DNA of 64,000 nt, from contig NZ_CP126241.1 in the NCBI RefSeq assembly GCF_030142075.1, forward strand, positions 186,001 to 250,000, read 5' to 3'. The translations under genes were made by a program, and so were the position numbers. Below, in pieces: positions 1-64,000 of this stretch. The DNA is from Arthrobacter sp. zg-Y20. GTDB taxonomy: Bacteria > Actinomycetota > Actinomycetes > Actinomycetales > Micrococcaceae. Under the pieces are notes generated by a model, which made no database searches, was not told the origin of the DNA, and saw nothing but the letters and a program-made list of their open reading frames with translations. Numbering within the stretch: position 1 is the stretch's first letter; each line of letters opens with the position of its first letter.

Positions 1-575
1 GCCGTGTTTCCGTAGACCTTCAGCGTTGGGAAATTGTCCTTCGCGTATTGCTCCGCTGCCTGCACCGTGAATACAGCCGTGCTGCCGTCTTCGCGGGCAA
101 CTTCGATCCGGTCCCCGGCGGCCAGCCGGCGCAGGTCCGCGAATATTCCGGGTCCGCCGCCCTCGGCGTTGACATGGCCCAGCAACACGGCAGGGCCGAG
201 CTCACCCGGGGTGGGGGAGTGTTCGTACCATCCTGCGGGCGACCCGGGCTCTCCCGGCGGCACTTCCAGCGCGCCCTGGGCATCGAGGCCAAGGCGGATC
301 ACTTTCGACTGCGCGCCGATCGAGGGGATAGTCAGCGACACCGGCGTGGACTCAGGCAGCGGGGGTGCGGCGGGTTCGGCGGACGTCATGGGGGCCGCGG
401 GCAGCGACGACACCTGTGCCGTGGCCGCCGGCGACGGAGCCAGCAGGGGAACCCCACCCTTAGGGTCCGAGTTCGCGGCGCATCCCCCGGCGAGGACCAT
501 TGCCGGAAGCAGGACGGCAGCCGCCGCAGTTGCCCGCAGGCCCCTGCGGCGGCCGCCCCTAACGGTGCTGGTCAT
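1..575 (-). CDS. class F sortase, partial (C-terminus beyond left edge)
   Basis: Extracytoplasmic transpeptidase that would attach secreted proteins to the envelope. The 191 visible codons start at an ATG preceded by a GGGGACGG purine stretch. A hydrophobic signal segment (about residues 14-30) ends in Cys32 and could be a weak lipoprotein signal (AGGC is not an ideal lipobox). A Pro/Ala-rich linker to about residue 78 follows, then the sortase barrel with strands around IPSIG and the conserved LLGHVN motif carrying the catalytic His (H134). The catalytic Cys and Arg lie outside the window. The next gene on the same strand, 80 bp upstream, encodes a secreted protein with a C-terminal anchor, a plausible substrate. 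The family call is firm; the F subclass rests on the short form and actinobacterial context. Confidence 0.85.
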   Translation of the reverse strand, partial: MTSTVRGGRRRGLRATAAAAVLLPAMVLAGGCAANSDPKGGVPLLAPSPAATAQVSSLPAAPMTSAEPAAPPLPESTPVSLTIPSIGAQSKVIRLGLDAQGALEVPPGEPGSPAGWYEHSPTPGELGPAVLLGHVNAEGGGPGIFADLRRLAAGDRIEVAREDGSTAVFTVQAAEQYAKDNFPTLKVYGNT

Positions 576-656
576 GTCTGTCCGTCCCCAGTGCCGGATG
601 CATGTGCCATGGGATGTCCTGTCGGTTTTCGGAGAGTCCGGTGTAAACGGTGGGTC

Positions 657-1118
657 TTAGTCAGCTGTACGACGGCGGCGCACCACGTAGGTTCCGCCGG
701 CGGCCGCAGCCAGGACCAGGCCACCGCTCAGGGCAAGGATTCCGGCATTGGATTCCTCGGGCTCCTGGGTGATGCCGGTGTTGGCCCCGCCTGCCGGCAT
801 CTGGCCGACCTGCGCATCCATCCAAGTGCCGTCCGCATCCAAATGTCCCTGTTTCATGGGTACCTGGGCCATCGGCTTGGTGGAATCCTCGCAGCCGATG
901 CCGTCCCCGTCATTGTCCAAATGCGGACCATAGCGGGGGTGGTCGGCCGGGATGTTGTAGACGCCCTCCGCGGCTGCCTCGTCACAGTTGACATAGGGGG
1001 CTGTGGGCGGCGGCCGGTGATCGCCGCCGCCGGGGCCGTCTGCCAGCGCCGGTCCGGCGGTGAGGAGCCCGAACCCGGTGATGGCCGTAAAAGTGAGGCC
1101 TGCTGTCGTCTTTTTCAT
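657..1118 (-). CDS. secreted Excalibur-domain protein with C-terminal membrane anchor
   Basis: A 153-residue surface protein. The start MKKTTAG was chosen because a signal peptide (residues 1-26, ending ALA-D) follows at once and AGGGAA lies a few bases upstream. An Excalibur calcium-binding domain spans about residues 40-77, with Cys45, Cys76 and the loop DNDGDGIGCE. The C-terminus has the architecture of a sorting signal: MPAGGANTG (107-115), a hydrophobic segment (126-146) and RRRR (147-150). No LPXTG is present. It lies just upstream of the class F sortase on the same strand, so the two may be co-transcribed and functionally linked. The domain call is firm; the substrate role is inference. 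Confidence 0.85.
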   Translation of the reverse strand: MKKTTAGLTFTAITGFGLLTAGPALADGPGGGDHRPPPTAPYVNCDEAAAEGVYNIPADHPRYGPHLDNDGDGIGCEDSTKPMAQVPMKQGHLDADGTWMDAQVGQMPAGGANTGITQEPEESNAGILALSGGLVLAAAAGGTYVVRRRRTAD

Positions 1119-1347
1119 GCGATTCCCTGCTTTCTGAGTAAAGGAGGGCATCCAGGAGAGGATGACCCTGAAAGCGTAGGTACTCGCGTAATCGGCGCGC
1201 TTCCCCGCAGGCAGATATTGGTCCGCAGAGCCGCCAATTAGTTCGCACGGGCAAAAGTTGTCCTCCGGCAACAACCCAGGACGGGTGGGTGGGGTTGTCT
1301 GGGGCCGTCAGGCAGGTTAAAAGCTCCGGGATGGGAAAAATCGACCG

Positions 1348-1411
1348 GTTTGGGAAATCCCTGCGCTGCGCAGTGGCAGGAAATGCCCAAATTGGAGGGG
1401 ATTTCCCAAAC
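1348..1411. repeat. 14-bp perfect inverted repeat, spacer 36 bp
   Basis: The left arm GTTTGGGAAATCCC (1348-1361) and right arm GGGATTTCCCAAAC (1398-1411) are exact reverse complements. The spacer contains a smaller palindrome, CTGCGctgCGCAG. It could be a protein-binding site, a cruciform or an RNA hairpin. There is no T-tract on either side, so it is not a standard terminator. Confidence 0.75.
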
Positions 1412-1459
1412 TGCAGGGAATCCGCCGCCACGGTCCGTCAAGTGCCCGCCCAGGCTGTC

Positions 1460-1514
1460 CATAGTGCAGTTAATGCTGCCCAGGGTGGGGCCACACGGCA
1501 TTAGGTGCACTATG
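1460..1514. repeat. 17-bp inverted repeat just after a stop codon
   Basis: The arms at 1460-1476 (CATAGTGCAGTTAATGC) and 1498-1514 (GCATTAGGTGCACTATG) match at 15 of 17 positions around a 21-base loop that is itself partly self-complementary. It begins 17 bp beyond the stop of the leftward gene ending at 1532. It may therefore act as a stem-type terminator or 3' stabiliser for that gene, although a U-tract is lacking. Confidence 0.65.
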
Positions 1515-1531
1515 AACGCCGGGTGGTGGTC

Positions 1532-2125
1532 TCAGGGCAGGATCGTGGTGGTGACGGCGACCATCTGTGGTGTGGCCGGAACGGAGCTGAAACCGAACTT
1601 CACGGGCGGATCGATCCGGCGCAGCTGCCCCAGATCAGCACCGTCCCAGGCAGCCGTCGCTGCAACGAGGGAGCGGATGGACCGGACGCCGTAGAACTCC
1701 CGCCGCCCGCCGCCGGCGGAACCGGCGGTCTGCACGCCGGGAACAATCAATCCGGCCACGGGGTTGACGGCACGCAGCCACCATGGCGCAACGGCCAGCG
1801 GAGCCGGCACATGTTCGAGCAGCCGGCCCAGAACCGTCACCGGACCCAATTCCACCTCCAGCCGCAGCGGACCGGCGGCCACCCGCAGTGCGCTCGCGGA
1901 CAGCACCGCGTCCACCGGTGCCACCACGGTCCGGTCAAACCGGTACGTCCCGCCCACATACTCCGCCACCGTGTCTGAGGGGGCGAGCAGTGTCCGGACG
2001 CCGTCGTCGTGCTCCGCCATAACGTCCGTGAAGGCACCAAAGGGTGAGTCGAGCCAATGCCCCACCACCAGCCGCACACCGGAGGAGGTTCCCAGCCCGG
2101 CAATGTACCCGCGGAATCGGTCCAT
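1532..2125 (-). CDS. conserved hypothetical protein, about 197 aa
   Basis: I do not recognise the function. The start MDRFRGYIAG was preferred over an upstream in-frame ATG because the protein homogeneity begins there. The sequence is soluble-looking, with no signal peptide or membrane helix. It has an early segment GHWLDSPFGAF and a later hydrophobic, Pro/Val-rich part. The pattern of several Gly-rich turns and many Val/Leu resembles a compact beta-rich domain, possibly an actinobacterial acyl/lipid-related DUF, but this is a guess. It is transcribed away from purA, the two starts being about 220 bp apart. Confidence 0.6.
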   Translation of the reverse strand: MDRFRGYIAGLGTSSGVRLVVGHWLDSPFGAFTDVMAEHDDGVRTLLAPSDTVAEYVGGTYRFDRTVVAPVDAVLSASALRVAAGPLRLEVELGPVTVLGRLLEHVPAPLAVAPWWLRAVNPVAGLIVPGVQTAGSAGGGRREFYGVRSIRSLVAATAAWDGADLGQLRRIDPPVKFGFSSVPATPQMVAVTTTILP

Positions 2126-2256
2126 GACGCTACGGTACCTGCGCCCCCGTACCGGATACTGCCCCTGATGTCGTAATTCCGGGGCGGGCAAAGCGTGATC
2201 GGCTAAACTTGGCAGGTAAGAGCCCCGCGACTTGCGCGTAGCCAGGCCACCACGGC

Positions 2257-2285
2257 TTGACCGGCGAGTTCAGGGGCGTTCTCAT
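2257..2285 (+). promoter_or_regulatory. candidate purA promoter
   Basis: TTGACC (2257-2262) and TCTCAT (2280-2285) are 17 bp apart, a reasonable sigma-A-type pair. The predicted transcript starts near 2292, giving a leader of about 50 bases before the purA start. The -10 match is modest. Confidence 0.3.
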
Positions 2286-2343
2286 GCACGGTAGCGGATC
2301 TGCACCTAGCAGGTCTGCCCCGTAACTAATGGGGGAGGATCCC

Positions 2344-3633
2344 ATGCCAGCTATAGTCATCGTCGGCGCCCAGTGGGGCGACGAAGGTAAAGGTAAGGCC
2401 ACCGATCTGCTCGGCGGGCGCGTCGACTACGTCGTCAAGCCCAACGGCGGAAACAATGCCGGCCACACCGTCGTCGTCGGCGGTGAAAAATACGAACTCA
2501 AGCTGCTGCCTGCAGGCATCCTCAGCCCCAACGCCATTCCCGTGATCGGCAACGGCTGCGTGGTGAACCTTGAGGCGCTCTTCGCCGAGATCGACGGCCT
2601 TGAGTCCCGCGGCGCAGACACATCCAAGCTGCGGATCTCCGCCAACGCGCACCTGGTGGCCCCGTTCCACCAGGTGATGGACAAGGTCACCGAACGCTTC
2701 CTGGGCAAGCGGGCCATCGGCACCACCGGCCGCGGCATCGGGCCGGCGTACATGGACAAGGTCGCCCGGCTGGGCATCCGCGTGCAGGACATCTTCGATG
2801 AATCCATCCTGCGCCAGAAGGTCGAAGGCTCCCTGAAGCAGAAGAACCAGCTGCTGCTGAAGGTCTACAACCGCCGCGACGTCGACGCCGAAGAGATGGT
2901 CCAGTACTTCCTCTCCTACGCGGACCGGCTGCGCCCCATGGTCATCGACTCCACCTATGAGCTGAACACTGCCCTGGATGAGGGCAAGGTAATCCTCATG
3001 GAGGGCGGCCAGGCCACCTTCCTGGACGTTGACCACGGCACCTACCCGTTTGTCACTTCCTCCAACCCCACCGCCGGCGGCGCGTCCGTGGGCTCGGGCA
3101 TCGGCCCCACCCGCATCAACCGGGCCGTGGGCATCATCAAGGCGTACACCACCCGCGTGGGCGCCGGACCGTTCCCCACGGAACTGTTCGACGACATGGG
3201 CCTGTACCTGCAGAAGACCGGCGGCGAATTCGGTGTGAACACCGGCCGGCCCCGCCGCTGCGGCTGGTACGACGCCGTCCTGGCCCGCCACGCGTCCCGC
3301 GTCAACGGGTTCACGGACTACTTCGTGACGAAGCTCGATGTCCTCACCGGCATCGAGAAGATCCCCGTATGCGTGGCCTACGACGTCGACGGCGTGCGCT
3401 TTGACGAGATGCCGATGACGCAGACCGACTTCCACCACGCGAAGCCGATCTTCGAGTACTTCGACGGTTGGACCGAGGACATCACCGGGGCCAAGACCCT
3501 GGAGGACCTGCCCGAAAATGCCCGGAACTACGTGCTGGCGCTGGAAAAGATGTCCGGCACCCGGTTCTCCGCTATCGGCGTGGGCCCGGACCGGGACCAG
3601 ACCATTGTGGTGCGGGACCTGATCAACGAGTAG
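2344..3633 (+). CDS. purA: adenylosuccinate synthetase
   Basis: Converts IMP, aspartate and GTP to adenylosuccinate, the first committed step to AMP; cytoplasmic. The 429-residue protein has normal family length. The P-loop GDEGKGK (12-18) includes the catalytic Asp13, and NAGHTVV carries His41. RGIGPAY, the GHT-type loop and the base-recognition motif TGRPRRCGW are all present. The start [10 protein letters not shown] sits behind GGGGGAGGAT; another ATG five codons earlier would overlap this ribosome site. It is monocistronic, with a terminator directly after it. The purSQL operon lies 13 kb downstream, so the purine genes are not clustered. Confidence 0.97.
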
Positions 3634-3644
3634 GTCCCTTGAGG

Positions 3645-3680
3645 AAGGCCCTGCAGCATGTGATGCTGCGGGGCCTTTCT
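3645..3680 (+). terminator. purA terminator
   Basis: A 15-bp stem (3645-3659 with 3663-3677, one G-T pair) closes a GTG loop and is followed by TCT. It sits 11 bp after the purA stop and before the convergent gene's stop, so it may work in both directions. Confidence 0.85.
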
Positions 3681-3685
3681 GCCGG

Positions 3686-4681
3686 CTACCAGCGGTTCCT
3701 GGCCTCCTCGATCCAGCCGCCCAGCCCGTCCAGCGCATACTCGGTCCCGTCCGGAGTGCGGGCGGTTCCGGTCCATGTGCCAAAGGCCTGCCAGGTCCGG
3801 GCACTGATCACCACGGCGTTGGTGGCGGCCACCCGCCGGTGGAACGGGGTGAGGACGGCATCGATCCACTCGCCGCGGACCCGCCAGGCCGACGCCGGAT
3901 CGGCCAGATCGTACTGAAACTCCAGTTCGCCGTCGTAATGGTGCAGGCGTCCGTCAACAATGAGGGCGTTCTCCGTGGCGGGAGTGCCTGCCGTCCACTT
4001 CCCGCCGACCTGCAGCCCGAGCCGCACCCCGTCCACCGTGCCGGCACCCGCGCCCCAGTTCCAGCGCCTCGAATACGGCCAGCGGCCGCGCCCGCGGTCC
4101 AGGACGGCAAAGGAATCCTCGCCGCCCACGGAATACTCCCGGCCGTCCACGGTGACGGTGCCGGAGACCCGGCGGGCCACGTCCTTGAGGGTGTACTGGT
4201 AGCGGCGCCCGGACCAGGGCACCACCACGCCCAGCACATCGCCGTCCGCCTCGGCGAAGAGGTCCGCGGAAACCCGGGGCGACGACGCGGTCAGGCGGGT
4301 GCCGCCGTCGGCGTCGTGGAAGCGCAGCGATGATCCGCCGAAGGAACCGAACGCGGTCAGCGGCGGCAGGGTATCCGGCAGGGAAATGTCCGCATAGGAG
4401 GGCAGCAGCTTCAGGGGGTCGGCACTGATCTCGTTGCCGGTGCTGCGCTCGAAGACGTAGAGCTGCAGGGTGGCGGCATAGTCCAGGTGCGCAATGGTCA
4501 GACCGACGGCCAGTTCCGGGGTGAGGATGCCCCAGTATTCCCAGCGCTTGGTCCGCCAACCCCCGCGGGCCCCTGAGGGTACTACCGGGCGGTGCAGCGG
4601 AGTGCGGGAAAACGCGACCGCCGCGGGGTTCAGGAGCCCGCCGGGGGTGCCAAGGTCAACGGGGGCGGTGAGTTCTTCCAT
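3686..4681 (-). CDS. DUF2804 family protein
   Basis: A 331-residue protein. The start MEELTAPVDL was taken because it matches how DUF2804 proteins begin. It has the typical aromatic/Gly-rich beta pattern of this family: KRWEYWGILTPEL, the repeated SFGGSSLRFHD, and YSRRWNWGAGAG near the middle. No enzyme activity is established for the family; members are predicted to adopt a lipocalin/CrtC-like beta fold. There is no signal peptide. It converges on purA across a shared terminator and its start is 89 bp from the nitrilase gene on the opposite strand. Confidence 0.8.
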   Translation of the reverse strand: MEELTAPVDLGTPGGLLNPAAVAFSRTPLHRPVVPSGARGGWRTKRWEYWGILTPELAVGLTIAHLDYAATLQLYVFERSTGNEISADPLKLLPSYADISLPDTLPPLTAFGSFGGSSLRFHDADGGTRLTASSPRVSADLFAEADGDVLGVVVPWSGRRYQYTLKDVARRVSGTVTVDGREYSVGGEDSFAVLDRGRGRWPYSRRWNWGAGAGTVDGVRLGLQVGGKWTAGTPATENALIVDGRLHHYDGELEFQYDLADPASAWRVRGEWIDAVLTPFHRRVAATNAVVISARTWQAFGTWTGTARTPDGTEYALDGLGGWIEEARNRW

Positions 4682-4770
4682 GCCGACCAAGTGTAGGGGA
4701 GCGCGGGGGCCGGGCAATGCAACCTGGTCTAGGCTGGGAGCACCCAAGCCCGAGACGAAGGTGGTCCGCA

Positions 4771-5577
4771 GTGTTAGTCAGCGTCGGTCAGTTCAGTCCG
4801 TCCGGTGAAGTGCGCGAGAACCTGGATACCATGCGTGCCCTGGCCGGCAAGGCCCGGGCCGAGGGCGCGGAGCTTGTCATTTTTCCCGAAGAGTCCATGT
4901 TCAGCATCGGGCAGGTCCAGGGGCCGCTCGCCGCCGCCGTCGACGCGTCCTGGAGCACGTTCGTGCAGCAGCTGTCCCTGCTGGCCGCCGAACTGGAGAT
5001 CGCCATTGTGGCCGGTGGATACGAGTCCAGCGGCGAGGAACGCCCGTACAACACCCTGGTGCTGATCGAAGCGACCGGGCGGATTGCCGGCACGTACCGG
5101 AAACTGCACCTTTATGACGCGTTCAGCTACGCCGAATCGGACCGGATCAAGCCGGGCGACGGCGGCGTGAAGGTTCTGCAGGCGGGCGGACTGCGGGTGG
5201 GGGTCATGACGTGCTATGACCTGCGCTTCCCGGAACTCGCCCGGGCGCTCGCGGACCAGGAGGCGGACCTGCTGGCGGTGCCGGCCGCCTGGTTCCGGGG
5301 CGAACACAAGATTGATCATTGGGAGACGCTGCTGAAGGCACGCGCCATTGAGAACACGGTCTGGGTGGCGGCAGCAGGCACTTCCAGCCGGCACACTGTG
5401 GGCCACTCCGTCATCCTTGATCCCATGGGTGTGCCGCAGGCCTCCCTGGCGGAGGAACGCGAGGCAGTGGCGACGGCGGACGTCACCCGGCAGCGCATCA
5501 GCGAGGTCCGGGAGTTCCTGCCCGTGCTCAAGAACCGCCGTTTCGCCGAAAACACCCGGATTATTGACGCCGGATAA
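4771..5577 (+). CDS. carbon-nitrogen (nitrilase-superfamily) hydrolase
   Basis: A predicted amidase of the Nit/omega-amidase group; the natural substrate cannot be told from sequence. The catalytic triad is complete: Glu40 in FPEE, Lys111 in YRKLHLYD and Cys148 in MTCYDLRFPE. The length (268 residues) is normal for a single-domain member. The start is taken as GTG 4771, preceded by AGGTGG eight bases upstream; an ATG 18 codons earlier would add an unrelated, Pro/Arg-rich leader. It is cytoplasmic, with no signal. Monocistronic arrangement is likely, with the sigma factor gene beginning nearly 200 bp later. Confidence 0.88.
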   Translation: MLVSVGQFSPSGEVRENLDTMRALAGKARAEGAELVIFPEESMFSIGQVQGPLAAAVDASWSTFVQQLSLLAAELEIAIVAGGYESSGEERPYNTLVLIEATGRIAGTYRKLHLYDAFSYAESDRIKPGDGGVKVLQAGGLRVGVMTCYDLRFPELARALADQEADLLAVPAAWFRGEHKIDHWETLLKARAIENTVWVAAAGTSSRHTVGHSVILDPMGVPQASLAEEREAVATADVTRQRISEVREFLPVLKNRRFAENTRIIDAG

Positions 5578-5651
5578 GCACCGAAGCACCTGCTGAAAAA
5601 AATTTTCCAGGTGCGTAACCTTTTCGTACCCCCCGGCGATTACCTGTTTGT

Positions 5652-5700
5652 AACGGCCGCGCCGAGGCTTATCCCCCCAACGAGCATCGGTGCGGCCGTT
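5652..5700. repeat. 14-bp inverted repeat upstream of sigma gene
   Basis: Arms 5652-5665 and 5687-5700 pair over 14 positions (one G-T) around a 21-base loop containing CCCCCC. It lies 69 bp before the sigma-factor start. A smaller hairpin, CACCTG...CAGGTG (about 5586-5611), comes just after the previous gene. It could be a terminator lacking a U-tract or a leader structure of the sigma operon. Confidence 0.6.
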
Positions 5701-5769
5701 GCACATGCGTCTACGGCTCGGAGCAAGGTAGCATTTGCACCACCCCGCTTCCTACGAAAGTGATCCGTC

Positions 5770-6330
5770 GTGGCCGCAGCGCTTGCCGAGCAGACGCTCC
5801 GTGATGCGCGCGCCCGGAAACCGGCCGCGCTGCGGGAACTCTATGACGACTTCGCACCCGGCATCCTCGGTTACCTCCGGTCCAAAGGCTGTGAAGATCC
5901 CGAGGGCCTCACCCAGGAAGTGTTCCTGACGCTGTTCGCCAAGCTGGACTCACTATCCGGCGGCCTTCGCGGGGCACGCACCTTCGCTTTTTCCGTAGCC
6001 CATGCCCGCATGGTGGATGACATCCGCCGGCGGGAACGTGAACCGGCGACGGCCGTGTTTGACCCGGAACTGGACAGCAGGTCAACGCAGTCCGCCGAGG
6101 AAAGCGCGCTGGGCGCAGACACCGGCGTCGCCTCGTTGCTGCAGGGACTAACACCCCAGCAGCAGGAAGTGCTGCTGCTGCGGGTGGTGGCGGACCTGTC
6201 CATCGACGAATCGGCCAAAATCATGGGACGCACTCCCGGAGCGGTGAAGCAGCTGCAACGCCGTGCGTTGGGGATACTGAAAGGCCAACTGGAAGGGAAG
6301 GAGGCACCGGACAATGAGCGAGCATCCTGA
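5770..6330 (+). CDS. ECF-type RNA polymerase sigma factor
   Basis: A 186-residue sigma-70-like regulator. Region 2 lies around residues 15-85 (LRELYDDFAP ... FSVAHARMVDDIRRRE). Region 4 lies around 120-175, with the helix-turn-helix IDESAKIMGRTPGAVKQLQRRA. The start is GTG 5770. Its last 17 bases overlap the next gene, which encodes a single-pass membrane protein in the usual position of an anti-sigma factor. ECF sigma factors often drive their own operon, so the inverted-repeat leader upstream is a natural place to seek the target promoter. The regulon is unknown. Confidence 0.9.
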   Translation: MAAALAEQTLRDARARKPAALRELYDDFAPGILGYLRSKGCEDPEGLTQEVFLTLFAKLDSLSGGLRGARTFAFSVAHARMVDDIRRREREPATAVFDPELDSRSTQSAEESALGADTGVASLLQGLTPQQQEVLLLRVVADLSIDESAKIMGRTPGAVKQLQRRALGILKGQLEGKEAPDNERAS

Positions 6331-7084
6331 CGACCAAGACGCCCGGTATATCCGCGGCCTCCTGACCGAAGCCGGGGTGGAGGAATCCCCCGAACTGCTC
6401 GCGGGCCTCCTGTCCCTGCGGGCACAGGCGCATACCGCTGCACCGGAACCGAGCGGGAAGCTGGCCGCACTGCTGGACGGCGCTCCGGTGCCCCTGAAGT
6501 CCAAGCGCCGCCGGGGGATCATTCTCAGCACCGCGCTGATCGGCGCCATGGCGGCCGGAGCCACCGGCGTTGCTGCCACGCAGGATTTCCTGGTGCGCGC
6601 GGATCCGGCACCAGTTGTCAGCTTTACGCCGGAGCCTGCGCCCACAGCCGAACGAAGCACGACAGAACTCGTTGTTCCGGAAGAAACTTTCGCCCCGGTG
6701 GCCGCGGAAAGTGTGCCGTCAACACCAGAAAATGTTGCTCCCGCACCTGAGCCGGTGCCTGATCCGGCACCGGTTCCCATGCCGGCGCCAGCCGCACCGG
6801 TGGAAGCAGTGCCCGCACCCCCAGTTCAGCACGCGCCCGGATATCCGGGCAGCGGGAAAGACGCCGGGAAGAACCCCGGCACATTCGACGGGCCGCCTAC
6901 CGGTTATATCCCGGGCCAGAACCGGCGCAACGACGGCGGTGTACGGGACACCATGGGCCCTGGCGGCGGTGCGGCGGCGATGTTCAACGGCGGACAGTCC
7001 GGCAACGGCGCGCACAACAGCAACGGCCGGGGCCACAACGGACAGGGCAACAACGGCTACGGCTGGCCCGGCGGAGGACGGTAG
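6314..7084 (+). CDS. membrane protein, putative anti-sigma factor
   Basis: A 256-residue single-pass protein encoded by a reading frame overlapping the sigma gene end. The cytoplasmic part (1-67) is short and helical and ends in KSKRRR; one membrane helix spans 68-88. The outside part is Pro/Glu/Ala-rich (95-165) and then Gly/Asn/His-rich (215-256). The HxxxCxxC zinc motif of ZAS anti-sigma factors is absent. The anti-sigma role is inferred from position and topology. The extended, low-complexity outside region could reach into the cell wall as a sensor. Confidence 0.7.
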   Translation: MSEHPDDQDARYIRGLLTEAGVEESPELLAGLLSLRAQAHTAAPEPSGKLAALLDGAPVPLKSKRRRGIILSTALIGAMAAGATGVAATQDFLVRADPAPVVSFTPEPAPTAERSTTELVVPEETFAPVAAESVPSTPENVAPAPEPVPDPAPVPMPAPAAPVEAVPAPPVQHAPGYPGSGKDAGKNPGTFDGPPTGYIPGQNRRNDGGVRDTMGPGGGAAAMFNGGQSGNGAHNSNGRGHNGQGNNGYGWPGGGR

Positions 7085-7114
7085 TCCGCCTCCGCACGGA
7101 CCCGCCTACACCGC

Positions 7115-7639
7115 CTACACCGTTAGCTGGCGCCGGGAGGAAATCACTCCGGTGTTGAAGCCGGCGAGGTTCAGCCCGCCGTGGAACCGGGCGTGCTCGA
7201 TCTTCACGCACCGGTCCATTACCACCCCAATGCCGGCTGCTTCGGCGTCCCTGGCCACTTCTTCGTGCCATGACCCCAGCTGTAGCCACAGGTTCTTTGC
7301 CCCCGCAGCCTTTGCTTCCTCCAGCACCCCGGGCAGGTCTTCGTGGCGGCGGAACACATCCACAATGTCCGGTGCTTCGGGAAGGTCCGCCAGCGCGGCG
7401 TACACGGGCTGGCCCAGGATCCGTTTCGCCGCGGGGTTCACGAAATAGACCCGGTAGCGGGACGAGGAGAGCAGGTACGTGGCCACGAAGTAAGAGGCAC
7501 GCGATGGTTTGTCCGAGACTCCCACAATGGCGATGGTCCGGGCACCGCGCAGCAGCGCCAGGCGTTCCGCCGCCGTCGGACCGGTCCAAGTCCTGGTTCC
7601 GGAATCTCCGGCGGTGCCGGAAGGAGTTTCAGCGGACAT
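7115..7639 (-). CDS. CoA-binding domain protein (YccU-like)
   Basis: A 174-residue protein with a single Rossmann-type CoA-binding domain: AIVGVSDKPSRASYFVATYL, then YFVNPAAKRILGQPVY and NLWLQLGSWHEE. No acyl-CoA synthetase parts are present. The start MSAETPSG was chosen over an earlier ATG; it overlaps the end of metY by 11 bases, so the two are translationally coupled. In many bacteria and archaea a protein of this kind sits next to O-acetylhomoserine sulfhydrylase, and a role in sulfur or CoA metabolism is suspected but unproven. A paralogue lies at 13363-13803. Confidence 0.88.
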   Translation of the reverse strand: MSAETPSGTAGDSGTRTWTGPTAAERLALLRGARTIAIVGVSDKPSRASYFVATYLLSSSRYRVYFVNPAAKRILGQPVYAALADLPEAPDIVDVFRRHEDLPGVLEEAKAAGAKNLWLQLGSWHEEVARDAEAAGIGVVMDRCVKIEHARFHGGLNLAGFNTGVISSRRQLTV

Positions 7640-8981
7640 CGGCGGTCTCCTTCGAAAGGTCGGCGGCACCGCTGGCGGCGGCACCGGCGGCACTGGTGCC
7701 GGCGGCTGCGGTCAGGGCCGAGTCCAGGTCCCAGAGGATGTCCGCCAGGTCCTCCAGCCCCACGGAAATGCGCACCAGGTCCTCGGATACTCCGGCGGCG
7801 GAGAGCTGGTCAGGGGAGAGCTGCTGGTGGGTGGTGGAGGCCGGGTGGATCACCAGCGTCCGGGAATCACCTACGTTGGCCAGGTGCGAGGCCAGTTGCA
7901 GGGATTCGATGAACACCTGTCCAGCTGCCCGGCCCCCGGCCACGCCAAAACTGAACACTGACCCGGGGCCCTTGGGCAGGTATTTGCGCGCCCGTTCGTG
8001 GTGCGGATGGGAGGGCAGTCCGGCGTAGCTGACCCAGGACACCCGCGGGTCCGCTTCCAGCCACTGCGCCACCGCCAAGGCGTTGCGCACGTGTTCGTCG
8101 AGGCGCTGGGCCAGCGTCTCCACTCCCTGCAGGAGGGCGAACGCCGACGTCGCACTGAGTGAGGGGCCTATGTCGCGCAGCTGTTCCGAGCGCAGCTTGG
8201 TCAGGAAACCGTATTCCCCGAAGTTGCCCCACCAGGAAACGTTGCCGTAGCTGGGCACCGGTTCGGTCATGGCCGGGAACTTCCCGTTGCCCCAGTTGAA
8301 CCGGCCGCTTTCCACAATGACGCCGCCCAGGGTGGTGCCGTGCCCGCCGAGGAACTTCGTGGCCGAGTGGATCACAATGTCCGCACCATGCGTGAAGGGC
8401 TGCACCAGGTAAGGCGTGCTGAGGGTGGCGTCCAGGATCAGCGGCACCCCGGCGTCATGCGCCACCCGGGCCAGGCCTTCGATGTCTGTGACGTCTCCGC
8501 TTGGGTTGGCCACGACTTCGGCATAAACGGCCTTGGTGTTCTCCTGCACCGCGCCGGCATAGTCCGCCGGGTCCGTGCCGGGCACGAATGTGGTTTCGAT
8601 GCCGAACCGGCGCAGCGTGACGTCCAGCTGGGTGACGGTGCCGCCGTACAGCTGGGCGGAGGCGACAATGTGGTCGCCGGCGGAACAGAGTGCGGCGAAG
8701 GTGAGGAACTCAGCGGACATGCCCGACGCCGTCGCCACGGCTCCGATTCCGCCTTCGAGGGAGGCGATGCGTTCTTCGAAGGCCGCAACAGTCGGGTTGC
8801 CGATCCGAGAGTAGATGCTGCCGTACTTCTGCAGCGAGAACAGGTTCGCGGCGTCGGCCGTGTCCTTGAAGACAAAGGACGTGGACTGGTAGATGGGTAC
8901 CGCGCGTGCCCCGTGCAGGGCGTCGGGGGTGCCGCCGGCGTGCAGGGCGCGGGTGCGGAACCCGAACTGGTGCTCACTCAT
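7629..8981 (-). CDS. metY: O-acetylhomoserine sulfhydrylase (aminocarboxypropyltransferase)
   Basis: A PLP enzyme that makes homocysteine from O-acetylhomoserine and sulfide, the direct-sulfhydrylation route to methionine. It has 450 residues, close to the usual 430-440, with a short Ala-rich tail. PLP-binding features are present: GSIYSRIGNPT, Asp184 in LILDATLSTP and the Schiff-base lysine K209 in HSATKFLGGHGT. The ribosome site GAAAGG lies close to the ATG. It is followed, with overlap, by the CoA-binding gene. No riboswitch is seen in the 130 bp upstream, unlike the neighbouring ABC operon. Confidence 0.93.
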   Translation of the reverse strand: MSEHQFGFRTRALHAGGTPDALHGARAVPIYQSTSFVFKDTADAANLFSLQKYGSIYSRIGNPTVAAFEERIASLEGGIGAVATASGMSAEFLTFAALCSAGDHIVASAQLYGGTVTQLDVTLRRFGIETTFVPGTDPADYAGAVQENTKAVYAEVVANPSGDVTDIEGLARVAHDAGVPLILDATLSTPYLVQPFTHGADIVIHSATKFLGGHGTTLGGVIVESGRFNWGNGKFPAMTEPVPSYGNVSWWGNFGEYGFLTKLRSEQLRDIGPSLSATSAFALLQGVETLAQRLDEHVRNALAVAQWLEADPRVSWVSYAGLPSHPHHERARKYLPKGPGSVFSFGVAGGRAAGQVFIESLQLASHLANVGDSRTLVIHPASTTHQQLSPDQLSAAGVSEDLVRISVGLEDLADILWDLDSALTAAAGTSAAGAAASGAADLSKETADVR

Positions 8982-9135
8982 GGGGGCCTTTCGTTGCTGT
9001 TGACGGAGGGTGCTGCTGAACTTGGCGGTGCCGGGCCGCCGCGGGGCGGTTCCCCGTTGCGGTTTGCGCCGGGTGTGGGCTTAGGTTGCGGTAGGCAGGG
9101 CCGGACACGGATGCATGGGGCGCAGGGAGGCCGCA

Positions 9136-9396
9136 GTGGACGAATACGTGATAGTTGTGGAAACCGGCTACAAGATGGCCTCGGCCGCGCACCGGATGAC
9201 GTTCACGGAACCGATGGCGCGCTGGGAAGCGACCCGCACGTTCCTGGAACTGATGGAGGGCAGGCATGAGGACCTGCTGCCGGCCCGGACCGACAGCCAC
9301 ATCCTGGAGGTGTCGGCCACGGAGTTCCTGCGCGTGCACCAGGCCATGGGCGGATCCGTGGTGCTGGACCGTGTCACGCTGACCCGCAAGCACTAG
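9136..9396 (+). CDS. small conserved hypothetical protein (86 aa)
   Basis: Function not recognised. The start is taken as GTG 9136 because AGGGAGG lies at ideal distance; an ATG seven codons earlier would bury that site. The protein is soluble, with an N-terminal beta strand (DEYVIVVETG) followed by an Arg/Glu-rich helix and a second strand near the C-terminus (GGSVVLDRVTLTRK). It is transcribed opposite to metY and to the ABC operon and stands alone between them. Coding is supported by the ribosome site and normal codon bias only. Confidence 0.6.
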   Translation: MDEYVIVVETGYKMASAAHRMTFTEPMARWEATRTFLELMEGRHEDLLPARTDSHILEVSATEFLRVHQAMGGSVVLDRVTLTRKH

Positions 9397-9445
9397 CCCC
9401 GCCCTTTCCGCCCTCAGCATGCCGCGGCCGGTCCGGCAACGGCGC

Positions 9446-10315
9446 TCACGTCCATTTCTTCACCGCCCGGTTCTGTGCCAGCCCCAGGACGGCGTCGGTC
9501 GCCTTGCCGAGCACGGCCAGCAGGATGATTGCCAGGAACAACCGGTCGGTCCGCCCGTTGTTCTGGGAATCCGTCAGCAGGAACCCCAGCCCCATGGAGG
9601 AAGCGATGAGTTCGGCGGCTACCAGGAACAGCCAGGACTGGGCCAGGGCCAGCCGCAGTCCGGAGAAAACCGCCGGCACCACGGCGGGCAGCTGCACGGT
9701 GGTCAGCAGCTTCAGCCCGTGCAGGCCGAAGGCCCGCGCGGCCTCCACCAGGTTCCGGTCAACATGCCGCAGGGCCAAGGCCACTGTGGTGAACACCGGG
9801 AAAAACGCGCCGATGGTGATCAGGGTGATTTTCGAATCCTCGCCGATCTTCAGCCACAGGATCAACAGCGGCACCCAGGCCAGGGAGGGCACGGCCCGCA
9901 GGGCGCCGATGGCCGGTCCCAGCAGGGTCTCGGCCAGCCGGGACAGACCCAGCAGTGCCCCCAATGCCAGGCCCAGGGTGGAGCCGAGCGCGAAGCCGAT
10001 CAGGACCCGCTGGGTGGAAATGGCAACATGGCGGCCCAGCTGTCCGCGCTGGAGCAGGTCCGCGGCCGCGGTGTACACCGCGGCGGGGGAGGGCAGCTGG
10101 ACCGGGCTGAAGGTCCCGGCAGTGGCGGCGAGCTGCCATGCGGCCAGCAGCAGGGCCGGAACCAGCAGGCCCAGGGCCAGCCGCACCGGCCGGCGGTGCA
10201 GTAATGATCCGGCGCGGCCCGGTGCCGCTGCGGCCGCCGGTACTGCAGGAACTGCCGGTGCGCTGGCCGGAGAGAGGGTGGGTGTGGCCGGTACCGGGGC
10301 GGCAGCAGTACTCAT
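9446..10315 (-). CDS. ssuC: ABC transporter permease, SsuC-like
   Basis: Inner-membrane permease of a sulfonate/taurine-type importer. It has 289 residues with an Ala/Pro-rich N-terminal tail, about six membrane helices and the BPD permease core. The EAA-like loop region (NLVEAARAFGLHGLKLLTTVQLPAVVPAVFSG) contacts the ATPase. Its ATG overlaps the stop of the substrate-binding gene by four bases. It is the last gene of the leftward operon governed by the SAM-I riboswitch at 12332-12490. The substrate class is inferred from family and regulation. Confidence 0.82.
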   Translation of the reverse strand: MSTAAAPVPATPTLSPASAPAVPAVPAAAAAPGRAGSLLHRRPVRLALGLLVPALLLAAWQLAATAGTFSPVQLPSPAAVYTAAADLLQRGQLGRHVAISTQRVLIGFALGSTLGLALGALLGLSRLAETLLGPAIGALRAVPSLAWVPLLILWLKIGEDSKITLITIGAFFPVFTTVALALRHVDRNLVEAARAFGLHGLKLLTTVQLPAVVPAVFSGLRLALAQSWLFLVAAELIASSMGLGFLLTDSQNNGRTDRLFLAIILLAVLGKATDAVLGLAQNRAVKKWT

Positions 10316-11379
10316 CGGGACGCCGCCACGGCATCAGGGTCGGCCTTGCTGACGTAGGTATCCTCCAGCAGGCCGGCCAGCGCCTCATCAACCTGTTCCT
10401 GGCTGGCGACGTCCCCGGTTTCCACCAGGGTCGGGCCGATTTTGGCCAGGACGCGGCGCTGGTCCTCTCCCGGAGCCGGGTCCACGTCCAGGTTGCTGCG
10501 TTCGAGGATCACGGTCTTGGCGACGGCGGGGTCCAGTCCTGCGACGTCGGCCAAGATCCCTGCCGTCTCGTCCGGGTGCTCCGCGGCCCAGGCGCGGGCC
10601 TTTTCATAAGCGTTGACCACTGCCTGCGCCTGCTCCGGGTTCTCCTCGAGGAAGGATTCGTTGGCCGCGAGCAGGCCGTACGTGTTGAAGTCCAGATTGC
10701 GGTAGACCAGCCGGGCCCCGTTCTGTTCCGCCCCGGCCATGATGGGATCCAACCCCGCCCACGCATCCACGGAACCGTTGTCCAGGGCAGCACGCCCGTC
10801 GGCGTGCTGCAGCTGTTCCACCGTGACGTCGGACAGGCTGAGTCCCGCCTCGTCCAGGGCCTGGACCAGGAAGAAGTACGGGTCGGTGCCCTTGGTGGCA
10901 GCCACGGACTTGCCGGCCAGGTCCGCCACGGAGGTGATGCCGGAATCCGCGCCCACCACCAGGGCGGACCATTCCGGCTGGGAGAACACGTCAATGGCCT
11001 TGATCTTCGAGCCGTTGGCCCGGTTGAGCAGGGCCGCGGAGCCGGCGGTGGAACCGATATCGATGGCCCCGGAACGCAGGTTCTCATTGGCCTTGTTGGA
11101 GCCGGCGGACTGTACCCACTCGACCGTCACGCCGTCATCCGCCAGGGAGTCCTCCAGCCAGCCTTGGTCCTTGATGATCAGGCTCAGCGGGTTGTAGGTA
11201 GCGAAGTCGATGGTGAGCGTTCCGCCGTCGGCGTCCTGGACGGCGGACGCGCCGGTGGTGTCTTCTCCGGCCACGCAGCCGGTCAGGGACAGGGCGGCGA
11301 CGGCGGCGAGGGCGCCAAGGGTGCGGGCCGTGCGGGATGGGAGGGAAAAACGGGCAGGGAGGGAAGATCGGCTGAACAT
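10312..11379 (-). CDS. ssuA: ABC transporter substrate-binding lipoprotein, SsuA-like
   Basis: An extracytoplasmic binding protein of the NMT1/SsuA type, 355 residues. The signal peptide ends in lipobox LTGC with Cys35 as the lipid anchor. The ligand-binding body follows: LTIDFATYNPLSLIIKDQGWLE, GAIDIGSTAGSAALL, SVAATKGTDPYFFLVQAL and DAWAGLDP. These resemble aliphatic-sulfonate and taurine binders. It is the second gene of the operon, separated from the ATPase by about 120 bp containing a small hairpin (AGCCTG/CAGGCT), which may alter relative expression. The exact sulfur ligand cannot be predicted. Confidence 0.85.
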   Translation of the reverse strand: MFSRSSLPARFSLPSRTARTLGALAAVAALSLTGCVAGEDTTGASAVQDADGGTLTIDFATYNPLSLIIKDQGWLEDSLADDGVTVEWVQSAGSNKANENLRSGAIDIGSTAGSAALLNRANGSKIKAIDVFSQPEWSALVVGADSGITSVADLAGKSVAATKGTDPYFFLVQALDEAGLSLSDVTVEQLQHADGRAALDNGSVDAWAGLDPIMAGAEQNGARLVYRNLDFNTYGLLAANESFLEENPEQAQAVVNAYEKARAWAAEHPDETAGILADVAGLDPAVAKTVILERSNLDVDPAPGEDQRRVLAKIGPTLVETGDVASQEQVDEALAGLLEDTYVSKADPDAVAASR

Positions 11380-11500
11380 GTGGGTTCCTTAGCAGAGGGC
11401 CCGCGGGTACGCGCATGCGGGGACAGGGCGGGCAGGGAGCAGTTGAGGACGGCTGAGGGCCGGAAAGAGGAGCCTGAAAAGCAGGCTGGAAAGCGGGAAG

Positions 11501-12322
11501 CTAGCGGCGTTCGACGCCCAGCAGGGCCAGGAGCTCGCCGCGCATTCGGGCCAGTTCCGCCGAGGCGCGGTCCCGCGGACGGTCGCCGGGTACAGCGACA
11601 ACGTTGGTGATGGTTGCGCCGGGTGCCCCCGGTTCGGTGCCCAGCACAATGATGCGGTCCGCCAGCTGGAGGGCCTCATCCACGTCATGGGTGACCAGCA
11701 GTACCGTGGCGGGGGCTGCCCGGTGCAGGGACAGGAGCAGGTCCTGCATCTTCAGCCGGGTCAGGGCATCCAGGGCCCCGAAGGGTTCGTCCAGCAGCAG
11801 GACACCGGGCTCACGCGCCAGTGCCCGGGCCAGTGAAGCCCGCTGCGCCATGCCGCCGGACACCGCCCGGGGCCGGTGCTTGGCGAAGGCGGTCAGCCCC
11901 ACGAGGTCCAAAAGTTCGGCCACGCGGGCCTTGCCCCGGCTGGCGCTTGAGGATTTGGGCAGGCCGATTGCAATGTTGGCTTGCAGGGTTTGCCACGGCA
12001 GCAGCCGCGGCTCCTGGAAGGCGACGGCGCACTGCTCACTGATGCCGTTCACCGGCTTGCCGCCGATCAGGACGGCGCCGGAGGAAGGCCGGTCCAGGCC
12101 GGCCGCAGCGCGCAGCAGGGTGGATTTGCCGCAGCCGCTGGCCCCGAGAACGGCCAGTACCTCCCCCGGGACAACGTCGAAACTGACGTCCCGCAGGACT
12201 ACGTGTTCGTCATTGCCGGTGCCGAAGCTGCGGCCGAGCCGGTCAAACGTGATCGGAAGGGCGGGCCCGGCCGGCTGGGCGGTGCCGGAAGCGGGCGTGG
12301 AAGAAGCCAGAACTGCTGTCAT
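11501..12322 (-). CDS. ssuB: ABC transporter ATP-binding protein, SsuB-like
   Basis: The cytoplasmic ATPase of the importer, 273 residues. Walker A is GASGCGKST (60-68), the signature is VSGGMAQRASLARAL, Walker B is VLLLDEPFGALD and the switch His is in VTHDVDEAL. It is the first gene after the SAM-I aptamer. The ribosome site GGAG begins inside the aptamer's closing stem, eight bases before the ATG, so translation initiation should fall when SAM binds. The operon order ATPase, binding protein, permease differs from the E. coli ssuEADCB order. Confidence 0.88.
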   Translation of the reverse strand: MTAVLASSTPASGTAQPAGPALPITFDRLGRSFGTGNDEHVVLRDVSFDVVPGEVLAVLGASGCGKSTLLRAAAGLDRPSSGAVLIGGKPVNGISEQCAVAFQEPRLLPWQTLQANIAIGLPKSSSASRGKARVAELLDLVGLTAFAKHRPRAVSGGMAQRASLARALAREPGVLLLDEPFGALDALTRLKMQDLLLSLHRAAPATVLLVTHDVDEALQLADRIIVLGTEPGAPGATITNVVAVPGDRPRDRASAELARMRGELLALLGVERR

Positions 12323-12331
12323 AGAAACACT

Positions 12332-12490
12332 CCATCGTTCCTGGCAGTAGCACCCTACGGAAAGTGTCCTGAGCCGGGATAACGGCTTCCTGCGACACCA
12401 GCCTCGTTATTGCCGCACTTCAAGGAGGAAATGCGGCAACCAGGGTTGCTGCGGCTTCATCGATCCAGGTCTCTCAGCCGCTCGGGATGG
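12332..12490 (-). promoter_or_regulatory. SAM-I (S-box) riboswitch, likely translational
   Basis: Read on the minus strand, the RNA opens with CCATCCCGAG and contains the S-box core CTGAGAGACCTGG, then TCGATGAAGCCGCAGCAACC (P2, kink-turn and start of P3). The P3 stem TTGCCGCA/TGCGGCAA, a further stem and the 3' core GGGTGCTACTGCCAGG follow. It closes with GATGG, which pairs with the first CCATC to form P1. The bases after P1 complete ATGGAG, the Shine-Dalgarno of ssuB. There is no room for a terminator before the ATG, so control is expected at translation. At 159 bases it is long for the class because of extended side stems. Confidence 0.92.
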
Positions 12491-12499
12491 TCACGCACA

Positions 12500-12528
12500 A
12501 CTAAACGCCGGATCCGCACATCCGACAA
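12500..12528 (-). promoter_or_regulatory. promoter of the riboswitch-controlled ssu operon
   Basis: On the minus strand, TTGTCG (12528-12523) and TTTAGT (12505-12500) are 17 bp apart. The expected start of transcription, near 12493, falls directly before the first base of the aptamer's P1 stem, which supports both calls. Confidence 0.55.
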
Positions 12529-12595
12529 GTGTTGGCCTGTGAGCCGGTTCACAAAACGACATGTTCCGGCATCGGGCACGGCGGCGTGCAGGGCA

Positions 12596-12625
12596 TTGAC
12601 CTTGTCCGGCACCGGCTCCTACCGT
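12596..12625 (+). promoter_or_regulatory. candidate promoter for the alpha/beta-hydrolase-like gene
   Basis: TTGACC (12596-12601) and TACCGT (12620-12625) are separated by 18 bp, about 70 bp before the start codon at 12697. The -10 is only a partial match. Confidence 0.35.
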
Positions 12626-12696
12626 TGAATTCCGGCCCCGGCCCAGCAGCACCGGCCCAGTGAGCACCAAAGAGCATCCAACGAGCAGGAGCGGTC

Positions 12697-13308
12697 ATGG
12701 AACCCAGCGCCTCCGGAACTGTTTCGTCCGCAGACGGAACGCCCATCGCCTGGTCCCGCCAGGGCAGCGGCCCGCCGCTGGCCATAGTCGGTCCCCTCCT
12801 GGCGCACCGGAGCAGCCGCGCGACGGCGGCCCTCGCAGGCATCCTGTCCCGGAACCACACTGTGTACACCTATGACCGCCGGGGTATCGGGGAAAGCGGG
12901 ATCGGTGAGGAATACACGGCCGAATCCGACGTGGATGACCTGCTGGCCGTGCTCCAGGTGGCCGGCGAATCAACGGACCTTTACGGCTTTGACGAGGGAG
13001 CGTTCCTGGCGCTGCGGGCCGCCGAGGAGTCGGTGGTGGTCAACCGGGTGGTGGCGCTGGAACCCGCCCTCGCCCCGGCGGAGGGCGAGGACGAACTGCT
13101 CGTGATGCAGACCGAAATCGAAGGACTCGGCGGCATCAGCGTCCCGGTCCTCATCCTGGCGGGCAGCGGCAGTGCCGATGAGACGCGGGATCTTGCCCAA
13201 CGGGCTGCCGATGCCTTGGAATCCGGGGAGTTCCGGCTGCTGGAGGCGGATGCGGGCGGCGTGCCCGACGCCGCGGTGGCAGAGGCCATCGAGTCTTTCC
13301 TGGACTGA
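12697..13308 (+). CDS. alpha/beta-hydrolase-fold protein lacking the usual catalytic residues
   Basis: A 203-residue protein that threads onto the alpha/beta-hydrolase core: the strand and oxyanion region LAIVGPLLAHRSSRATAAL, YDRRGIGESG, and the nucleophile elbow LYGFDEGAFLALRAA. At the elbow the family's Ser is Asp99 (G-F-D-E-G). Near the C-terminus, where a catalytic His is expected before the last helix, the sequence reads ADAGGVPDAAV with no His. The cap domain is also missing (usual length 260-290). It is probably non-hydrolytic or uses other chemistry. It is followed 54 bp later by a CoA-binding gene on the same strand. Confidence 0.8.
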   Translation: MEPSASGTVSSADGTPIAWSRQGSGPPLAIVGPLLAHRSSRATAALAGILSRNHTVYTYDRRGIGESGIGEEYTAESDVDDLLAVLQVAGESTDLYGFDEGAFLALRAAEESVVVNRVVALEPALAPAEGEDELLVMQTEIEGLGGISVPVLILAGSGSADETRDLAQRAADALESGEFRLLEADAGGVPDAAVAEAIESFLD

Positions 13309-13362
13309 TTGGTCCGGGCGTAAGCTGGAGCCCCATCTTCGGGCAACCACGAAGGACGGCAG

Positions 13363-13803
13363 ATGTCCCAGCTCAATTCCGCCAGCACCGCACACGCCAA
13401 CGATCCGGAGGTTCTGCGCCGGCTCCTGACCACGCCTGCCCGGTGGGCCGTGGTGGGCCTGTCAAACAACCCGCTGCGCACCGCCGTCGGCGTCTCGCGC
13501 TACGTCCAGGACACCCTGGGCATGGAGATCATCCCGGTCAGCCTCAAAGGGGATGACGTGCACGGCAACAAGGGGTACCGGAAACTCAGCGAGGTTCCGG
13601 GCAGTATCGACGTGGTGGACTGCTTCGTGAATTCCTCCCGGGTGGGTGACATTGTGGACCAGGCCATCGCGGTGGGTGCCAAGGCGGTGTGGCTGCAGCT
13701 GGGCGTAGTGGACGAAGCGGCGGTCGCCCGCGCGAAGGCCGCCGGACTCGACGTCGTGATGGACACCTGCCCTGTGATCGAAGCCCCGCGCTTTGGCCTG
13801 TAA
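13363..13803 (+). CDS. CoA-binding domain protein, second paralogue
   Basis: A 146-residue protein with one CoA-binding Rossmann domain: WAVVGLSNNPLRTAVGVSRYV, IIPVSLKGDDVHGNKGYRKL, VDCFVNSSRVGDIVDQAI and AVWLQLGVVDEAAV, ending VMDTCPVIEAPRF. It shares the same order of motifs as the protein at 7115-7639 but is clearly diverged. The start has GGACGG-type purines upstream. It is likely co-transcribed with the preceding hydrolase-like gene. Only four bases separate its stop from the convergent DUF1206 gene. Confidence 0.88.
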   Translation: MSQLNSASTAHANDPEVLRRLLTTPARWAVVGLSNNPLRTAVGVSRYVQDTLGMEIIPVSLKGDDVHGNKGYRKLSEVPGSIDVVDCFVNSSRVGDIVDQAIAVGAKAVWLQLGVVDEAAVARAKAAGLDVVMDTCPVIEAPRFGL

Positions 13804-13806
13804 CGC

Positions 13807-14679
13807 CTACAGCTTCGCGAAACGGGCCCTGATGATGCCGATGTACAGACCGTAGAGCATCAGGCCGATGCCCACCGCAGCCAGGGCAACCACACCGAAC
13901 GGCTGGTCGCGCAGCGTGTGCAGGGCGCCGTCGAGGCCGGTGGACTGTTCCGGATCCGACTTCACGGCGGCCAGGGTCAGCAGGATGCCCAGGACCACCA
14001 GCGAGATGCCCTTGGCGATGTAGCCGGCTACGCCGGTGATATCCACGGCACGATTCCAAACCCGTCCGGCCACTCCGGTCAGGTTGCCGCGGAAGCGCCG
14101 GGTGGCTCCCTTGAAGATGAAGTACCCGCCAATGCCCACAACCACCAGGCCGGCGATCCCCAGCAGCCACTGCCCGGCCGGAACGGCCAGCAGCCGTGCG
14201 GTCCAGCTGACGGAGGATGAGCTGCCGTCATTGCTGCCGCGGCCCAAGGCGAAGGAGCCAAAGATGCTGCCGATGCCCGCGTACACAATGGCCTGGCTGG
14301 CGTCGCGGGCGCGGTCCTTCCACAGCTCCTTGTCCGACAGTCGCTGGCCCGCCAAGAAGATCCGGCTGAACTGGAACAGCGCCAGGGCGAAGCAGCCGAT
14401 GAAGCAGAACCAGAGCAGCAGGTAACCCGCCGGCTGGTGCGCCAGAGCGGCCACGGCGCCGTTGGTGTCCGCGTTGCCGGACCGGCCGGCGTCGATCTGC
14501 AGGGCGATGGCACCAATGACCACGTGCACTATCCCGCTGGCCACATAGCCCAGCCGGGCAATCCGCTCGAAGGTCCGGGAATCCGCGGCACGCTCCGCTG
14601 TTTCCGCCACGGGCCCGCCGTTGCCGTTCTCCTGCGCCACACCAACCGTCCTCTGCTCTACCTGCGATACGCGGGACAC
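13807..14679 (-). CDS. DUF1206 integral membrane protein
   Basis: A 290-residue protein made of three repeats of a two-helix unit, giving six membrane helices. Each unit begins with a variant of RxARxGYVASGIVHVVIG, RDASQAIVYAGIGSIFG or DITGVAGYIAKGISLVVLG, the pattern that defines DUF1206. Function is unknown for the family. The N-terminal 38 residues are polar and cytoplasmic-like. The gene is divergent from the YjbR gene, with a 76-bp spacer. Confidence 0.88.
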   Translation of the reverse strand: MSRVSQVEQRTVGVAQENGNGGPVAETAERAADSRTFERIARLGYVASGIVHVVIGAIALQIDAGRSGNADTNGAVAALAHQPAGYLLLWFCFIGCFALALFQFSRIFLAGQRLSDKELWKDRARDASQAIVYAGIGSIFGSFALGRGSNDGSSSSVSWTARLLAVPAGQWLLGIAGLVVVGIGGYFIFKGATRRFRGNLTGVAGRVWNRAVDITGVAGYIAKGISLVVLGILLTLAAVKSDPEQSTGLDGALHTLRDQPFGVVALAAVGIGLMLYGLYIGIIRARFAKL

Positions 14680-14755
14680 GTACCTCCTTCCTCTATCCTG
14701 TCATCCGTAGTGGGCGGGAGTGCCGCGGCGCGGCAACCGGGGCTAGGCTTTCGGC

Positions 14756-15142
14756 ATGGATGCGCGTGAGCTGAGGCAGATGTGTTTGGCCCTGCCCGGG
14801 GCGTTCGAGGACTTTCCGTTCGGGCCGGAAACATCCGTGTTCAAGGTGCGGGCAGCCGGCGGGCGGGCGAAGATGTTCGCCATGTCGTCATTACAGGTGG
14901 ACCCCCTGCTGGTCAGCCTCAAATGCGAGCCGGAGTTGGCGCTGCAGCTGCGTGCCGCTCATCCGGAGATCACCGGCGCGTGGCACATGAACAAAACCCA
15001 CTGGAACCAGGTGGAGGTGGCCGCCGGGCTGGCCCGGGACATGATCCGGGACCTGGTGGAAGACTCCTATGACCTGGTGGTGGCTTCGCTGCCGAAAAAG
15101 GACCGCGAATCACTGGCCTGGAAGGGACTCGCGGAGGCATGA
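14756..15142 (+). CDS. MmcQ/YjbR family protein
   Basis: A 128-residue protein of the CyaY-like YjbR family, sometimes described as DNA-binding. Recognisable parts are ELRQMCLALPGAFEDFPFGPETSVFKV, SLKCEPELALQLR and the signature HMNKTHWNQVEV, followed by a C-terminal helix DLVEDSYDLVVASLPKK. The stop overlaps the next start (ATGA), so it is coupled to the DUF1990 gene. Precise role unknown. Confidence 0.9.
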   Translation: MDARELRQMCLALPGAFEDFPFGPETSVFKVRAAGGRAKMFAMSSLQVDPLLVSLKCEPELALQLRAAHPEITGAWHMNKTHWNQVEVAAGLARDMIRDLVEDSYDLVVASLPKKDRESLAWKGLAEA

Positions 15143-15717
15143 ACAGCCAGCACCGGGAGCTGACCTACCCGGACCCCGGGCGGACCGAGCGGCCATACCC
15201 CTCGCCCATGACGGACCGCTGGCCGGCGGGATACCGGCTGGTCCTGCGCAAGGAGGAGCTGGCCGTGGCTGATCCGGCAGCAGCGTTCCTGCGGCTTGCG
15301 GGCGGCCTGCTGGATTGGGACGTGCACCGCGGGGCGGGCCTGTGGGTGGCTCCGGCGACGCCGCGGGCTGCGCCCGGCGTTGAGATGGCCTCCGGGATCG
15401 GGCTGGGGAAGGTGCGGTACTACGCTCCGTGCCGGGTGCTGTGGGCGGCGGAACCGGTGCTGGATGACGCCGGGACGCCGCTGCCCGGGCAACGGGCCGG
15501 GTTCGGCTACGGGACACTGCGTTGGCACCCGGAAAGGGGCGAAGAGGGGTTTTATGCGGAGCTCGACGACGACGGGCGCCTGTACTTCCGGATCGCGGCC
15601 TACAGCCGTCCGGCCAACGCCATGATCGGTGCAGCCAATGCCGTCAACGTCCGGGTTCAGCAGTTCTTCACCAACCGGTATTTTGCGGCTGCCTACCGGC
15701 TGGTGTCCGACAGCTGA
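15139..15717 (+). CDS. DUF1990 family protein
   Basis: A 192-residue protein recognised by LTYPDPGRTERPYPSPM at the N-terminus, the GIGLGKVRYYAPCRV strand, AGFGYGTLRWHPERGEEGFYAEL and the C-terminal VQQFFTNRYFAAAYR. These are hallmarks of the DUF1990 (YndJ C-terminal/UPF0548) family, whose function is unknown. It is translationally coupled to the YjbR gene. Its last 25 bases overlap the convergent acetyltransferase gene, so antisense pairing of the two mRNA ends is possible. Confidence 0.85.
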   Translation: MNSQHRELTYPDPGRTERPYPSPMTDRWPAGYRLVLRKEELAVADPAAAFLRLAGGLLDWDVHRGAGLWVAPATPRAAPGVEMASGIGLGKVRYYAPCRVLWAAEPVLDDAGTPLPGQRAGFGYGTLRWHPERGEEGFYAELDDDGRLYFRIAAYSRPANAMIGAANAVNVRVQQFFTNRYFAAAYRLVSDS

Positions 15718-16229
15718 GAGCGGCGGAAACTGAACCGCAGCACCATGTCGCTTTCTTCCTGCGGCAGGAATCCGGCGCTCAGGAGCACCGATTGGGAAGC
15801 TTCATTGGTGGGTTCGGTGAAGGCCAGGACCTCTTCCACCATGGGACGGGTCAGGACGAACCGGGTGAGGGTGATCAGCGCCTCGGCCGCATACCCCTGG
15901 CCCCGGCAGGACGGCACCACGTTGTACGTGACCTCCACAGCCCGGTCCAGCGGGATCCCTTCGAAGCCGATGGTGCCCACCACCAGGGAGGTGGAGCGTT
16001 CACGGATCATGCGGATGCCGAAGGCAGCGGCCGCCGGAGTCAGCAGCCCGGCTTCAAACGCACGCCGGGCTGCGTCGTAGTCCGCGGGCTGCGGAAAGTC
16101 CGGCGCCCAGTCCGTCCCCCGGGTCTGGATGATCAGGGCGTCCACCTCGTTCACCGTCATCAGGTCCAACGACAAACGCTCAGTGGGGAGGCCGGCGTCG
16201 GCTGCGCGGTTTTCGGGGATTATGCTCAC
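15693..16229 (-). CDS. GNAT family N-acetyltransferase (RimJ/RimL-like)
   Basis: A 178-residue acetyl-CoA-dependent acyltransferase. The GNAT core is seen as VVGTIGFEGIP (beta strands), VTYNVVPSCRGQGYAAEALITLTRFVL with the R-G-Q-G-Y-A acetyl-CoA loop, then AFTEPTNEASQSVLLSAGF, the typical motif B of RimJ/L-like members. Substrate unknown. The 3' end overlaps the DUF1990 gene tail-to-tail by 25 bp. Confidence 0.88.
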   Translation of the reverse strand: MSIIPENRAADAGLPTERLSLDLMTVNEVDALIIQTRGTDWAPDFPQPADYDAARRAFEAGLLTPAAAAFGIRMIRERSTSLVVGTIGFEGIPLDRAVEVTYNVVPSCRGQGYAAEALITLTRFVLTRPMVEEVLAFTEPTNEASQSVLLSAGFLPQEESDMVLRFSFRRSQLSDTSR

Positions 16230-16292
16230 GAGCTAATTTTGCACGCTGCATGCGCATTTGCCCCCATCCGACGCCCTGAACGGTGTCGGACA

Positions 16293-16691
16293 CTACTTGT
16301 TTGCACGCTCATCGCGCTCGAAAAGCATTCGGAAACAGTTCGTTATCAGCAGGGGTGCCACGCCCGTGGAAACGGTGGGCTGATCAAGGCTGAGCGAACC
16401 GGCGAGCAGGAGGACGCATACGCCGATCATGACGGCCGCGTATCCGGTCCGGGACCGGTCCTGGGTGAGCACCTGCTCTTCGCCCCGGCTCCGGGCACCG
16501 GTCAAGAGCCATACCCCGGTGCCGACTGCGATGAGTCCGGCTGCGGATGCCAGCCAGGCGGAAATCTGCTCATCGCCGCCGGTGAACAGGTACGGCCAGG
16601 ACAGGATCAGGGGGACGGAGCCGACTGCCAGGCTCGCCAGCCCGCACAGCAGCCGTGCCCGCGCGGTCCGGGCCTCGAGTGTTTTCTCCAT
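16293..16691 (-). CDS. small four-helix membrane protein, unknown function
   Basis: A 132-residue hydrophobic protein. The start MEKTLEART was chosen because ten earlier residues form a polar, unlikely leader. Four membrane helices are visible, roughly residues 15-35, 48-65, 83-100 and 106-120. The polar loop between helices 2 and 3 has an RSRGEEQ stretch. I know no family for it. It lies downstream of purL on the same strand, behind the purL terminator. Confidence 0.65.
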   Translation of the reverse strand: MEKTLEARTARARLLCGLASLAVGSVPLILSWPYLFTGGDEQISAWLASAAGLIAVGTGVWLLTGARSRGEEQVLTQDRSRTGYAAVMIGVCVLLLAGSLSLDQPTVSTGVAPLLITNCFRMLFERDERANK

Positions 16692-16718
16692 ACCCCCGGA
16701 GCCTACATGGGGAACGTG

Positions 16719-16750
16719 CAAGGGCCCGGTGGAAGACCGCCGGGCCCTTG
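16719..16750 (-). terminator. purL operon terminator
   Basis: CAAGGGCCCGG (16719-16729) pairs perfectly over 11 bp with CCGGGCCCTTG (16740-16750). It starts 19 bp after the purL stop when read leftward. The U-tract is weak. Confidence 0.7.
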
Positions 16751-16768
16751 CTGCTCATCCGCGCAGGG

Positions 16769-19072
16769 TTAGCCGAAGTGCCGCGGCAGCGTTCCTTCGT
16801 GCGCAGCCTTCAGCTCGTCCAGCGGCAGCACGAAGTTGCTCTGGAAATCCAGCGCGCCGATCTCCGTGTCCACCACGCCGATCCGGGCGTACGGGAAGCC
16901 GCGGGCCGAGCACATGTCGTTGAAGCGCACCTCTTCGCTGCGGGCCACGGCCACCACGGCACGGGCCTGGGACTCGGAGAAGAGCATGGTGAACAGGTCC
17001 ACCCCGTCCCGCTCACAAACCTCGCCGAGCCCGATGCGGGCGCCGACGCCGAAGCGCAGCGCCATTTCGGACAGGGCCGCTGCGAGGCCGCCCTCGGAGA
17101 GGTCGTGCGCGGCGTCGATCATGCCGTCGCGGGAGGCGTTGACCAGCAGTTCGCCCAGCAGCTTCTCGGCCTGCAGGTCCACCCTAGGCGGCCGGCCGCC
17201 CAGGTGTCCGCGCAGGTTGGCAAACTCGGAGCCGTCCAGCTCGTCCTGCGTGGTGCCCATCAGGTAGATGGCCTGTCCATCCTGCCGCCAGCCCGACGGC
17301 GTGCGGCGGGCGACGTCGTCGAACACGCCCAGGACGCCCACCACCGGGGTGGGGTGGATGGCGACGCCGCCGGTCTGGTTGTAGAGCGAGACGTTGCCAC
17401 CGGTGACCGGTACGCCGAGTTCCTTGCAGCCGTCGGCCAGTCCGCGCACGGACTCGGCGAACTGCCACATCACTTCGGGGTCCTCGGGGGAGCCGAAGTT
17501 CAGGCAGTCGGTGACGGCCAGTGGCGTGGCACCGGCGGTGGAGACGTTCCGGTAGGACTCGGCCAGCGCCAGCTTGGCACCCTCGTACGGGTCCAGGTAG
17601 GAGTAGCGGCCGTTGGCGTCCGTGGAAATGGCCACACCCAGTCCGGTGGTTTCATCCACGCGGATCACCCCGGCGTCATCGGGCATGGCCAGGGCGGTGT
17701 TGCCCTGCACATAGCGGTCGTACTGGTTGGTGACCCAGGACTTGTCGCACATGTTGGGGGAGGCCATCAGCTCCAGGATGGCGTCCTTGACCGCGGCGCT
17801 GCCGAACGGGCGTTCCGCGCTGAAGGAGCTGGCCTGGATGGAATCCTGCGCGGCGGGCCGGGACATGGGGCGCTGGTAGACCGGGCCTTCATGGGCCACG
17901 GTGCGCGGATCCACGTCCACAATGGTCTCGCCGTCCCAGTCGATGATCAGCCGGCCGGTGCCGGTGACCTCGCCAAGCCAGGAGTACTCCACGTTCCACT
18001 TGTCCATGATGGCTTCGAACGCCTCGACGTTCTCCGGGGTCACTACGGCCATCATGCGTTCCTGGGACTCGGACATCAGGATCTCGCCCGGGGTGAGGGT
18101 GGGATCGCGGAGCAGCACGTTGGTCAGTTCCACGTGCATGCCGCCGTCGCCGTTGGAGGCCAGTTCCGACGTCGCGCAGGAAATCCCTGCCGCGCCCAGG
18201 TCCTGGATGCCTTCCACCACGGAGGATTTGAACAGTTCCAGACAGCACTCAATGAGTACCTTTTCGGCGAACGGGTCGCCCACCTGCACGGCGGGGCGCT
18301 TGGAGGGCTTGTCCGCGTCAAAGGACTCGGAGGCCAGCACGGAGGCGCCGCCAATGCCGTCGCCGCCGGTGCGTGCGCCGAAGAGCACCACCTTGTTGCC
18401 GGCGCCGGAAGCGTTGGCCAGGCGGATGTCCTCGTGCCGCAGCACGCCCACGGCCAGGGCGTTGACCAGCGGGTTGCCCTGGTAAACGGAGTCGAAGACC
18501 AGTTCCCCGCCGATGTTCGGCAGGCCCAGGGAGTTTCCGTAGCCGCCGATGCCGGAGACGATGCCGTGCACCAGCCGGGCGGTGTCCGGGTGGTCAATGG
18601 CGCCGAAGCGCAGCGGGTCCATTACGGCCACCGGGCGTGCGCCCATGGAGATGATGTCGCGGACAATGCCGCCGACGCCGGTGGCGGCACCCTGGTAGGG
18701 CTCCACGAAGGAGGGGTGGTTGTGGGATTCGACCTTGAAGGTCACGGCCCAGCCTTCACCGATGTCGACGACGCCGGCGTTCTCGCCGATGCCCACGAGC
18801 AGGTGTTCCTTCATCTTCTCGGTGACCTTGTCACCGAACTGCTTCAAATGCACCTTGGAGGACTTGTAGGAGCAGTGCTCGGACCACATGACCGAGTACA
18901 TGGCCAGTTCCGCCGCGGTGGGCCGGCGGCCAAGGATCTCCACGACCTTGCTGAATTCGTCTTCCTTCAGGCCCAGTTCAGCCCAGGGCAGCTCGGTGTC
19001 CGGGGTGGCCGCGGCGTGCTCAACGGTGTCGATGCGGAACTTCTTCTGGTCCGCTGCAGGGGAAACGGTCAT
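16769..19072 (-). CDS. purL: phosphoribosylformylglycinamidine synthase, large (ATPase) subunit
   Basis: The fourth step of purine synthesis: FGAR, ATP and ammonia to FGAM. This is the small-type PurL (767 residues), which works as a complex with PurQ (glutaminase) and PurS. Motifs include [35 protein letters not shown] (metal/ATP site), [15 protein letters not shown], the second ATPase-like half with [14 protein letters not shown], and [15 protein letters not shown]. The start ATG shares one base with the purQ stop, so translation is coupled. The arrangement purS-purQ-purL is typical for actinobacteria. Confidence 0.97.
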
Positions 19073-19845
19073 TACTTGCCTCCGGCAACGAGCGAGTTGA
19101 GAACTGAGGAGAAGATGCGCAGGCCGTCGGTGCCGTAGCCCAGGCCCACCTCGCCGTAGGCGGAGGAATCCGGGCCGAAGCCCGGTTCCACGGCGTGCTC
19201 GGGGTGCGGCATCAGGCCGACGACGTTGCCTGCGGCGTTACTGATGCCGGCAATGCCGCGGCGGGAGCCGTTGGGGTTTTCGCCGTCGTAACGGAACACC
19301 ACCCGGCCTTCGCCCTCGAGTTCGTCCAGCGTCTTTTCATCCGCAACGTACTGGCCGTCCTGGTTCTTCAGCGGAATGACCATGCCCGCACCGGGCTCGT
19401 AGGCCGAGGTCCAGGCGGTGGTGTTGTTCTCCACGCGCAGCAGCTGGTCCGCGCAGGAGAACTTCAAATGGTTGTTCTTGATCATGGAGCCGGGCAGCAG
19501 GTGCGCCTCGGTGAGGATCTGGAAGCCGTTGCAGATGCCCAGCACGGGCATGCCGCCCGCGGCGGCATCCACCACCTTTTCCATCAGCGGAGCGAAGCGG
19601 GAAATCGCACCGGCGCGCAGGTAATCGCCGTAGGAGAAGCCGCCGGGAATGATTACGGCATCCACCGACTGCAGGTTCGCTTCGGCATGCCACAGCCCGA
19701 CGGCGGTGCCGCCGGCGATGGTCACGGCCCGGGCAGCGTCGCGGTCATCCAATGTGCCGGGGAAGGTGATCACACCAACCCGGACCGCCCGCAGGGCGTC
19801 ATTTTCAGGGGCGACGGAGAAGTCACCAATGAGGGGAGTGCTCAA
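19072..19845 (-). CDS. purQ: FGAM synthase glutaminase subunit
   Basis: Class I glutamine amidotransferase that feeds ammonia to PurL, 257 residues. The nucleophile is Cys105 in VLGICNGFQ, and the catalytic His-Glu is in [10 protein letters not shown] near the C-terminus. The oxyanion strand is [16 protein letters not shown]. There is a 20-residue N-terminal tail before the core VGVITFPG. The start was kept at 19845 because it lies two bases after the purS stop. The stop overlaps the purL start by one base. Confidence 0.97.
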
Positions 19846-19847
19846 GG

Positions 19848-20102
19848 TCAGGCCTCCGGGAGAACTTCGACGCGGGTAACGTCTTCGATCACGGGGTTGG
19901 AGAGCAGCGTCGCGGCGGCGTTGCGGGCCTGCTCCAGGATTTCCGGGGTGACCTCCCCGTCCACGGTGAGCTCAAAACGCTTGCCCTGCCGGACGCCGGT
20001 GAACCCGGTCAGCCCCAAGCGGGGCAGCGCCCCGGCAATGGCTTTTCCCTGCGGATCCAGGATCTCGGGTTTGGGCATTACATCAACAACGATCCGGGGC
20101 AT
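19848..20102 (-). CDS. purS: FGAM synthase subunit PurS
   Basis: An 84-residue structural subunit that bridges PurQ and PurL and helps channel ammonia. The start [19 protein letters not shown] matches the family, with ACAGGAG nine bases upstream; a longer in-frame start would add 26 unrelated residues. The fold is the usual ferredoxin-like strand-helix set, with [16 protein letters not shown] in the middle. It is the first gene of the purSQL operon. Confidence 0.95.
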
Positions 20103-20224
20103 CCGGCAACTCCTGTGAGTGAAATGGGTGGCCGCGGACCCTGCCGTCTCACGCTGATTCAGCGCTCCGCGAGCTTGCACGACTCAGTCTAGCGGCGTTA
20201 CGCGCGTTACGTGGACGTGCCCGG
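20103..20224 (-). promoter_or_regulatory. purSQL promoter region
   Basis: The spacer before purS holds a TAGACT -10-like hexamer on the minus strand (about 20193-20198) and a direct repeat CGTTACG CG CGTTACG (plus strand, about 20194-20212). No purine riboswitch was recognised. The promoter is tentative. Confidence 0.3.
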
Positions 20225-20518
20225 TCAGGCCGGGATTTCCAGCTGGAACCCGCAGCGGCAGCGCAGCACCGTGGTCTCGAGCTGCACTTCGGCGGGGGCG
20301 TTCGCCGGCATGGATTCGGTGCTGACCGGTTCGAAGATGGAGAGCTGGCGGCCGTCGCGGGGCCGCATGGGTTCGCCGCAGTGCATGTACTCGGCGTCCG
20401 CGGGTTCGGCCAGGCCGCGTGCCCAGACCAAGGAATGCCCGATGCCGTGGCCGTAGAACTCACCCGGAGCGGCAGAGCCTGCCCCGGAGAGATCTTCGGG
20501 ACTGATTTCAATGGACAT
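20225..20518 (-). CDS. small hypothetical protein with Cys motifs (97 aa)
   Basis: Function unknown. The reading frame starts MSIEISPEDL and ends in LRCRCGFQLEIPA. A central Cys in YMHCGEPM and a terminal CRC pair could hold a metal as a small zinc ribbon with one non-Cys ligand. There is no signal peptide or membrane segment. It is upstream of purS on the same strand but separated by over 100 bp that seem to contain the purS promoter. Its own promoter region carries the AGTAAGCATGCTTACT palindrome shared with the divergent gene. Confidence 0.65.
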   Translation of the reverse strand: MSIEISPEDLSGAGSAAPGEFYGHGIGHSLVWARGLAEPADAEYMHCGEPMRPRDGRQLSIFEPVSTESMPANAPAEVQLETTVLRCRCGFQLEIPA

Positions 20519-20573
20519 AATACGAGACCTTCAAGTCAGGTCCGGACGGACAGTTCCATCGTCCAGAACGGAT

Positions 20574-20589
20574 AGTAAGCATGCTTACT
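20574..20589. promoter_or_regulatory. perfect 16-bp palindrome AGTAAGCATGCTTACT
   Basis: A perfect palindrome in the divergent promoter region between 20518 and 20670, followed by a second inverted repeat ATGCCAC-(8)-GTGGCAT around 20596-20617. It has the form of an operator for a dimeric TetR/MarR-type repressor; none is encoded next to it. Confidence 0.6.
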
Positions 20590-20669
20590 CATAATATGCC
20601 ACGAACCGCGGTGGCATGTACAGGCCCCGCCTGACGGAGACCTGGATCACGGGTGGCTACAGTGGAGCG

Positions 20670-21176
20670 GTGAAACTGCTCAAAGCACAACCGGGTACCG
20701 TCCGCCGGTTTATGAACATCTGGCCGCCGTTCGCCTTCACCGGAATCCGGGTCACCCGCCTGGATCCGGACTATCTGGGCGTTTCGGTGCGGCTGCGTGA
20801 GCACTGGTGGAACCGGAATGTTGCCGGTGTGCATTTCGGCGGTTCGCTCTTCGCCATGACCGACCCGTTCTGGATGATGCTCCTGCTGCACCACCTCGGC
20901 AAAGACCACGTGGTGTGGGACAAGTCCGCGGAAGTCGATTTCATCAAGCCCGGCAACGGCGAGGTCACCGCCGAGTTCACGCTGGCTAAGGCCGACGTCG
21001 AGCGTCTCCGTAAGTTGGCTGCTAACGGGGACAAGGTCCTTGAGTGGTTCTCGGTGGACATCACGGACAAGACCGGTGCGGTGGTGGCGCGGGTGCGCAA
21101 GCAGGTCTACATCCGACGGAAGCGGGAGAGCCGGGACGCCGTTGCTCCCGCCGCGGGGGACACCGCAGCAGGTTAG
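20670..21176 (+). CDS. DUF4442 (hotdog-fold, thioesterase-like) protein
   Basis: About 168 residues. GTG 20670 is taken as start, giving VKLLKAQPGTVRRFMNIWPPF; an earlier ATG would add an unsupported leader. Family features are FTGIRVTRLDPDYLGVSVRL, HFGGSLFAMTDPFWMMLLLHHLG, which covers the active helix of hotdog enzymes, and DKSAEVDFIKPGNGEVTAEF. Likely an acyl-thioesterase relative, but activity is not established for DUF4442. The Arg/Ala-rich tail is probably disordered. Confidence 0.85.
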   Translation: MKLLKAQPGTVRRFMNIWPPFAFTGIRVTRLDPDYLGVSVRLREHWWNRNVAGVHFGGSLFAMTDPFWMMLLLHHLGKDHVVWDKSAEVDFIKPGNGEVTAEFTLAKADVERLRKLAANGDKVLEWFSVDITDKTGAVVARVRKQVYIRRKRESRDAVAPAAGDTAAG

Positions 21177-21197
21177 GGGCTGCCCGGTTACAGCCCG

Positions 21198-21743
21198 TTA
21201 CAGGCTGCCGTTGGCCGGGCCCAGCAGGGCGGTCAGGTTTTCCCAGCGGGAGATCTGGCAGCCGTCGGTTAACGCGAAGGACGCGTCCACCGCGCTCCCG
21301 TTGACGGTCCCGGTTACATGGGCGCGCTGCATGCCGGCAATGATCTGCGTGCACATCATGCCGGCCTCCGGTTCGGCGAAAAGCGTTGCCCCCTGCCCGG
21401 CCAGCAGGGCACAGGCCGCCGCAGGATCGGGAACATTTGAGCCGGGGAGCGGGGTGGTGCCCTCGCACTGCAGGGTCCAAGTGTCAGTGGTGTTCTGGCC
21501 GTCCGCCATGAATTCCACCGTGAGGGAGGCTGCGGCTGCCTGACCGGGGACGGGGGCCGGAGCGGAGGTGGGAGCCGGAGCGGAGGCAGTTGGGGATGCT
21601 GCGGAGGGCGAAACCCCGGGAGTGGCAGAGGCGGAGGCCGAGCTGTCATCGCCAGGGGTGCCGGCGTTAGAGCCGCAGGCGGCCAAAACCAGCACGGAAC
21701 AGAGCAGCAGCAGGGGGAAGCCGGTGCGGCGGGGACGGATCAT
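21198..21743 (-). CDS. lipoprotein with subtilisin-inhibitor-like (SSI) domain
   Basis: A 181-residue secreted protein. The start MIRPRRTGFPLLLL gives a clear lipoprotein signal with lipobox LAAC. A Ser/Ala/Pro-rich spacer (about 25-75) follows, then a C-terminal domain with four cysteines in the SSI pattern: TLQC, DPAAACALL, GMMCTQI and DGCQIS. The segment before the last Cys contains HVTGTVNGSAVDASF, like the VTVxGxWxG strand of SSI. It is probably a surface-tethered inhibitor of a serine protease. The reactive-site loop is not confidently located, so inhibition is inferred. Confidence 0.75.
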   Translation of the reverse strand: MIRPRRTGFPLLLLCSVLVLAACGSNAGTPGDDSSASASATPGVSPSAASPTASAPAPTSAPAPVPGQAAAASLTVEFMADGQNTTDTWTLQCEGTTPLPGSNVPDPAAACALLAGQGATLFAEPEAGMMCTQIIAGMQRAHVTGTVNGSAVDASFALTDGCQISRWENLTALLGPANGSL

Positions 21744-21821
21744 GGTGAGACCTCCATCAGTCGGTGGCACCCAGCCTAGTGGCCCCGTCAAGCGGCGGAC
21801 CACCCAAATCGGCCCGCACGC

Positions 21822-22346
21822 TCAACCGGCGTAACCCGCTCCCAGTGCGGTCCGGGCCTGCTCCTCGAAGTAAGGACCCTGCGCCGGATAATAATCGCCG
21901 AACTCCGGCGCAGGAGTGCCGTTCAGTGCCGCTTTGAGCCGGTCCAGGTAGTATTCCCAGCCCGGACCGTAGCTGCCGGCCGCAGTGGGGTCGGCCAGAT
22001 GCTGGATGAATTCCATCCGCGTTCCGCCGGCAGCGTCCTGCAACCGGATCTCCAGGTCCCAGGCGCCGTCGTCGTCCCCGACCAGCAGCCGCAGCAGCTC
22101 AGGCGCCGCGCAATCCCGGACCTGCACCCGGCTCCAGGGCAGACCCTCTTCGTAAAGCATCTGCAGGTCAAAACTGCTGTTCCGGGCCGGGTGCCCTTCC
22201 CAGCGGCCGAACCACGCCGCCGCCTGAGCAGGATCGGTGAGGGCGGACCATATGTCCGCCGGGGGCACCGGAAAACCGCGCGTAAGGATCAGCTGGTAGG
22301 ACTGGTCTCCGGTGCGGAGGACCCGGCCGGTGGGCTCTGGCTCCAT
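21822..22346 (-). CDS. SRPBCC (AHSA1-like) domain protein
   Basis: A 174-residue protein of the START/Bet v1-like fold: LILTRGFPVPPADIWSALTDPAQAAAWFG at the N-terminus, a central set of strands (WDLEIRLQDAAGGTRMEFIQHL) and the C-terminal helix GPGWEYYLDRLKAALNG. These are typical of polyketide-cyclase/activator-of-Hsp90-like proteins that bind small hydrophobic ligands. Ligand unknown. Its first 58 bases overlap the end of the upstream gene in another frame, so the pair is coupled. Confidence 0.85.
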   Translation of the reverse strand: MEPEPTGRVLRTGDQSYQLILTRGFPVPPADIWSALTDPAQAAAWFGRWEGHPARNSSFDLQMLYEEGLPWSRVQVRDCAAPELLRLLVGDDDGAWDLEIRLQDAAGGTRMEFIQHLADPTAAGSYGPGWEYYLDRLKAALNGTPAPEFGDYYPAQGPYFEEQARTALGAGYAG

Positions 22347-23269
22347 GGCTGCTCTCCCAATTGGGCCAGCAGGTCCAGGATGCGGGCCCGGAGCTGCTGT
22401 GATTCCTCGGCAAATGCCCGTTGCGCGGCAGCATACTCCGCCCGCCCCTGCGGTGTCTCCACTGGAATGGGTGCATAACCCCAGTCCTCAAGGTCATATG
22501 GCGAGGCGCGCATGTCCATCATCCGGATCCGCCAGGACAGCTCGAAGCAATCCATCACCAGCTCGCTGGGCAGCAGCGGGACAAGCTTGTACGCCCATTT
22601 GTACAGGTCCATGTTGGCGTGCAGGCAGCCGGGCTGTTCCAGGTCCCGCTGGTTTTCACGGGTGGGGGTCAGTTCGTTCAGGGGTACGGCTTCGGGGGTG
22701 TAGAACCGGAAGGCGTCGAAGTGGGTGCAGCGGATTTTGCTGCGCTCCACCAGTTCGTCGGTGCCCTGCGCACCCAGCCGCAGCTGCAGGTAGTCGTGGC
22801 GGATCCCGTTGTCCTCGGACTTGTACGCCATGGCCCACTCGTGCATGCCGAAGCAGCCCAGCACCGGTTTCCGGGCGGCCGTGCGGGAGAGCAGCATGGC
22901 GGTAAAGGCCGCCGCTTCACCTCGTGCTGCGGCGAACCCGGCCACGTCCACCGTCACGGCCGGGGTGGCGCCGTCCAGTCCGGCCGCGGCCGTTTCGTCT
23001 GCCGTGAGGTTTCGGTAGAACTTCCAGCCCGCACGTTCGCGTGCAGCCTCACCGGTCAGGACGACGCCGGCGCCCGGGTGCCAGCGCAGCAGCTGGCCCG
23101 GCTTTTGGGAATAGTAGGTGAAGAGGAAATCTTCCACGGGGTGCTTGCGTCCGGCGGAGCGGCGCTGCAGGTAGTCCTCGGTGAAGGGGCGCACACGTGC
23201 TTCGTGCGCTGCCTGGCGAGGCAGCCACTGGTCCTGGGGGAGGACAACGGGATGGGCGGAAGGTATCAC
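22289..23269 (-). CDS. conserved protein often annotated as 3-methyladenine DNA glycosylase
   Basis: A 326-residue protein. The conserved N-terminal stretch reads HEARVRPFTEDYLQRRSAGR, followed by HPVEDFLFTYYSQKPGQLLRWHPG. Later motifs are GCFGMHEWAMAYK, IRCTHFDAFRFYTPEA, PGCLHANMDLYKWAYKLVPLLPSEL and WRIRMMDMRASPYDL. The actinobacterial family is commonly labelled 3-methyladenine DNA glycosylase in databases. I see no helix-hairpin-helix, so that function should be treated as unproven. The many conserved His, Asp and Cys residues suggest a metal enzyme. Confidence 0.65.
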   Translation of the reverse strand: MIPSAHPVVLPQDQWLPRQAAHEARVRPFTEDYLQRRSAGRKHPVEDFLFTYYSQKPGQLLRWHPGAGVVLTGEAARERAGWKFYRNLTADETAAAGLDGATPAVTVDVAGFAAARGEAAAFTAMLLSRTAARKPVLGCFGMHEWAMAYKSEDNGIRHDYLQLRLGAQGTDELVERSKIRCTHFDAFRFYTPEAVPLNELTPTRENQRDLEQPGCLHANMDLYKWAYKLVPLLPSELVMDCFELSWRIRMMDMRASPYDLEDWGYAPIPVETPQGRAEYAAAQRAFAEESQQLRARILDLLAQLGEQPWSQSPPAGSSAPETSPTS

Positions 23270-23396
23270 GCCTCCATTATCCTGCCTGCCGGCATGGACG
23301 TCGTCGGCATCTGCGGAGCGTCCGCCTGCCGCCGCCGGATCCTTCCCGAGTGATCATTAGTAGGATGTGAACGGAAGCCCGTTCGAAAGGTGCAGC

Positions 23397-23612
23397 ATGG
23401 TTGAGAAGGAAAGCTTCGTGTCCCGGTTCATGCGGACCACGGGCAAAGTGCGGCTGATCTTCGGTCCGGCGCAGCAGGGTTCCACCGAGCACCCCATGAC
23501 CGAGGAAAATAAGGCACTGCTCAAGGCGCAGCAGGAGCAGGAAAAGGTCATGTGGGAGACCAAGACCCGGGCCGACGGCAGCAGTTACATCGTCTCCCGC
23601 GAGCGTCATTAG
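23397..23612 (+). CDS. small hypothetical protein (71 aa)
   Basis: Start MVEKESFVSRFM, with AAAGGTG upstream. It is a charged, soluble protein with a Lys/Gln/Glu-rich helix (NKALLKAQQEQEKVMWETK) and the ending DGSSYIVSRERH. No family recognised. It stands divergent from the putative glycosylase gene and directly before the VanZ relic. Good ribosome site and normal codon bias support coding. Confidence 0.6.
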   Translation: MVEKESFVSRFMRTTGKVRLIFGPAQQGSTEHPMTEENKALLKAQQEQEKVMWETKTRADGSSYIVSRERH

Positions 23613-23631
23613 CCACTTCCTGGGCACCCAT

Positions 23632-24006
23632 ATGTGGCTGGTGCAGACCGCGTTCGCAGCGCTCGTCATCGCCTGGCCCCTGCTGGGGGCGTGGCTGATA
23701 CCCGGACGCGCGCGGCCCGCGTACTGCTGAATCTGTACACGGCCGCCATCCTGCTGCTGACTATGTTTCCCACTACCTGTGGCCATGTTCCTTGCCGGTG
23801 TCGGTCTGTCGGCACTGATCGAGGCGGTCCAGGCGTTCGTCCCCGTGCTCGGCCGCAGCTGCACCGCCACGGACTGGCTGGCCAACAGTGCCGGCGCCCT
23901 GACAGGAGCCGTGCTGGCGGCAGCCGCCCTGTGGATCCACCGGGCCCGCACCCGGCGGCGGCTACCCGCGGAATCCCCGCTCCAACCGGTTAAGCCGGAA
24001 CCCTAG
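23632..24006 (+). pseudogene. VanZ-like family protein, degraded
   Basis: Three pieces in two frames align with one VanZ-type membrane protein. Frame A gives MWLVQTAFAALVIAWPLLGA up to about 23706 and then stops at 23728-23730. The next frame continues as TRAARVLLNLYTAAILLLTMFPT (about 23700-23770). The first frame resumes as FLAGVGLSALIEAVQAFVPV (from about 23785), then TDWLANSAGALTGAVL, the VanZ C-terminal motif. Roughly 60 residues between FPT and FLAG are missing. Two frameshifts plus a deletion make a working product unlikely. Its last four bases overlap the stop of lysC. Confidence 0.7.
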
Positions 24007-25289
24007 CGCCCGGTGCCGCCGTAAACCGTGGCCTCGTCCTCGCCGTCGAGCCCGAACGCCGCATGGACCGCGCGCACGGCCGTGTCCAGCAACTTGGCAC
24101 TGGTCACTACGGAAATCCGGATCTCCGAGGTGGAGATCATGTCGATGTTGACCCCGGCGTGGTGCAGGGCCTCGAAGAAGCGGTGCGATACACCCGGGTT
24201 GGAACGCATTCCGGCACCGATGAGGGAAAGCTTGCCGATCTGCTCGTTGTACTGGATGGTGTCGAAACCGACCTCGTCCTTGGCGGCGTTCAGCGCATCA
24301 ATGGCCTCCTTGCCGTCGATGATCGGCAGCGTGAAGGAGATGTCGGTCCGTCCCGAACCCTTGGTGGAGACGTTCTGCACGATCATGTCGATGTTGGAGT
24401 TCGCCCCGGCCACAATGCCGAAGATCTCAGCAGCCTTGCCGGGGATGTCAGGGACACCCACCACCGTGACCTTGGCTTCGGAACGGTCGTGGGCAACACC
24501 GGAGATGATGGGCTGTTCCAAGGGTTCTCCCTCTTGAATCTTGATCTTGTCGTCGGGGCTGGGCAGTACCCAGGTTCCCTCGTGTGAGCTGAAGGATGAG
24601 CGGACGTGCAGCGGCACACCGAAGCGGCGGGCGTATTCCACGCAGCGCAGGTGCAGGATCTTGGCCCCGGAAGCGGCCAGTTCCAGCATTTCCTCGCTGG
24701 AAATCTTCTCGATCTTCTGCGCGCTCGAAACCACCCGCGGATCGGCGGTGTACACGCCGTCGACGTCGGTGTAGATCTCGCAGACATCGGCATCCAAGGC
24801 AGCGGCCAGCGCTACGGCAGTGGTGTCCGAGCCGCCGCGGCCGAGGGTGGTGATGTCGTGGCTGTCCTGGCTGACGCCCTGGAAGCCGGCCACGATGGCG
24901 ATGTCGCCGCGCTCAATGGCTGTTTTGATCCGGTGCGGGGAGACATCGATGATGCGGGCCTTGCCATGGATGGCATCCGTGATCATGCCGGCCTGGCTGC
25001 CGGTGAAGGACTGCGCGGAGCCGCCCAGCTGGTTGATGGCCATGGCCAGCAGGGCCATTGAAATGCGTTCTCCGGCGCTGAGCAGCATGTCCATTTCCCG
25101 GGCGTTGCCCAGGGTGGTGATTTGTCCGGCCAGATCGAGGAGCTCATCGGTGCTGTCGCCCATGGCGGAAACCACTACCACCACTTCGTTGCCGGCGGCA
25201 TGGGTATCCACCACGCGCTTGGCCACGCGCTTGATGCCTTCGGCGTCCGCTACGGAGGAACCGCCGAATTTCTGCACTATCAGGCTCAT
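24003..25289 (-). CDS. lysC: aspartate kinase
   Basis: Phosphorylates aspartate, the first step to lysine, threonine, methionine and diaminopimelate. It has 428 residues; the start [12 protein letters not shown] was chosen because this motif is N-terminal in the family. The kinase domain contains [17 protein letters not shown] and [19 protein letters not shown]. Two ACT domains follow (about 265-425; [17 protein letters not shown] and [22 protein letters not shown]), expected to bind Lys/Thr. As in corynebacteria, an internal beta-subunit start is possible. The usual partner asd is not downstream; a VanZ relic is there instead. Confidence 0.96.
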
Positions 25290-25508
25290 GCGTACACTTT
25301 CTGAGTTTTGTTGTTCTCTGGTGTGCCCGGCATCTTCGGCGTGGCAGGTATTCCCCTGGAAAACGGGCCGCGCTACCCACGACGTCCGTCCAGAAAGTCT
25401 ATAGCCGCGCTTGGGCCGGGCTGAAATATCACGGCAACATGCACTTAACGTCACTTTGCGGCGAGTTTGTACCGTAGTCCCGGACTGCCGGACCCTATGG
25501 TGGGCGCC

Positions 25509-26450
25509 ATGGGGAATAACAGTGCCGAGAGCACGGGCATAGTCGCCGAGGGAATCCAGCGCAGTTTCGGTAGCGTGCAGGCGATCCGTGCCATGGATTT
25601 CACGGCACCCGCCGGGGAAGTGACGGCGCTGATCGGCCCGAACGGTTCAGGCAAAACCACGCTCCTGCTCATTCTTGCCTCCCTGCTGGCACCCGATGCC
25701 GGTTCCGTGCGGATCAACGGGTTCGACCCGCTGACCCAAGCCGGTGCGGTGCGCGCCACCGTGGGCTGGATGCCGGACACGCTGGGAACCTGGGAATCGC
25801 TGACCGCCACGGAAATCCTGACCACCATGGGGGCCTTCTACGGATTGGGCCGGTCCGCTGCCGCTGCCCGTGCTGCCGAACTGCTGGACACCGTGCACCT
25901 GACCGAATACGCGGACCAGCCCGCACGCGTTCTGTCCCGGGGGCAGCAGCAGCGGCTGAGCCTGGCCCGGGCGCTGATCCACGACCCCTCCGTACTGCTG
26001 CTGGACGAGCCCGCGTCCGGCCTTGACCCGGCCTCTCGGGTGGACCTGCGGGTGCTGCTGCGACGGCTGACCGGCGAGGGTAAAACGATTCTGGTCTCCT
26101 CGCATGTGCTCTCCGAGCTGGATGAAATGGCGGACCGGGCAGTTTTCGTGGCGCGCGGTGAAACCGTGAAGACCCAGTCGCTTTCCGACGCCGGCACGCA
26201 GGAACGCTGGTACACCGTCCGTGCGCTGGACACCGGGAAACTGCTGCGGCAGGTGGATGCGCAGCAGCTCCAATACCGGCAGCCGCAGGACCAGCAGCGG
26301 CCCCACGTACAGATCCGGGTGTCCGGCGAGGACGCAGCCGCCGAACTGCTGCGCAACCTGGTGCTTGCCGACGTCGGCGTCACCGCCTTCGCCCCGTCCG
26401 GCGGTGCCCTGGAAGAGACCTACATGAGTTTGGAAACCGATCGCCGATGA
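25509..26450 (+). CDS. ABC transporter ATP-binding protein (ABC-2 exporter)
   Basis: About 313 residues, starting MGNNSAEST; an ATG four codons earlier is equally possible. Walker A is GPNGSGKTT, the signature is [15 protein letters not shown], Walker B is [12 protein letters not shown] and the switch is [14 protein letters not shown]-terminal domain of about 90 residues, seen in exporter ATPases, follows. Its stop overlaps the start of the permease gene by four bases. The cargo cannot be deduced. Confidence 0.9.
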
Positions 26451-27511
26451 GTACCCTGAGCCAAAGTCCGGTTGTTTCCCCGCTTGGTTACGCCAGCGGC
26501 GTGCGGTCCGTGTTTGCCCTGGAAATGAAGCAGCGGCTGCGCACGCGCAGCTGGTACGTCCTGCTGACGGTCTGGTTTTTCGTCATTGGGCTCGTCGCGA
26601 TGCTGACGGCCTTGAACGCCGGCTCCCAGCAGGGCCAGCGAGGCCCGGTCCTGTTCGAGCTGATGGTCGGCTTTGTCCTGTTCTTCGGCCTGCTGCTGGC
26701 CCCGGCCCTGTCAGCCAACGGGGTGAACGGTGACCGCGCCGCGGGCACCCTGGCTATTTTGCAGGTCACGCTGCTGCGGCCCGGCCAAATTTTGGCCGGC
26801 AAGTGGCTGGCGGCATGGGTGGCTTCGCTCGGTTTCCTGGTAGCGAGCGTACCGTTCCTGCTCTGGGCGCTCGTCCTGGGCGGGGTCCGTCCGCTCTCCG
26901 CGCTCGTGGCCGTAGTGATGCTGGCCGTGGAACTGGGGATTGTGTGCGCCGTGGGGGTGGGAGTTTCGGCGCTGGCCGCCCGTCCGCTGTTCTCCATTGT
27001 GGTGACCTACATGCTGGTGGCCCTACTGGGGTTGGGTACCCTGATTGCCTTTGGGCTCAGCACCACACTGACCGAGGGAACGGTTCGTGCCAGTCCGGTC
27101 CAGTACTCCCAGTCCGTGCCTTTCGACCCGGAAAACTACGAGTGCGTGGGAGAAGTGCAGGATATGCCGGCGCTGCGCACCGAACGGGTCGCCTGGATCC
27201 TCGCCGCCAATCCCTTTGTGATTGTTGCCGACGCCATGCCGGCGCAGAGCGGAAAACCCGGCGTCGAGAGCGGAGTCATGGAAAGCATCAGCATTCTCGT
27301 CCGCGAGGCCCAGGCCGGTCCCGAGAGCGGGATGCCGTGCGTGAACGGCGAGAAGAAACCGGGCGTCACGGCCGGCTCACTGGCCGTCACGCCGATCTGG
27401 CCGCTGGGGCTGGGAATCCAGCTTGCCGTGGCCGCGCTGCTGCTCTTCCTGGGACGACGCCGGCTGGTGACGCCGGTGCGGAACCTCTCTGCCGGAACGC
27501 GGATCGCCTAG
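26447..27511 (+). CDS. ABC-2 type exporter permease
   Basis: A 354-residue membrane protein with about six helices: an N-terminal helix near [36 protein letters not shown], the [29 protein letters not shown] coupling region typical of ABC-2 permeases, and a last helix before FLGRRRL. A roughly 110-residue outside loop between helices 5 and 6 contains two Cys (YECVGEV and GMPCVNGE), which could form a disulfide. It is coupled to the ATPase. The 3' end overlaps recR tail-to-tail by four bases. Confidence 0.85.
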
Positions 27512-28104
27512 GACATGCTGCGGCGGCCTTCGAAGGCCCGGCCCAGGGTGATTTCGTCGGCGTATTCCAGGTCTCCGCCCACCGGCAGCCCGGAGGCAAG
27601 GCGGGTGACCTTGATGCCTAGGGTCTTGAGCATCCGCACCAGGTAGGTGGCGGTGGCTTCACCCTCGAGGTTCGGATCGGTGGCGATGATGATTTCGGAG
27701 ATCTGTTCGTCGGAGAGCCGGCTGAGCAGTTCACGGATGCGCAGCTGGTCCGGGCCGATGCCCCCGATGGGGTTAATGGCGCCGCCCAGCACGTGGTAGC
27801 GGCCGCGGAAGGACCGGGTGCGTTCCACCGCGATGACGTCCTTGGATTCCTCCACCACGCAGATCATGGTGGGATCGCGCCGCGGATCGCGGCAGATGGC
27901 GCAGGTTTCCTGCTCCGTGACGTTGCCGCACACAGTGCAGAATTTCACCCGCTCCTTGACCGTGACGATGGCCGTGGCCAGCTTCTTCATGTCATCGGGA
28001 TCGGACTCGAGGATGTGGAACGCAATGCGCTGGGCGGACTTCGGCCCCACGCCGGGCAGGCGGCCTAGTTCATCGATGAGTTCCTGAACCGCACCTTCGT
28101 ACAC
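27508..28104 (-). CDS. recR: recombination mediator RecR
   Basis: A 198-residue DNA-repair protein that, with RecO, loads RecA at gaps. The helix-hairpin-helix [19 protein letters not shown] lies near the N-terminus. The C4 zinc finger [16 protein letters not shown] spans about 54-69, and the Toprim domain starts with [15 protein letters not shown]. It is downstream of dnaX on the same strand with a 115-bp gap. The YbaB/EbfC gene that often sits between these two genes is absent here. Confidence 0.97.
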
Positions 28105-28219
28105 GTAACCTTCTCTGCTGGGTTGAATTGCATTTGTTGCTCAATCATCTGCTGCCGGCAGCCGGCTGGAGCCGCTGCCGGAATGTTTGGCGGGGACCGC
28201 CGTCGTTGGTGCCGTCCGG

Positions 28220-31200
28220 TCAGCGGCCGTCGACGCTGCGTTCCTCGATCAGCCGGCCGCCCAGGATCCGCTCAATGGCCTTGCGGCCCACCAGTCCCGA
28301 GTCCTCCAGCGTGATGTCATCGGCGCTGGGAACGTCTTCGACGTATGCCGAGTCTACTGGGCGGCTCCCCCTGACGGGGGCTCCGCCGCCGCGCTGGGCG
28401 GCTTCGTTGAGCAGCTTCTGGTAGCGGCTCAGCGGTTGGTTGGGGCCGGCGGGTGCTGCGGGTGTGGCCGGTGCGGCAGGAGCGGAAGCCCGAGCGGCCG
28501 GCGCCGCAGGAGCCGAAGCTCGTGCTGCTGGGGCCGCAGGAGCCGAGGCCCGCGCGGCTGGGGCTGCTGCCTCCACTGCGGGCTTCGCAGCCGCCGGCGC
28601 GGAGGCTGCTGCCGTCTGGCCGTTTGCTCCGGTCGTTGGAGCGGCGCTCGATCCGGTGCCCGCCCAGTTGGTGGTGGCCCACTCGGAATCGGAGAGGTGG
28701 CCACCGGAGTACACATCGGCAGGTGCCTCGGCGGTTTCCCAGGCATTGCTTTCCGGTGCGTCGTTGAAGGGATCGGAAGGCTCGTCCGGCCACGGCTCGT
28801 CCGACGGACCCGGCTGCGGTCCGGACTGGGCTGCCCGTCCGCCGCCACGGCCGGCGCCTGTGCCCCGGGAGGCAGAAGCTCCCGGCGCGTTGGACGGCGA
28901 GACGGTCCGACGGCGCAGTGCAGCAGATGCCGCATTCACCGGCGCGGCCGCAGCAGGTTCTGATGCCTTCGTGTCCGCAGCTTCCGGATTCGGGCCGGCG
29001 GCGTGGGTGGGGGCTGCGGGGGAGGGCGCAACCGAGGGTGCTACCGTCGCGGCTGAGGACGAAACTGCCGCAGCTGCCAGCGGCCAAGCCGGTGCGCCGG
29101 AGCCCCCGGCGTCCTGAGTTCCGGAGCCAGGCGATGTTGTGCGGGCGTTGCCAGCCGCTGCGGTGTCAGCATCCGGACGGGCTTCTGCCGTACGTGCGGC
29201 GCCGGCCGGGCCGACCGTAGGGGCACTTGCAACGGTGCCAACAATGGCACTCGCAGGGGTGCCAGGCGCAAACGGTTCGTCCGGGTGCTCGGCAGTGGCC
29301 GGAGCGTCAGGGCGCCCAGCCGACGGCGCGGAGGGTGCCTGCCCAGCCGGTGCATTGGCTGCGGAGCTGCCGGGGCCACCCGCAGAAACCGCTGCAGCCG
29401 GGGCGGATGCCGGCGCGCGCCGGCTATCGGCTTTTGGGCCCGACTCACCCGCTGACGCCGAGCTGTCATGGATCGGATTGATCTGGCAGTCCAGCGCCAG
29501 GACCTGATGGATGGCCTTGCGCAGGTTATCCAAGTGGTCTGGCCGGTTGAAGTTGGTGGCTGCCCCCGGGTTGGAGAACGCCAGTTCCAGGACCTTGCCG
29601 TCAAAGGAGCGAGGGCTGGAGTTCTTGCTGACGTTCAGCCAAGTGGCCCGGCGGATACTCGTGAGGGCATCCATGATTTCGGGCCAGGCGCGGCGGATCA
29701 TCTCGATCTGCCCGCCTCCGCCTGCGGGAGCAGCTCCGTTCCCCGCGGCGGGTGCCTGACGGGAGGGGGCTGCAGGGCTGCCGACTGCAGGGCTGCCGGC
29801 GGCAGGCTGCTGTGCAGGGCTGCCGGCGGCAGGCTGCTGTGCAGGGCTGCCGGCGGCAGGCTGCTGTGCCGGCGCCTGTGAGCCGTTGGTGGAGGAACCG
29901 TTGCTTCCGGCCGGTCCCGCTGGCGCAGCTGCGGACGACGGAGCCGAGCCGCTCCGGTCAGCGGCCGGGCTCTGCGCGGGTGCGGACGCAGCGCCGGCAG
30001 TGCTGCTGGCAGCGGGAGAGCTTTGGCCGGGTGCATCCACGGGAGTGGACCAGGTACCGCCCCAGTCCAGGGAGCTGCCCCCCGCAGCAGGAGCACTATC
30101 TGCCGCAGGTGCATCCGATCCGCCCTGGTCCGAAGTTTCCCCGGGGGAGGGGGTGGCGGCAAAGTCGATGCCCCGCGGCGAGGAAGGTGCTTCATCCACG
30201 GACGGCGCGGAAGCACCCGACTGCGATGCGGTGGGTGCGGCGGCCGGGATGGTGGTTACCGGCGAGGCAGCAGCGGCTGCGCGGCCCATGGCTTCGGTGG
30301 GATCGCCGGCGTAGCTCAGGCGCCGCTCGAGGCGGTCCACCCGTGCAGCGGTTCCGCGTTCGGTCTGGTCTGCGGCCGGCAGCAGGATGCGTGCGCAGAG
30401 CAGCTCCAGATGCAGGCGCGGCGAGGTGGCGCCGGTCATCTCGGTCAAAGCGGTGTTGGTGATGTCTGCGGCCCGGGAAAGCTCGCTGCCGCCCAGCTGC
30501 GCAGCTTGGGTCTGCATCCGGCTGATCTGGTCCTCCGGCATGCCGCGCAGCACGGCAGCGGCACTGTCCGGCATGGCGTTGACAATGATCAGGTCGCGGA
30601 AGCGTTCCAGCAGGTCTTCGACAAATCGGCGCGGGTCCTGGCCGGTCTGGATGACACGGTCGACGGCGCGGAATACCGTTGCTGCGTCCGCTGCGGCCAC
30701 AGCGTCGACGACGTCGTCGAGCAGGGATACCGGCGTGTAACCCAGCAGGGAAACGGCTAGTTCGTAGTCCAGTCCCTCGGGGCCGGCACCGGCCATGAGC
30801 TGGTCGAGGACGGACAGGGTGTCACGCACCGACCCGCCGCCGGCCCGGATCACCAAGGAAAGCACACCGGGTGCCACGGCTACCTGTTCCTGGGCGCAGA
30901 GCTTTTCCAGGTAGGCCAGCAGCGGCTCCGGCGGGACCAGGCGGAAGGGGTAGTGGTGGGTGCGGGAGCGGATGGTCCCGATGACCTTGTCCGGCTCCGT
31001 GGTGGCGAAGATGAATTTGATGTGTTCCGGGGGCTCTTCAACGATTTTCAGAAGGGCGTTAAAGCCGGCGGACGTGACCATGTGGGCCTCGTCGATGATG
31101 AAGATCTTGTAGCGGTCACGGACCGGAGCGAAGGTGGCCCGCTCCCGGAGGTCGCGGGCGTCGTCCACGCCGCCGTGGCTGGCGGCGTCGATCTCGATGA

Positions 31201-31471
31201 CGTCGAGGCTGCCGGAACCGTCACGGGCAAGCTCAATACAGCTGTCGCACTTGCCGCAGGGAACGGGAGTGGGGCCTTCAGCGCAGTTCAGGCAGCGCGC
31301 CAGGATGCGCGCGGAAGTGGTTTTGCCGCAACCACGGGGACCGGAGAACAGGTACGCGTGGTTCACGCGGTTCTTTTGCAGGGCCGCCATCAGCGGCTCC
31401 GTGACGTGCTCCTGGCCGATCACATCCGCGAAGCTCTCGGGACGGTAGCGGCGGTAAAGGGCTGTACTCAC
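28220..31471 (-). CDS. dnaX: DNA polymerase III subunit gamma/tau
   Basis: The clamp-loader motor of the replisome, 1,083 residues from GTG 31471 (VSTALYRRYRPE, the normal N-terminus). The AAA+ domain has Walker A GPRGCGKTT (44-52), a zinc module with Cys at about 60, 63, 72, 75 and 78, and Walker B FIIDEAHM. From about residue 400 the protein is dominated by Ala/Pro/Ser-rich low complexity, including three exact copies of a nine-residue unit and imperfect ARASAPAAP repeats. It is long for DnaX even among actinobacteria. A conserved segment around IRRAWPEIMDALTSIRR marks the tau-type region. SRP RNA lies directly upstream. Confidence 0.95.
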   Translation of the reverse strand: MSTALYRRYRPESFADVIGQEHVTEPLMAALQKNRVNHAYLFSGPRGCGKTTSARILARCLNCAEGPTPVPCGKCDSCIELARDGSGSLDVIEIDAASHGGVDDARDLRERATFAPVRDRYKIFIIDEAHMVTSAGFNALLKIVEEPPEHIKFIFATTEPDKVIGTIRSRTHHYPFRLVPPEPLLAYLEKLCAQEQVAVAPGVLSLVIRAGGGSVRDTLSVLDQLMAGAGPEGLDYELAVSLLGYTPVSLLDDVVDAVAAADAATVFRAVDRVIQTGQDPRRFVEDLLERFRDLIIVNAMPDSAAAVLRGMPEDQISRMQTQAAQLGGSELSRAADITNTALTEMTGATSPRLHLELLCARILLPAADQTERGTAARVDRLERRLSYAGDPTEAMGRAAAAASPVTTIPAAAPTASQSGASAPSVDEAPSSPRGIDFAATPSPGETSDQGGSDAPAADSAPAAGGSSLDWGGTWSTPVDAPGQSSPAASSTAGAASAPAQSPAADRSGSAPSSAAAPAGPAGSNGSSTNGSQAPAQQPAAGSPAQQPAAGSPAQQPAAGSPAVGSPAAPSRQAPAAGNGAAPAGGGGQIEMIRRAWPEIMDALTSIRRATWLNVSKNSSPRSFDGKVLELAFSNPGAATNFNRPDHLDNLRKAIHQVLALDCQINPIHDSSASAGESGPKADSRRAPASAPAAAVSAGGPGSSAANAPAGQAPSAPSAGRPDAPATAEHPDEPFAPGTPASAIVGTVASAPTVGPAGAARTAEARPDADTAAAGNARTTSPGSGTQDAGGSGAPAWPLAAAAVSSSAATVAPSVAPSPAAPTHAAGPNPEAADTKASEPAAAAPVNAASAALRRRTVSPSNAPGASASRGTGAGRGGGRAAQSGPQPGPSDEPWPDEPSDPFNDAPESNAWETAEAPADVYSGGHLSDSEWATTNWAGTGSSAAPTTGANGQTAAASAPAAAKPAVEAAAPAARASAPAAPAARASAPAAPAARASAPAAPATPAAPAGPNQPLSRYQKLLNEAAQRGGGAPVRGSRPVDSAYVEDVPSADDITLEDSGLVGRKAIERILGGRLIEERSVDGR
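29787..29867. repeat. three perfect 27-bp tandem copies inside dnaX
   Basis: Units 29787-29813, 29814-29840 and 29841-29867 are identical and in frame, encoding a nine-residue Gln/Pro/Ala/Gly/Ser unit three times. They lie in the disordered linker, so copy-number change would alter linker length without shifting the frame. Confidence 0.9.
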
Positions 31472-31553
31472 AGATAGAAGCCTATCGGTTGGCACTGACG
31501 GTTTTCACTCCGGCGCCCGGTGCGTGACGAAGCGCTCTCCGGGGAAAATTAAA

Positions 31554-31640
31554 GACCCCCCATGCACCTGCCAGAGCCCGCTTACCCTTGCTACCTTCCG
31601 GTCCTGGGGGAGTTCACAGGATGACACCACATGAGGGGCC
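31554..31640 (-). ncRNA. ffs: signal recognition particle RNA (bacterial 4.5S type)
   Basis: On the minus strand the RNA begins GGCCCCTCATG, has the SRP core GAACTCCCCCAGG ... GGAAGGTAGCAAGGGTAAGC (the Ffh-binding loop region), and ends CATGGGGGGTC, which pairs with the 5' end over 11 bp including wobble pairs. It is about 87 bases and lies between the TetR gene and dnaX, a usual place for ffs in actinobacteria. It guides membrane-protein targeting together with Ffh. Confidence 0.93.
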
Positions 31641-31729
31641 GGGAACCAGTCTACCCGATATTTGAGGGTGCCGAATGCGCGCTGGCGGGCTCCTTGAGCC
31701 GCGGGACCGCGCGGGCTTGCAGGCCCTTG

Positions 31730-32308
31730 TTAACTGCGGCCGGAGCCGGTTGTGCGCATTCCGTCCATCAGAAGGGTGATCATGCCGTCTGCGTCATGGC
31801 GCCAACCCGGTTGGCCGTAGGCGGTTCCGATGCCGTGCAAGGCAAGCAGGACGGCCCCCGCTCCTATGTCCTTCCGTATGGTCCCAGCGGCAGCGGCTGC
31901 GGTCACCAAGGTGTCCACCGCTGACGTGAGCTTCCGGGTGCCGTCGGCGATCGCCGTCGTACTGCCGGACAGGAGGACCGCCAGGGTTGCCCCGAGTCCC
32001 TTCTGCGACTCCATATGATCGACCATCCCGTGCAGGAATGCCTCCAGTGCTTCTTCGGCGGGCATAGCGTCCTGCAATTCCCCTGCCCGTTCGCACAGGG
32101 AGTCGATCTCTTCCTGGTAAACGGCCTCAGCCAGCGCTTCCCGGGTGGGGAAGTGGCGATACAGGGTTCCCGTGCCAACACCGGCCAAGCGGGCGAAGTC
32201 GTCAAAGCGCAGCTCGACGTCGCCGGCGTCAAATACATGCCGCGCCGCAGCGATGAGAGCATCCCTGTTCCGCCGGGCATCGGCGCGCAGCTGCTTGGTG
32301 GCGGTCAT
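31730..32308 (-). CDS. TetR family transcriptional regulator
   Basis: A 192-residue repressor. The start MTATKQLRADARRNRDALIAA gives the normal N-terminus of the family. The helix-turn-helix is at about residues 33-52 (RFDDFARLAGVGTGTLYRHF), and the rest is the helical ligand/dimer domain with several Gly-Ala-rich helices. It is divergent from the PanE-like reductase, with two perfect palindromes between the starts, so it probably represses both itself and that gene. The inducer is unknown. Confidence 0.93.
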   Translation of the reverse strand: MTATKQLRADARRNRDALIAAARHVFDAGDVELRFDDFARLAGVGTGTLYRHFPTREALAEAVYQEEIDSLCERAGELQDAMPAEEALEAFLHGMVDHMESQKGLGATLAVLLSGSTTAIADGTRKLTSAVDTLVTAAAAAGTIRKDIGAGAVLLALHGIGTAYGQPGWRHDADGMITLLMDGMRTTGSGRS

Positions 32309-32330
32309 GGCACTCCTCGGGATCGACAAA

Positions 32331-32345
32331 TGGAGACGATCTCCA
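32331..32345. promoter_or_regulatory. operator palindrome 1, TGGAGAcgaTCTCCA
   Basis: A perfect 6-3-6 palindrome 23 bp from the TetR start. Together with operator 2 it forms two copies of the same GGAGA-N3-TCTCC site, 27 bp apart centre to centre. The pairing with an adjacent, divergently read TetR gene makes this the likely binding site. Confidence 0.75.
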
Positions 32346-32355
32346 TATCGTACCA

Positions 32356-32374
32356 AGTGGAGACAGTCTCCACT
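32356..32374. promoter_or_regulatory. operator palindrome 2, AGTGGAGAcagTCTCCACT
   Basis: A perfect 8-3-8 palindrome containing the same GGAGA-N3-TCTCC core as operator 1. It lies 25 bp before the reductase start, where a bound repressor would block transcription. Confidence 0.78.
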
Positions 32375-32398
32375 TCCACCGATTCCGGGAGGTACTGC

Positions 32399-33364
32399 AT
32401 GAAGATCCTGATGTTCGGACGAGGCGTTATTGCCACTATGTACGGGTGGGCACTTGAGCAAGCTGGCCACGAGGTGGAATTCCATGTCCGGCCCGGCCGC
32501 GCGGCGCACTACGGCGACGGCGTTGAACTGGACCTCCTGGATGCCCGGCGCCGGCCGTGGGGCAGACGCCGCACCGGAGAAATGCCGCTGCGCTTCCGGG
32601 AAGAGTTGACGCCTGAGGACGGCTTCGACCTCGTTGTGCTGAGCGTGCCGCATTACCGCTTGGCGGAAGCGGCAGCGTTCCTGGCTCCCCGAATCGGCAG
32701 TGCGTCGGTGCTGGTTTTCGGCAACGTATGGGATGAGCCGCTCGAGGCCGTCGCGGCTCTTGATCCTGAGCGTGTGGTGTGGGGCTTCCCCCAGGGCGGA
32801 GGCGGGTTCGGCTCCGACGGCGTCTTGCGGGGAACATTGCTGGCCACGGTCATCTTTGGCACGTTCGGCCGTCCTCAACAGGAGCGGGAGCGGGCGGTCC
32901 GGGCAATGTTTCGCCAGTCCGGGTTCCGGGTTCGCGAGCAACCCGACTTTCGCGGCTGGCTGTGGACCCACTTCGTTTCGGACGCAGGACTGCACGCCCA
33001 GGGTCTGAAGGCGGGGTCGATGGCGGGGCTGGTGGGGAACAAGGCCGGCCTGCGCAGAGCGATGAAAACCAGCCGGGAACTGCTGGCGCTGCTGCAGGCC
33101 CGCGGCGTCGATCTGCGCCGCCACCGAGGTTTGGTGCTTCCATTCAGGGCACCCGCATGGTTGACGGCTACCATCCTGGCTTGGGTCCTTGCCCACTTCC
33201 CGCCGGCGCGCGCCAACTTCGAGGCGCACGCAGACCCGGAGACTCAGGAACCGAAGGTGATTTGCCGGGACGTCCTGGCTGAAGCGCGGAGGCTCGGCGT
33301 TCCGGCCACCGGCTTGGCAGCAGAGGAGCTGTACTTCATCCATAGTGGTCCCGAAAACCCGTAA
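32399..33364 (+). CDS. ketopantoate reductase-like (PanE/ApbA) oxidoreductase
   Basis: A 321-residue NADPH-type oxidoreductase. The start MKILMFGRGVIATMYG has GGGAGG seven bases upstream. The Rossmann motif GRGVIATMYG (8-17) is slightly non-canonical (family GAGAxG). Later parts include VVLSVPHYRLAEAAAFL, VLVFGNVWDEPLEAV and VWGFPQGGGGFG. It resembles members of the ApbA/PanE superfamily that occur next to TetR repressors rather than true PanE, so pantothenate synthesis is not implied. Control by the divergent TetR is likely. Confidence 0.82.
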   Translation: MKILMFGRGVIATMYGWALEQAGHEVEFHVRPGRAAHYGDGVELDLLDARRRPWGRRRTGEMPLRFREELTPEDGFDLVVLSVPHYRLAEAAAFLAPRIGSASVLVFGNVWDEPLEAVAALDPERVVWGFPQGGGGFGSDGVLRGTLLATVIFGTFGRPQQERERAVRAMFRQSGFRVREQPDFRGWLWTHFVSDAGLHAQGLKAGSMAGLVGNKAGLRRAMKTSRELLALLQARGVDLRRHRGLVLPFRAPAWLTATILAWVLAHFPPARANFEAHADPETQEPKVICRDVLAEARRLGVPATGLAAEELYFIHSGPENP

Positions 33365-33764
33365 GCATGTACCCCTCTATATGCACCTCTCTACGTGCGC
33401 CTCTATAAGGGATTGCGCACGGGGAGCGGGTGTCGGATTCCGGGCCTTGCCGCTGCCCGCCGGGCGGTGGTCTGCGACCCTCGGAAGGGGTGTGACAGGT
33501 CACTTCGAAACGGTTTGCGGGGACCGGGCAGGGTGTGCAAAGATAGACGAGTCGCCGCGGCCGGGACGCTGAAATAAGCGCCCGAAGCATGGCGGCCAAA
33601 CCCACCAAAAAACAGAGTTTCTCTGGTGCGCCCTTCACGGGGCCGGCAGGAAAGACTCCGGCTTTTTGCTGGGCCGGAACGGCGGTTGACACGCTTTCCC
33701 GGGGCTTCCGATAAGGAAAACCGGGAATTGCGGAAAACGCCGGAATGGAATAAGATGGAAAACC
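33365..33764 (+). promoter_or_regulatory. promoter region of rRNA operon 1
   Basis: There is no gene in these 400 bp. Three promoter-like pairs point to the rRNA genes: P1 TTGCGG (33515-33520) with CAAAGA (33538-33543), 17 bp apart; P2 TTGACA (33686-33691) with CGATAA (33709-33714), 17 bp; and P3 TTGCGG (33728-33733) with TAAGAT (33751-33756), 17 bp. P1 has a counterpart before operon 2. P2 and P3 do not. Confidence 0.6.
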
Positions 33765-33782
33765 TTGCAGCGAAGAAGAAAA

Positions 33783-33845
33783 GGAAAACATTGTTTTCCC
33801 GAGTATTTTCGGATTGCGTCTGTTGTTTGAGAACTCAATAGTGTG
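33783..33845 (+). promoter_or_regulatory. rRNA leader antitermination elements (boxB-like hairpin and boxA)
   Basis: GGAAAAC-ATT-GTTTTCC (33783-33799) forms a boxB-like hairpin. TGTTGTTTGAGAACTCAATA (33821-33840) matches the actinobacterial boxA, the NusB/S10 loading site. A second boxA-like copy precedes 23S (about 35905-35925). Confidence 0.75.
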
Positions 33846-33996
33846 CCAAGTTTATTGATACCAATTTATTTTAATTGGTTGAATCGACTGTTCCGCCCAC
33901 CCCGTGGGCTGGAATGGTTTTTTTAGCTGGTTTCGAATTTAGTGCAGTGCCTGGCGGCCAATTTTCCTTGGCCCCGGCATTGTGTCTGTATGAACA

Positions 33997-39170
<5,174 letters not shown>

Positions 39171-39389
39171 CACATCAACACCTGGGGAAACACGACTTCA
39201 AACGGTTTCCCAATGTAGAGGGTGTTGTGATCATGCTGCTTGCGTCCACTATGTGGTTCCCGGACAACAACCCGTCAAGGGTTGTTCCCCTGGGAACAAT
39301 AACTGAATATTTGCTTACGTCTTTTTGATGTTCGTGACCATTGTTTTCCCCACGCACACTGTTTTTGGGTGTGTGGTGCGGGTGGAAGG

Positions 39390-39508
39390 GTTACGGCGGT
39401 CATAGCGTGGGGGAAACGCCCGGTCCCATTCCGAACCCGGAAGCTAAGACCCACAGCGCCGATGGTACTGCATCCGGGAGGGTGTGGGAGAGTAGGTCAC
39501 CGCCGGAC
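39390..39508 (+). rRNA. rrf: 5S ribosomal RNA, operon 1
   Basis: GTTACGGCGGTCATAGCG to GTCACCGCCGGAC, with the ends pairing as helix I, and the conserved CCCATTCCGAACCCGGAAG loop. 119 bases. It follows 23S by about 220 bases that include a hairpin AACAACCC/GGGTTGTT (39266-39286). Confidence 0.97.
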
Positions 39509-39517
39509 AAATTGTGG

Positions 39518-39557
39518 GGTGAGGCCCGTACCAGTGTTGGTACGGGCCTCACCTGTT
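39518..39557 (+). terminator. rRNA operon 1 terminator
   Basis: A perfect 15-bp stem (39518-39532 with 39539-39553), loop AGTGTT, followed by TGTTT. It lies ten bases after 5S. Confidence 0.95.
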
Positions 39558-39639
39558 TAACCCGCCAACCCTAGTCCCGCGGTCCGGTCCCGAGCGGCCG
39601 GCCCGGGATCCCCCTGCAGGCCACGCCGGTCTGTGTGGG

Positions 39640-40053
39640 TCAGGCTACGAAGATACAGAATGGATGTCCGGCCGGATCGGTGTAGACATACAACGGTTCT
39701 TCGCGGTCATCCGTGCGATCAAAGAGGAGCTCCGCGCCCAACGCCAGTGCCCTGGCATGTTGGTCTGCGAGGGTCTTCCGGTTGGGGACAGTGAGGTCCA
39801 GGTGCATCTGCATGGGCACATCCGGCCGGGGCCAGGTAGTCCGCGCGAGCTGATCCACATGCTGGAACGCCAGCTTTCGGTTGCCGCGGGCATCGGTCAG
39901 TACCAGCCAATCAACGCCATCGCCGGCGCTGCCCGGTTGCGGTTCGTCTCCGGGGCGGTACTTGTGCCCGAGAAGCTGACGGTAGAACTCCGCCAGACCC
40001 CGGACATCGGGAGTATCCAGAACCGTGTGGAGGAGTTGGGGAAAGCCGGCCAT
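39640..40053 (-). CDS. VOC (glyoxalase/dioxygenase-like) family protein
   Basis: A 137-residue metal-binding-fold protein: LLHTVLDTPDVRGLAEFYRQLLGHKY at the N-terminus, DWLVLTDARGNRKLAFQHV, the second half beginning MHLDLTV and ending TDPAGHPFCIFVA. This VOC pattern is common in actinobacterial bleomycin-resistance/glyoxalase-like proteins; the substrate is unknown. It is read opposite to the rRNA operons and is the only clearly intact gene between them. Its stop lies 54 bp outside the end of the long repeat. Confidence 0.85.
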   Translation of the reverse strand: MAGFPQLLHTVLDTPDVRGLAEFYRQLLGHKYRPGDEPQPGSAGDGVDWLVLTDARGNRKLAFQHVDQLARTTWPRPDVPMQMHLDLTVPNRKTLADQHARALALGAELLFDRTDDREEPLYVYTDPAGHPFCIFVA

Positions 40054-40469
40054 AAGCGAACACTAACGGCCTGGACGGCTCCCGGCCACGCCGGGCCTCG
40101 AGTACCGGGTGCAACGGCCGTGGGTCCCAGCACGGATTTCGCACGCCGGCCAAATGATCCCCAAGCCGCGGTCATGAACAACCTATTGGGTCCGCCGATT
40201 CGCCAAACGAGGCCGGTGCCGTGCTCGTATCGGTTTCGGCTGCGGCTATGGGGTCATCGATGCAGCTATTCTCTCCGGGAATTCCTACGCGCCAACCATC
40301 TGGACACCCTCCAGCTCCGCCCTGGCTGTCATGGGCCGAGCGTCCGCAGGCAACAGCAGGTCAAATTGCGCAGCAGGATCCTTCACAGGCTTTTCCGGCG
40401 TAGGTACGGTAGGCCCTTTAGACACTTGTACCAATTTTGCGTACGGGAATATGGTTTGCGGTCGGGGGG
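40054..40469. other. gene-poor stretch between rRNA operons
   Basis: No convincing gene. A 60-codon open frame at 40221-40403 on the plus strand (starting MLVSVSAAAMGSSMQLFSPG) has neither a clear ribosome site nor a known family and may be a remnant. Base composition becomes more AT-rich than flanking genes from about 40190 onward. Confidence 0.5.
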
Positions 40470-40939
40470 GTGTATCGGTTGCCAGCTACTAGGCTTTTCT
40501 GGTCACGAGTCAGGCAACTTGCCCGAGTTGCTGTTGTTGGCTGCCTCGTGACCACTCTAAGTTCCTGCGGGCAAGACCCTCCGTCCCCGGTTGAGCCGTC
40601 TCTGCCTACATTTAGCGGTGGTATCCCAATCCAGAAGACACCGAGTGAACCCTGAAAGAAATACCCTGGACTCTAAACGAGGTTGACGAATCAGAGCAGA
40701 GAATTCATCTCACAACCCAGAACTTTGAATGCAGCTTTCCTAAGTCAGCCTCCGTTGAGGAAAGCGAAGGCACCATCGCTCTCAAAATCTACGGGAAACC
40801 GTCGGCAGGGCCTTGCACGCAGGAACTGATTATTGTTCAAACATTTGTTCAGTTGCCACAACCTATCAATGGGCGGGAGATTGTCGGTGGAAAGCATTCC
40901 GATCCCACATCGGGTGGCCACACCGCACGAGCTGCATAA
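40470..40939 (+). pseudogene. frameshifted small lipoprotein gene
   Basis: The first frame encodes a signal with lipobox LSSC (LARVAVVGCLVTTLSSCGQD), then a Pro/Ser spacer, and stops at 40653-40655 (ending KTPSEP). A second frame continues without delay, from about 40652, as LKEIPWTLNEVDESEQRIHL, then TTQNFECSFPKSAS and IALKIYGKPSAGPCTQELII. It ends at 40937-40939. Joined, they make a coherent lipoprotein of about 155 residues with two domain cysteines. Loss of one base in the CCC run at 40650-40652 would explain the break. No family recognised. Confidence 0.55.
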
Positions 40940-41454
40940 GCGAAAGACTGCCGGTGCCGGCTTCATCCCAGAAGCTCTCGAGGCCAGGGTGCAGTGAAGC
41001 ATTGTTTGTTTGGCTACGACCGTGACGGGCACATCAACCGTTGCATCTCCCGCTGCGGAGTCCTTGGCTCCCCGCAGCATTGGTGGTCCCTTGCCGTGGC
41101 ATGTCGACAGGGAGCCGAATACTTGGTGGATCGCGCTGCTCTGCCGCGTTCACGCGAACGCCCACTGGGGGAAGCAACGAGCAGCTCCGATGGAGGAAGT
41201 CGTACGGGACCAGGGCCGCTACCTGCACTATTCACGGGACCGGCGGCGGTGGATCAGGAGGCATGTCGCGGTTGGAAGCCCCAACTGATCGGGCCAGTGG
41301 CCTGTACACAGCCGACCCTTGGTGGGTAGAGCCCGATGCCAGCGTCCGGTTCCCTGCCACGGATCCGCTCCGAGCGGCCGCCCTGCCGGCGCCGGGCTCT
41401 TACTCCCCGCCAGATGGGCAAAACCCGGCGCTGAAGCGGGCGGCTGGGGCCGAG
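40940..41454. other. stretch before rRNA operon 2, no firm gene
   Basis: An open frame 41010-41288 (TTG start, plus strand) encodes 92 residues ending RDQGRYLHYSRDRRRWIRRH and could be a real small basic protein or a gene fragment. Evidence is limited to the frame itself. The rest appears non-coding. Confidence 0.4.
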
Positions 41455-41483
41455 TTGCAACCGGGGTGAAACCTGTGTAAAGT
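41455..41483 (+). promoter_or_regulatory. promoter of rRNA operon 2
   Basis: TTGCAA (41455-41460) and TAAAGT (41478-41483), 17 bp apart, aligned with P1 of operon 1 through the shared downstream GTCGCCGCGGCCGGGACGCTG. No equivalent of P2 or P3 of operon 1 is seen between here and 41606. Confidence 0.65.
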
Positions 41484-41623
41484 CTTCTAAGTCGCCGCGG
41501 CCGGGACGCTGAGAAAGCGCCTGAGCATGGCGGCCAAACCCCTTCGGAAATGTGAGTAGTTCCGGTGCGCCTTATGGCCCACGGAATGGCACAGATAAAC
41601 GAAGGTTGCAGCGAAGAAGAAAA

Positions 41624-41686
41624 GGAAAACATTGTTTTCCCGAGTATTTTCGGATTGCGTCTGTTGTTTGAGAACTCAATAGTGTG
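41624..41686 (+). promoter_or_regulatory. rRNA leader antitermination elements, operon 2
   Basis: Same boxB-like hairpin (41624-41640) and boxA (41662-41681) as operon 1, at the very start of the identical region. Confidence 0.75.
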
Positions 41687-41837
41687 CCAAGTTTATTGAT
41701 ACCAATTTATTTTAATTGGTTGAATCGACTGTTCCGCCCACCCCGTGGGCTGGAATGGTTTTTTTAGCTGGTTTCGAATTTAGTGCAGTGCCTGGCGGCC
41801 AATTTTCCTTGGCCCCGGCATTGTGTCTGTATGAACA

Positions 41838-47011
<5,174 letters not shown>

Positions 47012-47230
47012 CACATCAACACCTGGGGAAACACGACTTCAAACGGTTTCCCAATGTAGAGGGTGTTGTGATCATGCTGCTTGCGTCCACTATGTGGTTC
47101 CCGGACAACAACCCGTCAAGGGTTGTTCCCCTGGGAACAATAACTGAATATTTGCTTACGTCTTTTTGATGTTCGTGACCATTGTTTTCCCCACGCACAC
47201 TGTTTTTGGGTGTGTGGTGCGGGTGGAAGG

Positions 47231-47349
47231 GTTACGGCGGTCATAGCGTGGGGGAAACGCCCGGTCCCATTCCGAACCCGGAAGCTAAGACCCACAGCGC
47301 CGATGGTACTGCATCCGGGAGGGTGTGGGAGAGTAGGTCACCGCCGGAC
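47231..47349 (+). rRNA. rrf: 5S ribosomal RNA, operon 2
   Basis: Same 119-base sequence as the operon 1 copy. Confidence 0.97.
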
Positions 47350-47358
47350 AAATTGTGG

Positions 47359-47398
47359 GGTGAGGCCCGTACCAGTGTTGGTACGGGCCTCACCTGTT
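47359..47398 (+). terminator. rRNA operon 2 terminator
   Basis: Same 15-bp stem with AGTGTT loop and TGTTT as in operon 1. Confidence 0.95.
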
Positions 47399-47482
47399 TA
47401 ACCCGCCAACCCTAGTCCCGCGGTCCGTCGGCTGCTCGTCAGCGGCGGCGGAACGGCCGCTTGGCCCCTCCGTCACCGGGTG

Positions 47483-48364
47483 TCAGCCGCCGATGGCGTC
47501 CAGCTCCCTGACGTCTTCCGCGGAGAGCACCAGCCCTGCTCCGGCAATGTTCTCCCGCAGGTGTGCCGCCGAGGATGTTCCGGGAATGAGCAGGATATTC
47601 GGTGAGCGCTGCAGCAACCAGGCCAGTGCAACGGAGAGCGGTGAATCGCCTGCTGCTGCGGCCACCCGGGAAAGGGCTGCGGACTGCAGCGGCGTAAAGC
47701 CTCCCAGCGGGAAGAATGGAACGTAGGCTATCCGTTCCTCGGCGAGCCGGGTGATGAGGGCGTCGTCCTGCCGGTAGGCGACGTTGTACATATTCTGCAC
47801 GCACACAATCCGGGCAATGCCCTGTGCCTCGGCAACCTGCGCATCCGTAACGTTGCTGAGTCCGAGTTCGCCGATCAGCCCCTCCTGCTGGAGCTCCACC
47901 AGGGCGTGGAGCGGCTCGGCCAGGGATCCGGGGCGGGGGCTGCCGGCATCGCCCATGCGCAGGTTGACGAGATCCAGGCGCTCCACTCCGAGGGTCCGCA
48001 GGTTCTCATGAACCTGATCACGCAGATCTGACGGTTGCCGTTTGGTGGGCCAACCTCCTTGCGCATCACGCTCGGCCCCCACCTTGGTGGCGATGAACAA
48101 GGTCTCCGGATAGGGGTAGAGCGCTTCGCGGATCAACTGGTTCGTTATATGGGGCCCGTACGCGCCGCTGGTGTCGATATGGGTAATGCCCTGGTCTACG
48201 GCCTCCCGCAGGACGGCCATGGCTCCGGCATGGTCGGACGGCGGGCCCATAACCCCGGGGCCGGCCAGCTGCATGGCACCGTAGCCGAACCGTGAAACGG
48301 TTCGGTCTCCCAATGTCCATGTTCCGCCGGGCAGGAGTGTGGCCGGTGAGGTGGATGCATCCAT
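47483..48364 (-). CDS. pdxI: aldo/keto reductase, pyridoxal reductase (PdxI)-like
   Basis: A 293-residue NADPH-dependent reductase, starting MDASTSPATLLPGG. From memory of E. coli YdbC/PdxI, very similar blocks are present: GYGAMQLAGPGVMGPP, THIDTSGAYGPHITNQLIRE, LGLSNVTDAQVAEA, YVPFFPLGGFTPLQS and WLLQRSPNILLIPGTSS. The AKR Asp, Tyr (GAYG) and Lys (ATKVG) are present. The usual catalytic His position reads VNLRM, as in YdbC. It probably reduces pyridoxal to pyridoxine in B6 salvage, which is inference from similarity. It is divergent from the HxlR regulator gene. Confidence 0.8.
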   Translation of the reverse strand: MDASTSPATLLPGGTWTLGDRTVSRFGYGAMQLAGPGVMGPPSDHAGAMAVLREAVDQGITHIDTSGAYGPHITNQLIREALYPYPETLFIATKVGAERDAQGGWPTKRQPSDLRDQVHENLRTLGVERLDLVNLRMGDAGSPRPGSLAEPLHALVELQQEGLIGELGLSNVTDAQVAEAQGIARIVCVQNMYNVAYRQDDALITRLAEERIAYVPFFPLGGFTPLQSAALSRVAAAAGDSPLSVALAWLLQRSPNILLIPGTSSAAHLRENIAGAGLVLSAEDVRELDAIGG

Positions 48365-48486
48365 GGTGTTGCCTTTCGGTAAAGGGTGGTGCTGAGGCAC
48401 TTCCTGCACCAGTATTAGAGAGTTGCTTCCTTCTGGGAAGTAGGCACTTTGAAGTGCGTAGCCCACCATCCGATAAAGGGGACACC
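48365..48486. promoter_or_regulatory. divergent pdxI/hxlR-type promoter region with palindrome
   Basis: The perfect palindrome GCACTTtgAAGTGC lies at 48444-48457. A further pair, TGGTGC...GCACCA, lies nearer pdxI (about 48386-48410), along with CTTCCttctGGGAAG (about 48426-48440). The first is the best candidate for the HxlR-family operator. Confidence 0.5.
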
Positions 48487-48972
48487 GTGATTCCACCTAA
48501 GTCCGTAGAACAGGCGGACGCTCAAGCCAGCTATAACGCGTTCCTGGCAGTGTGCCCCAGCCGCCAGCTTCTGGACCGGATATCGAATAAGTGGGTGGTG
48601 CTGGTCCTCTGCGCCCTCGCCGGCGACGCCGCAGGCACCACCGCCACCGGCGACGCCGCAGGCACCACCGCCACCGCCGCCGTCGCCGGGAACTCCAGCG
48701 ACCCGGCCGCCGGCATCACCATGCGTTATTCGGCACTATCCCGGCTGCTGGGCGGGGTCAGTCAGAAGATGCTCACCCAGACACTGCGCGCACTGGAGCG
48801 TGACGGGCTGCTGACCCGCACCGTTGCGCCGACCGTTCCGGTGACCGTCACCTACGAGCTGACGGATCTGGGCCGATCCCTCTACAACGTGGTTCAGGGC
48901 CTGCGGTACTGGGCCCAGGAGAACATGGGCGAGGTTTCCGCCCACCGCAGGGAGTACGACGCCGCGGGCTGA
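48487..48972 (+). CDS. HxlR family transcriptional regulator with low-complexity insert
   Basis: About 161 residues from GTG 48487. The HxlR winged helix is clear: CPSRQLLDRISNKWVVLVL, then after an insert MRYSALSRLLGGVSQKMLTQTLRALERDGLLTR, and the wing PVTVTYELTDLGRSL. An insert of about 35 residues, Ala/Thr/Gly-rich, separates the first helices from the rest, where the family has only a short DGPxRF turn. It includes a perfect 27-bp tandem duplication (GDAAGTTAT twice). It is likely a regulator of the divergent reductase; whether the insert affects DNA binding is unknown. Confidence 0.85.
   Translation: MIPPKSVEQADAQASYNAFLAVCPSRQLLDRISNKWVVLVLCALAGDAAGTTATGDAAGTTATAAVAGNSSDPAAGITMRYSALSRLLGGVSQKMLTQTLRALERDGLLTRTVAPTVPVTVTYELTDLGRSLYNVVQGLRYWAQENMGEVSAHRREYDAAG
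48622..48675. repeat. 27-bp perfect tandem duplication in the HxlR gene
   Basis: 48622-48648 and 48649-48675 are identical, in frame, and encode the same nine residues twice in the helix-turn-helix linker. Confidence 0.9.
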
Positions 48973-49137
48973 CGGGCCGCTGTGCCAAGACGCGGTGTGG
49001 GTAGTAGCCCAACAGGCGGTTCGCCAAACTGGGTGGTCAAAACCGCGCCGGAGACGCGGTAGACTATAGGAGCAGCAAAACCCGTAAGGGCAGCCTGTAA
49101 CCATGGTTTTCCCGCCGCGAAGGCAGCCGGAGCAAGG

Positions 49138-49256
49138 GTTACGGCGGTCATAGCGTGGGGGAAACGCCCGGTCCCATTCCGAACCCGGAAGCTAAGACCC
49201 ACAGCGCCGATGGTACTGCATCCGGGAGGGTGTGGGAGAGTAGGTCACCGCCGGAC
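49138..49256 (+). rRNA. rrf: solitary 5S ribosomal RNA, third copy
   Basis: The same 119-base 5S sequence as in the two operons, but with no 16S or 23S beside it and with unrelated flanks. A TAGACT -10-like hexamer sits at 49060-49065, and a distinct terminator follows. It therefore seems to be an independent 5S transcription unit. Confidence 0.95.
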
Positions 49257-49266
49257 ATACGTTCAA

Positions 49267-49307
49267 GATAAGGATCCGCACAAGGACGTGCGGGTCCTTA
49301 TCTGTTT
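49267..49307 (+). terminator. terminator of the solitary 5S
   Basis: A 15-bp stem (49267-49281 with 49288-49302, one T-G pair), loop AAGGAC, followed by TGTTT. It is different in sequence from the operon terminators but similar in design. Confidence 0.93.
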
Positions 49308-49389
49308 AACGGCTCTATCTGTTTGGCGGCCCTGCCGTTTATCCCCTGCCCCCTCACCGGCGGCCCCGCAGCAGGGCAACAATGGTGAC

Positions 49390-50028
49390 GTGCCGGACAT
49401 CAACAAGCCCTACCGCCGGGTCAACTCCGGGCCTGACCTCGAGCGCACCACGTTCTTCAGTGATGCGGTCTTCGCCATCGCCATGACCCTGCTTGCCGTT
49501 GACATCAAGGTCCCGCAGGTGCCGCCGGACCAGCTGGGTGCCGCCGTCGTCGAGCAGTTCCCCGAATTCGGTGCGTATGCCCTGTCCTTTGCGGTCACCG
49601 CCGCCTACTGGCTGAGCCACCACCGGCTGTTCCGGCTGCTGACAGGCTTCACCGGCCGACTGCAGCAGCTGAACCTGGTGCTGCTGCTCTTTGTCGGCCT
49701 GATTGGGTACGCCACCGATATGCTCTCCTTCTACGGCGACCAGGCCCTCGGCGTCGTGATCTATGCGGCGGCGCTCGGCCTGATCGGCACCGCCAACACC
49801 GGGCTGTGGGTCTACTGCCGGTACATGGGGCTGTTTGCCGACGACGTCGATCCCCGGCTCCCTGCCTTCGCGACGGTCCGCGCGCCGGTCACGCCCGTGG
49901 TGTTTTTTGCCTCCATTCCAATCACGCTCATTTGGGGGCCTCGGGCCGGCGCCCTGTCCTGGCTGGCGATTATCGCCCTGAACTTCCTGCTCCGCTTCTA
50001 CGGGCGCCGGCATGCCGAGCCACAGTAG
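49390..50028 (+). CDS. TMEM175 family (DUF1211) potassium-channel-like protein
   Basis: A 212-residue membrane protein with about six helices. The defining motif RTTFFSDAVFAIAMTLLAVDIKVP is in the first helix (FSDxxxAIxxTLL, the pore helix of bacterial TMEM175). HHRLFRLLTGF and a set of hydrophobic helices follow. Known bacterial relatives are tetrameric K+ leak channels. The start is taken as GTG 49390; the ribosome site is not strong, and an in-frame extension cannot be excluded. It stands between the solitary 5S and tRNA-Ser. Confidence 0.85.
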   Translation: MPDINKPYRRVNSGPDLERTTFFSDAVFAIAMTLLAVDIKVPQVPPDQLGAAVVEQFPEFGAYALSFAVTAAYWLSHHRLFRLLTGFTGRLQQLNLVLLLFVGLIGYATDMLSFYGDQALGVVIYAAALGLIGTANTGLWVYCRYMGLFADDVDPRLPAFATVRAPVTPVVFFASIPITLIWGPRAGALSWLAIIALNFLLRFYGRRHAEPQ

Positions 50029-50128
50029 GAAGCGCCGGGAAGGGGCCACCAAGTGCCGTCCTGGCGCCGATTCGTTGGTTTGGCCCTGCGTCGGGTAGTC
50101 TTATATCTGCTTCTTACGGAGCAAGCCT

Positions 50129-50216
50129 GGAGGATTCGCCTAGCGGCCTATGGCGCACGCCTGGAACGCGTGTTGGGTTAACGCCCTCGGGGGTTCAAAT
50201 CCCCCATCCTCCGCCA
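50129..50216 (+). tRNA. tRNA-Ser (anticodon GGA)
   Basis: The acceptor stem GGAGGAT pairs with ATCCTCC. The anticodon stem-loop ACGCCTGGAACGCGT has GGA, and a long variable arm (GTTGGGTTAACGCCCTC) is typical of serine tRNA. The T-loop is GGTTCAAATCC. CCA is encoded at 50214-50216. Confidence 0.97.
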
Positions 50217-50220
50217 AAAA

Positions 50221-50256
50221 GAAACACCCCGGTCCTCGGACCGGGGTGTTTCTTTA
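50221..50256. terminator. bidirectional terminator after tRNA-Ser
   Basis: GAAACACCCCGGTCC pairs with GGACCGGGGTGTTTC (50221-50235 with 50238-50252) over about 14 bp, followed by TTTAT. It separates the tRNA from the convergent ABC permease gene, whose mRNA would also see GAAACA...TGTTTC followed by TTTTT on the other strand. Confidence 0.92.
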
Positions 50257-50266
50257 TCTGCTGACC

Positions 50267-52753
50267 CTAGACCCGCGCCTCCGGCCGCAGGGCCGCGCGG
50301 GTGGCCACGGCTACTGAACCGAACCCGATGGCCGCCGCAGCGCCGGCAATAGCCAGGTACACAAGCGGCTGGATGGTGGGCATCGGCAGCCCGGACACGT
50401 TCACGGCGATGCCCATCAGCGGCGGTATGGCCAGGACGGTGCCGAGGACGACGGCGGCGACTACCAGCAGCAGCGACTCCGCGCCGGTCATCCGGCGCAG
50501 CTGGCGGTCCGATGCACCGAGGGAGCGCAGCAGCATCAGTTCCGGCCGGCGCCGGGCGGTGGCCATCACCAGCGAGTTCACCACGGACAGGCCCACGTAG
50601 CCGAGCAGGACCAGCATGGCCACAATGTTCACCCAGGACTGGGCTTTGCGGTCCGCCGCACCCGCCGCACCCGCAGCGCCGGCGGACTCCCGGTCCACCA
50701 CGGTCAGGCCCAGGTCTTCCAGCTGGTCCGCCATGGCGGTGTCATCGGTGCCCGGTGCAGCGCTCACCAGCAGGTAGTCGTTCAGGCCCGCAGTGGTGTG
50801 CTGCAGCAGGGTGTCATTGGCTACCGTCACGTCACCGAATCCCAGTCCCCGGGAGTAGGTGGCGACGACGACGGCGGACGTTTCGATTCCGTCGCCGTAG
50901 TGGAAGGCGAACTGGTCACCCACACCGACACCGGATTCCCGGGCCAGATCCACGCTTAGCGCCACCGTCTCCGGTTCGGACAGCCCGTCCAGCCCGCCAT
51001 CGCCCACGCCCAGGTCCAGGGTGGAGTCCAGGTTCCGGGGATCCACGCCCTGGATGCCGTAGGACTCCATGCCGTCCTCGGTGCCGAGGAACCGCAGATC
51101 GGCCAGCACCGCCGAATGGGCCACCGGTGTGGCGGTGTCCACTGCCGGCAGGCTGGAGACTTCCTCGGCCAGGCCAGCGGAGATCCCGGAGCCGGGTGCG
51201 GTGACCATGTAGTCGGCCATCATGCCGTCGCGGGACTGCCGCTCGGCTTCGGTTTCCACCGTGGTGGGCATAAACAGCTGCACCGAGCCCAGCGCGATGG
51301 CCAGGGCCAGGGGAATGATGCCGCCGGCCAGCCGCCGGGGGAAGGCAGAGGCGTTGGCTTCGGCCAGGGCCAGGGACGCGGAGGGATTGCGGCCCAGCAG
51401 GGGCTTCACCAGCCGGAGTACGCCGGCCACAATCCAGGGTCCCAGCATGCCCGCGCCGATGATCAGCAGCAGCACGCTCGAGGCCGCGATGGCCAGGCCG
51501 CCGGTGCCCGGAATGGCCAGGGGAAGCATTGCCGCAACCAATCCGGCCGCCAGCAGGACCACCCCGCTCATCTTGCGGCCACGGCCCAGCCCTGCGGCTT
51601 CGGTGACCGACTCGCGCAGGGCGGTAGTGGGTGACATGCGGACAGTTCCGCGCGCCGAAACCAGCGACGCTCCAACCGCGGCTGTGACGCTGAGGGCCAC
51701 CGCGGCCAGTGCCGGCAGCGGACCGTAGGCCAAGGCGAAGTCCTCAGGGATGACACCCCCGGCAGTGAACTGCGCGCCCAGAAAGTACGCCAGCCCGAAG
51801 CCCGGCGCAGCACCCAGGACGGCAGCGGCACCGGACACCAGCAGGACTTCGCGGATGATCATGCCCAGCGTCTGCCCGCTGCCGGCACCGACGGCCCGCA
51901 GCATGGCGAACTCCCGGCGGCGGGCCAGGATGGACAGGGACAGGGTTCCGGCGGTCACGAACACGGCGGTCATCAGGGCCACACCGGCCAGGGAGCCGCT
52001 GAGCAGCAGCAGCGTGGAGCGGGCAGCGGAGCCGCCCAGGTCCTCCACGTCACCGCGGCGGTCGCCGGTGTAAGTGACGACGCCGCCCACGCCGGCTTCG
52101 ATGTCCGCGGCCAGTTCCTTCGGTGCCACGGATCCGTCGGCAATCACGCCGACAGTGGCGTACGTATCGCCGTGCGGCCACAGGGCGGCCGCGCCGGCGG
52201 AGCTGAGGAACACCGCGGGGGCGCCGCCGGCCTTTTCCGCTTCCGCGATGCCGGACACGGTGTACTCGGACGGCTCGCCGCCGTGGGAGAGGACCAACCG
52301 GTCACCGGGGGATACCCCGAAGGATCCGTCCACCACCACCTCGTTGACGGTCCGGGGTTCTTCCCCGGAGGTTAGCGTGTACGGGGCCAACACGGCGGAG
52401 TCCCAGGCCGAGGCGGAAAGGCTCCTGCCGGCGTCGTCGGCCAGGGGAACGGTGACGGTGCCTACGGCCTGCTCCACCCCCGGCACATCGGCGATGCGGG
52501 ACGCTGCGTTTTCGGGAAGGAGGACCCGCTCGGAGAGCGGAGCGTCCACGTCTTCCACCACGGGCAGTGACTGCGGGGCGCCCACTACGACGTCGGCGCC
52601 GCGCAGCTTGTCGGCGGCGGTGCCGCCGCGCAGTCCGGACTCAATCAGGACGCCCATGGCGGTGATCAGCGCCGCGCACAGGAACACGGCCACAAACACG
52701 CCGGCAAAGCCGCCGCGGTGGTGGCGGATCGATTCTTTGGCAAATGACCACAT
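50267..52753 (-). CDS. ABC transporter permease, FtsX/MacB type (double FtsX domain)
   Basis: An 828-residue membrane protein. The start MWSFAKESIRHHRGG follows one base after the ATPase stop. The N-terminal helix is followed by a large outside domain (about 45-260), then a three-helix FtsX block, a second N-terminal-like helix, a second outside domain (about 500-700) and a final FtsX block. This is the usual layout of actinobacterial MacB-like permeases linked to peptide or lipoprotein export and antibiotic stress. A two-component system beside it suggests inducible expression. Confidence 0.9.
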   Translation of the reverse strand: MWSFAKESIRHHRGGFAGVFVAVFLCAALITAMGVLIESGLRGGTAADKLRGADVVVGAPQSLPVVEDVDAPLSERVLLPENAASRIADVPGVEQAVGTVTVPLADDAGRSLSASAWDSAVLAPYTLTSGEEPRTVNEVVVDGSFGVSPGDRLVLSHGGEPSEYTVSGIAEAEKAGGAPAVFLSSAGAAALWPHGDTYATVGVIADGSVAPKELAADIEAGVGGVVTYTGDRRGDVEDLGGSAARSTLLLLSGSLAGVALMTAVFVTAGTLSLSILARRREFAMLRAVGAGSGQTLGMIIREVLLVSGAAAVLGAAPGFGLAYFLGAQFTAGGVIPEDFALAYGPLPALAAVALSVTAAVGASLVSARGTVRMSPTTALRESVTEAAGLGRGRKMSGVVLLAAGLVAAMLPLAIPGTGGLAIAASSVLLLIIGAGMLGPWIVAGVLRLVKPLLGRNPSASLALAEANASAFPRRLAGGIIPLALAIALGSVQLFMPTTVETEAERQSRDGMMADYMVTAPGSGISAGLAEEVSSLPAVDTATPVAHSAVLADLRFLGTEDGMESYGIQGVDPRNLDSTLDLGVGDGGLDGLSEPETVALSVDLARESGVGVGDQFAFHYGDGIETSAVVVATYSRGLGFGDVTVANDTLLQHTTAGLNDYLLVSAAPGTDDTAMADQLEDLGLTVVDRESAGAAGAAGAADRKAQSWVNIVAMLVLLGYVGLSVVNSLVMATARRRPELMLLRSLGASDRQLRRMTGAESLLLVVAAVVLGTVLAIPPLMGIAVNVSGLPMPTIQPLVYLAIAGAAAAIGFGSVAVATRAALRPEARV

Positions 52754-52754
52754 A

Positions 52755-53510
52755 TCAGCGCTCTCCCAGGTAGGCGACGTGCTCGGTGACTTCATGGACG
52801 GTGGCGCCGGACAAGCTGCCGTCCAGCTGTCCGTCCGCCAGGAAAATGACGGTGTCTGCGGAGACGGCGGCCACGGGGTCGTGGGTCACCATCACCACGG
52901 TCTGTCCCAGTTCCGAGACGGTGTGCCGCAACAGGTCCAGGACCTGCCGGGCGGTCGCAGAATCCAGGGCTCCGGTGGGTTCGTCCGCGAAGACCGCCGC
53001 CGGGCGGGTGATCAGGGCCCGGGCGATGGCTGCCCGCTGCTGCTGGCCGCCTGAGAGCTCCTGCGGTTTACGCTCCCCGAACCCGCTCAGGCCCACGGCG
53101 TCCAGCACATGGTTGAGCCAGGCCGTGTCCGGGGCGCGTCCGGCGAGCAGCAGCGGAAGGGTGACGTTGCGGGCCACGGTGAGCTGGGGCAGCAGGTTGT
53201 AGGACTGGAAAACAAAACCGACGTGGTCCCGGCGGAACCGGGTCAGGGCCTTGCCGCGCAGGGCGGAGATTTCCGTGTCGCCCAGCAGCACCCGGCCGTG
53301 ATCCGGGGCGTCCAACCCGGCAGCAGCCTGCAGCAGGGTGGATTTGCCCGAGCCGGAGGGACCCATGACCGCGGTGAAGCTGCCCTGCGGAACAGCCAGG
53401 GAAACGTTGCGCAGGGCCGGCACGGCGGAGGGGCCGGACCCGTAGCTCTTGGACACGCCCTGCAGCTGCAGGGCCGCGGGGGCTGAGAATTCAGTGGCAT
53501 CGGTAAACAT
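52755..53510 (-). CDS. ABC transporter ATP-binding protein (MacB/LolD type)
   Basis: A 251-residue ATPase. Walker A is GPSGSGKST, the signature is LSGGQQQRAAIARAL, Walker B is AVFADEPTGALD and the switch is VTHDPVAAV; VFQSYNLLPQLTVARNVTLPLL is typical of the LolD/MacB class. The start MFTDATEF was chosen because GAAGGA lies at proper distance, while the in-frame ATG three codons earlier has none. Its stop is separated by one base from the permease ATG. The histidine kinase gene lies about 150 bp away on the opposite strand. Confidence 0.93.
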   Translation of the reverse strand: MFTDATEFSAPAALQLQGVSKSYGSGPSAVPALRNVSLAVPQGSFTAVMGPSGSGKSTLLQAAAGLDAPDHGRVLLGDTEISALRGKALTRFRRDHVGFVFQSYNLLPQLTVARNVTLPLLLAGRAPDTAWLNHVLDAVGLSGFGERKPQELSGGQQQRAAIARALITRPAAVFADEPTGALDSATARQVLDLLRHTVSELGQTVVMVTHDPVAAVSADTVIFLADGQLDGSLSGATVHEVTEHVAYLGER

Positions 53511-53656
53511 GGGAAGCATCCTTCGATTCGGGCGGATAAATCTGCTGTCTTCGACGCTACGGATGTGCAAACCCCGTTCCGATACAGCCAACCGGCCGGT
53601 TTGGGGTATAGCTGGCTATACCGACACGGCCGTGCTCCTCCGGCATAATCAAGCAG

Positions 53657-54955
53657 GTGACTATCCGCGCCGGCCTCCGCTCCCGCTTCCGGGATGCCGC
53701 GTTTGTGCTGCGCGAAGGCGGTTACTGGGCGGCGTCCCTGGCCGTGGCGACGGCAGGTCTGGCGCTGCTGCCCTTCCTGCCCCTGGGGGTGGGCCTGTAT
53801 GCGGTGCCTGGCCTGCTGGGTGCCGTGGATAGCCTGGCTGCCCGGGCCCAGGCACGGGCAGCGGGCTTTACGTCCGCCGTGATTCCCTTCGACCGGCGCC
53901 GCCTGGCCGGTAAACACACCTTCGGCGAACTCGCCGCCATGGTCAGCGCCCCGGAAACGAAACGGGATGTGTCCTGGCTGCTGTTCCACTGCGCTTTTGC
54001 GGTGCTGGCAGCCCTGCTGGCCCTGGCACTGCCGCTGGGCGGCCTGTTCTACGTGCTCACCGCGCCGTTCTGGTTCCTGTTCCCGCCGGAAACACCGCTG
54101 GAACTCACCGTGACTGTTACCAGCTGGAGCGACGCCGTCCTGATGGTTCTGCTGGGCGGCATCTATATGGTTGCCGGGTGGATCCTGCTGCCGTGGATGG
54201 CCCGGCGCCTGACCGGAGCCACCCTGGGCATCCTGTCGCCCCGCCGGTACGCCGACCTAGCCCGCCGGATCTCCGACCTCTCCGCGGCCCGTGCCAGCGC
54301 GCTCGCCGCACACGGCGCCGAGCTGCGCCGCATCGAACGGGAACTGCACGACGGCGCGCAAAACCGGCTGGTCGGCGTCGTGATGATGCTCGGGCTGGCG
54401 CAGCGTGCCGCCGAGACCGACCCGGCCGCCGCCGTGCCGTTCCTGGGCCGGGCACAGGACGCCGCGTCCGAGGCCCTGGCCGGGCTGCGGGCTGCGGTAC
54501 ACGACATTTATCCGCCAGTCCTGGACGAGCTCGGCCTGGGCGGGGCCGCCTCGGCGCTGACCAGCCGCTCGCCCATCCCCTGTTCGCTGAACGTCAGCGG
54601 ACTGCAGCGGGCGCCGGCCGCGGTGGAGTCGGCCGCGTACTTTGTCCTCGCCGAAGCCCTCACCAACGCGGCCAAGCATTCCAATGCCTCCCGGATTGAC
54701 GTGGTGCTGCGCACCGAAACCTCCGGCCGGGAGGACATCCTGGTGGTGCAGGTGGACGACGACGGCCGCGGCGGTGCGTCGGTGGGCCCCCTCGACGGGT
54801 CGGGCACCGGCCACGGCGGCGGCAAAGACGACGGCTCCGGCACCGGGCTGGCCGGAATTGCCCGCCGCGCTGCGGCCTTCGGCGGAAAACTGATCCTCAC
54901 GAGTCCGCCCGGCGGACCAACACACATAAGGGTGGAACTGCCATGCGCCTTCTGA
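53657..54955 (+). CDS. sensor histidine kinase (HisKA_3/NarX-like)
   Basis: A 432-residue membrane kinase, GTG start. Four to five helices are grouped as two pairs, with a loop of about 60 residues between them. The dimerisation/phosphoacceptor region has His231 in IERELHDGAQNRLVG. The ATPase domain has AYFVLAEALTNAAKHSNA (N box), VQVDDDGRGGAS and GSGTGLAGIARRAAAFGGKL. It overlaps the response regulator gene by 13 bases. Position next to a divergent MacB-type ABC pair suggests it senses an envelope-active compound and controls the exporter. Confidence 0.93.
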   Translation: MTIRAGLRSRFRDAAFVLREGGYWAASLAVATAGLALLPFLPLGVGLYAVPGLLGAVDSLAARAQARAAGFTSAVIPFDRRRLAGKHTFGELAAMVSAPETKRDVSWLLFHCAFAVLAALLALALPLGGLFYVLTAPFWFLFPPETPLELTVTVTSWSDAVLMVLLGGIYMVAGWILLPWMARRLTGATLGILSPRRYADLARRISDLSAARASALAAHGAELRRIERELHDGAQNRLVGVVMMLGLAQRAAETDPAAAVPFLGRAQDAASEALAGLRAAVHDIYPPVLDELGLGGAASALTSRSPIPCSLNVSGLQRAPAAVESAAYFVLAEALTNAAKHSNASRIDVVLRTETSGREDILVVQVDDDGRGGASVGPLDGSGTGHGGGKDDGSGTGLAGIARRAAAFGGKLILTSPPGGPTHIRVELPCAF

Positions 54956-55587
54956 TTGCCGAGGACGACGCCCTGCTGCGGGCCGGAATGCAGCTGCTGC
55001 TGCAGAGCGAAGGCTTCGAGGTGGCCGGTGCCTGGGACAACGCCGATGACCTGCTGTCCGCCTTTGAGCCCGGCAGCGCGGACGGCGCCATCCTGGATGT
55101 CCGGATGCCGCCCACTTTCACCAACGAAGGACTCAAGGCCGCCCTGGAACTGCGCGCCCAGGTACCCGATTTCCCCGTCCTGGTGCTCTCCGCCTATGTG
55201 GAGGACCGGTACGCCAGCCGGCTGCTGGGCTCGGGAGCGCAGGGAGTGGGCTACCTGCTGAAGGAACGCGTGGGCAACGTGGGGGAGTTCGTGGACGGGC
55301 TGCGCCGCGTGCTGGGCGGCGGCACCGTGATGGATCCCGAGGTGATTGCCCAGCTGTTCAGCCGCCGCGGCACCGAGGACCCCATCCGTTCACTGACGCC
55401 CCGGGAGTTCGAGGTGCTGGGCCTGGTGGCCGAAGGCCTGGGCAATACCGCCATTGCGTCCGCCATCACGGTGTCCGAAACCGCGGTGAGCAAACACATC
55501 GGCAACATCTTCACGAAACTGGGGCTCTCGCCGTCGGACAGCGGCCACCGGAGGGTGCTCGCAACGCTGGCCTACCTGCGTTCCTAG
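54943..55587 (+). CDS. response regulator, NarL/LuxR family
   Basis: A 214-residue partner of the kinase. The receiver domain (1-120) has acidic Asp8-Asp9, phosphoacceptor Asp52 in AILDVRMPP and Lys in YLLKERVG. The LuxR-type helix-turn-helix spans about 148-205 (LTPREFEVLGLVAEGLGNTAIA and SETAVSKHIGNIFTKLGL). Likely binding sites are in the kinase-ABC spacer (53511-53656). Confidence 0.95.
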   Translation: MRLLIAEDDALLRAGMQLLLQSEGFEVAGAWDNADDLLSAFEPGSADGAILDVRMPPTFTNEGLKAALELRAQVPDFPVLVLSAYVEDRYASRLLGSGAQGVGYLLKERVGNVGEFVDGLRRVLGGGTVMDPEVIAQLFSRRGTEDPIRSLTPREFEVLGLVAEGLGNTAIASAITVSETAVSKHIGNIFTKLGLSPSDSGHRRVLATLAYLRS

Positions 55588-55681
55588 CTGTTTTCCCGCA
55601 GCCTGTAGCGCGCCGGGTCTTGTTTCCCGGCGGCGTCCGGTGACAAGGTGTGATGCACGGACCGGCGCAGGAGGCATCCAC

Positions 55682-56512
55682 GTGGAACAAGGCGAGGCAA
55701 AGATTGCGCTGATCACCGGTGCGTCCCGCGGAATCGGGCGGCGGGTGGCGGAGCGGCTCGCGGAGCACGGAACCCACGTGGTGGTCGGCTACCGGCAGAA
55801 CGCCGAAATGGCCAAGGACACGGTGTCCCGGCTGCAGGAGCTCGGCGGCGGCGGCATTGCGGTGCAGGCCGACGTGGAGAACCCCGAAGACATTGTCCGG
55901 CTCTTCGACGCCGCCGCGGATGAATACGGCCGGCTGGACTACTTCATCAACAATGCTGCTGCCGCCGCGTTCAAGAACGTGGTGGACCTGAAACCCCACC
56001 ACCTGGACCGGGCCTATGCGGTGAACGTGCGGCCCTTTGTCCTCGGCGCGCAGGAAGCGGTGAAGCTGATGGACGACGGCGGCCGCATAGTGGCGCTGAC
56101 CAGTTACGGCAGCATCCGTGCCTTCCCCACCTATGCTGCGCTGGGCTCCTACAAGGCTGCCGTGGAGTCCTTTGTACGGTTCATGGCCGTGGAGTTTGCC
56201 CCCTACGGCATCAACGTCAACGCGGTGAACGGCGGGCTGATCGAGTCGGACTCGCTGGACTACTTCTACTCGATGGAGGGGATGGCCTCCATGGAGAGCG
56301 TCCTGTCCCGCATACCCCAGCGGCGGCCCGGAACCGTGGATGAAATGGCCGCCACCGTTGAATTCCTGCTCTCGCCCGGTGCCGGGTACATCACCGGGCA
56401 GGTGCTGGCCGTGGACGGCGGCCTGTCCGTGATTGCTCCGCCCTTCCACTCCGAAGCCTCCGGCCCGCCGGTCACCCTGCCGGAGAAACCCACCCGGGAC
56501 CGCAACCGGTAA
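55682..56512 (+). CDS. SDR family enoyl-ACP reductase-like protein (FabL type)
   Basis: A 276-residue NAD(P)-dependent short-chain reductase, GTG start with AGGAGG eight bases upstream. The cofactor motif is TGASRGIG (12-19), with NNAAAAAF at the NNAG position. The catalytic spacing is unusual: Tyr151 and Lys158 fit the Yx6K pattern of FabI/FabL rather than the common Yx3K. GLIESDSL and the C-terminal YITGQVLAVDGGLSV fit as well. It is followed within 50 bp by the ligase and then the condensing enzyme, suggesting an acyl-chain pathway. The substrate is unknown. Confidence 0.82.
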   Translation: MEQGEAKIALITGASRGIGRRVAERLAEHGTHVVVGYRQNAEMAKDTVSRLQELGGGGIAVQADVENPEDIVRLFDAAADEYGRLDYFINNAAAAAFKNVVDLKPHHLDRAYAVNVRPFVLGAQEAVKLMDDGGRIVALTSYGSIRAFPTYAALGSYKAAVESFVRFMAVEFAPYGINVNAVNGGLIESDSLDYFYSMEGMASMESVLSRIPQRRPGTVDEMAATVEFLLSPGAGYITGQVLAVDGGLSVIAPPFHSEASGPPVTLPEKPTRDRNR

Positions 56513-56558
56513 CCGCCCCTTCTCCGGACCGGATTGAGCGTTACTGAAAGGACGCACA

Positions 56559-58289
56559 GTGAGTTACGATTCCAGCCGCTACCGGGACTACTTCGAACAC
56601 AGCCTCACCTATGCGTCCGGCTTCTCGCGCAACGTGTCGCGGTATGCCGACAATGTGGCGCTTGCCGATCCGCCGTCGGGCCGGGAATGGACCTACGCCC
56701 AGTTGGGGGTGGCCGTGGACCAGGTGGCACGCGGACTGGCCGAACGCGGCGTCGGGCGCGGGGACCGGGTGCTGTACCAGCTCTACAACGGTGTGGAGTT
56801 CGCCCTGCTGTACCTGGCCACGCAGCGGCTGGGTGCGGTGAGCGTGCCGGTGAATTACCGGCTGGCGCCCGCGGAAACCGCGCACATCCTGCGGGACAGT
56901 GATCCGGCAGTGTTTGTGGTGGACGCCGAGCACGTGGACGGCGCAGCCCGCGCGCTGGAGCTGGCAGAAGTGTCGCCGGTGGTGCTGGTGGCCGGCGGTG
57001 ACGAGGCAGCGCACTGGGGGATGGGGTCCGGGCAGCTGGGGCAGGATTTCGACGCTGCCGTGGACAGTGCGTCCGGAACCCTGCCGGACCTGGCCGGGGA
57101 GCTGTCCACCTTCGAGGAGAGCACCCGGTTCTACACCTCGGGCACCACCGGGATGCCCAAGGGGGTGCCGCTTCCCTCCATTGCGGAGCTGATGAGCGCG
57201 CACGACGTGATCATGCACTTTCCGCTCACCCCGGCGGACCGCACCCTGAACATGACCCCCTGGTTCCACCGCGGCGGGCTGCACTCCGGCGGACCCAACC
57301 CGGTGTTCTACATTGGCGGCTCGGTGGTGCCCCTGCGCAACTTCAACCCGGCTACGGTGCTGGACTGGGTGGGGGAGCAGGGCCTGACCTACCTGATCGG
57401 GGCGCCCACCACCCTGGAAATGATCGCCGCCGAGCAGGAGAAGAACCCGCGGAACCTGGAGACCCTGCACGGCATCGTGACCATGGGGGCGCCGCTGGAC
57501 CGGGCGGCCGCCATCCGGTACCAGGAGCTGCTGACTCCGCGGATTTTCAACGGCTACGGGACCACTGAGGGGTTCTGGAACACCTTCCTGCGGCCGGAGG
57601 ACCTCCCGGCCCATGCGGGCAGCGCCGGACGCTCCTGCACGGACGACGACGTCGCCGTTGTCCGCGTGTTCGAAGGCCGCCGTGCCCGTCCGGATGAGCT
57701 GGCGGCCCGGGACGGCAGCGAGATAGGCGAGGTGATTATGCGCTCGCCGAAATCGGGATTCAGCTACGCGAACCTGCCGGATGTGGAGGAGGAGAAGTTC
57801 CACGACGGGTGGCTGTATCCCGGGGACATGGCCACCTGGGACGCCGAAGGGTATGTGACCATCATGGGCCGGACCGATGACATGATCCTCTCCGGCGGGG
57901 AGAACGTGCATCCGGTGCAGGTGGAGGCGGCGCTCGCGGACCATCCCGGGGTGCTGGATTCGGTGGTGGTGGGGGTGCCCGATGACCAGTGGGGACAGCG
58001 CGTGGTGGCCTACGTGGTCCGTCGGGACGAGGGCGTGGATGCCTCCGGGCTGGACACTTTCTGCCGGGAGCATCCGGGGCTGGCGGACTTCAAGCGGCCG
58101 CGCGGCTACCGTTTTGTCGAGGAACTGCCGATGACCGCCACGGGCAAAAAGATGCACTACAAAGTGTCCGACGCCGCTGCCCAGGACTGGCTGGACGGCC
58201 GGATGGATGTGCCGGGGGCGGCGGGCGCGGCTGTGCCGGGTGCGGCGGGTGCGGCGGGTGCGGCCCAGAAGGCGCCGACGGATGGCTGA
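56559..58289 (+). CDS. AMP-dependent acyl-CoA synthetase/ligase
   Basis: A 576-residue adenylate-forming enzyme that activates a carboxylic acid as acyl-AMP. Motifs include TRFYTSGTTGMPKGVP (A3), FNGYGTTEGFWNT (A5), DGWLYPGDMATWDAEGY (A7), GRTDDMILSGGENVHP (A8) and the catalytic lysine near MTATGKKMHYK (A10). After the normal C-terminus a 25-residue Gly/Ala/Pro tail (PGAAGAAVPGAAGAAGAA) looks like a flexible linker, although no carrier domain follows. The stop overlaps the next gene by eight bases. Likely acceptor: CoA or an ACP. Confidence 0.9.
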   Translation: MSYDSSRYRDYFEHSLTYASGFSRNVSRYADNVALADPPSGREWTYAQLGVAVDQVARGLAERGVGRGDRVLYQLYNGVEFALLYLATQRLGAVSVPVNYRLAPAETAHILRDSDPAVFVVDAEHVDGAARALELAEVSPVVLVAGGDEAAHWGMGSGQLGQDFDAAVDSASGTLPDLAGELSTFEESTRFYTSGTTGMPKGVPLPSIAELMSAHDVIMHFPLTPADRTLNMTPWFHRGGLHSGGPNPVFYIGGSVVPLRNFNPATVLDWVGEQGLTYLIGAPTTLEMIAAEQEKNPRNLETLHGIVTMGAPLDRAAAIRYQELLTPRIFNGYGTTEGFWNTFLRPEDLPAHAGSAGRSCTDDDVAVVRVFEGRRARPDELAARDGSEIGEVIMRSPKSGFSYANLPDVEEEKFHDGWLYPGDMATWDAEGYVTIMGRTDDMILSGGENVHPVQVEAALADHPGVLDSVVVGVPDDQWGQRVVAYVVRRDEGVDASGLDTFCREHPGLADFKRPRGYRFVEELPMTATGKKMHYKVSDAAAQDWLDGRMDVPGAAGAAVPGAAGAAGAAQKAPTDG

Positions 58290-59514
58290 GCGGGTTGTCA
58301 TTACCGGGATGGGGGCGCTGACTCCGCTCGGGAACACCTGGCCCGACACCTGGTCCGGGCTGCTGGCCGGGCGCAGCGGGATCGACAAGATCACCGCGTT
58401 TGACGCCTCGGACTTTCCCACGCGGATTGCCGGGGAGGTGAAGAATTTCGATCCCGGACAGATCCTGCCGGTCAAACGGCTGCGGCGCTCCTCCCGGGCC
58501 TCGCACCTGGCGGTGGCGGCGGCACGGGAAGCGGTGGCCGATGCCGGGCTTGGCGGCACGTTGGAGGGCACCGAGGCGGCGGTGATCCTCAACAGTGCTG
58601 TCTCCGGCTATCCGGAGGTTCAGGACGCCACCGAAACCCTGCACCGGGACGGGCTGCGGCCCATCAGCCCCAGTTTTGTGGCCTCGTCGCTGACCAACAT
58701 GCCCGCCTGCGAGGTGGCGATTGACCTGGCCGTCCATGGTCCGGTGAACGCCAGTGCCCTGGCGTGCGCCAGCGGTACCGCGGCCCTGCTGGAGGCCCGC
58801 CGCACCCTGCTGGCCGGGGAGGCGGACGTGGTGGTGGCCGGCGGCACGGATGCCGCCATCACGCCGGTGATGTTTGCGGGGCTGTCCGCCATGCGCGGAC
58901 TGTCCCGGAACAATGACTCACCGCAGGAGGCCAGCCGCCCGTTCGACGCCGGCCGGGACGGGTTTGTGTTCGGCGAGGGGTCCGTGGTGTGTGTGCTGGA
59001 GCTGCTCAGCCATGCCCGGGCCCGAGGAGCAGAGGTGTATGCGGAGGTACTGGGCGGGGCGATGACCAGCGACGCCTTCCACATTGTGGCTCCGGATCCC
59101 AGCGGCCGGTACGCTGCCGCGGCCATCACGCAGACCCTTAGCCGGGCCAGGCTGAATCCCGAAGACGTGGACCTGGTCGCGGCCCACGGCACCTCCACCC
59201 TCGCCAATGACCGGACCGAAACCCTGGCCCTGCATACCGCGTTCGGTGAGCACGCGTCGTCGTTGGCGGTGACCGCGCCCAAGTCCATGACCGGGCACCT
59301 GATCGGGGCGGCCGGCACCCTGGGGTCCCTGCTGTGCGCGATGGCCATCCGGGACGGCGTCATTCCGCCCACCATCAACTACAGCACTCCGGATCCGGAG
59401 TGCGACCTGGACTATGTCCCGGGTACGGCGCGCGAAACCCCGGTGCGCTTTGCCGTGACCGATGCGTTCGGGTTCGGCGGGCAAAACGCGGTGGCGGCGT
59501 TTGGGGCTGTTTAG
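58282..59514 (+). CDS. beta-ketoacyl-ACP synthase, FabF/KAS II type
   Basis: A 410-residue condensing enzyme. The Cys-His-His triad is complete: Cys162 in ALACASGTAA, His302 in AAHGTSTLAND and His339 in KSMTGHLIGAAG, with Lys334. The N-terminal VVITGMGALTPLGN and C-terminal TDAFGFGGQNAVAAF are standard. It is not the housekeeping copy by context, since no acpP, fabD or fabH is near. It overlaps the ligase gene, so one transcript encodes reductase, ligase and synthase. Confidence 0.92.
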   Translation: MAERVVITGMGALTPLGNTWPDTWSGLLAGRSGIDKITAFDASDFPTRIAGEVKNFDPGQILPVKRLRRSSRASHLAVAAAREAVADAGLGGTLEGTEAAVILNSAVSGYPEVQDATETLHRDGLRPISPSFVASSLTNMPACEVAIDLAVHGPVNASALACASGTAALLEARRTLLAGEADVVVAGGTDAAITPVMFAGLSAMRGLSRNNDSPQEASRPFDAGRDGFVFGEGSVVCVLELLSHARARGAEVYAEVLGGAMTSDAFHIVAPDPSGRYAAAAITQTLSRARLNPEDVDLVAAHGTSTLANDRTETLALHTAFGEHASSLAVTAPKSMTGHLIGAAGTLGSLLCAMAIRDGVIPPTINYSTPDPECDLDYVPGTARETPVRFAVTDAFGFGGQNAVAAFGAV

Positions 59515-59538
59515 GGCGGTGCCGGTAGGAATGGCTCG

Positions 59539-60849
59539 CTATGTGCAGTACTCCTCAAGTCCGGCCTCATACGCTTCCGGGTAGAACTGCAGGGCCAGCT
59601 CAAACGTAGTCTCGCTCCAGCCGGTATCCCGTCCGCTCCACGCTGAGTGAAGATAGCGGGAGCTGAACTCCGGTTCCATCTGTGAGGTCCAGCGGTTGCG
59701 TTTTACGGACTTCGGATACGTCCAGCTGTCCGGTTCGCTAACGCACGTGTCCTCCCAGTACTGTTCGAGGTCCGCATGGACCATACCTACGGCAAGCCGC
59801 CTGCCGTTGTCCTTCGCCACCTCGCTGAGGGCCGCGTCGAGGTACTGCCGGGCATGGTCCCGGACGCCGGAGTCCTGGATCTGGTCGATCTCCGCCTGCA
59901 GGTGCATTGCCGACCCGCGGGAGTCGCTGACCGCTTGTTCCCCCACCCGGTCAAGGTAGGACTGGGCGTTCGGCGAAGTCATGACCGGCCCGTTCCAGAA
60001 AGCTTCGTAGTCTTCTTCGGAGAGGTGCCCCTCGGCGTTGGGGTGGACATGCACGGTGCGGAGTAGATTCTCTGCCTCCTGGACAATGTTCGATAGATGC
60101 TCCTCGTCCGCCGGGTAGTCGCTTTCCGGCGGCGGCGGAAAGGTGCAGACATAGGGATGGGCCGCTTCAAAGGCCACGGGATAGACCTTTTCCACCAGGG
60201 CCTGCGTCCGCCGGTCTTCGGATTCCAGCGGGTCCCGCGCTCCGGCGTTGCCGTAGCCGGTGGCATACCAGTTGATGATGGGCCGGCCGTTGTCCAGATA
60301 CGTCACACCGTTCACCTTGGCGCGGTGGCAGGTCCGCCTCGCCAGCTCTGCCAGGTCGTCGAAGACGATCCGTTTGGCCCGCTGGGCCGTGCCCTGGGAG
60401 AGGAGGGCCGATACTTCGTCCACGGCGGTCTGGGCGCTGGTGCGTTTGACGGGATCCTGGATGGTTGCCGCCCGGTCCTGCCAGTACTCCTGGTTCCTTC
60501 GGAGGTCCTCCTTCCAGCTCTGGTTGAGGAGGTCCAGCAGGGCTGCGGCATCCGGGGTGTTCATCGCCGGTTCGCTCCAGAAGGCTGCATAGTCTTCTTC
60601 GCTCATACCTGCGGGAAGGGGATCGGAGGATGCATGCAGGTAGGTTCGTGCGGCCACGACAATGATGCCCGTTGTCCGCGCATCTTCATCGGCCTGCCGG
60701 GTGCTCGCTTTGAGAACCGCTACGTAGCCCGCGGCCAAGATAACGACGGCGAAGATGGCCAGGACAGCGGTCAGGGTCACTCGGAGCAGACTGAACCTGC
60801 GCTTCGCTGGCGGACGTAGATAGTCGGGCGGCTCAACTTGGACATCCAC
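59539..60849 (-). CDS. single-pass membrane protein with two tandem homologous domains
   Basis: A 436-residue protein with no recognised family. A cytoplasmic Pro/Arg-rich start is followed by one helix (about 24-45), and the rest is outside. The outside part is an internal duplication. Repeat 1 (about 60-245) starts ...SEEDYAAFWSEPAM, has RRTCHRAKV and ends VYPVAFEAAHPYVCT. Repeat 2 (about 255-436) has SEEDYEAFWNGPVM, WEDTCVSEP and ends FYPEAYEAGLEEYCT. Each has one mid and one terminal Cys, consistent with a conserved disulfide. The role is unknown. Confidence 0.75.
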   Translation of the reverse strand: MDVQVEPPDYLRPPAKRRFSLLRVTLTAVLAIFAVVILAAGYVAVLKASTRQADEDARTTGIIVVAARTYLHASSDPLPAGMSEEDYAAFWSEPAMNTPDAAALLDLLNQSWKEDLRRNQEYWQDRAATIQDPVKRTSAQTAVDEVSALLSQGTAQRAKRIVFDDLAELARRTCHRAKVNGVTYLDNGRPIINWYATGYGNAGARDPLESEDRRTQALVEKVYPVAFEAAHPYVCTFPPPPESDYPADEEHLSNIVQEAENLLRTVHVHPNAEGHLSEEDYEAFWNGPVMTSPNAQSYLDRVGEQAVSDSRGSAMHLQAEIDQIQDSGVRDHARQYLDAALSEVAKDNGRRLAVGMVHADLEQYWEDTCVSEPDSWTYPKSVKRNRWTSQMEPEFSSRYLHSAWSGRDTGWSETTFELALQFYPEAYEAGLEEYCT

Positions 60850-60896
60850 TCAGCGTTCCCCCTAACACCGGCGGGCATTTCCCGCTGCTGGGGAGC

Positions 60897-61976
60897 CTAG
60901 CGCATGGCTGCGGAAAGCTCAGGCTCGACGTCGGGGTCCGCCAGCTCAATGCGCGGGGCGAAGTCCTGGCGGTTGGTACCGACGGCCTTGGACGCCAGCC
61001 AGACGGACACCGCGCCCAGCGCGAAGCCGGCGAAGACATCCAGGACGTAGTGCCAGCCGAAGTAGACCGTGGCCAGGGTGGTCAGTGCCACGTAGATCCA
61101 CATGATCCAGCGGACCGGCTTGGGCAGCCGGGTCAGCTGGGCCACCAAAGCGGCGGTGAAGATGATGGATACGTGCAGGGATGCAAAGGCAGCGATGCCG
61201 TGCACGTTTTCGGTGGCGAACGGATCCGTCAGCACTTCGGCGCGGTTCTCATACAGGGTGTCTTGCAGGGTGGAGACCGTGGTTTCGGGCAGGTCATAGA
61301 ACGGGGTCGCATCGGCGTAGACCGGCCCCAGCGAAGGCAGTGCGTAGTAGCTGACCGTGCCCAGGATCCAGTTGAAGGACAGTGCTGTGGCGTACCAAGC
61401 GCCGCGCTGCAGGTTGTCGGACCACACCAGTGAAGCGGCCAGGGAAATCGGCACAAACACCATGAACAGCATGTAAACGCCGGAGAGCAGGTCCGCGCTG
61501 GAACCGGTGCCCAGGACTTCCTGGAGCACATCGGCCGGGTAATGCCCGCCGGCGAACCACTTGTCCGAAGCCTCCAGCATCGAATCGGTCAGCCCGTCCC
61601 GCAGGAACGGCAGGAAGCTCTTCATATTCCGGTAGGACATGTAGGCCAGGTAGAACGTGGCCAGTCCGGCGATGGCCACAGCCAGCCGCGGTCCCGCCCA
61701 GCGCGTGCGCAGCACATGGGACGCGGCGGCGCCTACGCCGCCCAGGTCCCGGCGTCGGGCGAAGACCCGGGGAACCACGTCGGCGGCGATCATCAGGATC
61801 ACCATCAGCGGCAGCCGCACATAGCTCGGGCCGAGGAATCCTTCCGGGTCACGGACGGGGAGATCGGCGACGACGGCGGTCACCAGCATGATTACGGTGA
61901 AAGCTGCTGCAACCAGCAGCGGCACGCCGAAAAGGCGGCGCCAGGCGGATCGGGCAGGCCCGGCTTCGATAGTCAT
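60897..61976 (-). CDS. PAP2-family membrane phosphatase/phosphotransferase
   Basis: A 359-residue protein with about eight to nine helices. PAP2 motifs are partly present: SYYALPSLGPVY, then ASLHVS (SxxH, general-acid region) and VYFGWHYVLDVFAG (G-W-H-x3-D, nucleophile His and Asp). This pattern resembles the AUR1/IPC-synthase-like branch of PAP2 proteins, which transfer or remove phospho groups from lipids. The classic KxxxxxxRP motif is not obvious. It is likely a lipid phosphatase or inositol-phosphotransferase; it follows the gene for the duplicated-domain protein when read leftward. Confidence 0.85.
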   Translation of the reverse strand: MTIEAGPARSAWRRLFGVPLLVAAAFTVIMLVTAVVADLPVRDPEGFLGPSYVRLPLMVILMIAADVVPRVFARRRDLGGVGAAASHVLRTRWAGPRLAVAIAGLATFYLAYMSYRNMKSFLPFLRDGLTDSMLEASDKWFAGGHYPADVLQEVLGTGSSADLLSGVYMLFMVFVPISLAASLVWSDNLQRGAWYATALSFNWILGTVSYYALPSLGPVYADATPFYDLPETTVSTLQDTLYENRAEVLTDPFATENVHGIAAFASLHVSIIFTAALVAQLTRLPKPVRWIMWIYVALTTLATVYFGWHYVLDVFAGFALGAVSVWLASKAVGTNRQDFAPRIELADPDVEPELSAAMR

Positions 61977-62268
61977 TAGACTGTTTTACCCCATGGGGGC
62001 GGCAAAACATGTTATTAGGGGCCCTGATATTCAGTATGCTTTCGATCACATTATGACGCGGTGTGCCGCCGTCGTGGTACGGGTGTGGCAGCTGTTGGCA
62101 GCTGTTGGCCGTGCCTGGGGGTGCCGCGGGTTAGTGGGCCTTTGTGGTGCCTGTTATGGGTTCCTGTTAAAGGTGCCTGTTGAAGGTAGCGACCGGCGGT
62201 TCCGAAACCGCCGGTCGCTAGGGTTTGGCTGCCGGCGTCGTCGAGACGTGCCGGCCTGAGTTGAGGCG
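61977..62268. other. intergenic region with strong hairpin
   Basis: No gene seen. It holds the direct repeat AGCTGTTGGC twice (62090-62110) and a perfect 15-bp hairpin (62187-62201 with 62206-62220, loop CCGA) that lies 48 bp beyond the stop of the DsbA-like gene when read leftward. The hairpin is probably its terminator, although a T-run is missing. Confidence 0.6.
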
Positions 62269-62970
62269 CTACTTTGCCAGTGCGTTGTCGAGTGGTTCGG
62301 AAATCTCGCTGTAAGCGCCGGACTCCAGCTGGACGGCCTGCCCGTCGAGGTACAGCGTGGGAGTGCCCTTCACCTGGAGATCCTGGGCGTCCTGCAGATC
62401 CCGGGCGACGCGGTCCTTGATGGCATCGGAAGAGTAGTCAGCGTTGAACTGATCCATGTTCAGCCCCAACTCCTCGGCGTAGGAGGCGAAGATTCCGTCC
62501 ACATCGGATTCGGTCTTCCAGTCCTCCTGATGCTCGAAGACCTTTGCCGCCATTTCCTCCAGCTTGCCCTGCTCAGCAGCGGCTTCCACGGCTCGGGCGG
62601 ACGGCTCCGCGTTCTGGTGCTTTGGCAGTGGGTAGTTCCGGATAACGATGCGCACCTGGTCGCCGTAGTCGGCCTTGGCCTGCTGGATCAAGGGGTCCAT
62701 CATGGCGCAGTAGGGGCACTGGTAATCGGTGAAGAGGACCAGGGTGGCCTGCGGATCTGCCGGATCGGTGATGGTCCGGGCGTCTGAGGGGACCAGCTTG
62801 TCCATCTGGTCCGCCGGTACGGTGACTTCTGCGGAGGCGGAGGTGCTGGGGGAAGCGGAGACGCTGGCCGATGCTTCGGGGGCGGGGGATTCTGCCGGCG
62901 TCCCGCAGGACACCACCCCTCCGCCAACCAGCATTCCAGCGATGATCAGAGAGGGTACGACCCTGCGCAT
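62269..62970 (-). CDS. DsbA-like thioredoxin-fold lipoprotein
   Basis: A 233-residue envelope oxidoreductase. The lipobox VVSC gives lipid Cys22, followed by a Ser/Ala/Pro-rich linker (25-55). The thioredoxin fold has active site CPYC (85-88) after VLFTDYQ and the cis-Pro loop VKGTPTLYLDG. A helical insert sits between. It is probably a disulfide oxidase or isomerase that acts on secreted proteins; several nearby envelope proteins in this window carry paired cysteines. Confidence 0.92.
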   Translation of the reverse strand: MRRVVPSLIIAGMLVGGGVVSCGTPAESPAPEASASVSASPSTSASAEVTVPADQMDKLVPSDARTITDPADPQATLVLFTDYQCPYCAMMDPLIQQAKADYGDQVRIVIRNYPLPKHQNAEPSARAVEAAAEQGKLEEMAAKVFEHQEDWKTESDVDGIFASYAEELGLNMDQFNADYSSDAIKDRVARDLQDAQDLQVKGTPTLYLDGQAVQLESGAYSEISEPLDNALAK

Positions 62971-63202
62971 AATTCCTTTCCAGTATCGGGGAAGCGCGCG
63001 GGAGCACGCTCGGGTACGGGGGTTGGAAGATGCTTCTATTCCATTTTTCCAGCGGTTCCGGGGGTTCGAAAGGGGTTTTTCGCTCTTATCCTGTGATCTT
63101 GATCGAGCGGCGCAGGGCGTAGTTCACCGGGTGGGGCCGATGAGTTCCAGGGCCGGACCGTTGGTGAAGCGTTGGACCGGCCTCCGCGGAACAGCCTCCT
63201 GT
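62971..63202. other. non-coding stretch
   Basis: Between the DsbA-like start and the HNH gene stop I find no gene, RNA or clear terminator. Confidence 0.5.
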
Positions 63203-64000
63203 TCAGAATGGCGGGGCTGCTTCCCATGCGTGAACCGGTACCGGGCGTGGTGGCGCCAGTTCCAAAAACGGTTCGGTTCGGTAGACCCGTCCGCTCGGTG
63301 AGGTCCACTCCACCACGCCCGGTTCCGGTTGCCGGGCCTTCCAGAATCCCAGGGTTTTGAACCGGTGGTGCCGCCGGCACAGATGGGCCAGGTTTCCGTG
63401 GTCGGTGGGACCTCCGGCCGCCCAATCCGTAGTGTGGTCAATTTCCGAGAGTGCAGTGCTGACCCGGCAGCCGGGGAACCGGCAGGTCCCATCCCGGGCA
63501 CGCAGCCAGCGGGCCAGTCCGGCAGGGACTTTCCGCCGCCTGCCCACGCCGAGGATTTCCCCGGTGTCCGGGTCCTGGACGAGGCCGGTCCAGCGGGTGG
63601 CGTTGCGGGCGAGCCTGCGGGCAGCTTTGGCACTGATGGGTCCGTAGCCGTGCAGTTCGGCGGGCTGGTCGTTGGCTCCGAAGAGTGTTTCGGCGTTGAT
63701 CAGGACCATGATTTCCGCCCGCGGCAGGACGGTGGTTTCCTCACTGGCCGCACTAGTGACACGGGTGGATCCGCAGCCGCCCATGAGCAGCTGGGACAGG
63801 ATGTCGCTGCGCAATTGGTCAGCAGTCCTCTGATCGCCGTTGGCCTGCTCGCCGCGGGCAGCGGTACTCAGTGCCGTGTAGATCTGCTGGGCTTCGGCCG
63901 CCCGCAGATGGGCGGACAGCCACGACATGCCGTCTTCATCCCGTTCCAAAACAACCCGGCGCTTATCAAAGGCTGTCAGGTGCCGCTCTGGAATGGTCTG
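63203..64000 (-). CDS. HNH endonuclease, DUF222 type, partial (N-terminus beyond right edge)
   Basis: 266 visible codons; the frame is open at the window end (RHLTAFDKRRVVLERDEDGM is in frame upstream). The DUF222 helical part contains WLSAHLRAAEAQQIYTAL. The C-terminal HNH domain has CRFPGCRVSTALSEIDHTTDW, then GNLAHLCRRHHRFKT, with the metal Cys pairs and catalytic His. Such genes are multicopy in Arthrobacter and often called 13E12-repeat-like. The target and biological role are unknown; a homing or phage-defence role has been suggested for relatives, without proof. Confidence 0.9.
   Translation of the reverse strand, partial: QTIPERHLTAFDKRRVVLERDEDGMSWLSAHLRAAEAQQIYTALSTAARGEQANGDQRTADQLRSDILSQLLMGGCGSTRVTSAASEETTVLPRAEIMVLINAETLFGANDQPAELHGYGPISAKAARRLARNATRWTGLVQDPDTGEILGVGRRRKVPAGLARWLRARDGTCRFPGCRVSTALSEIDHTTDWAAGGPTDHGNLAHLCRRHHRFKTLGFWKARQPEPGVVEWTSPSGRVYRTEPFLELAPPRPVPVHAWEAAPPF

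Follow-up and report, generated by a model that had tools for sequence, protein, structure and literature searches.

SAM-I riboswitches in which the ribosome-binding site lies in the 3' side of P1 are known, and the available part of PMC2258182 describes them as commonest in Actinobacteria and Cyanobacteria. The same part of that paper describes many riboswitches as tolerating variable insertions. In another class of SAM riboswitch, SAM-I/IV, P2 is undivided, P4 is present and PK-1 is lacking, as characterized in the part of PMC6890682 that was available. A preliminary description of a 64,000-nucleotide stretch of DNA from Arthrobacter sp. zg-Y20 (the window) had proposed a SAM-I riboswitch in which the ribosome site begins inside P1. 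Because overlap of P1 and the ribosome site has already been described (PMC2258182, as far as the available part goes), that main point is ordinary for the phylum, and control through P1 is already known in kind. Here we report that P3 of this leader carries a predicted three-way junction, and within the reach of the literature searches this appears to be a structural variant not described before. No description of such a module was found in the literature searched by titles and the beginnings of abstracts, a partial coverage that leaves its absence from print unproven.

The leader is very likely a SAM riboswitch of the SAM-I/SAM-IV clan. A cmscan search of 351 bases matched the Rfam SAM family (RF00162) at 12329-12493 on the minus strand with 41.3 bits and an E value of 3.1e-8, and found no second credible Rfam family at the leader. 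The covariance check against RF00162 that had been suggested was thus borne out by the E value, but the score is under the curated gathering score of 44.4 bits. No further RF00162 match turned up in the 3.5-Mb genome at E≤10. There were also three SAM-IV riboswitches above the cut-off in the same genome (C1:87017, 1233054 and 2937039), beside the single RF00162-type switch. At the gathering level, Rfam detected only rRNA and SRP RNA over the whole window. Two rRNA operons (33997-39508 and 41838-47349) scored identically in Rfam, and 1.8 kb past the second lies a solitary third 5S rRNA (49140-49256).

Homologues of 161-166 nt were present in 28 of 29 same-genus genomes, the window's own counted, and absent from one (G007). 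The sequence differences among these orthologues are mostly within P3. Because all 28 of the same-genus orthologues found fall just below the Rfam cut-off, annotation that relies on this cut-off can overlook such leaders. The thirty short-P3 loci L002-L031, picked as best matches, all scored above it. The features of the leader are as follows.

12523..12528, minus strand: -35-like TTGTCG (CTTG[CT]C in 24/28 same-genus and 6/62 other listed loci)
12500..12505, minus strand: -10-like TTTAGT, 8 nt before the aptamer (conservation of GTTTAGT)
12330..12491, minus strand: SAM riboswitch aptamer, ACCATC to GATGGAG (RF00162, 41.3 bits; fold)
12486..12490, minus strand: P1 5' strand CCAUC (sequence, RF00162 alignment, fold)
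12451..12481, minus strand: P2 with kink-turn signature and GCGGC/GCCGC base (RF00162 alignment, fold)
12465..12469, minus strand: PK-1 5' strand CCUGG in the P2 loop (complementarity to CCAGG, compensatory changes)
12353..12445, minus strand: predicted P3 three-way-junction module (covariance models R1 and R2, covariation)
12410..12439, minus strand: P3a hairpin, apical UCCUCCUU (72 distinct arms, z scores)
12426..12429, minus strand: UCCU, 5' partner of the proposed loop contact (loop complementarity)
12404..12409, minus strand: junction strand UAACGA between P3a and P3b (conservation in 82 distinct sequences)
12359..12403, minus strand: P3b hairpin with internal loop (73 distinct arms, z scores)
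12388..12391, minus strand: AGGA, 3' partner of the proposed loop contact (loop complementarity)
12340..12344, minus strand: PK-1 3' strand CCAGG, then P1 with no space for P4 (sequence)
12332..12336, minus strand: P1 3' strand GAUGG (sequence, RF00162 alignment, fold)
12330..12333, minus strand: Shine-Dalgarno GGAG, first two bases within P1 (sequence)

The kink-turn P2 and the GCAACC ... GGUGC core of P3 and J3 are present, as judged from the RF00162 alignment and its invariant columns. PK-1 pairs at five or six of six positions in all 120 cores selected by a sequence pattern that fixed the P2-loop side as YYYGGN, and three double compensations (CUUGGC/GCCAAG, CCCGGC/GCCGGG and UCUGGC/GCCAGA) were found in one core each among the 120. 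P4 is absent: the linker from GCT to CGATG measured 10-12 nt in 120/120 of the pattern-selected cores (the pattern permitted only 8-14), and there was no P4 in any of 30 loci inspected by eye. The complete S-box core of the preliminary description was found at its place on the minus strand, but with P4 missing and P3 some 70 nt over the Rfam consensus; that reading had passed over both the absent P4 and the three-way junction. We therefore class the leader as a variant of the clan that lacks P4 and probably works like SAM-I.

The roughly 70 nt that P3 has in excess of the Rfam consensus are predicted to fold as a three-way junction, with a CCCU/AGGG base, the hairpins P3a and P3b, and junction strands GG, UANCRA and GU. 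Among 82 distinct sequences, whose alignment (A3) was fitted to the covariance model and so leans to the structure, 21 of 31 module pairs were altered on both sides, in 457 such cells, and 90.8% of cells were paired. Slid controls gave 9-14 pairs with 35-47% of cells paired. Shuffles gave 18.7 pairs and 162 changed cells, and 4 of 500 reached 21 pairs. A smaller set of 24 distinct sequences (23 from the same genus plus L060) had 15 of 35 pairs altered on both sides, four of the 35 being loop-contact pairs. The corresponding figures were 9.1 for shuffles and 3-8 for slid controls, and the 29 types of pair seen scarcely surpassed the shuffled 27.7. Two of the pairs in P3b are not formed in about half of the sequences. 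A MAFFT alignment of all genera (A4) misplaced helices and was excluded from the counts.

Folding of the arms without any alignment gave a mean z of -3.84 for P3a, with 71 of 72 distinct arms below -1, and of -2.33 for P3b, with 66 of 73 below -1. Arms this much stabler than shuffles, together with the covariation and with a junction that hardly changes across five genera, argue against the P3 insert being a neutral variable insertion. Such an insertion would fit the range of P3 lengths ahead of the same gene, from 12 to 99 nt, but on balance we regard it as very improbable. At the junction, eight of the ten unpaired positions are 94-100% conserved, and most arm positions vary. In the UAACGA strand, the U, an A, the C and the last A are each at 94-100% in the 82 distinct sequences, and the fifth base is A or G in all of them.

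The C-rich apical loop of P3a complements the G-rich 5' internal loop of P3b, and a tertiary contact between the two loops is likely on this complementarity. Within the genus the contact reads UCCU/AGGA or longer, and many loci from other genera have UCCC/GGGA, CCCA/UGGG, CCCU/AGGG or UUCCC/GGGAA. At least four consecutive Watson-Crick pairs were found in 35 of 52 distinct loop pairs, compared with 12.3 after letter shuffling (maximum 22 in 1000 runs). Swapping partners gave 27.9 (sd 3.1, maximum 37 in 500 runs), a modest excess for the true partners that is small because both loop sides are near-constant. The contact is missing in four of the 52 pairs (L117, L123, L124 and L126). In the copies L123, L124 and L126, which belong to genus g31, the arms also look degenerate, and these loci may show decay of the module. 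A CUGACCA-like stretch recurs in the P3b apical loop of several g31 loci (L066, L085, L099) and was not seen elsewhere by eye.

The P3a loop could also act on translation, if its CCUCC masked GGAG directly. CUCC is present in the P3a apical loop of all 28 same-genus sequences. However, only 16 of the 62 other-genus sequences among the matches listed have it, though the ribosome site is retained, and what is kept instead is the complement in P3b. We rejected pairing of the P3a-loop CUCC with the ribosome site, since it is not conserved outside the genus, and we give masking of this kind next to no credence.

Of 395 genomes of the family, 131 had a match to the covariance model R1 at E≤0.01. The module was found at at least 90 loci in at least 85 genomes from five genera of the family, with at least 82 distinct sequences. 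We define long-P3 loci as full-length R1 matches of 112-128 nt; the remaining listed matches have shorter P3 arms. A loose first look with R1 across 396 genomes of the order, in which known carriers could be missed, gave nine matches at E≤1e-6, none of them outside the family of the window. With R2, a search of 394 genomes of the class gave eight weak matches (E 0.005-0.1) besides the window and missed the known carrier G081. A further R2 search of 38 genomes recovered the module in 27, always at known SAM switches. This search was weak: of the 37 known carriers among the 38 genomes (all but G066) it failed to detect 10, and in G132, G151, G180 and G205 it passed over the second copies already known. 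No free-standing copy of the module was seen among its 27 matches.

The window's locus and 82 others among the 90 long-P3 loci in the matches listed precede a relative of the window's ATPase gene. At 80 loci with such a relative, P3 was 86-99 nt long in 52, 59 nt in 3 and 12-29 nt in 10, and 15 had no core recognized by the pattern. Two of these 15 (L159 and L189) have the gene near a contig end, and the other 13 are in records titled as other genera, Plantibacter, Cryobacterium and Nocardioides among them. Since relatives exist with the same core, the same gene and a P3 of 12-29 nt, the module is an add-on to the core, and these ten loci make it look dispensable for basic function.

SAM leaders also lie ahead of genes for acetyl-CoA synthetase. 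AMP-binding and ACAS_N are matched at L125, which has a long P3, and at L128, whose P3 is shorter; by visual inspection L061 is similar. A long-P3 leader at an ssuB locus of Arthrobacter type occurs in a record under the title Vibrio cholerae strain 35D (L185, also L081), which is probably mislabelled.

P1 is formed by CCATC (12490-12486) and GATGG (12336-12332), exactly as first described. The ribosome site does begin inside P1 as claimed, but GGAG stands 7 nt, not nine, from the ATG (12322-12320, minus strand). The window thus has its ribosome site in the 3' strand of P1 with a start codon close by. Elsewhere, GATGGAG is retained in 117 of 125 distinct pattern-picked cores, and in 109 of the 125 a start codon lies no more than about 16 nt away. 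Among the matches listed, a start codon follows just after GATGGAG in 85 of 90 long-P3 loci, the exceptions being five second copies in genus g8 (L100, L101, L107, L109 and L110). P1 is nearly invariant (ACCATC in 111 of 120 cores), and covariation therefore cannot confirm it. A scan of 12290-12700 found no intrinsic terminator 3' of the aptamer on the coding strand. The single terminator-like site in that range, 12527-12506, precedes the aptamer, and an intrinsic terminator after the aptamer was dropped as a candidate.

Concealment of the ribosome site by SAM-bound P1 is the best-supported mechanism, because of the start codons at 85 of the 90 listed loci and the lack of a downstream terminator. 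SAM would bind between P1 and P3, lock P1 and conceal GGAG; without SAM, the 5-bp P1 would open and ribosomes would load. The outcome would be that SAM turns off translation of an SsuBAC-type importer. We hold SAM-responsive repression of translation to be highly probable. The earlier proposal that SAM shuts off translation of the importer gains from P1 covering GGAG and from the same two observations, but SAM binding and repression are themselves predictions. Alternatively, control could be mainly transcriptional: with SAM bound, Rho would terminate transcription of the untranslated message. Blocking of ribosomes can expose an mRNA to Rho, and in several other SAM leaders of these genomes, which lack a start codon close to P1, a stretch resembling CGTTGGTC looks by eye as if it might base-pair with the aptamer's end. 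Here, however, the ribosome site is within P1 and the coding strand of 12290-12700 has no intrinsic terminator after the aptamer, and we judge the Rho route unlikely.

In the five g8 second copies, the start codon is distant from P1 and the expression platform is another one, and the module is retained before other genes, such as SBP_bac_5 (a family 5 solute-binding protein) in L107 and MFS_1 (an MFS transporter) in L100. Because these copies keep the module with the start codon far from P1, they suggest that it belongs to the aptamer and not to translation control. L107 also has a possible anti-P1.

The transcript would start near 12493. A -35/-10 pair had been proposed to set the start just before the aptamer, and the two boxes, TTGTCG and TTTAGT, are separated by a 17-nt spacer. 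GTTTAGT occurs at the same place in 28/28 same-genus orthologues and in 10/62 other-genus loci among the matches listed. The proposal therefore has the conservation of the boxes within the genus behind it, but they are rare elsewhere and a strict sigma-70 promoter scan of 12290-12700 found none. When folding was begun at the predicted start, P1, P2 and the P3 module were all in the centroid, and with 19 nt more upstream there was no P1. The whole leader folds moderately better than shuffles (z -1.98), and forcing the consensus helices costs 0.2 kcal/mol above the minimum.

Upstream of the promoter, the minus strand has a perfect palindrome, TGTGAACCGGCTCACA, at 12538-12553, with one match in the window compared with 0.03 expected (3/100 shuffles). 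We take this palindrome to be CRP/GlxR-like. A different motif, T[AG]TTAC, is present 51-75 nt before the aptamer in 70 of 90 listed long-P3 upstream regions (2.6 in letter shuffles) and is a possible regulator site; it is absent from the window and from 8 more of the 28 same-genus loci.

Four genes follow the leader.

11501..12322, minus strand: SsuB-like ABC ATPase (Pfam ABC_tran; NCBIfam PRK11247, 207 bits, below the cut-off of 395)
10312..11379, minus strand: SsuA-family binding protein (TIGR01728, SsuA_fam, 217.1 bits, above the cut-off of 163.5)
9446..10315, minus strand: SsuC-like permease (Pfam BPD_transp_1; PRK11365, 189 bits, below the cut-off of 347)
7629..8981, minus strand: O-acetylhomoserine sulfhydrylase of MetY type, after a 464-nt gap (TIGR01326, 585.6 bits, above the cut-off of 495.1)

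The importer had been called sulfonate-type. The SsuA_fam match agrees with this, but the ATPase and the permease are below the curated equivalog cut-offs, and we call it a putative sulfonate-type importer on the strength of TIGR01728.

With P3a and P3b set on the conserved junction and joined by the UCCU/AGGA contact, the module would form a rigid scaffold. This scaffold would stabilize P3 and the pocket in an aptamer without the P4 of SAM-I or the P5 and PK-2 of SAM-IV. We put the scaffold role at about an even chance. The explanation as a whole, a SAM translational off-switch with a docked P3 scaffold, is probable from the comparative sequence data.

The junction could also be a nested second sensor, for a ligand, an ion, a tRNA or a protein, that would stiffen or loosen P3 and so tune the SAM response. 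Parallel arms joined through loops on a junction resemble purine-type aptamers. The conservation at 94-100% of eight of ten junction positions (GG, UANCRA, GU) in an otherwise variable module of five genera, and the retention of the module where the five g8 second copies precede different genes and use a different expression platform, would be consistent with sensing. However, a scaffold can have a conserved junction as well, no other credible Rfam family was found at the leader, and there was no free-standing copy among the 27 R2 matches in 38 genomes, a weak search that missed 10 of 37 carriers. We consider a second sensor improbable, slightly more so than control through Rho. If true, it would be a riboswitch inside a riboswitch, with one leader taking two inputs by nesting and not in tandem.

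Compared with SAM-I (RF00162), the leader, with its docked P3 scaffold as the preferred reading, is alike in its core sequence, its kink-turn P2, PK-1 between the P2 loop and J3, and P1 and P3 around the SAM pocket. It also shares the ribosome site in the 3' side of P1 described in the available part of PMC2258182. It is unlike SAM-I in having no P4, a score below gathering, and a P3 with a three-way junction of about 70 additional nt. Like SAM-IV (RF00634), it lacks P4 and has PK-1, going by the class definition in the available part of PMC6890682. Unlike SAM-IV, it has no P5 or PK-2 after P1, where the ribosome site and start codon directly adjoin. We rejected membership of SAM-IV, as the start codon is 7 nt past GGAG and there was no RF00634 match at the locus. 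SAM-I/IV (RF01725) belongs to the same clan and has the same pocket (PMC6890682, available part); judged against that same part, the leader differs in its divided P2 with a kink-turn, its PK-1 and its missing P4. Membership of SAM-I/IV was likewise rejected, as RF01725 matched nowhere in the genome of the window at E≤10 and a kink-turn is present.

A SAM-I riboswitch of Xanthomonas with a tRNA-sensing platform, as presented in the available part of PMC7270179, is alike in combining translational SAM-I control with an extra element. In that system the expression platform holds the extra element, whereas the extra fold in Arthrobacter is inside P3. Unlike the tRNA-sensing SAM-I of Xanthomonas, the Arthrobacter leader gave no evidence of tRNA. 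The P3 module would add a further periphery to the aptamers of the SAM clan, beside P4 in SAM-I and P5 and PK-2 in SAM-IV, and related species that differ in having or lacking the module, with core and downstream gene unchanged, provide a natural experiment on peripheral RNA structure in ligand sensing.
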